NCBI GenBank assembly: GCA_018608765.1
Contig: JABAYY010000078.1
Coordinates: 1-36,961, forward strand
Direction: 5' to 3'
Length of the DNA: 36,961 bases
DNA from: Flavobacteriaceae bacterium
GTDB taxonomy: Bacteria > Bacteroidota > Bacteroidia > Flavobacteriales > Flavobacteriaceae
The notes under the pieces are model-generated. The model searched no databases. It was not told where the DNA came from and saw only the letters and a program-made list of their open reading frames with translations. Every line of letters begins with the position of its first letter. The first letter of the stretch is position 1. A program made the position numbers and the translations under genes. Shown piece after piece: positions 1-36,961 of this stretch.

Positions 1-415
1 CACCAGTTTCATTGTATTTATCTCCAAACGCCATTCCAGCTCCTAAAGGAATTTGCCCTCCAACGATTCCATGACCACCATAAAATCCTTTTTCTTTTGA
101 GAAAATATGCATAGATCCACCCAATCCTTGAGAGGTTCCAGTTGCTTTTCCAAAAAGTTCAGCCATGACTCTACGTGGATCAACGCCCATCCCAATGGGT
201 TGTACGTGATTTCGGTAGGCTGTGATCATTTTGTCTTTGGATAAATCCATCGCATGTAAAGCGCCTGCAAGTACGGCTTCTTGACCGTTGTACAAGTGGA
301 GAAACCCTCTTACTTTTTGTTGAATGTACACGGCTGCAAGTTTGTCTTCAAACTTTCGCCAGAGCATCATATTTTCATACCAATCAAGGTAGACTTCTTT
401 AGTTATTTTCTGCAT
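1..415 (-). CDS. pdhA: Pyruvate dehydrogenase E1 component, alpha subunit (N-terminal part, runs off left edge)
   Basis: Only the first 138 codons are in the window. The product begins MQKITKEVYLDWYENMMLWR and continues through KFEDKLAAVYIQQKVRGFLHL, then HAMDLSKDKMITAYRNH and GGSMHIFSKEKGFYGGHGIVG. This is the conserved N-terminal half of the thiamine-diphosphate-dependent E1 alpha family. With E1 beta, the family decarboxylates pyruvate and passes the acetyl group to the E2 lipoyl domain for acetyl-CoA synthesis. The start at 415 is the only ATG that places the usual family N-terminus. The ThDP-binding GDG motif would lie beyond position 1, so catalytic competence cannot be checked. cdd lies upstream on the same strand with a 91-bp gap that holds a good -7 box, so pdhA probably has its own promoter. 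A related 2-oxoacid dehydrogenase E1 is possible but less likely. Confidence 0.93.
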   Translation of the reverse strand, partial: MQKITKEVYLDWYENMMLWRKFEDKLAAVYIQQKVRGFLHLYNGQEAVLAGALHAMDLSKDKMITAYRNHVQPIGMGVDPRRVMAELFGKATGTSQGLGGSMHIFSKEKGFYGGHGIVGGQIPLGAGMAFGDKYNETG

Positions 416-446
416 GCGTTTACAGTAATTGTTTTTAATGTAAACA

Positions 447-454
447 CAAAAGTA
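447..454 (-). promoter_or_regulatory. Probable pdhA promoter -7 box
   Basis: The minus strand reads TACTTTTG, an exact match to the Bacteroidota -7 consensus TAnnTTTG, 31 bp upstream of the pdhA ATG. I see no clear TTG at the expected -33 distance. Confidence 0.45.
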
Positions 455-506
455 ATACTTTGATTGATAACCTAAAAAGAGTAGGGGTTAATTTTTTAAA
501 AAAACG

Positions 507-989
507 TTATAGTACGGTTTTGTCAAAAATCCAAGGAAGGATGTTTTCTACTGATTTTGAGACTGCTATTTGTCCAGAAGTCCCCATAAAATAGAGTTCT
601 ATAGGGGTGTTTTGTTTTACTTCATATTCTGACAATGCTTGTCTGCAGGCCCCACAAGGAGGGATGGGTTTGGTGGTTGGATTGATGGTTGATCCAGCAA
701 CAATTGCCATGCGAAGTATTTTTTGATTCGGAAATTCAGCTCCTGCGTAATACACAGCGGTGCGTTCGGCACACAATCCAGAAGGGTAGGAGGCGTTTTC
801 TTGGTTGTTTCCAGAAATAATTTCTCCATTTTCCAACTCTAAGGCTGCACCTACTAAAAATTCTGAGTAAGGGGCATAGGCTTTTTTACGGGCTTCTGAT
901 GCTTTTTGTATGAGAGCTTGAATAGGCGATGCGAATTCTTCAACAGTATCGTAGACATCAAAAGTGGATTCAATTTTTACTTTTTTCAT
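507..989 (-). CDS. cdd: Cytidine deaminase
   Basis: The 160-residue product is a zinc-dependent cytidine/deoxycytidine deaminase of the pyrimidine salvage pathway, giving uridine/deoxyuridine and ammonia. It has the catalytic CAE motif (C73, E75) and the second zinc motif PCGACRQ (C112, C115). The substrate-side sequence YAPYSEFLVGAAL lies near residues 38-50. The length is slightly above the usual ~130 residues of the short tetrameric class. The reading frame stays open upstream to an ATG at 1025, but that ATG lies inside a strong hairpin (1005-1033), so I place the start at the MKK codon at 989. The gene follows porV on the same strand but is separated from it by that terminator. No clear promoter of its own is visible, so it may depend on readthrough. 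Confidence 0.93.
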   Translation of the reverse strand: MKKVKIESTFDVYDTVEEFASPIQALIQKASEARKKAYAPYSEFLVGAALELENGEIISGNNQENASYPSGLCAERTAVYYAGAEFPNQKILRMAIVAGSTINPTTKPIPPCGACRQALSEYEVKQNTPIELYFMGTSGQIAVSKSVENILPWIFDKTVL

Positions 990-1004
990 AGGTGTGTTAG
1001 ACAA

Positions 1005-1033
1005 AAAAACTATTGCTGTGGGCAATAGTTTTT
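1005..1033 (-). terminator. Rho-independent terminator after porV
   Basis: A perfect 12-bp inverted repeat (AAAAACTATTGC at 1005-1016, GCAATAGTTTTT at 1022-1033) has a 5-nt loop. In the leftward direction the stem is followed by a run of T, giving a terminator 25 nt after the porV stop codon. The stem is A/T-ended on both sides, so it may also work in the rightward direction. Confidence 0.8.
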
Positions 1034-1057
1034 GTTAATATTTATTTAAGCAATCGC

Positions 1058-2323
1058 TTAATATTCACTGTATTCTCCATCTCCGAAATTAAAGGATAAA
1101 GAAAAACGTAAGGTGTTTTCTAAAGGACTTTGTACTTTAGAAGCTGAGAATAAATAGGATAAATCAATGTCAATTGCACTGTATTTGAAACCTGCTCCCA
1201 TGGCGAAAAATTTACGAGCACCTTTGAATTCATTTTCATTAAAATATCCGAGTCTTAAGGCAAATGAGTCTTGGTACAAATATTCGGCTCCTATGGCCCA
1301 AGTGAATTCATCTAATTCTTCGCTAAACCCACCAGGGGCATCGTTAAACGATTGAAATACACCTGCCATAAACCCAACATCTGGGTCTTGACCTTCAATT
1401 ATTACATTGTCAGTTTCGCTAATCAATGTGTCATCTGCAGCTTCGTAAGTTCCATTTCCATTGAGATCTTCAAACACGGTTTCGGTCCCAAGAATTGGGG
1501 GGGTTGGCACTAACAGTTTAGTGACTTCAGCGGTCACATTGATTCTGTTGTATTGGTCAAATATAAAATCAAATCCACCACCCAATCTTAAATTGGTTGG
1601 CAAGAAATTTTCTCTTCCGCCTTCATCATATTTAATTTTGGGTCCTAAATTTTGGATTGCAAATCCACCTCTCCAACGGCCATTGAAACTGTTATAGGCT
1701 TCTTCTTCGCTTTGGTAATACCCTGCGATGTCCACTCCAAAGGAGCTTGCTGCTTTGGCATTGACGTCGATTGCTTGAATTTTCAAATCTGATCGCAAGT
1801 AGCGCAACGCTACTGCCATTGAAAACTGATCTGAAAGACGTAATGAATAAGAAGCGTCAAATGTTAATTCATTTGGTTTTTCTATTAAAGGGTCTGAGAA
1901 TTCATCTTCACGGAGTTCAATTTCCCCAAGAGAAAAATATTTCAAGCTAACTGCAAATGCACTTCGTTCATTAATTCTATTGAAATAAGTAATATTTCCT
2001 AAAAAGATGTCATTGACTAATTTGCTTAAGTAAGGCGTATAGCTAAACCCAACTCCAGATTTTGCTTCTGAAAAGGCATATTTTGAGGGATTCCATTGTT
2101 GAGAATAGGTGTCAACTGATGTAGCGACCCCCATATCTCCCATGCCTGCGGCACGGGCATCGGATGCAATCAGAATAAATGGAACTCCCGTGGTAATGAC
2201 TCTAGAGTCTTGATTTGGTGTTATGACAGTGGTGGTTTGAGCTGCTGCTTTAGTTGAAAACAGAGCTGCTAAAAATATCACACAAATGGAAGTTATTTTT
2301 TGGGTTTTTTTTATAAGATTCAT
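1058..2323 (-). CDS. porV: Type IX secretion system outer membrane protein PorV
   Basis: The 421-residue protein has a Sec signal peptide (cleavage near AAAQ, residues 25-29) and then a FadL-like beta-barrel sequence rich in alternating aromatic strands. The conserved N-terminal stretch with ASDARAAGMGDMGVA (residues ~53-67) is typical of PorV (also called LptO/PG27). In the known T9SS, PorV binds the C-terminal sorting domain of cargo as it leaves the Sov translocon and delivers it to the PorU sortase. The protein ends in a barrel-like strand. The gene lies 38 bp downstream of porU on the same strand, so the two are very likely co-transcribed, with the terminator at 1005-1033 ending the unit. 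The porU-porV pair divergent from gldJ is the arrangement known from Flavobacterium. Confidence 0.95.
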   Translation of the reverse strand: MNLIKKTQKITSICVIFLAALFSTKAAAQTTTVITPNQDSRVITTGVPFILIASDARAAGMGDMGVATSVDTYSQQWNPSKYAFSEAKSGVGFSYTPYLSKLVNDIFLGNITYFNRINERSAFAVSLKYFSLGEIELREDEFSDPLIEKPNELTFDASYSLRLSDQFSMAVALRYLRSDLKIQAIDVNAKAASSFGVDIAGYYQSEEEAYNSFNGRWRGGFAIQNLGPKIKYDEGGRENFLPTNLRLGGGFDFIFDQYNRINVTAEVTKLLVPTPPILGTETVFEDLNGNGTYEAADDTLISETDNVIIEGQDPDVGFMAGVFQSFNDAPGGFSEELDEFTWAIGAEYLYQDSFALRLGYFNENEFKGARKFFAMGAGFKYSAIDIDLSYLFSASKVQSPLENTLRFSLSFNFGDGEYSEY

Positions 2324-2361
2324 TTTAATTTTTGGTGTTATGAATTAACAAATATAATGTA

Positions 2362-5300
2362 TTATTGAAGGATTACAAGTTTTTCGATTTTTTCTGATTG
2401 TAATCCTGTAATGGGTGAGCGTACTTTTAATTTATAAACATAAACGCCTTTGCCAATTTTACTGCCAAAATCGTCGGTACCATCCCAAGTGATATCTCGA
2501 GACACAGAGCTTGTTGTTTTAGATCCTGCGTTGGTTTGTCCATTAATAGTTTTTATCAATTTGCCCGAAACGGTGAATATCTGAATAGAAACGTCTAATA
2601 TGTCCGAACTATTGTGGTTGAACCAAAATTCTGTGTAATTTACAAACGGATTGGGGTAATTTAAAACATTGGTAAGTTCCAAACTGACATCTTTGTCAAA
2701 GACCACAAATTGAATGTCTTGAGAAGAAGCATTGTTGTACACGTCCCATGCTTTTAGAGTGAGGGTGTGTAAACCTGGACTCAAATCTCTCAAAGGATAA
2801 CTTAAAGATCCTCTTTGGTAATCATCGATGGCCGCAACATAGTAGTCGTTTAGTTTGTAAACATTGGTTTCGTCACCATCTAAAATGGCGGTAATATCAT
2901 GTCCAATCCCACTAGCAGTATTGATACCGTTTTCATCATATAAGTTTGCTAAAAGAGTTGGCTCTTCATTAGTGATGCCACCAGAAACAAAATTTTCGTC
3001 ATTCATATATAGATTGATATTTGGCCCTGTATTGTCTTCAGGTGCATTGAGATTTACGCCTCCAATTTTAATATCAAAATTATATCCACGATTGTCTGAT
3101 AAGGGCGCTTCAGATTTAGAGTATAAACTTATTTTTCCATTTCCTTCCGTCACCGTAATATCTCTAGGGACAATAAATTCAAATGCAAATTGTCCATTCG
3201 TCACAGTTGCTTGCCCCCTAAAAATCACTTCCCCCAAAGCATTAAAATTTAATAATATTAGATTGCCTGCTGCATCTCTTGTTCCATCGTTTGCGAGTGT
3301 TGAGCGCTGAATGTCTTTGTCATAAATAGTCGCAGTTAAAACGCCGTTGTAGTTGCTCAAAATCGTTCCTTGTGCATCGGTGACAGTGCCTTCAATTTTG
3401 GCAGGACCCAAAGCTTTTAGAACTTGTGTGGTGGAGTTAATGTCTTCGTCATTTATTTTAGTAACTCTGATATCTGGATTTGCGATGGGGAGTTTAATGG
3501 CTGGGTCTCCGATGTTAAATACCAATCGACGTTGAGATTGACCTGAGATCGCAGGGTCGTTTTTCGTGCGTCTGAGTGCTTCACCAATACTCATAGTTTC
3601 GTCACTTCCGTATGAAAATAAATATTGACTTAAGGTTTTATTAAAAGCAGTTCCAAGAAATATATAAATTTTCCGTGTGGTGGTAATTAAACTGATCGCA
3701 CCTCCTTTTTTATTCCAAAATAAATATTCGCCAGCAGTTTCTCTGAGTGGATTGTCAAATTTGGTGTATTCACAAGTGACGGTTACAAAGCAGTTAAGTT
3801 TGCAGGGGTTGTTAAGCTCTTGCGCGTTTATTTTATCAAAAATACGTTCTGCAGCTAAGCCGTCTTCTCCTCCGTGTCCAAAGTAATTAACTACAAGAGC
3901 ACCCACTTCTAGTGCATCAAAAATAGCTTTATTTACTAATGTGTAGCGGGCACCACCTGATGAAGTTTCTTGAACGTAAGAATCTGCATGAATTTTTTGA
4001 ACATTCATAAAGGGTTTTTCTACTTTTACATCTTCCGCAATAATTTCAGTTGTGGATTGAATTATACGATCCGATTCCTGATCCACATCGTCCGAAATGA
4101 GTAAAAAATTATTACGCCAATTCCCATAGGTTTCGGGCATATAGTAGGACTCCACCTTGTCCACCATTTCTTTGGCACGTTGGGTGTTTTCTGCCAAAAT
4201 ACGCCCTACAGCAATGTCTAGTTTGTTGTTGTTTGACATGGTACCTTCATTGGAATCCATCATGCCAAAATAGTCGTCAGAAATAAATGAAGTTATCAGA
4301 CTAAAACTTTCTGTGGAATACCACGAAGGCACAATATTAGTGTTGTTTGAAGTTCGATCTTTATAATCAAAAGAGGCGTCTCCAAATAAACATAAGTATT
4401 TTAGTTTTTTGGAAGGTGTGCTAGCGTTGTCATATACATATTTCACAAAATTCCGAATGCCTCCAATATCTTGCATTCCAGAGCTGAATTCTTGATAGAT
4501 GGATTCTAAAGTATAAACTTTGACATTTAAATTGTTTTGAGTCCGATTAATTTGTGCCAGACGCTCTGCTTGTGCTCGTAAATAACTGGGTGTTATAATC
4601 AAATAATCAATGTCCGTAAATTCCCCTTGAGCATCCAAAAATACGGTCCCTTTAATGTCTTGATTAGGTACGTTGGTAGCGTTGGTTCTTCTTGGGACAT
4701 AAAAATCAGGGCCCACTGCTTGATAGGTTTTTAAAGTTCCTAAATTAGTTTTGAAACTAAATTCAGAATCGGCATCTGTATTGTTGTAAAATTGAATTTG
4801 ATAGGGGCTGCTAATGTCCCAAACTTGAGATATCGAAGCGGCATTTGAAATCTCAAACTGACCAATTCCAGATTGGGTTGAGGTGTCATTATGTTTGAAT
4901 TCAAACTGAGTTCCAAGACTTGTCAAAGCGCATTCCGCTTCTATGGATATATAGTCCAAATAAGCCCTCGCTGATGGATTTCCGTTGTTGTTGTAAGATA
5001 ATTCTACATTGATTGTTTCTGAGCCACTCGTAACTGTTCCACTAAAGGAGTCTGACCTTGCTAAATTGTCTTTATCAATGGCTATAAATGTCAAATTATC
5101 AACACTAGCGCCATTCATACTAAGTTGCATCGAGGTCTCCGATTCAGATGCTGCAGCAGTAAAAACTCTCAATGCCACTGGGCTGCTTGTAATTAAATTT
5201 GGAAAGTCGAAACTAAAGGCTCTCACATTTTCCACATAAAAACGATGTCCAAACCAACGTCTTCCCATTTTGGCTATATTATAAGTATCAGATTCTACAA

Positions 5301-6234
5301 ATTTATAGTTATGAAAAGAGTTGTAGATCACATCTGCACTGCCTGAGGGTTGCGTAGCTGTGGACATTCTAGCGCCATTTCCAAGACTGATATTTACGTA
5401 ATAATAACTTTTATCACTGTAAGGATTGATGTGTGAGTTGTTGTCAGAATTGTATTTTTTAGGACCAATGGCATACATTAAAATATAGTCATCGTCATTA
5501 AAAACGCCATCTTCTTCGCCAACCACTTGGATGGTATTTTCGATTAAGTCATTAGAAACAGTGTCCGAATTTAGCAAAGGAAGTGATTTCCCACCGTGCC
5601 CATAAATTTTAATATTTTTTGGATTTAATGCACTGGTATTAACTCCCAAGCTATTTAAGAAGTTTTTGTTTAGCTTATGAACGCCCGTAGTATCGATGGC
5701 AAATCGGTACCAATTTCCAGATTTTAAATTTGAACTCACAACTGAAGTTGTGCTCGAAGCTCTGCTGCTTAGTGCGTTGATTCGATACGAAACCGAAAAC
5801 CGAATAATTTTTTTAAGAATACCGTTTTCATAAAAAATAGGAGAAATTTCAACTTGACCTTTGGAATGGTCTCTGTAAACGGCATTTGTAATTTTTAATG
5901 AAGGGGTGTTGGGAATGGAGGATACCGGCAGTTGTTTTAAATCTTTTTTTGAAATCTCAATAGTTTCTATGGTTTCTAGTTGTGCCGAGCGTTCATCTAT
6001 ACGTCCGCTCACCTTCCATTGTGCTGAGAAAATAATCCCATTTCCATGAGAAAAATTGAAGTTTTTAGAGTCAAATGAAGGAAGTTCAATAGAGCTGTTG
6101 GGTGTGCTTAATGTGGTTGATCCAGCCCAATTAATGTCAAAGCTTTGAGTCTGAGCGGTTCCAAAATAAATACTAAATAAGGCTACAAAAGGCAACAGTC
6201 TTTTCATAGTAAAGAAACGCAATGTTTTAGTCAT
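2362..6234 (-). CDS. porU: Type IX secretion system sortase PorU (C25 cysteine peptidase family)
   Basis: The 1290-residue secreted protein has a signal peptide (residues 1 to ~28, ending FGTAQ). A long beta-rich N-terminal region is followed by a gingipain-like C25 domain from about residue 540. The catalytic pair is visible: His787 in NYFGHGGEDG and Cys821 in VTCEYTKFDNP, 34 residues apart as in gingipains. Immunoglobulin-like segments follow, and the last ~100 residues form a T9SS C-terminal-domain-like fold (NYPNPF near its start, KGVYVYKLK near the end). PorU cleaves the sorting domain of T9SS cargo and attaches the cargo to A-LPS on the outer surface. An alternative start at 6207 (MKRLLPF) would give a more standard signal peptide. 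It is transcribed with porV and divergent from gldJ. No frameshift or loss of active-site residues is seen. Confidence 0.96.
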   Translation of the reverse strand: MTKTLRFFTMKRLLPFVALFSIYFGTAQTQSFDINWAGSTTLSTPNSSIELPSFDSKNFNFSHGNGIIFSAQWKVSGRIDERSAQLETIETIEISKKDLKQLPVSSIPNTPSLKITNAVYRDHSKGQVEISPIFYENGILKKIIRFSVSYRINALSSRASSTTSVVSSNLKSGNWYRFAIDTTGVHKLNKNFLNSLGVNTSALNPKNIKIYGHGGKSLPLLNSDTVSNDLIENTIQVVGEEDGVFNDDDYILMYAIGPKKYNSDNNSHINPYSDKSYYYVNISLGNGARMSTATQPSGSADVIYNSFHNYKFVESDTYNIAKMGRRWFGHRFYVENVRAFSFDFPNLITSSPVALRVFTAAASESETSMQLSMNGASVDNLTFIAIDKDNLARSDSFSGTVTSGSETINVELSYNNNGNPSARAYLDYISIEAECALTSLGTQFEFKHNDTSTQSGIGQFEISNAASISQVWDISSPYQIQFYNNTDADSEFSFKTNLGTLKTYQAVGPDFYVPRRTNATNVPNQDIKGTVFLDAQGEFTDIDYLIITPSYLRAQAERLAQINRTQNNLNVKVYTLESIYQEFSSGMQDIGGIRNFVKYVYDNASTPSKKLKYLCLFGDASFDYKDRTSNNTNIVPSWYSTESFSLITSFISDDYFGMMDSNEGTMSNNNKLDIAVGRILAENTQRAKEMVDKVESYYMPETYGNWRNNFLLISDDVDQESDRIIQSTTEIIAEDVKVEKPFMNVQKIHADSYVQETSSGGARYTLVNKAIFDALEVGALVVNYFGHGGEDGLAAERIFDKINAQELNNPCKLNCFVTVTCEYTKFDNPLRETAGEYLFWNKKGGAISLITTTRKIYIFLGTAFNKTLSQYLFSYGSDETMSIGEALRRTKNDPAISGQSQRRLVFNIGDPAIKLPIANPDIRVTKINDEDINSTTQVLKALGPAKIEGTVTDAQGTILSNYNGVLTATIYDKDIQRSTLANDGTRDAAGNLILLNFNALGEVIFRGQATVTNGQFAFEFIVPRDITVTEGNGKISLYSKSEAPLSDNRGYNFDIKIGGVNLNAPEDNTGPNINLYMNDENFVSGGITNEEPTLLANLYDENGINTASGIGHDITAILDGDETNVYKLNDYYVAAIDDYQRGSLSYPLRDLSPGLHTLTLKAWDVYNNASSQDIQFVVFDKDVSLELTNVLNYPNPFVNYTEFWFNHNSSDILDVSIQIFTVSGKLIKTINGQTNAGSKTTSSVSRDITWDGTDDFGSKIGKGVYVYKLKVRSPITGLQSEKIEKLVILQ

Positions 6235-6260
6235 TAGTATGGATAAATAAATGCTAATTT

Positions 6261-6268
6261 CAAAATTA
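6261..6268 (-). promoter_or_regulatory. Probable porU promoter -7 box
   Basis: The minus strand reads TAATTTTG, matching TAnnTTTG exactly, 26 bp before the porU ATG. A near -33 element (CTG in place of TTG) sits about 20 bp further upstream. Confidence 0.5.
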
Positions 6269-6357
6269 CAATAATAAATTATAAAATTCAGCGTTTTTAA
6301 TCAAAGTAATACAAATAAATAAATCAAAAAAATAGAACAAATCCCTTTAATTTTCTA

Positions 6358-6386
6358 TTGCATAATAGTCTATAATTACTATATTG
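6358..6386 (+). promoter_or_regulatory. Probable gldJ promoter
   Basis: TTG at 6358-6360 is followed after 19 bp by TATATTG at 6380-6386, which is one T short of the TAnnTTTG consensus. The upstream in-frame ATG at 6384 lies inside this -7 box, which supports the start at 6429. Confidence 0.4.
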
Positions 6387-6428
6387 CGGGACTTAATTCA
6401 ATTGTTTTATACCAATTATAAGTTGAAT

Positions 6429-8090
6429 ATGAAAAACAACATAAAAGTACGATTACTGATCTTAATAGTATTGTCTACAACTTTAGTAGGGTGTAGCAAA
6501 TCATCAAAATCTGGAAACTCATCAAGAGCGACAGGTTGGCAAATCAATAACAAAGAAGGTGGTTTTCAGTACAATACAAATTTTAAAGAGCAAGAAACAG
6601 CACCAGGCTTGGTTTTTGTTGAAGGAGGGACTTTTACCATGGGAAAAGTGCAGGACGATGTCATGCACGACTGGAACAATTCTCCAAACCAACAGCATGT
6701 TATGTCCTTTTATATGGATGAAACCGAAGTTACCAATATCATGTATTTGGAATACTTAGATTGGATCAAGCGCGTATATCCACCAAGTGAACCAAAATTC
6801 AAAGCTATTTATAACGGCGCGGTTCCAGACACTCTTGTATGGAGAAACCGTTTAGGGTTGAGCGAAATGATGGTCGAAAATTACCTACGTCACCCTGCTT
6901 ACAAAGACTACCCAGTGGTTGGAGTTAGTTGGATGCAAGCTGTTGAGTTCGCAAACTGGAGATCCGATCGCGTTGCAGAAATGGGCTTGCAAAAAGAAGG
7001 TTATCTTGAAAAAAACTCTAACATTCCAGGAGAATTAGTGACTGCAACTAGTAATTTCAATATTGACACCTATATAAATGCACCTAAAGAAACCTACAAA
7101 GATAGTTTAGGAGTTCATCTTGGTGGAAAGGGAAAAAGAGGCAACGATTCCATTGTTAGTTATGCCACCCGTGAAACAGGTGCTATTGCGTTGAAATACC
7201 GCCTTCCAACAGAAGCCGAGTGGGAATATGCAGCATTGGGGCTTACAGAACTTAGAAGCTACAACGTGTATAGAGGGCGAAAAAAATATCCTTGGGATGG
7301 TCAATACTCCAGATCTGGAGATCGTAAAACAAGAGGAGATCAATTAGCAAATTTCAAACAAGGCAAAGGAGATTATGGCGGAATAGCAGGATGGTCTGAC
7401 GATGGAGCTGATATTACAAATGAAGTGATGTCTTACGAGCCAAATAATTTTGGAATCTATGATATGGCGGGTAATGTTGCTGAATGGGTTGCAGATGTTT
7501 ACAGACCTGTTGTTGATGATGAATTTAGTGACTTTGGATACTATAGAGGTAATGTATACACAAAAAATGCCATTGGAGAAGATGGGGGTGTTAAGGTTAT
7601 TGGAGTTGACGATATCGAATATGAGACACTTTCAAATGGAAAGTTAGTAGCCACAGGACTTCCTGGTCAAATCAGTCAAGTGCCAGTGGATGAAGATGAA
7701 ACGTATCTACGTACTAATTTTGACAAAAGCAACAATATTAACTACCGCGATGGCGATGCAAGATCGTCACGATTCTTTGATGATTTTGAAGATGATGATT
7801 CTGATACAGATGTAGTTACTCGTAAAATGTATAACTCTCCAAACCATAGCGTATCCACAGATGATTCAGGTATGGTAAGACAATATGATAAGTCAGATGT
7901 CAGAACTTCACTTATCAATGATCAAGTGCGCGTTTACAAAGGAGGGTCTTGGAAAGATAGAGAATACTGGCTCGATCCAGCACAAAGACGTTATTATCCA
8001 GAAGATATGGCAACAGACTATATCGGTTTTAGATGCGCAATGTCTAGAGTAGGATCTAAATCACTTTCAAAAAAGAAACGGAAAAATTAA
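6429..8090 (+). CDS. gldJ: Gliding motility lipoprotein GldJ
   Basis: The 553-residue lipoprotein has a signal peptide with lipobox LVGC (Cys22). It is followed by a formylglycine-generating-enzyme (FGE)-like fold. Signatures include GGTFTMG near residue 60, VVGVSWMQAVEFANWRS, RLPTEAEWEYAA, GNVAEWVADVY and the C-terminal GGSWKDR...DYIGFRCAMSR. These are typical of GldJ and its paralogue GldK. GldJ is required for gliding and for stability of GldK, a part of the T9SS periplasmic ring. Its length and its position divergent from porU identify it as GldJ. I see no FGE-type catalytic cysteine pair, as expected for a structural relative. Acidic, repeat-like inserts occur around residues 445-460. 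The start at 6429 is chosen because the earlier ATG (6384) precedes the signal peptide and overlaps the promoter. Confidence 0.95.
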   Translation: MKNNIKVRLLILIVLSTTLVGCSKSSKSGNSSRATGWQINNKEGGFQYNTNFKEQETAPGLVFVEGGTFTMGKVQDDVMHDWNNSPNQQHVMSFYMDETEVTNIMYLEYLDWIKRVYPPSEPKFKAIYNGAVPDTLVWRNRLGLSEMMVENYLRHPAYKDYPVVGVSWMQAVEFANWRSDRVAEMGLQKEGYLEKNSNIPGELVTATSNFNIDTYINAPKETYKDSLGVHLGGKGKRGNDSIVSYATRETGAIALKYRLPTEAEWEYAALGLTELRSYNVYRGRKKYPWDGQYSRSGDRKTRGDQLANFKQGKGDYGGIAGWSDDGADITNEVMSYEPNNFGIYDMAGNVAEWVADVYRPVVDDEFSDFGYYRGNVYTKNAIGEDGGVKVIGVDDIEYETLSNGKLVATGLPGQISQVPVDEDETYLRTNFDKSNNINYRDGDARSSRFFDDFEDDDSDTDVVTRKMYNSPNHSVSTDDSGMVRQYDKSDVRTSLINDQVRVYKGGSWKDREYWLDPAQRRYYPEDMATDYIGFRCAMSRVGSKSLSKKKRKN

Positions 8091-8113
8091 ATTTTTTCAA
8101 TTCAAATAATATT

Positions 8114-8148
8114 AAGTCCTATCAATTTTAATTGTTAGGACTTTTTTT
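8114..8148 (+). terminator. Rho-independent terminator after gldJ
   Basis: A 14-bp stem with one mismatch (AAGTCCTATCAATT at 8114-8127, AATTGTTAGGACTT at 8130-8143) is followed by T to 8148. It separates gldJ from murF, whose start codon is only 14 bp further on. Confidence 0.8.
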
Positions 8149-8161
8149 ATATTTTTAGGAT

Positions 8162-9445
8162 ATGGAATTAAACCAAATTCACCACTTATTTTTGGAGAGC
8201 TCAGGCACTTCTACTGATACCCGAAACATAAAACAGAATTCCCTGTTTTTTGCCTTAAAAGGTGATAATTTTAACGGAAATACTTTTGCACATCAAGCCC
8301 TCAAAAGGGGGGCTCGTTATGCTATAATTGACGAAGCTGTGCAGCCCACAGACGAGCGTTTTATTTTGGTGACCGACGTCTTGGAAACGCTACAAGCATT
8401 GGCACGCTTTCATAGAGAGCAACTCGGGTTGTCGATCATTGCGCTGACTGGCAGCAACGGCAAAACGACTACCAAAGAGTTGATCCATGCTGTGCTGAAA
8501 CCTCACTTCAAAACGGTAGCAACTGTAGGGAATTTAAACAACCATATTGGTGTGCCCTTAACTCTTTTAAGTATGACTACCGATACCCAAATAGGGATTG
8601 TAGAAATGGGCGCAAACCACGCGAAAGAAATTGCGTTTTTATGTGAAATTGCACAACCAAATATGGGGTATATTACCAATTTTGGAAAAGCCCACTTAGA
8701 AGGCTTTGGGTCTGAAGAAGGGGTTGTGAATGCCAAAAGTGAATTGTACGATTATTTAAAAGCACATTCGGGGTTAATTATTTTAAATTCTGATGACGCA
8801 AAACAAGTTTCACAAGTGGGAACTTATGACAGCACGTACACATTTTCGGAAACTTCAGAAACAGCCGTGAACGTGAAGCTAACAGATACCCAACCATTTT
8901 TGAGTGTAACATTTAAAGAATCCATTATTAAAACCAACCTTATTGGGGTTTATAACTTTCATAACATTGCAGCTGCTCTAACCATCGGAGTCTATCATAA
9001 ACTTACATCCCTACAACTCAAAGAAGGAATAGAAGCCTATGTTCCGGCAAATAACCGATCGCAAATCATTCAGCAAAATTCCAATGAAATTCTATTAGAC
9101 GCCTACAATGCCAATCCAAGCAGTATGGAAGTTGCGTTGGAAAATTTTAAAGGGATTCAAAACCAAAATAAACTCGCCATTCTAGGCGATATGTTTGAGT
9201 TGGGTACAGCAAGTGCGAAAGAACATTTAGAGGTGATTAATAAGGGGGTTCTAGCTAAAAACTGTACGTTTTATTTTGTAGGGTCTCATTTTTTTGAACA
9301 AAACAAAGCGCATCCAAATTTTAAGTTTTTTGAAACCTTTCATGACCTTCAATTACATTTAGAGAATATAACTATTTCAAATACTAGCATCTTAATCAAA
9401 GGATCACGAGGAATGGCCTTGGAACAGGTTTTGAAATTCATATAA
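8162..9445 (+). CDS. murF: UDP-N-acetylmuramoyl-tripeptide--D-alanyl-D-alanine ligase
   Basis: The 427-residue cytoplasmic Mur ligase adds D-Ala-D-Ala to UDP-MurNAc-tripeptide using ATP, the last soluble step of peptidoglycan precursor synthesis. The N-terminal domain contains SSGTSTDTRNI, which is the substrate-side STDTR motif. The ATP-binding loop GSNGKTT is at residues 97-103. VGNLNNHIGVPLTLL, EMGANHAKEI and the C-terminal LLDAYNANPSSM complete the family pattern. Length is normal for Bacteroidota. The gene is alone between two terminators. A TATTTTTA sequence just ahead of the ATG resembles a -7 box, but it would give an almost leaderless transcript, so I do not list it. Confidence 0.96.
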   Translation: MELNQIHHLFLESSGTSTDTRNIKQNSLFFALKGDNFNGNTFAHQALKRGARYAIIDEAVQPTDERFILVTDVLETLQALARFHREQLGLSIIALTGSNGKTTTKELIHAVLKPHFKTVATVGNLNNHIGVPLTLLSMTTDTQIGIVEMGANHAKEIAFLCEIAQPNMGYITNFGKAHLEGFGSEEGVVNAKSELYDYLKAHSGLIILNSDDAKQVSQVGTYDSTYTFSETSETAVNVKLTDTQPFLSVTFKESIIKTNLIGVYNFHNIAAALTIGVYHKLTSLQLKEGIEAYVPANNRSQIIQQNSNEILLDAYNANPSSMEVALENFKGIQNQNKLAILGDMFELGTASAKEHLEVINKGVLAKNCTFYFVGSHFFEQNKAHPNFKFFETFHDLQLHLENITISNTSILIKGSRGMALEQVLKFI

Positions 9446-9471
9446 AAAGCCCTCAAAAAATTGAAGGCTTT
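9446..9471. terminator. Bidirectional terminator between murF and tRNA-Val
   Basis: An 11-bp inverted repeat with one mismatch (AAAGCCCTCAA at 9446-9456, TTGAAGGCTTT at 9461-9471) starts at the base after the murF stop codon. Read leftward, it lies 5 nt past the 3' end of the tRNA and is followed by TTAT. It can therefore serve both convergent units. Confidence 0.7.
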
Positions 9472-9476
9472 ACTTG

Positions 9477-9551
9477 TGGGTCATACTGGATTCGAACCAG
9501 TGACTTCTACCCTGTCAAGGTAACACTCTGAACCAACTGAGTTAATGACCC
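9477..9551 (-). tRNA. tRNA-Val (anticodon GAC)
   Basis: The 75-nt cloverleaf is complete on the minus strand. Acceptor arms are GGGTCAT and ATGACCC, and the D arm is ACTC/GAGT with an AGTTGGTTCA loop. The anticodon stem TTACC/GGTAG carries loop TTGACAG, and the T arm is ACTGG-TTCGAAT-CCAGT. The anticodon GAC reads GUC/GUU valine codons, and the discriminator base is A. No CCA is encoded, so the CCA end must be added enzymatically. The gene is convergent with murF. Confidence 0.95.
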
Positions 9552-9696
9552 TTTTTGTAATCATGTGTAAAAATACTAATATCTTTTAATTATGTATCTT
9601 TATTTTTTATTTTCTGAGATATTATATTATTAACCAATATTTAGTTCCTTGATACTTTTAAATAATCAAACATTCCCCAACTATGTTATTAAGTTT

Positions 9697-10374
9697 ATGT
9701 CCGATGAATGGATCGTCAATAATTGCGCTGTTTTAGTCGTTGTTATTTTTATCTTAGGGTTGGGGCGATTTTTGTCGCAACAACAGAACATTAGAGTCAC
9801 ATACCTTATAGGTGGGATTTTATTTTTCTCTTCAGTGGTTACCCCTTTGCGTACCATTTTTAATGGGCACTGGGATATGGTCACAGACTTGCCATTTCAC
9901 CTATGTGGAATTTCGGGTTTGATCTGTTCGTTCCTTCCCTTTTTGAAACGCAAACAAGCTTTGTTTGACTTTGTGTTTTATACAGGAGTTATCGGAGGCA
10001 TTATGTCGGTCTTAACCCCGCAAATGAATGGGTTTGACGGCAGCGATTTTGCGTATTTAGAATACTATGTAAGACATGTATTGATCTTTTTATTGCCCCT
10101 ATACATGCTTCAAAATTTAAACATAAGGCCCTCAAAATATTCAGTTCTCACCTCCTTTGTTATTCTGAATGTATTGTTGGTAATCATTATGCCTTTAAAC
10201 TTTTATTTAGGTTCAAATTACATGTATTTGGCAGAACCACCACAAGCCGAAAACCCGCTAATCATAGGTGCTTGGCCGTATTATTTGTTGTGGTTTGAGC
10301 TGTTCATCATCATACTAATGTCTGTTTTCTATATGTTGTCCACCTTAAAACTGAACATAAAAAGAACGAACTAA
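9697..10374 (+). CDS. YwaF-like (TIGR02206-type) integral membrane protein
   Basis: The 225-residue hydrophobic protein has about six or seven predicted membrane segments. The features I recognise from the YwaF/TIGR02206 family are TDLPFHLCGISGLI after the second or third segment, GGIMSVLTPQ, YYVRHVLIFLLP, NYMYLAEPP and GAWPYYLLWFE near the C-terminus. The family is found in many Firmicutes and Bacteroidota, and its biochemical role is not established. I place the start at the ATG at 9697. The open frame extends back to a TTG at 9649, but those extra residues are polar and untypical. The gene stands alone, with tRNA-Val divergent upstream and a secreted peptidase downstream after 57 bp. A weak -7-like TATCTTTA occurs at 9595-9602. 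Confidence 0.75.
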   Translation: MSDEWIVNNCAVLVVVIFILGLGRFLSQQQNIRVTYLIGGILFFSSVVTPLRTIFNGHWDMVTDLPFHLCGISGLICSFLPFLKRKQALFDFVFYTGVIGGIMSVLTPQMNGFDGSDFAYLEYYVRHVLIFLLPLYMLQNLNIRPSKYSVLTSFVILNVLLVIIMPLNFYLGSNYMYLAEPPQAENPLIIGAWPYYLLWFELFIIILMSVFYMLSTLKLNIKRTN

Positions 10375-10397
10375 ATAGTGTTTACACAGGACTTTAG

Positions 10398-10405
10398 TAT
10401 CTTCG
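10398..10405 (+). promoter_or_regulatory. Possible promoter -7 box for the M28 peptidase
   Basis: TATCTTCG matches TAnnTTTG at seven of eight positions and lies 26 bp ahead of the ATG at 10432. The -33 element is not clear. Confidence 0.35.
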
Positions 10406-10431
10406 CTAGATAAACGAATTAATACAACTCC

Positions 10432-11361
10432 ATGAAACTTAAAATCCTACTTTTAGCGACTTTTTTTACTCAATTGAACAATGCACAAGATTATGAACTT
10501 GTAAAACCCCAAGAAATTCATTCCATTGTTGATTTTCTAAGTTCTGATATTCTCAAAGGACGTGAAACCGCTACTGAAGGAGAATTGGTAGCCGCACAAT
10601 TTATCAAATCAAAATTCATTGAAGCCGGAATCAAACCGTACTTCGACACCTATTTTGATGCCTTTAAATCCAAAGGTTTCAAGGGTGTGAATGTGGTTGG
10701 TTATATAGAAGGCAATGACCCTGCGTTAAAAGAAGAAATACTCCTGTTAGGAGCGCATTATGATCATATAGGGATAGGTAATAAAGTTAAAAATGATTCC
10801 ATTGCTAATGGCGCCAATGACAATGCTTCTGGCACTGCCACCGTATTGGCCATTGCCGACCGACTTGCGCGCTCAGGCAAAAATAAACGCTCCGTAATTA
10901 TTGCTTTGTTTTCTGGCGAAGAAAAAGGATTGTTAGGCTCAAAATCGTTGTCCAAAAAATTAAAAGCACAAAAGATCGATTTATATACCATGCTCAATTT
11001 TGAAATGCTTGGAGTTCCCTTTATCGATCGGGACTATGAAATTTTCTTGACGGGCTATGAGCTGTCCGATTTAGGGGATAAATTAAATACGTACACCAAC
11101 ACCTCCATGGTTGGAAGTTCTGAGGTCGCAATAAAGTACAATCTTTTCCAGCGATCCGATAATTATTCGTTTTATAAAGAATTTAAAGTGCCAAGTCATA
11201 CCATTTCTTCTTGTGATTTAACTAATTTTGATTTTTATCACCATGTGGATGATGAAACAGATCAATTAGACTTTACTTTTATGGCGACCACAATAAATAA
11301 GTTATTTCCTGGCATCGTTCAAATTTGTAATACCGATACCAAAGAAATTCAAATGTATTAA
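10432..11361 (+). CDS. Secreted M28-family zinc metallopeptidase
   Basis: The 309-residue protein has a short Sec signal peptide (cleavage near NNAQ, residues 16-19) and a single M28 (aminopeptidase Y/S type) domain. The two-zinc site is visible: His109 in GAHYDHIG, Asp130 in NGANDNASG, the catalytic/ligand pair in SGEEKGLLGS (Glu163-Glu164), Glu191 in LNFEMLG and His270/271 in FDFYHHVDDE. Such enzymes remove N-terminal residues from peptides. The exact specificity cannot be told from sequence. No T9SS C-terminal sorting domain follows the catalytic domain, so a periplasmic location or one in the outer membrane vicinity is more likely than T9SS export. It is monocistronic or loosely linked to the SDR gene 99 bp downstream. 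Confidence 0.88.
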   Translation: MKLKILLLATFFTQLNNAQDYELVKPQEIHSIVDFLSSDILKGRETATEGELVAAQFIKSKFIEAGIKPYFDTYFDAFKSKGFKGVNVVGYIEGNDPALKEEILLLGAHYDHIGIGNKVKNDSIANGANDNASGTATVLAIADRLARSGKNKRSVIIALFSGEEKGLLGSKSLSKKLKAQKIDLYTMLNFEMLGVPFIDRDYEIFLTGYELSDLGDKLNTYTNTSMVGSSEVAIKYNLFQRSDNYSFYKEFKVPSHTISSCDLTNFDFYHHVDDETDQLDFTFMATTINKLFPGIVQICNTDTKEIQMY

Positions 11362-11460
11362 ACGAACATACTAAACACAGTATCACCCAAGGGAATGCTT
11401 CATTGCAAACTTGCTTTCCGCAGTTAGGTATGTGACCGTTAAAAAATAATAAATAGAAAT

Positions 11461-12150
11461 ATGAAACCAACTAAAACAGTTATAATCACAGGAACCAGTC
11501 GTGGCATCGGTTTTGAACTTGTGCATCTTTTTGCCAATGCAGGCTACGATGTTTTGGCACTCTCAAGAAATGCAAAACCCGTCTCAAATTTAAATTTTGA
11601 AAACATTACTGCTTTGCCTTTTGACTTGAGTAAATCTGAAGATTATGATCGCGTAGAAGCCTTTGTGAAAAAGGAATGGGCACAGGTTGATATACTGATT
11701 AATAATGCAGGAACACTTTTAAATAAGCCGTTTTCAGACACTACTTTTGAGGATTTTCAACAGGTTTATAGCACCAATGTTTTTGGGGTTGCCGAACTCA
11801 CACGTCGTATGATTCCATTCATGCCAAAAAAAGGGCATGTCGTTACCATCAGTTCTATGGGAGGTGTGCAAGGCTCTGTAAAATTCCCAGGACTCTCTGC
11901 GTACAGCTCTAGTAAAGGCGCTGTAATTACACTCACCGAACTTTTAGCCGAGGAATATAAAGAATCAGGACCCTCCTTCAATGTGTTGGCGCTGGGAGCT
12001 GTGCAAACCGAAATGTTAGAAGAAGCATTTCCAGGCTATGAAGCCCCTACAACTGCCCCTGAAATGGCCAACTATATTTTTGAATTCGCAAAGAATAGCC
12101 AACAGTTTTATAATGGTAAATTATTACAAATATCAAGTTCTACGCCTTAG
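11461..12150 (+). CDS. Short-chain dehydrogenase/reductase (SDR) family oxidoreductase
   Basis: The 229-residue classical SDR has the Rossmann dinucleotide loop TGTSRGIG at residues 10-17 and NNAG at 81-84. The catalytic serine is in TISSMGG (131/132), and the Tyr148-x3-Lys152 pair is in SAYSSSKGA. The Arg in the glycine-rich loop (TSRGIG) and the SRN after the second strand (residues 35-37) suggest NADP(H) preference, which is an inference. The C-terminal part is somewhat short. The substrate cannot be assigned, and neighbouring genes do not suggest a pathway. The 99-bp gap before it and the 108-bp gap after it hold no terminator I can recognise. Confidence 0.88.
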   Translation: MKPTKTVIITGTSRGIGFELVHLFANAGYDVLALSRNAKPVSNLNFENITALPFDLSKSEDYDRVEAFVKKEWAQVDILINNAGTLLNKPFSDTTFEDFQQVYSTNVFGVAELTRRMIPFMPKKGHVVTISSMGGVQGSVKFPGLSAYSSSKGAVITLTELLAEEYKESGPSFNVLALGAVQTEMLEEAFPGYEAPTTAPEMANYIFEFAKNSQQFYNGKLLQISSSTP

Positions 12151-12227
12151 TGTGATTTTGATTGTTGTTTTAAAATAATTCCATGGGTTTAACAGCTCAT
12201 TAACGGTTTTAAAATAAAATATTTCTT

Positions 12228-12235
12228 TACTTTTG
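12228..12235 (+). promoter_or_regulatory. Probable ffh promoter -7 box
   Basis: TACTTTTG matches TAnnTTTG exactly and ends 23 bp ahead of the ffh ATG. The expected -33 position reads T-rich sequence without a clean TTG. Confidence 0.5.
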
Positions 12236-12258
12236 TAGTTCGATAAAAACCGCATTTT

Positions 12259-13590
12259 ATGTTCAATAGTTTAAGTGAAAAATTAGATAAAGCCCTTCAC
12301 GTCCTCAAAGGACATGGGCGCATCTCAGAAATCAATGTTGCCGAAACACTCAAAGAAGTGCGTCGCGCGTTGTTGGATGCCGATGTGAATTATAAAATTG
12401 CTAAAGAGTTTACCAATCGGGTTAAGGAAAAGGCACTCGGTCAAAACGTATTAACCACACTTCAGCCGGGCCAATTGATGGTCAAAATTGTAAAAGATGA
12501 ATTGACCACTTTGATGGGAGGCGATGTTGAAGGGATTAACATATCAGCCACTCCAAGTGTGATTTTAATGTCTGGTTTACAAGGGTCGGGTAAAACCACT
12601 TTTTCTGGAAAACTTGCCAATTACCTAAAAACAAAAAAATCTAAAAAACCAATGCTTGTCGCCTGTGACGTGTACCGTCCAGCGGCCATCGATCAGTTGC
12701 ACATTGTTGGAGAACAAGTTGGTGTTGAGGTGTACAGCGATCAAGGAAATAACGACCCTGTAGCCATTGCCAAAGCAGGTATTGCCGAGGCCAAAGCCAA
12801 AGGGTGTAATGTTGTTATTATAGATACTGCCGGTCGTTTAGCCGTCGATGAAGCTATGATGACTGAAATCGCCAACATTCATAAAGCAATCCAACCGCAA
12901 GAAACTTTGTTTGTAGTGGATGCAATGACAGGTCAAGATGCTGTTAATACAGCCAAAGCATTTAATGATATTCTGAATTTTGATGGGGTTATCCTTACCA
13001 AATTAGATGGAGATACTCGAGGTGGAGCTGCCATTTCCATAAAATCAGTGGTCAATAAGCCAATCAAATTTATTGGTACAGGTGAAAAAATGGAAGCCAT
13101 TGATGTGTTCTACCCTGCACGTATGGCCGAGCGAATTTTAGGGATGGGAGATGTCGTTTCTTTAGTTGAACGTGCTCAAGAACAATTTGACGAGCAAGAA
13201 GCTCGAAAAATTCAAAAGAAAATTGCCAAAAACCAATTTGGATTTGATGACTTTTTATCACAGATTCAGCAGGTTAAAAAGATGGGTAATATGAAAGACC
13301 TTATGGGGATGATTCCTGGGGCTGGAAAAATGATGAAAGATATTGATGTCGATGACGACGCTTTCAAGCACATAGAGGCCATTATTCATTCGATGACCCC
13401 AGCAGAACGTACCAAGCCAACCCTTTTAAATGCCAGTCGTAAAAAACGGATTGGAGCCGGATCGGGAACATCTATCCAACAAGTCAATCAATTGATGAAG
13501 CAATTCGATCAAATGAGTAAAATGATGAAGATGATGCAAGGTGGAGGCGGTCGTAAAATGATGCAAATGATGAAAAATATGCCCCGATAG
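12259..13590 (+). CDS. ffh: Signal recognition particle protein Ffh (SRP54)
   Basis: The 443-residue SRP GTPase binds 4.5S RNA and signal sequences emerging from ribosomes and docks on FtsY for co-translational delivery to SecYEG. It has an N-terminal helical bundle (residues 1-90). The G domain follows, with P-loop GLQGSGKTT (106-114), DTAGR (189-193) and TKLDGD. The C-terminal M domain (about 320-443) is methionine-rich: KQFDQMSKMMKMM and KMMQMMKNM near the end. All key motifs are intact and the length is normal. folD starts 24 bp after the stop codon and is probably co-transcribed. Confidence 0.97.
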   Translation: MFNSLSEKLDKALHVLKGHGRISEINVAETLKEVRRALLDADVNYKIAKEFTNRVKEKALGQNVLTTLQPGQLMVKIVKDELTTLMGGDVEGINISATPSVILMSGLQGSGKTTFSGKLANYLKTKKSKKPMLVACDVYRPAAIDQLHIVGEQVGVEVYSDQGNNDPVAIAKAGIAEAKAKGCNVVIIDTAGRLAVDEAMMTEIANIHKAIQPQETLFVVDAMTGQDAVNTAKAFNDILNFDGVILTKLDGDTRGGAAISIKSVVNKPIKFIGTGEKMEAIDVFYPARMAERILGMGDVVSLVERAQEQFDEQEARKIQKKIAKNQFGFDDFLSQIQQVKKMGNMKDLMGMIPGAGKMMKDIDVDDDAFKHIEAIIHSMTPAERTKPTLLNASRKKRIGAGSGTSIQQVNQLMKQFDQMSKMMKMMQGGGGRKMMQMMKNMPR

Positions 13591-13614
13591 TTTTAAAATA
13601 AAGATTAGATTATA

Positions 13615-14505
13615 ATGATTTTACTAGACGGAAAACAGACGAGTGCAGATATAAAAGTAGAAATTGCTGCCTCAGTTTTAAAAATAAAGGATCAAGGCAA
13701 ACGCGCACCCCATTTGGCTGCGGTTCTTGTGGGAACCAATGGAGCAAGTATGACCTATGTTGGTGCTAAAGTTAAAGCCTGTGAACTTGTAGGGTTTGAT
13801 TCTACACTGATTGATTTACCAGAAGACACTACAGAAGAAACCTTATTAGCGCAAATACACTCTTTAAATGACAATCCAGCAATTGATGGGTTTATTGTAC
13901 AGCTTCCATTGCCAAAACATATCGACGAACAAAAAGTATTGATGGCGGTACACCCCGATAAAGATGTGGATGGTTTTCACCCCATGAATGTAGGGCGTAT
14001 GGCATTGGATTTACCAACCTTTTTACCTGCGACTCCTTATGGGATTATGGAGCTTTTAGAGCGTTATAACGTACCCACTTCCGGAAAGCAAGTGGTAGTA
14101 ATTGGGAGAAGCCACATTGTGGGACGCCCAATGAGTATTTTAATGAGTCAGAAACGTCCTGCTGGGGATGCGACTGTAACCATTGCACACAGCCGCACCA
14201 CTAATTTAGCCGAACTCACTTTAAATGCAGACATCGTGGTTGCTGCTTTGGGAATACCTGAATTTTTAACTGCTGAAATGGTGAAACCAGGAGCGGTTAT
14301 TATTGATGTAGGCATCACTAGAGTGCCAGATGAAACGAAGAAAAGAGGTTATCGCATTGCTGGAGATGTACACTTTGAAAGTGTCGCTGAAAAAGCAAGT
14401 TATATCACGCCTGTGCCTGGTGGGGTAGGACCAATGACCATTGCCATGTTACTCAAAAACACATTGCTTGCTTGTGAGCGTCATGCTGCCAATCCTTCTA
14501 TTTAG
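13615..14505 (+). CDS. folD: Bifunctional methylenetetrahydrofolate dehydrogenase/cyclohydrolase FolD
   Basis: The 296-residue enzyme interconverts 5,10-methylene-THF and 10-formyl-THF through methenyl-THF, using NADP(+) or NAD(+). The active-site region [15 protein letters not shown] carries Tyr48 and Lys52, equivalent to the catalytic pair of the E. coli enzyme. [26 protein letters not shown], the dinucleotide loop [11 protein letters not shown] and the C-terminal [15 protein letters not shown] are all present. It lies 24 bp after ffh in what looks like a two-gene unit. Its last 8 bp overlap the 3' end of the convergent VOC gene, so there is no room for a terminator between the two transcripts. 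Confidence 0.97.
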
Positions 14506-14923
14506 CAAAAATCTGAGACGTATCCTTAAAGGCTTTAAACTCTAAAGCATTTCCCGCAGGGTCGTAAAAAAACATCGTAGCTTGTTCGCCAACCTGTCCT
14601 TCAAAACGGATATAAGGCTCAATAATAAAGTCTATTTTTTGGACTTTTAAATGTTCTGAAAACGTTTTAAAATTTTCCCATGGGAGAATGACTCCAAAAT
14701 GTGGGACAGGTACCTGTTTTCCATCCACCTTATTTATATGAAGTTCCGTTTCTTCTTCTTTAGGTTTGAAATGAATCACGAGCTGATGTCCAAAAAAATT
14801 AAAATCAACCCAATGATCGCTATGGCGACCTTCTTCACAATTTAAAACCTCTCTATAAAATACACGACACACTTCTAGATTCCACACAGGAATGGCCAAA
14901 TGGAAAGGGGCTACTGATTTCAT
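14498..14923 (-). CDS. VOC (glyoxalase/bleomycin-resistance fold) family protein
   Basis: The 141-residue single-domain protein has two beta-alpha-beta-beta-beta halves. The first begins PFHLAIPV with the [12 protein letters not shown] helix/strand, and the second begins HFGVILPW and ends [16 protein letters not shown]. Candidate metal ligands are His8 in FHLAIP, His75 in HFGVIL and the glutamate in ALEFKAF. The family includes glyoxalases, dioxygenases and resistance proteins, and I cannot choose among these. The start codon overlaps the stop of the rluF gene (ATGA), so translation is probably coupled. The 3' end overlaps folD by 8 bp on the opposite strand. Confidence 0.85.
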
Positions 14924-15648
14924 GAGATTGTTTTTTTAGAGTCTTTCAAGGTTTCGTTTAATGTCTTGAGTTCTTCGTCAGTTAAATCGCGGTAGGTACC
15001 AACGTCACATTTCAAATGAATGTTCATGATTCGGGTGCGTTTCAGCGATTGTACTTCATAATTTAGGTACTCACACATGCGACGAATTTGGCGGTTCAAA
15101 CCTTGGGTTAGGATGATTTTAAATTCATAGGTACTCAGTTTTTGGACCTCACATTTTTTAGTCACGGTTTCTAAAATAGGAATGCCACTCGACATGCGTT
15201 GAATGAACGTTTGAGAAATCGGCTTGTCAACAGACACAATGTATTCTTTTTCGTGGTTGTTACTCGCCCTAAGAATTTTGTTTACGATATCGCCGTCATC
15301 GGTCAATAAAATCAAGCCCTCACTGTCTTTGTCCAAACGTCCAATTGGGAAAATCCGACTCGGGTACTGGATGTAATCAATAATATTATCTTTTTCGACG
15401 CCTGTATCGGTGGTGCAAACAATTCCTACAGGTTTGTTGAATGCGATATACGTTCGTTTTTTAGCCTCATTAAGAATGGTTTTTCCATCGACTTTTACTT
15501 CGTCGCCTTCTAAAACTTTAGTGCCCATCTCTGGGACAACTCCATTAATAGTCACCCGACCTTCGTCGATCAGCTTATCAGCAGCCCGCCGCGAACAATA
15601 CCCGGCTTCGCTTAAATATTTATTCAGTCTTGTTGAAGTTGGTTCCAT
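14920..15648 (-). CDS. rluF: 23S rRNA pseudouridine synthase, RluF type
   Basis: The 242-residue protein has an N-terminal S4 RNA-binding domain (residues ~5-60, [19 protein letters not shown]). An RluB/E/F-type catalytic domain follows, with the active-site Asp106 in [12 protein letters not shown]. The stretches [39 protein letters not shown] and RTRIMN resemble E. coli RluF more than RluB or RluE. RluF modifies U2604 of 23S rRNA (and a tRNA-Tyr position) in E. coli. Whether the target is the same here is inferred. It sits 19 bp after the alpha/beta hydrolase gene and overlaps the VOC gene by 4 bp. Confidence 0.92.
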
Positions 15649-15667
15649 GTGGCAAATTTACAAAAGT

Positions 15668-16498
15668 TTAGTGGCTCAAAAATTTAATTAATTCATCAGT
15701 AATAAAATCCCCCTTTAAAGAATGACCGAGACCTTCTGTTGAAATCAGTTTGGCGCTTTTGAACTGTGCATCTATATCGAGCGCATCTTGATAAGGAATG
15801 ATGCGGTCTCTTTTGTCGTGGATCAGCAAGCCTTGAGTATCGATGTTTTTTACAAAGTCTGCGGTAGAAAAATAATGAGGTGGGTGTCCAAATTTAAGTT
15901 CTATATAGTGATCGATCCCTATAGATACTTTTCGGCTATAGTCCATCATTTCTTTGTAGCGTTTCATGATGCCTTTGAACCCAGAAGGGGCGCCAAGAAG
16001 CACAAGTTTTTTAGCATGGACATAGGTTTGTTTTTTAAGAAAAACAACCAAAGCCATCCCGCCAACAGAATGTCCAATAAATGCAGTAGGTTTAAATTTT
16101 TCGCTCACAACACTGATAAACTCTGAATAGAGAATCGCATTAAAAGTGCTGCTTCCAGACCCTCCGTGAGCAGGTCCGTCCAAGGCAATCACATTGTACC
16201 CCTCTTTGTGAAGTTTTTGAATCTTATGGCGCCAGCGTCCTGAATTGCTTTCCCATCCGTGTGCCAGTAACACAGTTTCTTTGGTGCCTTCCCATTGGTA
16301 GGTTTGAATGGGCAAGCTGTTGTAGTGCAAGATTGTTTTGGACGTCGCAGTTTCTAAAAATGAATTTATATGCGGAGTCAGTTTGCCATTTCTAGGTTTC
16401 GAAAATAAATTCAAGGCAAGTTTTGAGGCGTATGCCGTATTAAAAATTCCAATGAAATTGATAAAGGCGCCTATGATTTTGGGGATCATTGTTTTCAT
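15668..16498 (-). CDS. Alpha/beta hydrolase
   Basis: The 276-residue protein has an N-terminal hydrophobic helix (residues ~5-24) that may anchor it to the membrane. The alpha/beta-hydrolase core follows. The oxyanion region is LLAHGWESNSGRW (residues 77-89), the nucleophile is Ser144 in IGHSVGGMA, the acid is Asp231 in HDKRDRIIP and the base is His259 in GLGHS. An esterase, lipase or thioesterase-like activity is expected, but the substrate is unknown. The frame extends upstream to 16570, but the ATG at 16498 overlaps the cupin stop codon as ATGA and starts just before the hydrophobic helix, so I prefer it. Confidence 0.85.
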   Translation of the reverse strand: MKTMIPKIIGAFINFIGIFNTAYASKLALNLFSKPRNGKLTPHINSFLETATSKTILHYNSLPIQTYQWEGTKETVLLAHGWESNSGRWRHKIQKLHKEGYNVIALDGPAHGGSGSSTFNAILYSEFISVVSEKFKPTAFIGHSVGGMALVVFLKKQTYVHAKKLVLLGAPSGFKGIMKRYKEMMDYSRKVSIGIDHYIELKFGHPPHYFSTADFVKNIDTQGLLIHDKRDRIIPYQDALDIDAQFKSAKLISTEGLGHSLKGDFITDELIKFLSH

Positions 16499-16869
16499 GA
16501 TTTTTTTGGATCTTCTCTGTGGACGTTTTCCATTGAAAATGCAGGTGTACAAATTGCTAAATATTCGCATGGGACTTCAAAAGGGTTGGAGTACTGAACA
16601 CGCGTATTTTTTTCAATTCTAATGGATTGTCCTTGTTCTAAAATAATTGTATCACCTTCAATAATGAATTGTTTTTTTCCTTTTATGATATAGGTGTATT
16701 CTTCAAACTCTGGGGTTTGAAAGGGTTCGCTCCAGCCTGGAGGTGCTACCATATGGGCAATGCTTAGTGCGGCGTTGCCGTCCGTTGCATTTCCAAAATG
16801 TTCTTCAATCAGTTTGCCGTCCGTTGTTGGAACTACAAACGGTATTTTTTGAATGTTATACCCTGCCAT
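16495..16869 (-). CDS. Small cupin-domain protein
   Basis: The 124-residue protein is a single cupin barrel. HMVAPPGWSEPFQTPEFEEY (residues 39-58) resembles cupin motif 1, and GDTIILEQGQSIRI with NPFEVPCEYLAIC forms the second half. The usual His-x-His metal ligands of motif 1 are not evident (EFEEYTYII occupies that region). It may therefore bind metal atypically or act as a small-molecule sensor or binder. It starts 3 bp after the lipoprotein stop codon and its stop overlaps the hydrolase start, so it is in the middle of a compact operon. Function is not known. Confidence 0.8.
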   Translation of the reverse strand: MAGYNIQKIPFVVPTTDGKLIEEHFGNATDGNAALSIAHMVAPPGWSEPFQTPEFEEYTYIIKGKKQFIIEGDTIILEQGQSIRIEKNTRVQYSNPFEVPCEYLAICTPAFSMENVHREDPKKS

Positions 16870-16872
16870 CGT

Positions 16873-17427
16873 TTAATACCATTGAATGTAAAAGTCTTTA
16901 ATTTTTGCCGTTTCAGGAATGGAAATGGCCTCTATTTTTCGAGTCATATCATAACGCATTTCTTCAGCTAATTCCATTTTGCTCAGTGTGAAATACGCAT
17001 TGATTTCATCCACAGAAATAATCAAACTTCTAAGGGTGTTTTGAATGCTTGAAATCGTATATTTTGAATTGATATCTCCAAAAGTACTCAGCGTATTCAG
17101 TCCGTCTTTGTTTTTAAAACGATCGTCCATAACACGTACTGTTCGGATGGTGGACAACGAGTCTAAAGAATAATTAGGATCTAATTCGAGTAACAGTTTA
17201 CCGGTTTCTTTTTCAAAAACACTAATGGTATTGGTGCTGCCTGTAAATTCGTCTCCGCCAATATATTTACTGATAGAGTCGTTTTCAAACACTGTTTTTA
17301 ATGCGTTCACTTTTGTGGAGTCGGTAAGCATTCCTATGCTGTTTTTAGTGATGGCAAATGGGTCTGTTTTTGTTTCACAAGCCACAAAAAGGGCTAGGAG
17401 TAATCCGATACATAAATAGTTTCTCAT
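16873..17427 (-). CDS. Uncharacterised lipoprotein
   Basis: The 184-residue product has an N-terminal hydrophobic segment ending LFVAC (Cys17), a plausible lipobox although Phe at -3 is not standard. The mature part contains a repeated theme of beta-strand sequence (NTISVFEKETGKLLLELDPN, STIRTVRVMDDRFKN) and a helical C-terminus. I do not recognise a family. It is the first gene of the five-gene minus-strand cluster that ends with the VOC gene. The frame extends 21 bp further to a TTG, but the ATG at 17427 puts the lipobox at a normal distance. Expected location is the periplasmic face of a membrane. Confidence 0.75.
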   Translation of the reverse strand: MRNYLCIGLLLALFVACETKTDPFAITKNSIGMLTDSTKVNALKTVFENDSISKYIGGDEFTGSTNTISVFEKETGKLLLELDPNYSLDSLSTIRTVRVMDDRFKNKDGLNTLSTFGDINSKYTISSIQNTLRSLIISVDEINAYFTLSKMELAEEMRYDMTRKIEAISIPETAKIKDFYIQWY

Positions 17428-17513
17428 GGTTGATTTCGTATTGTTCAATGCTAATTTTTTAATTCCGAGTAAAAATAAATGAAGTTTTATGACTTAAACC
17501 AAAAACAGTAAAC

Positions 17514-17521
17514 TATTTTTG
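17514..17521 (+). promoter_or_regulatory. Possible queE promoter -7 box
   Basis: TATTTTTG matches TAnnTTTG exactly and ends only 6 bp before the ATG at 17528. If used, it would give a transcript with almost no 5' leader. Confidence 0.35.
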
Positions 17522-17527
17522 CTCATT

Positions 17528-18160
17528 ATGTTAAAAACTGAAATCACATCGCTTGTAAACGCTGGTAAAATGCTGCCACTTATGGAGGCTTTCTATACCA
17601 TTCAGGGGGAAGGGTTCCATAAAGGAACGGCTGCTTATTTTGTAAGAATAGGAGGCTGTGACGTGGGCTGTCATTGGTGTGATGTCAAAGAAAGTTGGAA
17701 TGCCAATTTGCATCCGCCAACGTCTATAGAGTCCATAGCCGATACGGCTGCCAAAGAGAGTCAAACCATTGTAGTAACAGGAGGGGAGCCTTTGATGTGG
17801 GACATGAACCCCTTGACAAATGCATTAAAATCAAAGGGCATGCAAACGCATATTGAAACTTCTGGTGCGTATGCGTTAACGGGCGATTGGGATTGGATTT
17901 GTTTGTCTCCTAAAAAATTAAAAGGTCCTTTAGAGGAGGTGTATCAAAAAGCACACGAACTGAAAGTGATTGTTTACAATCTGGACGATTTAAAATTTGC
18001 AGAAGAACAAGCCGCAAAAGTAAATTCTAACTGCATTCTGTACCTCCAACCAGAGTGGAGCAAGCGCGATAAAGTCACGCCATTTATTGTGGAGTATGTG
18101 ATGAAGCATCCCAAATGGAAGGTGTCACTACAAACGCATAAGTATTTGAATATTCCTTAA
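17528..18160 (+). CDS. queE: 7-carboxy-7-deazaguanine synthase (radical SAM)
   Basis: The 210-residue radical-SAM enzyme converts 6-carboxytetrahydropterin to 7-carboxy-7-deazaguanine in the queuosine pathway. The N-terminal MEAFYTIQGEG is a family hallmark. The cluster ligands Cys44, Cys48 and Cys51 form the CX3CX2C pattern in GGCDVGCHWCD. VVTGGEPLMW (the GGE motif) and the C-terminal LQTHKYLNIP also match. I chose ATG 17528 over the TTG at 17519, which lies inside a -7-like box. folE, encoding the first enzyme of the shared GTP-to-pterin route, is present elsewhere in the window (32.2-32.9 kb) but is not linked in an operon. Confidence 0.95.
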   Translation: MLKTEITSLVNAGKMLPLMEAFYTIQGEGFHKGTAAYFVRIGGCDVGCHWCDVKESWNANLHPPTSIESIADTAAKESQTIVVTGGEPLMWDMNPLTNALKSKGMQTHIETSGAYALTGDWDWICLSPKKLKGPLEEVYQKAHELKVIVYNLDDLKFAEEQAAKVNSNCILYLQPEWSKRDKVTPFIVEYVMKHPKWKVSLQTHKYLNIP

Positions 18161-18162
18161 AT

Positions 18163-18196
18163 AAAAAAACGCCTTGATTTCTCATGGCGTTTTTTT
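18163..18196. terminator. Bidirectional terminator between queE and the DUF2911 gene
   Basis: An 11-bp perfect stem (AAAAAAACGCC at 18163-18173, GGCGTTTTTTT at 18186-18196) has a 12-nt loop. The A and T tracts make it functional in both directions, for queE (plus) and the convergent DUF2911 gene (minus). Confidence 0.8.
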
Positions 18197-18212
18197 ATGA
18201 TAAATTTTCAGC

Positions 18213-18758
18213 TTATTTTGTAAAGGGTACGGCAATTCTAACTGTTCCCCAGCCTATGTGCATATGTACCCCGTCGTCTGATTTTTCAAAAGCAATAGAA
18301 AATGCTTCTAAATTTTCTTTACCATCTGTTACTGGAACCACTATACGTGCAACATCATTTTTTTGGTTGTAGTAATAACTTCCCCAAACATTTAAGTCAG
18401 TACTAACAATCGCAGTCCATTCTTCCTCTCCTGGAATTAGGTAAAACGTATACGTGCCAGCTTTTATTTTAGTGGTGCCTAACATCATATCTGTGTATAA
18501 TGTTAATTCAGCAGCTTCATTAGCCCCAGTTCTCCATACGTTTCCTTCGGGAGCTAATTTACCAACCGAACGTCCTTTCAATTGTGGACGGCTGTATGTT
18601 ATTTTAATAAGTTTGTCTGATTCTTTATAAGAACTTGGAAAGGATGCTGCATCCATAGGACTTTTGTCTAGCCCTTTAAATTTCTGAGCATTTACATTAA
18701 ATGATACTAACATTAAAAATGCAAATACAATTGAGGCAATAAAATTTGATTTTTTCAT
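18213..18758 (-). CDS. DUF2911 family secreted protein
   Basis: The 181-residue protein has a Sec signal peptide (residues 1-24, ending NVNAQ). The DUF2911 pattern common in Bacteroidota follows: IKITYSRPQLKGRSVG (~52-67), GNVWRTGANEAAELTLYTD, KAGTYTFYLIPGEEEWTAIV and VWGSYYYNQKNDVARI. The family has no firm biochemical role. The conserved Arg/Trp/Asn clusters suggest a small beta-sandwich binding protein, which is an inference. It is convergent with queE and ends at a shared terminator. Upstream, at 18785-18792, the minus strand has a weak -7-like TACTTTTA. Confidence 0.85.
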   Translation of the reverse strand: MKKSNFIASIVFAFLMLVSFNVNAQKFKGLDKSPMDAASFPSSYKESDKLIKITYSRPQLKGRSVGKLAPEGNVWRTGANEAAELTLYTDMMLGTTKIKAGTYTFYLIPGEEEWTAIVSTDLNVWGSYYYNQKNDVARIVVPVTDGKENLEAFSIAFEKSDDGVHMHIGWGTVRIAVPFTK

Positions 18759-19003
18759 AATTATTAAGATGTATTAGTTTTTTTTAAAAGTACTTTTTAA
18801 TAAACTAAATAGTCGTAAAGAAATACTAAAGTTTACAGATTTAAAGTTTAAATCAGTTCGTTTAAAAAACCCTGCTGCGTATTCTGTGATATAAACAAAT
18901 AAAACCCTCGTTACTTCATGATTTACATTTCATTTAATATTGTTTATGTTCCGCGAAGTCACAGACTTTGCGGAGCTGCTAAGTCTAGAAATTGATTACT
19001 CTA
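18759..19003. other. Intergenic spacer between two minus-strand genes
   Basis: This 245-bp AT-rich spacer contains a GC-richer 10-bp hairpin at 18950-18974, listed separately. A weak promoter-like box for the DUF2911 gene is near 18790. No open reading frame with recognisable content is present. Confidence 0.5.
18950..18974. repeat. REP-like hairpin
   Basis: TCCGCGAAGT (18950-18959) and ACTTTGCGGA (18965-18974) pair over 10 bp, with one G-U pair and a CACAG loop. The stem is clearly more GC-rich than its surroundings, and no T tract follows in either direction. That is more like a repetitive extragenic palindrome than a Rho-independent terminator. It lies 30 bp past the stop codon of the gene at 19004-19636. 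Confidence 0.45.
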
Positions 19004-19636
19004 CTAATGCGGTATGTTCAGTATTAAATTAATAGGTTTTATGGATAGTAACTCAGTTTTAATTTTATATCCACCAGATGTTTTACCTGTACCACTCACT
19101 ACCTTGTATTTTCCAGGGTATTTCATTTTATCTAATTTTTCAAAGGGATGCAAACACGCAACGCGATATAGAGAAAAAAGCTCATCATCACTTTTTTCAA
19201 GCACAATTGTTTGAGAGGTTACCGGTCTTTTTCTTTTTGTATTTTTATAAATTGAAAGCTTTACATTTCTGAACAGGCTGTCAGATTCGATTTCCTCAAA
19301 ATTATATTCATGATTTAAATAGGCTTTAGTAGATTCAATTTTAGAGGTGCGTAAGTATTTGAAAATAAAATATTTATCAGAATCCTCATCGCTTTGTGTA
19401 ATTTCGTAAGTATGGCAGATTTGTTTTTTAAAATCAGATACAAATGCTGTAGAAGAAGATGTAAAAGTCCCTATGGTTAGAAAATAATCATCATTGGTCG
19501 CGTTTGAGCAAACAATACGACTGTGTTCTTTGTCACTCACTTTTTGGGTGTAGGTTGCTATCAAGTCAAATTTATAAGTTTGAGCGTAAGTTGTTGCTCC
19601 AAAAAATAAGTATAGAAATAACAGTAGAGGTTTCAT
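19004..19636 (-). CDS. Uncharacterised secreted protein
   Basis: The 210-residue product has a clean Sec signal peptide (residues 1 to ~19, ending TTYAQ). A lysine- and serine-rich, mostly beta-type mature region follows, with two cysteines about 31 residues apart (Cys43, Cys74) and another near residue 160 (RVACLHPFEKL). I recognise no domain and no T9SS sorting tail. It stands alone on the minus strand, with a 245-bp spacer below and the 520-bp asnB upstream region above. Codon usage and composition look like the neighbouring genes. The coding call rests on its length, signal peptide and lack of a competing frame. Confidence 0.65.
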   Translation of the reverse strand: MKPLLLFLYLFFGATTYAQTYKFDLIATYTQKVSDKEHSRIVCSNATNDDYFLTIGTFTSSSTAFVSDFKKQICHTYEITQSDEDSDKYFIFKYLRTSKIESTKAYLNHEYNFEEIESDSLFRNVKLSIYKNTKRKRPVTSQTIVLEKSDDELFSLYRVACLHPFEKLDKMKYPGKYKVVSGTGKTSGGYKIKTELLSIKPINLILNIPH

Positions 19637-19825
19637 TTGTTTTTCTTTTTTGTGGTTTTAATAAGTCACACGACAGGCATCCTGAGTTACAGTACACGCG
19701 CATTCACTTAAAAGAAAAATTGGTTATGAAGAATTAGATTTGAGACCTAATTTTTGTAAATGTAAAAATATAAATACAGAATCCAAATAAAAAATGATAT
19801 TTTTATAAATATAATTTAATAGTAT

Positions 19826-19854
19826 CAGTAAACTAACAGTAAAGTATCAGTAAA
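19826..19854 (+). repeat. Three helically phased CAGTAAA direct repeats
   Basis: CAGTAAA occurs at 19826-19832, 19837-19843 and 19848-19854, with exactly 11 bp from start to start. The outer two copies are also preceded by the same GTAT. Spacing of one helical turn puts all copies on one face of the DNA, as expected for a cooperatively bound operator. Confidence 0.55.
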
Positions 19855-19889
19855 ATAACATAAAAAAAGAGAATACTGCATTTAAGCTT

Positions 19890-19917
19890 CCTTACCAAAC
19901 GTAAGGAAAAACCTTAC
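19890..19917. promoter_or_regulatory. Candidate operator of three alternating CCTTAC half-sites
   Basis: CCTTAC (19890-19895), its inverse GTAAGG (19901-19906) and CCTTAC again (19912-19917) start exactly 11 bp apart. The first two arms extend to TTCCTTAC/GTAAGGAA. They form a binding-site-like palindrome, with a third half-site overlapping as a second palindrome. No T tract or coding role explains it. Confidence 0.45.
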
Positions 19918-19937
19918 TTATAAAACACAGCTTTTCT

Positions 19938-20006
19938 TAAAGTCATAAGCAAATGTTGTGGTAGGAGCCTAACAACTATTAGTCATTTTAATCCAATGAC
20001 TTTAGT
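19938..20006 (+). ncRNA. Possible structured RNA or attenuator-like element upstream of asnB
   Basis: TAAAGTCAT (19938-19946) is the exact complement of ATGACTTTA (19996-20004), giving a 9-bp outer stem. Inside it, GTTGT..TAG (19955-19964) can pair with CTAACAAC (19969-19976) around a GAGC loop. AGTCATT (19981-19987) can alternatively pair with AATGACT (19995-20001), which competes with the outer stem. Mutually exclusive stems are typical of switching leaders but can also arise by chance in AT-rich DNA. No promoter was recognised upstream of it. Confidence 0.25.
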
Positions 20007-20126
20007 TTCTTAACTTTTTGGGCGAGCAGCACGTTATTTAATTACATTTTAATACTTATTTTATATTATAGGTTTCAATTTATTACCATTTAATACTTTT
20101 CTATTTATAATATATAACGATAGCTG

Positions 20127-20134
20127 CATATTTG
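20127..20134 (+). promoter_or_regulatory. Possible asnB promoter -7 box
   Basis: CATATTTG matches TAnnTTTG at seven of eight positions, with a TTA about 19 bp upstream. It ends 25 bp before the asnB ATG. If this is the promoter, the repeats at 19.8-20.0 kb lie upstream of the transcript and would act as DNA sites. Confidence 0.4.
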
Positions 20135-20159
20135 CAGTCTAAATAATTAAGAAACTATT

Positions 20160-21827
20160 ATGTGTGGAATTGTATGTGCATTTGATTTAAAACAAAAATC
20201 AGAAATTTTAAGACCTCAAGTGCTTGAAATGTCAAAAAAAATAAGACACCGCGGACCGGACTGGAGTGGTATATACAGCGATGAAAAAACAGTGATGGCA
20301 CACGAGCGATTGGCCATTGTAGATCCTGCATCTGGAAAGCAACCGCTATTCAGCGAAGATCAAAAACTTATTTTGGCAGCCAATGGTGAGATTTATAACC
20401 ACCAAGACATCCGAGCAAAATATGAAGGTAAATATGCCTTTCAAACTCAAAGTGACTGCGAAGTTATTTTGGCACTCTACAAAGACAAAGGCGTTGATTT
20501 TGTGGACGACCTCAATGGCATTTTTGGATTCGCGATTTATGATGTCGAGAACGATGCTTATTTTATTGCCCGCGACCACATGGGAATCATTCCTTTATAT
20601 ATGGGGTGGGATCAAAACGGAACGTTTTATGTTGCTTCAGAACTGAAAGCTTTAGAAGGAGTTTGCACAAAAATAGAGTTGTTTCCCCCAGGACATTATA
20701 TGTCAAGTACCGACGGCAAACTTGTGCAGTGGTACAAGCGTAGTTGGGATGAATATGCCGCTGTCAAAGAAAACGAAACTCAAATTTCAGAAATAAAAAC
20801 CGCACTCGAAGAAGCAGTACACAGACAAATGATGTCCGACGTGCCTTACGGAGTATTGTTGTCGGGAGGATTGGATTCATCTGTGATTTCCGCAGTTGCA
20901 AAAAAATATTCCTCAAGACGTGTAGAGTCCAATGACGAAACCGATGCCTGGTGGCCACAACTGCACTCCTTTTCGGTAGGTCTCGACGGCTCGCCAGATT
21001 TGGCAGCAGCACAAGTGGTTGCAGATCATATTGGAACCGTACATCACGAAATTAAATTCACCATTCAAGAAGGATTGGACGCCATCAAAGACGTGGTTTA
21101 CAACCTTGAAACCTATGATATTACTACCATTCGAGCGTCCACGCCCATGTACTTAATGGCGCGTGTGATCAAATCCATGGGTATCAAAATGGTGCTTTCT
21201 GGGGAAGGTGCTGATGAGTTGTTTGGCGGGTATTTATATTTTCACAAAGCCCCCGATGCTCAGGAGTTTCATGAAGAAACCGTACGTAAATTAAACAAAC
21301 TTCACATGTACGATTGCTTGCGCGCCAACAAAAGTTTAGCCGCATGGGGTATTGAAGGACGTGTGCCATTTTTGGACAAAGAATTTATGGATGTTGCAAT
21401 GCGCATCAATCCTCAAGATAAAATGATCAATGGCGAGCGCATGGAAAAATGGGTGGTACGTAAAGCCTTTGAAGACATGTTGCCCGAAAGTGTAGCTTGG
21501 CGTCAAAAAGAGCAATTTAGTGATGGCGTGGGTTACAGTTGGATAGACACCTTAAAAGAAGTGGTGGATGCTGAGGTTTCTGATGAACAGTTGGCGAATG
21601 CACATTTTAGATATCCAATCCAAACTCCACAAAACAAAGAAGAATTCTATTACCGTTCTATTTTTGAAACGCATTTTCCAAGCGATGCGGCAGCGCTCTG
21701 TGTGCCCCAAGAGCCAAGTGTAGCATGCAGCACCAAAATTGCATTGGAGTGGGATGAAGCTTTTAAAAACATGAACGACCCGAGTGGAAGAGCGGTTGCC
21801 AAAGTGCATGACAAGGCTTACGACTAA
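20160..21827 (+). CDS. asnB: Asparagine synthase B (glutamine-hydrolysing)
   Basis: The 555-residue enzyme makes asparagine from aspartate, ATP and glutamine. Cys2 is the class-II glutaminase nucleophile (MCGIVCAFD), with RHRGPDWSG and AANGEIYNH in the amidotransferase domain. The synthetase domain has the PP-loop SGGLDSS at residues 235-241 and GEGADELFGGYLYFHKAP further on. The C-terminal part keeps EGRVPFLDKEFMDVAM. Length and motif order match the E. coli AsnB type. The start at MCG is fixed by the requirement for an N-terminal Cys after Met removal. The gene is monocistronic, with an unusual upstream region and a strong terminator downstream. Confidence 0.97.
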   Translation: MCGIVCAFDLKQKSEILRPQVLEMSKKIRHRGPDWSGIYSDEKTVMAHERLAIVDPASGKQPLFSEDQKLILAANGEIYNHQDIRAKYEGKYAFQTQSDCEVILALYKDKGVDFVDDLNGIFGFAIYDVENDAYFIARDHMGIIPLYMGWDQNGTFYVASELKALEGVCTKIELFPPGHYMSSTDGKLVQWYKRSWDEYAAVKENETQISEIKTALEEAVHRQMMSDVPYGVLLSGGLDSSVISAVAKKYSSRRVESNDETDAWWPQLHSFSVGLDGSPDLAAAQVVADHIGTVHHEIKFTIQEGLDAIKDVVYNLETYDITTIRASTPMYLMARVIKSMGIKMVLSGEGADELFGGYLYFHKAPDAQEFHEETVRKLNKLHMYDCLRANKSLAAWGIEGRVPFLDKEFMDVAMRINPQDKMINGERMEKWVVRKAFEDMLPESVAWRQKEQFSDGVGYSWIDTLKEVVDAEVSDEQLANAHFRYPIQTPQNKEEFYYRSIFETHFPSDAAALCVPQEPSVACSTKIALEWDEAFKNMNDPSGRAVAKVHDKAYD

Positions 21828-21872
21828 AAAATCTTAAAACTCAAATAATAGCTTCTAAAGCGTTTGTTTTAG

Positions 21873-24029
<2,157 letters not shown>

Positions 24030-24053
24030 ATAGTAATCCCAAATCGTATTGAG

Positions 24054-25100
24054 ATGAAAAAAATAATTATTTTCTGTGCACTTCTTGTTGGAGTGAACGT
24101 ATCCAGTGCTCAAGACATTGGAGCTGTCGTACTTGGATCGGATGATGCCAGTACTTTAATACAAAACTACCTTAGTCCCTCAATGAAAGGACTTATGAGT
24201 AGTATGAACGGTGGGTGGTATTCCACCGCTAAATCGCATAAAAAACTTGGGTTTGATATTACTTTTGGACTCAATGCAGCTTTTACTCCGGGTAAAGACA
24301 AGGTATTTGAGTTTATAGCCGATGACTATAGTTTTTTATCAGTTGCAAACGGAGGAACAAGCATTCCAACCGTTTTAGGGAAAGACAGTTCGAACACTAC
24401 GTTTAATGTTTCAATCCCTTATCATGGGAATAACTATAAGACAGGATCTTTTGAATTGCCTGGTGGAATTGCAAAAGATTTACCTGTCAATGCCATTCCA
24501 ACCCCTTTTGTTCAAGTGGGTCTTGGATTGCCTTTTAAAACAACGATCAAATTAAGGTATGTTCCCAAAACAGGTTTTGCCTCAAAAGTAGACGCCAATT
24601 TAATTGGAGTGGGTCTTCAGCACGATTTAACTCAGTATCTTGGACTCGTAGGAAAGCTTCCGTTTTCCGTTTCCGTTTTAGGGGCTTATACCACTTCAAC
24701 AATCGACTACACAATTCAAACAGGAGATTTATCAGATCAAGTTTCTGTGACCAATGGGGGAGCTGAATTCAAATTAAATATTTGGACTGTTCAAGCATTG
24801 GGGTCGTTAGATTTTCAAATTGTGACTCTTTATGGAGGTATAGGTTACAATGGTGGAACGTCAACATTTAAAGTCAAAGGAGATTATAGTCTAACGTATG
24901 AGCTTGAATCTGCTGATGGAACCAATCAAGGTTCTGTGGTCGAATCTATTTCAGATCCAATTAGTTTAAAATTCAAATCCACGGGGGCGCGTGCTACCTT
25001 GGGTGCACGTTTAAACCTTCCTTTTGTTAAGATTTTTGCCGATTATACCATGCAAGAATACAGTACTGCATCCCTAGGCGTTGCAATTAGTTTTAGATAA
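24054..25100 (+). CDS. Outer-membrane beta-barrel-like protein (DUF6588-like)
   Basis: The 348-residue protein has a signal peptide (residues 1-20, ending VSSAQ). The mature part has alternating hydrophobic/polar strands typical of a small barrel and ends in SLGVAISFR, where the terminal aromatic plus charge pattern fits outer membrane insertion. Conserved-looking pieces are NYLSPSMKGLMSSMNGGWY near the N-terminus, PTPFVQVGLGLPFKTTIKLRY, GVGLQHDLTQYL and TLYGGIGYNGG. It resembles the Bacteroidota family catalogued as DUF6588, recalled from memory and not searched. No function is known. It sits between gyrB and mdh with 24- and 25-bp gaps and is probably co-transcribed with them. Confidence 0.75.
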   Translation: MKKIIIFCALLVGVNVSSAQDIGAVVLGSDDASTLIQNYLSPSMKGLMSSMNGGWYSTAKSHKKLGFDITFGLNAAFTPGKDKVFEFIADDYSFLSVANGGTSIPTVLGKDSSNTTFNVSIPYHGNNYKTGSFELPGGIAKDLPVNAIPTPFVQVGLGLPFKTTIKLRYVPKTGFASKVDANLIGVGLQHDLTQYLGLVGKLPFSVSVLGAYTTSTIDYTIQTGDLSDQVSVTNGGAEFKLNIWTVQALGSLDFQIVTLYGGIGYNGGTSTFKVKGDYSLTYELESADGTNQGSVVESISDPISLKFKSTGARATLGARLNLPFVKIFADYTMQEYSTASLGVAISFR

Positions 25101-25125
25101 TCATAGTAATAAAAAATAAATTAAA

Positions 25126-26052
25126 ATGAAAATAACAGTAGTTGGTGCTGGAGCAGTTGGAGCAAGTTGCGCAGAATACATCGCCATTAAAAACTTTGCT
25201 TCTGAAGTTGTTTTATTAGACATCAAAGAAGGCTATGCAGAAGGAAAAGCCATGGACTTGATGCAGTGTGCCTCCCTAAATGGTTTTGACACCAAAATAA
25301 CAGGTTCTACCAATGATTATTCAAAGACAGCAAACAGCGATATTTGTGTAATTACATCGGGAATTCCAAGAAAACCAGGAATGACACGTGAAGAATTGAT
25401 AGGAATCAATGCAGGAATTGTAAAAACAGTTTCTACAAGTTTGGTAGAGCAGTCTCCAAATACAGTCCTGATTGTTGTGAGTAACCCTATGGATACCATG
25501 ACCTATCTTGCTCATAAAGTTACAGGATTGCCATCCCATAAAATTATTGGAATGGGTGGGGCTTTAGATTCCGCACGTTTCAAATATAGATTGGCCGAAG
25601 CTTTAGAGGCTCCAATAAGTGATGTTGATGGCATGGTTATTGGCGGACATAGCGATGTTGGAATGGTGCCTTTAATCTCGCATGCAACTCGAAACAGTAT
25701 TAAAGTTTCAGAGTTCATATCAAATGAACGTCTAGAGCAAGTAAAGGAAGACACCAAAGTTGGTGGAGCAACTCTCACAAAACTTTTAGGTACGTCCGCT
25801 TGGTATGCACCAGGAGCAGCCGTAAGTGGATTGGTACAAGCAATTGCTTGTGATCAGAAAAAAATATTCCCATGTTCTGTAATGTTAGATGGTGAGTATG
25901 GCTTATCGGACTTGTGTATCGGAGTCCCTGTTGTCTTAGGTGCTAATGGAATCGAGAATATCGTCGAAATCAAACTGAGCGATAGCGAAAAAGCACATTT
26001 ACATACCAGCGCCGAAGGTGTTAAAAAAACAAATTCATTACTAGACGTGTAA
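25126..26052 (+). CDS. mdh: Malate dehydrogenase (LDH-like class)
   Basis: The 308-residue NAD-dependent enzyme interconverts malate and oxaloacetate in the TCA cycle. The Rossmann loop GAGAVGAS is at residues 7-14, followed by Asp32 at the end of the second strand (NAD preference). IPRKPGMTREEL supplies the substrate arginines Arg82 and Arg88, where Arg82 in place of Gln is what distinguishes malate from lactate dehydrogenase. LDSARFKYRLA has Asp148 and Arg151, and GGHSDVGMVP has the catalytic His175. It follows the DUF6588-like gene by 25 bp. No clear terminator is seen in the 150-bp gap before secDF. Confidence 0.96.
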   Translation: MKITVVGAGAVGASCAEYIAIKNFASEVVLLDIKEGYAEGKAMDLMQCASLNGFDTKITGSTNDYSKTANSDICVITSGIPRKPGMTREELIGINAGIVKTVSTSLVEQSPNTVLIVVSNPMDTMTYLAHKVTGLPSHKIIGMGGALDSARFKYRLAEALEAPISDVDGMVIGGHSDVGMVPLISHATRNSIKVSEFISNERLEQVKEDTKVGGATLTKLLGTSAWYAPGAAVSGLVQAIACDQKKIFPCSVMLDGEYGLSDLCIGVPVVLGANGIENIVEIKLSDSEKAHLHTSAEGVKKTNSLLDV

Positions 26053-26132
26053 CTATAGTAAGGTTGTGATTTGTGTTTTTGACTAAAAAACAGACATTAA
26101 AATACTCTTTTTATTGAAAACAAAAGATTCTA

Positions 26133-26163
26133 TTGTCAATTCACTTCGTAAATCATATATTTG
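26133..26163 (+). promoter_or_regulatory. secDF promoter
   Basis: TTG at 26133-26135 and TATATTTG at 26156-26163 are separated by 20 bp. Both match the Bacteroidota consensus. The -7 box ends 39 bp before the ATG. Confidence 0.6.
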
Positions 26164-26202
26164 CTCGTTTATAAAAATTAATGCATATTAAATTAATTCA
26201 CA

Positions 26203-29196
26203 ATGCAAAATAAAGGACTCGTAAAATTATTTGCTTTCTTATTTGGTTTGGTAAGTATATACCAATTATCATTTAGTTTTAAAGCAAACCAAATAGAAGA
26301 CAATGCTAAGCAATTTGCTATAGAAAAAATAGCAGATACTGAAACAGATTATGACGCTAAACGCGCGCTTGCACAAGTCACGTATTTAGACTCGTTGAAA
26401 AACGAAGAAGTTTATAACATCGGAATTGCTCAGTATAATTTTGATGAAGTCAAGGAAAAATCCATGAATCTTGGTTTGGACCTTAAAGGAGGTATCAGTG
26501 TCATTCTTCAAATATCTGTAAAAGATATCCTTGTTGGATTGGCAAACGAAAGTAAAGACCCGGTGTTTAGAAAAGCATTGAGTGATGCCGAAGAACTTCA
26601 AAAGGACAGTCAAAACACTTATTTAGAAGACTTTTTTGTAGCGTTTGAAGCGATTCAAGGCGATACTAAATTGGCATCTCCAGATATTTTTGCGAATCGT
26701 ACCTTAAGCGAAGAAATTACGTTTGATATGACAGATGATGAGGTTAAGCCTGTGTTGTCGCTTAAAATAGATGAATCGATTGTGTCGGCTTTTGAAGTCC
26801 TTCGTAAACGTATTGACAAGTTTGGGGTGACGCAACCAAATATTCAACGTATTGGAACTTCTGGACGTATCTTAGTTGAACTGCCAGGAGCCAAAGAAAT
26901 TGAACGTGTCAAAGGATTGTTACAAAGTACCGCTCAGTTAGAGTTTTGGGATGCCTTTAAAGGAGACGAGTTTGGAACGTTTATTTTCCAAGCCAATGAA
27001 ACTTTAAAAGGAATAGTTGAAACGTCTACACCAGAAGTTGAATCCAATGCCACTGAAACTACAGACGATGCAATCTCTGATATTATTGGAGACACCGATG
27101 CAGTAACAGGTGATACAGGTGAAGTAAACCCATTAATCGATTTAATTCGTGCACCAGGCTATAATGGTGGACCCGTACTTGCTTCTTTTGAATTAAAAGA
27201 CAAGCAACTCGTTACAGATTACTTAGACAACCCACAAGTTCGTGCGCTATTGACTCCAGAACAACGCTATGCAAAATTTGTATGGGGAATTCCTCAAGTT
27301 CAACAAACGACAGGTGAAGATTCTCAAAGCATTGAACTGGTTGAATTATATGCTTTAAAAGGAAATAGAGATAATGAGCCACCATTGAGTGGAGCCGTAA
27401 TCACAGATGCACGTCAAGCCTACCAACAAAACGGTAATCCAAGTGTGTCCATGCAAATGAACCTCAAGGGAGCCAAAGTATGGGAAGAAATGACAGGCAA
27501 TGCGTTTAACACTGCAGGTCAAATTGCAATTGTTTTAGATGAAATTGTGTATTCAGCACCTGGTGTAACTTCAGGAGCAATTGCAGGTGGAAACTCTGAG
27601 ATATCTGGGTCATTCACCTTAAATGAAGCAGTGGATTTAGCAAACGTACTACGTGCGGGTAAACTTCCAGCTTCGGCAGACATTGTACAAGCAGAAGAAG
27701 TAGGGCCTTCATTAGGTCAAGAAGCGATTGACAGTGGAATGAAATCATTCCTAATCGCTTTAGTCTTGGTGCTTTTATGGATGTTGTTCTACTACGGAAA
27801 AGCAGGGATTTACTCAAATATCGCATTGGTACTAAATATTATTTTAATTTTCGGAATTCTTTCTGGATTGGGTGCTGTTTTAACCTTACCTGGAATTGCA
27901 GGTATTGTATTAACCATTGGTATTGCGGTAGATGCAAATGTTCTTATTTATGAGCGTATTCGAGAAGAATTATTCAAAGGAAAAGGTCAAAAAGAATCTA
28001 TCAAAGATGGATTTAATAATGCATTATCGTCCATTTTAGATGCCAACATTACAACAGGATTAACAGCCTTAATTTTATATGTATTTGGAACAGGACCAAT
28101 TAAAGGATTTGCAACGACTCTTTTAATAGGTATTTTAACCTCTTTATTTACAGCGATTTTTATCTCAAGATTATTAATCGACTGGCATATAAACCGTGGT
28201 GGAAAATTAGAATTCTCAACTGGAATGACCAAAGGTTTGTTCCGTTCAATCAATATTGAATTCCTTAAAAAACGTAAAATAGCCTACCTAATTTCTGGAA
28301 CAATTATCATTGCAGGTCTAGGATCGTTATTTACAACAGGACTGGATCAAGGTATTGATTTTGTCGGAGGTAGAACATACACCGTTCGTTTTGCACAAGA
28401 CATGAACACTGAAGAAGTGAAAGCGGCATTGACTGACGTTTTTAACAGTGCTGAGGTGAAGACAATTGGTAGTGCAAACCAATTAAAAATTTCTACGAAG
28501 TACAAGGTTGACCAAAACTCAGCGGAAGTAGATCAAGAAGTTCAAGAAAAATTATACGAAGCTTTGGTGCCATTTTTACCAGATGCAACAACATATAAGC
28601 AGTTTATTGATGCCGATAACAATGTCGGTAAAATGTATGCAGGAAAAGTAAGTCCAACCATCGCAGATGATATTAAAAAATCTTCTGTATGGGCTGTCTT
28701 AGGATCTTTGATCGTTGTATTCCTTTATATCTTAATACGATTCAAAAAATGGCAATTTTCATTAGGTGCTGTAGCAGCCGTATTTCATGATGTTTTAATT
28801 GTGTTAGGGATCTTCTCTATTGCTTGGAGGTTCTTACCTTTCAGTATGGAAATTGATCAAGCATTTATTGCGGCAATTTTGACCGTAATTGGGTATTCAT
28901 TAAATGATACCGTGGTTGTATTTGATAGAATTAGAGAATACTTAAATGAGCATACAAGTTGGAAATTTGACAATGTTGTCAACAGTGCACTGAGCAGTAC
29001 CTTAAGTCGTACTTTAAACACCTCCTTAACCACTTTAGTGGTGTTATTAGCGATGTTTACATTCGGAGCAGATTCCTTAAGAGGATTGTTATTTGCGCTT
29101 ATTGTAGGGGTGCTTGTAGGGACCTACTCTTCTTTGTTTATTGCAACGCCAATCATGCATGACACATTGAAACGTTTAGATAAAAAAGGGGAATAA
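26203..29196 (+). CDS. secDF: Fused protein translocase subunit SecDF
   Basis: The 997-residue inner membrane protein joins SecD and SecF in one chain, the usual form in Bacteroidota. It uses proton motive force to pull preproteins through SecYEG. The SecD part has an N-terminal membrane segment, the LGLDLKGGISVILQ motif near residue 90, and the periplasmic P1 region (RKRIDKFGVTQPNIQRIG). Six membrane segments of the first RND half follow, including GIVLTIGIAVDANVLIYERI with the proton-relay Asp. The SecF part starts near residue 680 and has DQGIDFVGGRTYTV and IGYSLNDTVVVFDRIRE. An acidic, threonine-rich insert occurs around residues 270-310. The gene has its own promoter and terminator. Confidence 0.96.
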   Translation: MQNKGLVKLFAFLFGLVSIYQLSFSFKANQIEDNAKQFAIEKIADTETDYDAKRALAQVTYLDSLKNEEVYNIGIAQYNFDEVKEKSMNLGLDLKGGISVILQISVKDILVGLANESKDPVFRKALSDAEELQKDSQNTYLEDFFVAFEAIQGDTKLASPDIFANRTLSEEITFDMTDDEVKPVLSLKIDESIVSAFEVLRKRIDKFGVTQPNIQRIGTSGRILVELPGAKEIERVKGLLQSTAQLEFWDAFKGDEFGTFIFQANETLKGIVETSTPEVESNATETTDDAISDIIGDTDAVTGDTGEVNPLIDLIRAPGYNGGPVLASFELKDKQLVTDYLDNPQVRALLTPEQRYAKFVWGIPQVQQTTGEDSQSIELVELYALKGNRDNEPPLSGAVITDARQAYQQNGNPSVSMQMNLKGAKVWEEMTGNAFNTAGQIAIVLDEIVYSAPGVTSGAIAGGNSEISGSFTLNEAVDLANVLRAGKLPASADIVQAEEVGPSLGQEAIDSGMKSFLIALVLVLLWMLFYYGKAGIYSNIALVLNIILIFGILSGLGAVLTLPGIAGIVLTIGIAVDANVLIYERIREELFKGKGQKESIKDGFNNALSSILDANITTGLTALILYVFGTGPIKGFATTLLIGILTSLFTAIFISRLLIDWHINRGGKLEFSTGMTKGLFRSINIEFLKKRKIAYLISGTIIIAGLGSLFTTGLDQGIDFVGGRTYTVRFAQDMNTEEVKAALTDVFNSAEVKTIGSANQLKISTKYKVDQNSAEVDQEVQEKLYEALVPFLPDATTYKQFIDADNNVGKMYAGKVSPTIADDIKKSSVWAVLGSLIVVFLYILIRFKKWQFSLGAVAAVFHDVLIVLGIFSIAWRFLPFSMEIDQAFIAAILTVIGYSLNDTVVVFDRIREYLNEHTSWKFDNVVNSALSSTLSRTLNTSLTTLVVLLAMFTFGADSLRGLLFALIVGVLVGTYSSLFIATPIMHDTLKRLDKKGE

Positions 29197-29217
29197 TAAC
29201 CCATTATTAAATATTAT

Positions 29218-29246
29218 AAAAGCCGCTCATTGAGCGGCTTTTTTTT
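29218..29246 (+). terminator. Rho-independent terminator after secDF
   Basis: AAAAGCCGCTC pairs with GAGCGGCTTTT around a 3-nt loop, and the T run extends to 29246. It lies 21 bp after the secDF stop codon. Confidence 0.9.
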
Positions 29247-29273
29247 GGTTTAATTCTGAGCGTGTTAATTTCT

Positions 29274-29303
29274 AATTGGATACAATTGGATACAATTGGA
29301 TAC
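29274..29303 (+). repeat. 10-bp tandem repeat, three perfect copies
   Basis: AATTGGATAC is repeated three times head to tail (29274-29283, 29284-29293, 29294-29303), followed by a degenerate copy beginning AGAATGGATAT. It lies at the upstream edge of the wHTH-like remnant and is in part translated in it. Confidence 0.85.
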
Positions 29304-29479
29304 AGAATGGATATATAAAGCAGCACAGAATTATTCAAGTAAAAGACTTAGAAGAAAACTTACTACACTCTAGAAATACGTTAAAAAAGGATTTAAATTA
29401 CTTAGTAAAGGAAGGAATGATTCTAACAACAGGTTCTGGAAGCGGCGTTAAATACCACTGTAAAGAGGAAGAATTATAA
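29276..29479 (+). pseudogene. Winged-helix fragment, probable gene remnant
   Basis: A 67-codon frame with only a TTG start encodes a segment like a winged helix-turn-helix: KDLEENLLHSRNTLKKDLNY (recognition helix) and LVKEGMILTTGSGSGVKYHC (wing). This resembles the C-terminal DNA-binding tail of Fic-family or AAA_4/Schlafen-like ATP-binding regulators. The rest of such a protein is missing, because the secDF terminator is just upstream and its first codons are made of the 10-bp repeat. I read it as the decayed 3' end of a lost gene. A very small functional DNA-binding protein is possible but less likely. Confidence 0.45.
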
Positions 29480-29549
29480 AACAACAGATGGATGGTCTTT
29501 TAAAATTAGTTCTTAAAAACCACTCAATTCTCTCAAAAAATAAATGTAC

Positions 29550-30389
29550 TTACACTGTTTTAGGTTTATAGACAAACATAAAATACAACCCACAAAGCAC
29601 AAAAGGAATGCTCAATACTTGACCGGTATTTAGACCAAAAATCCAATCTTCACGGCTGTCAATTTGGGCAATTTTAAATTGTTCGACCACCACTCTCACT
29701 GACATCAATAGCACTAAAAATAGGCCAAACAGAAAACCTGTTTGTGTATTTTTTTTCGTTTTCCAGTACAAGAAAAATAAGATTAGAAATACGAACACAT
29801 ACCCAAACGCTTCGTATAATTGCCCAGGGTGTCTAGGGATATTGTCCAATTGTTTGAATATGATTGCTAAAGGGAAACCGTCTCCAGCTACTTTTCCTAT
29901 CATTTCAGAATTAAAGAAATTGCCAATTCGTATAAATACAGCTCCTAAAGCACAAGCAATGACGACGCGGTCCAGAATCCAAAGCACCGATTTTTTCAAC
30001 ACCTTTTTATTGTAGAGCCACATAGAAATAATCATTCCTACTGCAGCACCATGACTGGCTAAACCTCTAAAACCTGTAAACTCAAATCCGCCACTAAAAC
30101 TGAAGGGCAGAAAGACGCTTAAAAAGTCTTCTCTAAATAATTCAGATTGATAAAAAATAACGTGTCCTAAACGCGCTCCAATCATAATTCCTAAAACAGA
30201 GTACATGAACAATCCGTCTAGTTTTTCTTCCGATTGCCCTTCGTTTTTGTAAATCTTTTTCATCAAATACCAGCCTGCTACAAAAGCAGCCATCCACATA
30301 AGGCTGTAGTAGTGAATTTTAAAATCTCCAAAAAGAGCAATGCCTTCAGTGGCAGGATCCCATATAATCTGTAAAAAATACATTTTCAT
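29550..30389 (-). CDS. lgt: Prolipoprotein diacylglyceryl transferase
   Basis: The 279-residue inner membrane enzyme transfers diacylglycerol from phosphatidylglycerol to the lipobox cysteine of prolipoproteins, such as GldJ in this window. About seven membrane segments are visible. Key stretches are MIGARLGHVIFYQ, FRGLASHGAAVGMI (with the conserved His) and the signature VFIRIGNFFNSEMIG. The C-terminal VEQFKIAQ follows. The start may be ATG 30389 (MKMYF) or ATG 30383 (MYFLQ). A -7-like TATATTTA at 30402-30409 on the minus strand lies just upstream. It follows yidD after 71 bp. Confidence 0.96.
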   Translation of the reverse strand: MKMYFLQIIWDPATEGIALFGDFKIHYYSLMWMAAFVAGWYLMKKIYKNEGQSEEKLDGLFMYSVLGIMIGARLGHVIFYQSELFREDFLSVFLPFSFSGGFEFTGFRGLASHGAAVGMIISMWLYNKKVLKKSVLWILDRVVIACALGAVFIRIGNFFNSEMIGKVAGDGFPLAIIFKQLDNIPRHPGQLYEAFGYVFVFLILFFLYWKTKKNTQTGFLFGLFLVLLMSVRVVVEQFKIAQIDSREDWIFGLNTGQVLSIPFVLCGLYFMFVYKPKTV

Positions 30390-30401
30390 TTGTTTAGATT
30401 G

Positions 30402-30409
30402 TAAATATA
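30402..30409 (-). promoter_or_regulatory. Possible lgt promoter -7 box
   Basis: The minus strand reads TATATTTA, seven of eight matches to TAnnTTTG, with a TTA about 18 bp upstream. It is in the 71-bp yidD-lgt gap, 12 bp ahead of the ATG. Confidence 0.35.
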
Positions 30410-30460
30410 AAAAATAGAAGCGAAACTTAAGCCTTCCACGATTTTAATAAATTAGGAGTG

Positions 30461-30688
30461 TTATTGTTTTGGTACAGGATCGTGTCCAGAGCCGCCCCAT
30501 GGGTGACAACTTAAGATACGTTTGACGCTAAGGTAGCCTCCTTTTAATAATCCATGAGATTGTAAAGCTTCTTTTGTGTAATGTGAACACGTTGGTTGAT
30601 ACCGACAACTTGAAGGGGTTAAAGGCGAAATGAAATTTTGATACAGCTTTATTAAAAATAACAATGGCGCAATCAAAATAGTTTTCAT
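30461..30688 (-). CDS. yidD: Membrane protein insertion efficiency factor YidD
   Basis: The 75-residue protein has an N-terminal amphipathic/hydrophobic helix followed by the family core: [40 protein letters not shown] and [17 protein letters not shown]. YidD proteins help YidC insert some inner membrane proteins. The usual genomic partners (rpmH, rnpA, yidC) are absent here. Instead the gene lies 5 bp after cysS and upstream of lgt. Length is typical for the Bacteroidota form. Confidence 0.95.
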
Positions 30689-30693
30689 GGATT

Positions 30694-32175
30694 TTAATCT
30701 AGGATAAATGTAGTGCCATCTTTGCCATCCTTTAGTTGAATTCCAATAGCCAGCAATTCGTCTCTTATTTTGTCTGAAAGTGAAAAATCTTTTTGTGCTC
30801 TTGCATCGTTTCGCATCCTGATGAGGAGTTCAACTGTATCACCAAGTTTTTGATCTTGTTTGTTAGAAATAACGTTTTTAAGACCAAGAATATCAAAAAC
30901 AAATTGATGCATCACATCTTTTAGTAAAGCCAAGTTGGAGTCGGTAATAGTGGCTTTTCCATCTTTAATTTGGTTGATGTATTTCACAGCACTGAACAAT
31001 TCTGCAATTAGAATAGGCGTGTTAAAATCATCATTCATTGCAGTGTAGCAATTAGCTTTCCATGCTGAAACATCAAATTCATTGGCGCCTGAAGTCGCTT
31101 CAAGTTTGTTTAGTGTTGAGACAGCCTCCATAAGTTTCATGAATCCTTTTTCTGAAGCCAACAAAGCATCGTTACTAAAATCTAAAACACTTCGGTAGTG
31201 TGCTTGCATCATAAAAAATCGAACGACCGATGCAGAAAATCCTTTGGTCAATTTATTGGTGTCTCCACTTAAAATTTCGGCTGGTAAAATATTATTACCT
31301 GTAGATTTTGCCATTTTTTGTCCGTTCAGAGTCAGCATATTTGCATGCATCCAATAATTAACTGGTGTGTGGTTGTGCCATGCTTTCGCTTGAGCAATTT
31401 CACACTCGTGATGCGGAAATTTTAAGTCCATACCACCGCCGTGTATGTCAAAGCTTTCGCCCAAATATTTTGTACTCATTGCAGTACATTCCAAATGCCA
31501 ACCCGGAAAGCCATCACTCCAAGGAGAAGGCCAACGCATGATGTGTTTTGGTTCTGCTTTTTTCCAAAGTGCAAAATCTTGTGGATTTTTTTTATCTGTT
31601 TGCCCCTCAAGCACTCGTGTATTATGAATAAGGTCTTCAATATTTCGACCACTTAAAACCCCATAATGGTGAGATTCATTATATTTTAAAACATCAAAAT
31701 AAATAGAGCCATTAGCTTCATAAGCAAAGCCTTTTTCTAGAATTGATTTGATAATTTCTATTTGTTCAACGATGTGTCCCGTAGCAGTGGGTTCAATACT
31801 GGGAGGTAAAAAATTGAATGTATTTAGGATGGTATGAAAATCAACTGTATAACGTTGTACCACTTCCATGGGTTCAATTTGTTCGAGACGTGCTTTTTTT
31901 GCAATACGATCTTCTCCCTGATCAGCATCATTTTCTAAATGTCCTGCATCGGTAATGTTACGAACGTAACGTACTTTATAATTTAGGTGTTTGAAATATC
32001 TGAAAATCATGTCAAACGACATAAATGTTCGGACATTTCCTAAATGCACATTACTATACACTGTTGGGCCGCAAACATACATTCCAATGGCACCTTCATT
32101 AATTGGTTTAAAAACCTCTTTTTTTCCTGAAAGCGAATTGTAAATATGGAGTGTATTTGTGCTGTGTTTACCCAT
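30694..32175 (-). CDS. cysS: Cysteinyl-tRNA synthetase
   Basis: The 493-residue class I synthetase charges tRNA-Cys. The first zinc ligand Cys35 lies in [16 protein letters not shown], with the HIGH-type motif as HLGN (44-47). [14 protein letters not shown] and [18 protein letters not shown] supply the other zinc ligands. The KMSKS loop is KMAKS at residues 287-291, a conservative change seen in other members. The C-terminal DALR-type helical region and the short tail are complete. It starts 11 bp after folE and is followed by yidD after 5 bp, so the three are likely co-transcribed. Confidence 0.97.
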
Positions 32176-32186
32176 GGTTTATTGGA

Positions 32187-32864
32187 TTAAAATTTGGTCT
32201 CTAATTGTATGTAGTTTAAAAACTCTCTTTTGGTCTCTTTTTCTTTAAATTTTCCACCAAATTCGCTTGTTACGGTGCTGCTTTCGATATCTCTTATGCC
32301 ACGAGAATTCACACATAAATGTTTAGCATCAATAACGCAAGCAACATCTTTTGTGTTTAATACTTTTTGAAGCTCTTCAACAATTTGTATGGTCAGACGT
32401 TCTTGGACTTGTGGACGTTTTGCGAAGTAATCTACAATACGATTCATTTTTGAAAGGCCTACAACTGTTCCGTTTGAAATATAGGCTACATGTGCTCTTC
32501 CTACTATTGGAAGGAAGTGATGCTCGCAAGTGGAGTAGAGGGTTATGTTTTTTTCAACCAACATTTCTCCGTACTGATACTTGTTATCAAAGGTGGATGC
32601 TTTGGGTTTTTTAGCGGGGTCTAGACCTCCAAAAATCTCATTGACAAACATTTTTGCAACGCGATTTGGAGTTCCTTTTAAACTGTCGTCGCTCAAGTCT
32701 AAGCCCAGTGTTTCCATAATATGTTGAACATCATCTTTAATGATTTCAATTTTGTCGTCGGCACTTAATTTAAAAGCATCAGATCGCATTGGGGTTTCAG
32801 CAGAAGTGCCAATGTGATTGTCGCCAATAGCATCAATTTTTTCAATATTATTTTTCAGTCCCAT
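32187..32864 (-). CDS. folE: GTP cyclohydrolase I
   Basis: The 225-residue enzyme converts GTP to 7,8-dihydroneopterin triphosphate, the first step for folate and, through QueD and QueE, for queuosine. The catalytic zinc ligands are Cys113 and His116 in TCEHHFLP and Cys184 in HLCVNSRG. GLSKMNRIVDYFAKRPQVQE is the usual core. The N-terminal ~35 residues are a variable extension common in Bacteroidota. It is the first gene of the folE-cysS-yidD run. A second start is not needed, since ATG 32864 follows a promoter-like box closely. Confidence 0.97.
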   Translation of the reverse strand: MGLKNNIEKIDAIGDNHIGTSAETPMRSDAFKLSADDKIEIIKDDVQHIMETLGLDLSDDSLKGTPNRVAKMFVNEIFGGLDPAKKPKASTFDNKYQYGEMLVEKNITLYSTCEHHFLPIVGRAHVAYISNGTVVGLSKMNRIVDYFAKRPQVQERLTIQIVEELQKVLNTKDVACVIDAKHLCVNSRGIRDIESSTVTSEFGGKFKEKETKREFLNYIQLETKF

Positions 32865-32903
32865 TCTAATATTTCAAATATAGTTTTCAATAATTCTTAA
32901 GCA

Positions 32904-32911
32904 CAAAGATA
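32904..32911 (-). promoter_or_regulatory. Probable folE promoter -7 box
   Basis: The minus strand reads TATCTTTG, an exact TAnnTTTG match, 39 bp upstream of the ATG. A second match (TATATTTG at 32875-32882) is closer to the ATG but would leave almost no leader. Confidence 0.5.
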
Positions 32912-33041
32912 CTTAATTTCACTGTTGGATGCTTTTAATTTTGAATTAATAATTCCTTTTTTTTACTATTTACACCAAAAATTATGTTAACTTTACGACT
33001 ATAGAATCCCTCTAAATCTTAAACAAACTATCCTGCTATTT

Positions 33042-33059
33042 CTTCTTTTTTAAAAGAAG
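33042..33059. repeat. 18-bp perfect palindrome ahead of the small secreted gene
   Basis: CTTCTTTT (33042-33049) and AAAAGAAG (33052-33059) flank a TT centre. It ends 2 bp before the ATG at 33062 and 47 bp before the preferred ATG at 33107. It could be an operator or a leader hairpin. Confidence 0.5.
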
Positions 33060-33106
33060 CGATGAATGTTTTCATAAAATTGAACATTAACTCTTTTGTA
33101 CCCAGG

Positions 33107-33589
33107 ATGAAACCACATTTTTTATACATATTGTTTTTAGTGCTTTTTAGCTACAATTGCAATTCTCAAAACACAAACCGTCGTTATTTGCCTCTTACTG
33201 TTATTCAGTATGACGCTAATGTATCAACTCCATTTTCGGCAAATGAAATGTTGCAGTTAACGGAGGTTTACGGAGCATCTCTAGATAAAGAAATTTTGAG
33301 CCGCCCCAACCGAGTTCTTTCGATGAAAAATTTGCTTCGGAATCGAATTGTGATTGAAAATAGACCAGATTCTAAAGATCAAAAACAATGTCCTTTGTTA
33401 TCGGAGGTTCCACTTTTTGATGCCTTTGTTCCAACCCTTCAAAGAGATTTAGGTTTTAATCCTCAAAAATTTAATCCACTCAAGTACTCCTTTTCATTTT
33501 ACAGTCGAGGCGAACATATGTATCGTGTCGATGGTACAGATTACTTCATTTTAGTCAAATCACAACACTCTAAAACAGAAAAGAAATGA
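33107..33589 (+). CDS. Uncharacterised secreted protein coupled to the large repeat protein
   Basis: The 160-residue product starts at MKPHFLYILFLVLFSYN, a short signal peptide ending near CNSQ. The Cys in SYNCNS is a weak lipobox candidate. The mature part contains ANEMLQLTEVYGASLDKEIL, then a basic stretch (RPNRVLSMKNLLRNRIVI) and a beta-like C-terminus. I recognise no family. The frame is also open from 33062, but the upstream 15 residues would spoil the signal peptide and follow directly on an 18-bp palindrome. Its stop codon overlaps the start of the large repeat-protein gene as ATGA. This indicates one transcript and coupled translation, so a role linked to that protein (export, folding or attachment) is an inference worth testing. 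Confidence 0.7.
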   Translation: MKPHFLYILFLVLFSYNCNSQNTNRRYLPLTVIQYDANVSTPFSANEMLQLTEVYGASLDKEILSRPNRVLSMKNLLRNRIVIENRPDSKDQKQCPLLSEVPLFDAFVPTLQRDLGFNPQKFNPLKYSFSFYSRGEHMYRVDGTDYFILVKSQHSKTEKK

Positions 33590-36500
33590 GAAAATTAGTT
33601 TTACTTTTTAGCATACTCTTTTCAGTTTCATTAACAGCACAAGTGTTTGTCATTGAAGATGGAGTTACAATCAATTCATGTTCAGGAACTTTTGTAGATA
33701 CAGGTGGAGCGACTGGGCCTTATTCAGGAAATGAATCTATTACCTATGTAATTTGTCCAGAAACTGCAGGGCAATTGGTTCAGTTAGATTTTACTGCATT
33801 TGCCACGCAAGCTGGAGCAGATGTTATGGCAATTTATAACGCAGATGATGCACTTGACGCAACGACTTTATTTGGAAATTTTTCAGGAACAACAGCGGCA
33901 AGTAGCCCTGGTTTTGTTTCTGCTACACAGGACAATGTTTCAGGTTGTATCACCATTGTGTTTACGTCTAGTGGCGGTGTTAATGATACTGGTTGGGTCG
34001 CAGATATTTCATGTTTTGAGCCCTGTCAGACGATTGTTTCTGTGTTGGATTCTTCAAGTCCGGAATCCAATGATGATGGTTACATACAAGTGTGTCCAAA
34101 TGAAGAAATTACCTTAACAGGAAGTGGTCAGTTTAGTACTAGCGGCGATGGAGCAACCTATGAATGGGATCTTGGGGATGGTACAACTCAAGCCGGTCAA
34201 ACGGCGGTATTTTCTTATGATACCCCAGGCGTATATCTAGTAAATCTAGACATTACTGACACCAATACCAGTGTTGATGAAGGGGGCTGTAAAAACACAA
34301 ATTTAATAAACCAAGTGATTCAAGTGGCGTTGCCCACAGATTTCACTGGAACAGCAGCGACAGATTCAACCATTTGTTTTGGTGATTCCACGACTATTAA
34401 TGGTGTCGCAAATGTAGTTCCGTTTCTAAATGAGTGTACGCCTCCAGAAAGTGAAGTTACCTTTTTACCGGATGGAAGTGGTGCCGTTTATGAAACAGAA
34501 ATTATTGTTGATTGTTTTGAATCGGATCAAACTTTAGACGATATTAATCAATTGATTGAAATTTGTTTAGTCATGGAGCACTCCTATTTAGGAGATTTAG
34601 ATATTGAAATAATTTCACCTACCGGTGAACTTGTGCGTCTTCATGATCAAGGAGGGGGGTCGGCAAACTTAGGAATCCCTTGGGCTACAGCCGCAGTTGA
34701 TGGTCAAAGTAATATATTAACTCCAGGTGTCGGTTTTCAATATTGCTTCATTCCAGGAAATGCCTTCCCGACTTTAGTTGGTGGGATTCAGCCTGATGAA
34801 ATGTTTGTCAGTGGAGATGGCCCAGCTACATATTCAGATTCATTTGTGCCAGAAGGAACCTATTCTTCCGTAAACTCTCTAAATGGTCTTATTGGCTCTT
34901 CCCTGAACGGAAGTTGGACCATTCGAATTACAGATAATATTGGTCAAGATAATGGTTATATATTTTCATGGGTTTTAAATTTTGACCCTACAATCCAACC
35001 TCCAGATCTTTCTTTTACGCCAACAATGGTTTCTGAATCTTGGGACGATGATAGTAGTATAATCAATACAGAGGGTAATACAATTACAGTTCAGCCATCT
35101 GCAGAAGGAGTATTTTGCTACACATACCGTGCGTTGGATGATTTTGGATGTGAATATTCTGAGGAAGTGTGTATTGAAGTTTCACCAGAATTAGTGTATG
35201 CCGCACCCGATGATTTATTTGTTTGTAATACTGGAACAGCGTTTGGAGTTTTTGATCTGACTGAAAATGATGCTATAATTTACGCGCCCACTACAAACCA
35301 AGGCGATTTTGTGTTAACATATCATGAAACTCAAGCAAATGCTGATGCAGATTCTAACCCAATTTCAGCGGCTGATGTTGTTGCTTTTTCGGGGACAGAC
35401 GGTCAAATTATTTATGCGCGGTTTGAATACAAAACATCTGGATGTTATGAGACCGTTTCGTTTACATTGAACCTTCTTGATCAACCTTTGATTTTTTTAC
35501 CAACCGATATGGTGGTTTGTGACGACATCAGTAATGATGGTTCGGAATCGTTTGATTTGTCAAGTCAAACACTCGATATATTAGGAGCTCAACTCCCCGA
35601 AAATTATTCCGTAAGTTATTATATAAGTTTTGAGGATGCAGATGCAGGAACTAATAATTTGTCCAGTCCATATGATAATATTTCTTCCCCAGAACCTATA
35701 TATGTTCGTGTGGAAGCAAATGCGGGTGCTGGATGTTACATTGCAGACGTAAACCCTGTATTCAATTTGGTCGTGAATCACAAAGCTAATGCTTCGGGAC
35801 TTACAAACCTTCAAACTTGCGATGACGATTTAGATGGCTTCATGACTTTTGATTTAGAGCAGCAAACAACACTCGTTTTAGGGGACCAAATAGATTCAGA
35901 CTTTACAGTTACCTATCACGAAACGGAAGTCGATGCAGATTCAGGAAGCAATCCATTAACTAGTCCGTTCACAAACACCATTGCAAATCAACAAACTATT
36001 TTCACTCGAGTCGAAGAGATTGGTTTAGAGGCGTGTTATGAAACAACTCAATTTGACGTCATTGTCAATCCACTGCCAAGCACCGTTACCATGACAGCTT
36101 TGTCTATATGTGATGACGACGCAGATGGACTCGGATTATTTACATTAACCACAAAGGATACAGAAGCCTTAAACGGACAAACAGGAATCGCTGTAAGCTA
36201 TCATGAAACCCAAGGCGATGCAGACACAAACACCTCACCTTTAGCCAGTCCTTACACCAATACCATCGGAAACAGTCAAATAATAATCATACGTTTAGAA
36301 AACACCACCACCAACTGTTTTAGCACCATGCCTTTGGAGCTACGCGTCAACCCACTGCCGATAGCCAATGCTATAGGCACTCAAACTATATGTGATGATG
36401 ACTATGATGGTCTAGCGACATTTGATTTTACAGGGATCGACTTAATAGTTGCAGGCACTCAGTTAGAAATGGTTGTAAGCTATCACGAAACGCAAGGCGA

Positions 36501-36961
36501 TGCAGACACCAATTCATCCCCCGTTACAAGTCCTTACACGAGCATCATTCCAGATGAGCAAACACTTTTCATACGTTTAGAAAACACCACCACCGGCTGT
36601 TTTGACACCACCACATTAGAACTACTAGTTGACCCCCTTCCAGTAGTTCCCACCATTACAGACTATGAATTATGTGACGACACCAATGCAGGTGATTTAC
36701 AAGAACTCTTTGATTTAAGTACCAAGGACACAGAAATCATCAACGGTCAAAATGTAAGTGTCACTTACTACGAAACCGAAACCGATGCGCTCAATAATAT
36801 AAATGAACTGACAGGACTGTACCAAAACACCTCCAGTCCACAAACCCTCCATGTAGCCCTTACAGATTTAACCACAGGCTGTCGCATCACAGGGAGTTTT
36901 ACACTTATTGTCAATCCACTGCCAAGCACCGTTACCATGACAGCTTTGTCTATATGTGATG
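33586..36961 (+). CDS. Large multidomain repeat-containing surface protein (5' part, runs off right edge)
   Basis: The frame is open from ATG 33586 to the window end (1125 codons, no stop). A signal peptide (residues 1-19, ending LTAQ) precedes a CUB-like region (~30-145, CSGTFVDTGGATGPYSGNES). A PKD domain (~170-245, YEWDLGDGTTQAGQTAVFSY) follows, then a proprotein-convertase P-domain-like region (~310-466, LDIEIISPTGELVRL and LNGSWTIRITDNIGQDNGY). An Ig-like stretch leads into tandem repeats whose first cysteines are at residues 547, 645, 745, 842, 936, 1030 and 1124. Each repeat reads roughly CDDDxDGxxxFDL, YHETxxDADxxxxPLxSPYTN, (F/I)xRLExxxxxCF and VxPLP. This architecture is common in flavobacterial proteins exported by the T9SS, usually with a type B C-terminal sorting domain. 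That domain would be beyond the window, so the T9SS assignment is an inference. It is probably an adhesin-like cell-surface protein. Confidence 0.88.
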   Translation, partial: MRKLVLLFSILFSVSLTAQVFVIEDGVTINSCSGTFVDTGGATGPYSGNESITYVICPETAGQLVQLDFTAFATQAGADVMAIYNADDALDATTLFGNFSGTTAASSPGFVSATQDNVSGCITIVFTSSGGVNDTGWVADISCFEPCQTIVSVLDSSSPESNDDGYIQVCPNEEITLTGSGQFSTSGDGATYEWDLGDGTTQAGQTAVFSYDTPGVYLVNLDITDTNTSVDEGGCKNTNLINQVIQVALPTDFTGTAATDSTICFGDSTTINGVANVVPFLNECTPPESEVTFLPDGSGAVYETEIIVDCFESDQTLDDINQLIEICLVMEHSYLGDLDIEIISPTGELVRLHDQGGGSANLGIPWATAAVDGQSNILTPGVGFQYCFIPGNAFPTLVGGIQPDEMFVSGDGPATYSDSFVPEGTYSSVNSLNGLIGSSLNGSWTIRITDNIGQDNGYIFSWVLNFDPTIQPPDLSFTPTMVSESWDDDSSIINTEGNTITVQPSAEGVFCYTYRALDDFGCEYSEEVCIEVSPELVYAAPDDLFVCNTGTAFGVFDLTENDAIIYAPTTNQGDFVLTYHETQANADADSNPISAADVVAFSGTDGQIIYARFEYKTSGCYETVSFTLNLLDQPLIFLPTDMVVCDDISNDGSESFDLSSQTLDILGAQLPENYSVSYYISFEDADAGTNNLSSPYDNISSPEPIYVRVEANAGAGCYIADVNPVFNLVVNHKANASGLTNLQTCDDDLDGFMTFDLEQQTTLVLGDQIDSDFTVTYHETEVDADSGSNPLTSPFTNTIANQQTIFTRVEEIGLEACYETTQFDVIVNPLPSTVTMTALSICDDDADGLGLFTLTTKDTEALNGQTGIAVSYHETQGDADTNTSPLASPYTNTIGNSQIIIIRLENTTTNCFSTMPLELRVNPLPIANAIGTQTICDDDYDGLATFDFTGIDLIVAGTQLEMVVSYHETQGDADTNSSPVTSPYTSIIPDEQTLFIRLENTTTGCFDTTTLELLVDPLPVVPTITDYELCDDTNAGDLQELFDLSTKDTEIINGQNVSVTYYETETDALNNINELTGLYQNTSSPQTLHVALTDLTTGCRITGSFTLIVNPLPSTVTMTALSICD
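36061..36115 (+). repeat. First copy of a 55-bp exact duplication
   Basis: This segment, encoding IVNPLPSTVTMTALSICD at a repeat-unit junction, is identical base for base to 36907-36961. The offset is 846 bp, which is three 282-bp units. Confidence 0.95.
36907..36961 (+). repeat. Second copy of the 55-bp exact duplication (truncated by window end)
   Basis: It is identical to 36061-36115 up to the last base of the window, so the real length of the identity is at least 55 bp. The left boundary of identity is sharp, since the preceding codons differ (TQFDV in one, SFTL in the other). Confidence 0.95.

Follow-up and report, generated by a model that had tools for sequence, protein, structure and literature searches.

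The repeat protein and its domains

The window, i.e. the whole stretch of 36,961 nucleotides analysed here, corresponds to positions 1-36961 of a 42,655-bp scaffold (C9) from a Flavobacteriaceae genome bin of 2.07 Mb, which consists of 105 contigs and is 87.18% complete and 6.64% contaminated. Its right end is occupied by an open reading frame (33586-36960) encoding the left part of a secreted repeat protein, 1125 aa of which lie in the window. This frame, like the other window features whose coordinates are given below, is located on the forward strand. A run of 100 N interrupts it; behind the run the codon phase is unchanged, and the frame continues beyond the window as far as scaffold position 39934.

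The translation starts with a probable signal peptide (33586-33642), recognized by eye as a hydrophobic N-terminus ending in TAQ. Two Pfam domains follow: a PKD domain (residues 158-229, 34057-34272; PKD_4, 51.9 bits with a cut-off of 27) and a proprotein convertase P-domain, the best of whose two stretches spans residues 328-358 (34567-34659; P_proprotein, 41.9 bits with a cut-off of 21). Past the gap and still in phase, a type B sorting domain of the type IX secretion system (T9SS) was identified (TIGR04131, 116 bits with a cut-off of 35, E = 6.1e-34).

Between these regions the protein contains about twelve kinds of Ig-like unit of approximately 94 aa. Unit typing distinguished five of them to the left of the gap, L1 (35476-35775), L2 (35776-36066), L3 (36067-36348), L4 (36349-36630) and L5 (36631-36912), the last three being 94 aa each, and seven to its right (R1-R7); a weaker unit-like stretch lies ahead of L1. 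Units L3, L4 and L5 form an 846-bp cassette (36061-36906), which we read as collapsed, based on assembly-graph reasoning and on resolved copies in relatives. Its left border is a 17-bp linker, located by sequence match at 36061-36077, with codons for IVNPLP. By arithmetic, the protein would have 2333 aa with two cassettes and 282 aa more with each further one. Adjacent units are 27.1-55.3% identical and the junction of L5 with L3 reaches 42.4%; identity is found only at the third neighbour.

Searches of Pfam and NCBIfam with the window protein returned no family covering its repeats. When 53 three-unit stretches, drawn from the window and from 25 other loci, were aligned and searched against Pfam, single members gave scattered, weak matches, the best being to Ig_7 (E = 0.00059; 3 of the 53 members). 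Of two sequence searches of the PDB, one gave no match and the other a single weak one (E = 0.48). Apart from a single alanine, the only invariant columns of the 53 stretches are the cysteines found at positions 15 and 84 in each of the three units. When 63 units were compared singly, C84 was likewise invariant, whereas C15 was present in at least 90%. This conservation pattern suggests that C15 and C84 may form a disulphide bond.

AlphaFold2 modelled the cassette with a pLDDT of 96.6 and a pTM of 0.80, and a single unit (L3) with a mean pLDDT of 96.2. In a Foldseek search, the top matches of the cassette model were chains of the grappling-hook protein GhpA, followed by RET, cadherin and Ig chains, while the single unit gave no match at an E-value of 0.001 or below. 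A structural aligner also placed GhpA in the first seven positions for the unit (Z 5.9-6.8, rmsd 2.6-2.7, 75-77 of 94 residues aligned), values which, with Z below 8, do not reach the trustworthy level; the eighth match, also with a Z of 5.9, was an unrelated protein. Rib domains scored 5.0-5.5 against the unit, likewise below that level.

An exact repeat, an assembly gap and a probable collapsed loop

The original prediction drew attention to 55 bases at 36061-36115 that recur at 36907-36961, the very end of the window. The two stretches are indeed identical at 55 of 55 positions, with an offset of 846 bp (3 x 282), and the accompanying remark that the nearest units are only partly alike at this place was also correct, as the same 55 bases match the sequence 282 bp downstream at 61.8% and that 564 bp downstream at 52.7%. 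The longest direct repeat in positions 1-33585 of the window is only 21 bp, therefore the 55-bp identity is not a product of chance. When the bin was searched with 36061-36961, the only matches besides the query were 37062-37116 (100%) and 35913-36004 (72%), both on the same scaffold. Tandem Repeats Finder, whose longest period is 500, did not report the array, its adjacent units being too different.

While the identity itself stands, 55 bp should not be understood as the extent of the duplication, as it is most likely the word length of the assembler. Nor is the right edge of the match a biological boundary, for it directly adjoins the 100-N gap at 36962-37061. The two sides of this gap are tied together by a second exact 55-mer pair (36869-36923 and 37062-37116). 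In both pairs one side of the match is set by the gap, while on the opposite side the identity breaks off at base 56. One hundred N is a usual gap filler, and although runs of N can also stand for withheld sequence, the recurring 55-mers on either side make an assembly gap far more likely here.

For clarity, the 55-mer at 36061 and 36907 is referred to as V1, and that at 36869 and 37062 as V2. The first occurrence of V1 (36061-36115) is the entry of a loop and the second (36907-36961) makes up the final 55 bases ahead of the gap, while V2 (36869-36923) is the exit of the loop and recurs as the first 55 bases past the gap (37062-37116). V1 is entered both from L2 and from L5, and V2 exits both into V1 and into R1; the left piece itself runs from L5 directly into L3 (36907-36961). 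The walk that fits the left piece is L2, V1, cassette, V2, V1, cassette, V2, R1. If a single genome was sampled, this walk implies that the stretch from V1 to V2 (863 bases, with a period of 846) is passed at least two times. The two 55-mer pairs and the gap are the signature of an assembly-graph loop of 846 bp at k = 55.

We suggest that a short-read de Bruijn assembler, apparently operating with a word length of 55, would have folded tandem copies into one loop, and that the contig would have halted 55 bases into the next copy, to be bridged by 100 N. The exact repeat thus most likely marks at least two identical copies of the three-domain block that were folded together by the assembly. On this reading of the assembly graph, the copy number in the sampled genome is at least two. 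The three-unit block duplication proposed earlier from the match to the third neighbour is therefore supported: the graph logic requires it, if one genome is concerned, and a congener displays it in resolved form (G003, see below). Against this reading, an edge of the loop could stem from another strain, the bin being 87.18% complete and 6.64% contaminated.

Word lengths of 55 and 127 are among those usually employed by SPAdes, 55 being a usual top k. Contig C83 of the bin carries a further long repeat gene, whose product is 55% identical to our protein in its C-terminal part, and this gene is also broken by 100 N. The same 55/55 pattern was found there, with a loop of 594 bp. At these two gaps, the ones of 100 N that were observed, every one of the four flanks carries a recurring 55-mer, and 56-base words recur at none. 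We also considered a general 55-base overlap between contig ends of the bin and rejected it: the terminal 300 bases of 42 ends (21 of the 105 contigs) share no exact match of 25 bases or more. This counts against the k = 55 reading; in the sequence sampled, the 55-mers lie at the two N gaps. Two contig ends of a different genome, G085, have exactly 127 bases in common, which fits the same graph logic with a longer word.

It might be argued that the 55 bp are a local conserved junction, i.e. a linker held by selection at the protein level, with no duplication of the block. The IVNPLP linker is in fact conserved between several units. However, no other site in the gene comes closer to the 17-bp linker than 2 mismatches, the 55-base identity covers synonymous sites as well, both matches stop at 55 bases, at the gap, and the entire block is duplicated in relatives. 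We consider this explanation scarcely credible.

Cassette number in related genomes

Matches to the protein at an E-value of 1e-10 were found in 38 of 60 genomes, our own included. Fourteen stretches were taken, 12 from relatives and 2 from paralogues in the same bin, and units were typed in nine relatives; three fragments (L054, L055 and L057) and the two paralogues (L058 and L059) stayed outside the unit typing. Two of the typed relatives were left out of the copy-number comparison, G008, which is without L1-L3, and G012, whose units are only 30-44% like those of our protein. Six of the remaining seven are congeners (G002, G003, G004, G007, G009 and G017) and one belongs to another genus (G025).

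The cassette is present in at least two copies in our genome, in three in G003, in at least two in G017 (a lower bound, as the contig ends at the same junction), in one in G002, G007, G009 and G025, and in none in G004. In G003, three cassettes with 846-bp spacing lie in one frame of 2593 aa on a 368,858-bp contig. Full-length cassette matches start there at 344300, 345146 and 345992, and in G017 at 24378 and 25224. The copies of G003 differ pairwise at 2, 2 and 4 of 846 bases, those of G017 at 2 of 846. In G004, the end of L2 is joined straight to R1 at an IV-(D/N)PLP linker, the border linker of the cassette.

A search of the genus with the cassette gave matches at an E-value of 1e-20 in 14 of 18 genomes (our own included), and the cassettes of G002, G003, G009, G017 and G007 are 60-86% identical to ours at the protein level. 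The order of units outside the cassette is constant in the eight proteins compared, as far as the sequence runs; the middle cassette unit of G025 was labelled closest to R2. On a tree of the remaining protein, in which G017 covers only 17% of the columns, the states of zero, one and several copies need at least four changes, as counted by hand. Our genome, G003 and G017 may each have acquired their copies independently, or recombination may have homogenized an ancient array. Between species, the length of the protein changes with the cassette in whole-block steps (0, 1, at least 2 and 3 copies). G002 is the sister of our genome, and its single copy may itself be collapsed by assembly.

The copy number bears on another explanation of the loop, in which the binned population would be mixed, some cells having a single cassette and others at least two, with the loop being the sum of both. 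The 105 contigs and the 6.64% contamination of the bin are in keeping with a mixture, and copy number varies even between close species (at least two here, one in the sister G002). On the other hand, a mixture is superfluous for explaining the graph, and some of the cells would still need at least two copies. We therefore regard it as unlikely, albeit worth keeping in mind.

Another explanation dispenses with tandem copies altogether: an unbinned second gene sharing parts with this one might have broken the assembly at common 55-mers. Near-identical paralogues do occur in other genera, e.g. in G322 (94.8% over 3418 bp) and G196 (97.3% over 3765 bp), where the cassette is also often close to the end of a contig (within 761 bp at 14 of 20 loci, these loci coming from 16 of 19 matching genomes). 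However, the only typed relatives with the order L5 to L3 are G003 and G017, in their tandem arrays, and a search of the binned contigs located V1 and V2 nowhere beyond this scaffold. Moreover, the paralogous regions of our own genome on C83 and C66 gave no blastn match to the locus at an E-value of 1e-20. A second gene of this kind seems very improbable.

The contig ends that lie at the cassette throughout the family were also considered as a sign of tandem copies, and this idea was set aside. The four genomes tested (G322, G196, G175 and G085) contained near-identical paralogues or a shared contig end, and not tandem copies; comparison of two further genomes, G102 and G317, gave no match.

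Border linkers and a possible mechanism of length change

The only other exact copies of the 17-bp linker on the scaffold are located at 36907 and 37100. The two linkers bordering the cassette, ahead of L3 and ahead of R1, are alike at 17 of 18 bases in our genome, in G002 and in G003, and form the best of 55 pairs in each. The runner-up pair reaches 14 of 18 in G002 and 16 of 18 in our genome and G003. Elsewhere the border linkers do not stand out (12 of 18 in G009, 13 of 18 in G007 and 15 of 18, tied, in G025). The case for concerted evolution of these linkers is therefore convincing in G002 alone.

We propose that L3-L4-L5 (282 aa, 846 bp) would be duplicated or deleted as a whole and in frame. 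The first step would most likely be unequal recombination between the near-identical 17-18-bp IVNPLP linkers that border the block, and later steps may proceed by recombination between the identical duplicated blocks. The resulting stalk would consist of 94-aa Ig-like domains lined up in a constant sequence, and would gain three domains with each copy. Cassette number would then be likely to alter the distance of the N-terminal PKD/P-domain head from the cell.

Taking these data together, we are fairly confident that the locus encodes a T9SS type B stalk protein, in which L3-L4-L5 would be the unit of whole-block length change, present in at least two tandem copies that were collapsed by an assembly at k = 55.

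A role in stalk length is not the only possible consequence. The duplication may be real and cassette number nevertheless a matter of neutral drift, a reading compatible with the structural part of the above explanation. The changes lie between species and could represent tolerated slippage. Against this, no internal stops are present in the matches listed, and the eight proteins compared differ by entire cassettes only. Drift appears to us a plausible alternative, but a somewhat doubtful one.

Comparison with known surface proteins

The repeat period of SasG/Aap is two domains. Our protein resembles the G5-E repeats of SasG/Aap in having a period of more than one domain, but it differs from them in that the period comprises three domains of one fold family, and in its unrelated sorting and anchoring. 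The SasG/Aap stalk is described as G5-E-G5 (PMC9704523).

SasG, together with Rib/Alpha C and Sgo_0707 (SHIRT domains), has been described as a Periscope Protein, in which stalk length varies via near-identical tandem domains (PMC8201768, PMC9704523). The same reports state that neighbouring domains in large proteins are usually less than 50% identical, a rule that Periscope Proteins break (PMC8201768, PMC9704523). Similarly to Periscope Proteins, the protein analysed here is a single-chain surface protein with tandem folded domains, whose length changes in steps of whole repeats near-identical at the DNA level, and homologous recombination is the proposed cause in both cases. In contrast to them, its repeat consists of three different Ig-like domains, the predicted export is by the type B route of the T9SS, and length variation was seen here between species only.

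Repeat number does vary between homologues, as in Periscope Proteins, at the level of species. Nevertheless, because its single adjacent domains are not highly identical (27.1-55.3%), the protein, judged by its sequence, would not be classed as a Periscope Protein. By analogy, it probably works as a variable-length stalk, as they do. A further trait of Periscope Proteins is a monomeric, rod-shaped array bearing a functional domain at its N-terminal end, a shape that may apply to the present protein as well.

T9SS type B substrates, such as SprB of Flavobacterium johnsoniae, are reported as known or predicted adhesins, and their genes usually adjoin a PorP/SprF gene (9 of 12 in F. johnsoniae), although orphans are reported too (PMC12618676). 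Our protein shares with this cargo the TIGR04131 sorting domain. Unlike it, it has no adjoining PorP/SprF gene, which is a usual companion and not a defining feature, and its cassette matches no Pfam family. The gene next door gave no Pfam or NCBIfam match, and no PorP/SprF gene lies beside the repeat gene; three PorP_SprF genes were found in the bin, on C96, C66 and C34.

GhpA of Aureispira (PDB 9fly, 9flx and others) provided the best structural matches for both unit and cassette, that of the unit having a Z-score below the trustworthy level, but it has no sequence match to the window protein. Among the titles and opening lines of abstracts listed by literature searches, none dealt with this protein or with a comparable three-domain cassette.

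With neighbours 27.1-55.3% identical and the junction of L5 and L3 at 42.4%, the protein comes close to obeying the rule of less than 50% identity, although it contains 846 identical bases. Although this is a speculation, and rather an unlikely one, we propose that the three-domain cassette might be a periscope that avoids misfolding: neighbours would remain at most 55% identical (42% at the new junction), and 846 identical bases would still be available for recombination. The premises are that length change needs identical DNA repeats and that neighbouring domains of the same sequence are said to misfold with one another. If this were true, cassette number should vary within populations, and other T9SS stalk genes should likewise use periods of two or three units.

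In marine flavobacteria, a discrete three-domain cassette would constitute the length step of a surface protein exported by the T9SS. Should it vary within species as well, variable-length surface stalks would extend to the T9SS cargo of Bacteroidota, and such variation would offer a direct test of whether dissimilar neighbours guard multidomain proteins against misfolding. This locus also illustrates that short-read genomes can shorten or break repeat genes of this type, and that a tandem duplication concealed in an assembly can be deduced from nothing more than 55 identical bases at the end of a contig. Should the misfolding explanation be correct, the 594-bp loop on C83, whose length corresponds to roughly two units, would add another example of a multi-unit period.

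Repeat units and contig breaks

Of all neighbouring units, L3 and L4 are the most alike (55.3% identity at the protein and 64.9% at the DNA level). They belong to the cassette, the 846-bp block of three 94-aa Ig-like units (L3-L4-L5) that we read as a collapsed tandem, and share an exact 26-bp match at an offset of 282 bp (36287-36312 and 36569-36594).

Another long repeat gene of the same genome bin is also interrupted by a 100-N gap (positions 2650-2749 of locus L059, G000:C83:3000-14000). The 55-mers recurring on the flanks of this gap imply a putative collapsed tandem repeat of 594 bp, i.e. about two units.

Of 20 loci from the family that match the cassette (L100-L119), 14 lie at most 761 bp from a contig end, two of these 14 being carried by contigs longer than 1 Mb.

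Paralogues and relatives of the repeat gene

In other genera, near-identical stretches of the repeat gene were found in paralogue pairs of G322 (L103/L104, 94.8% over 3418 bp) and G196 (L110/L111, 97.3% over 3765 bp). The stretch of the G175 pair (L114/L115, 96.7% over 700 bp) reaches both contig ends, and in G085 (L107/L108) an exact 127 bp is common to two contig ends.

The window's own genome contains a paralogue (G000:C66:10091-14520 and 14595-15479) with 61% identity across the head region. Next on this contig come a match to the C-terminal part (51%) and a PorP/SprF gene.

Identity of the congeneric relatives to the window's protein, N-terminal versus C-terminal part, was 85% versus 89% (G002), 83% versus 83% (G009), 79% versus 76% (G004) and 58% versus 83% (G003). 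The G003 protein (G003:C7:341894-349669) looks like a mosaic.

The only Rfam match at gathering score in the window is a tRNA gene (9477-9551, minus strand).
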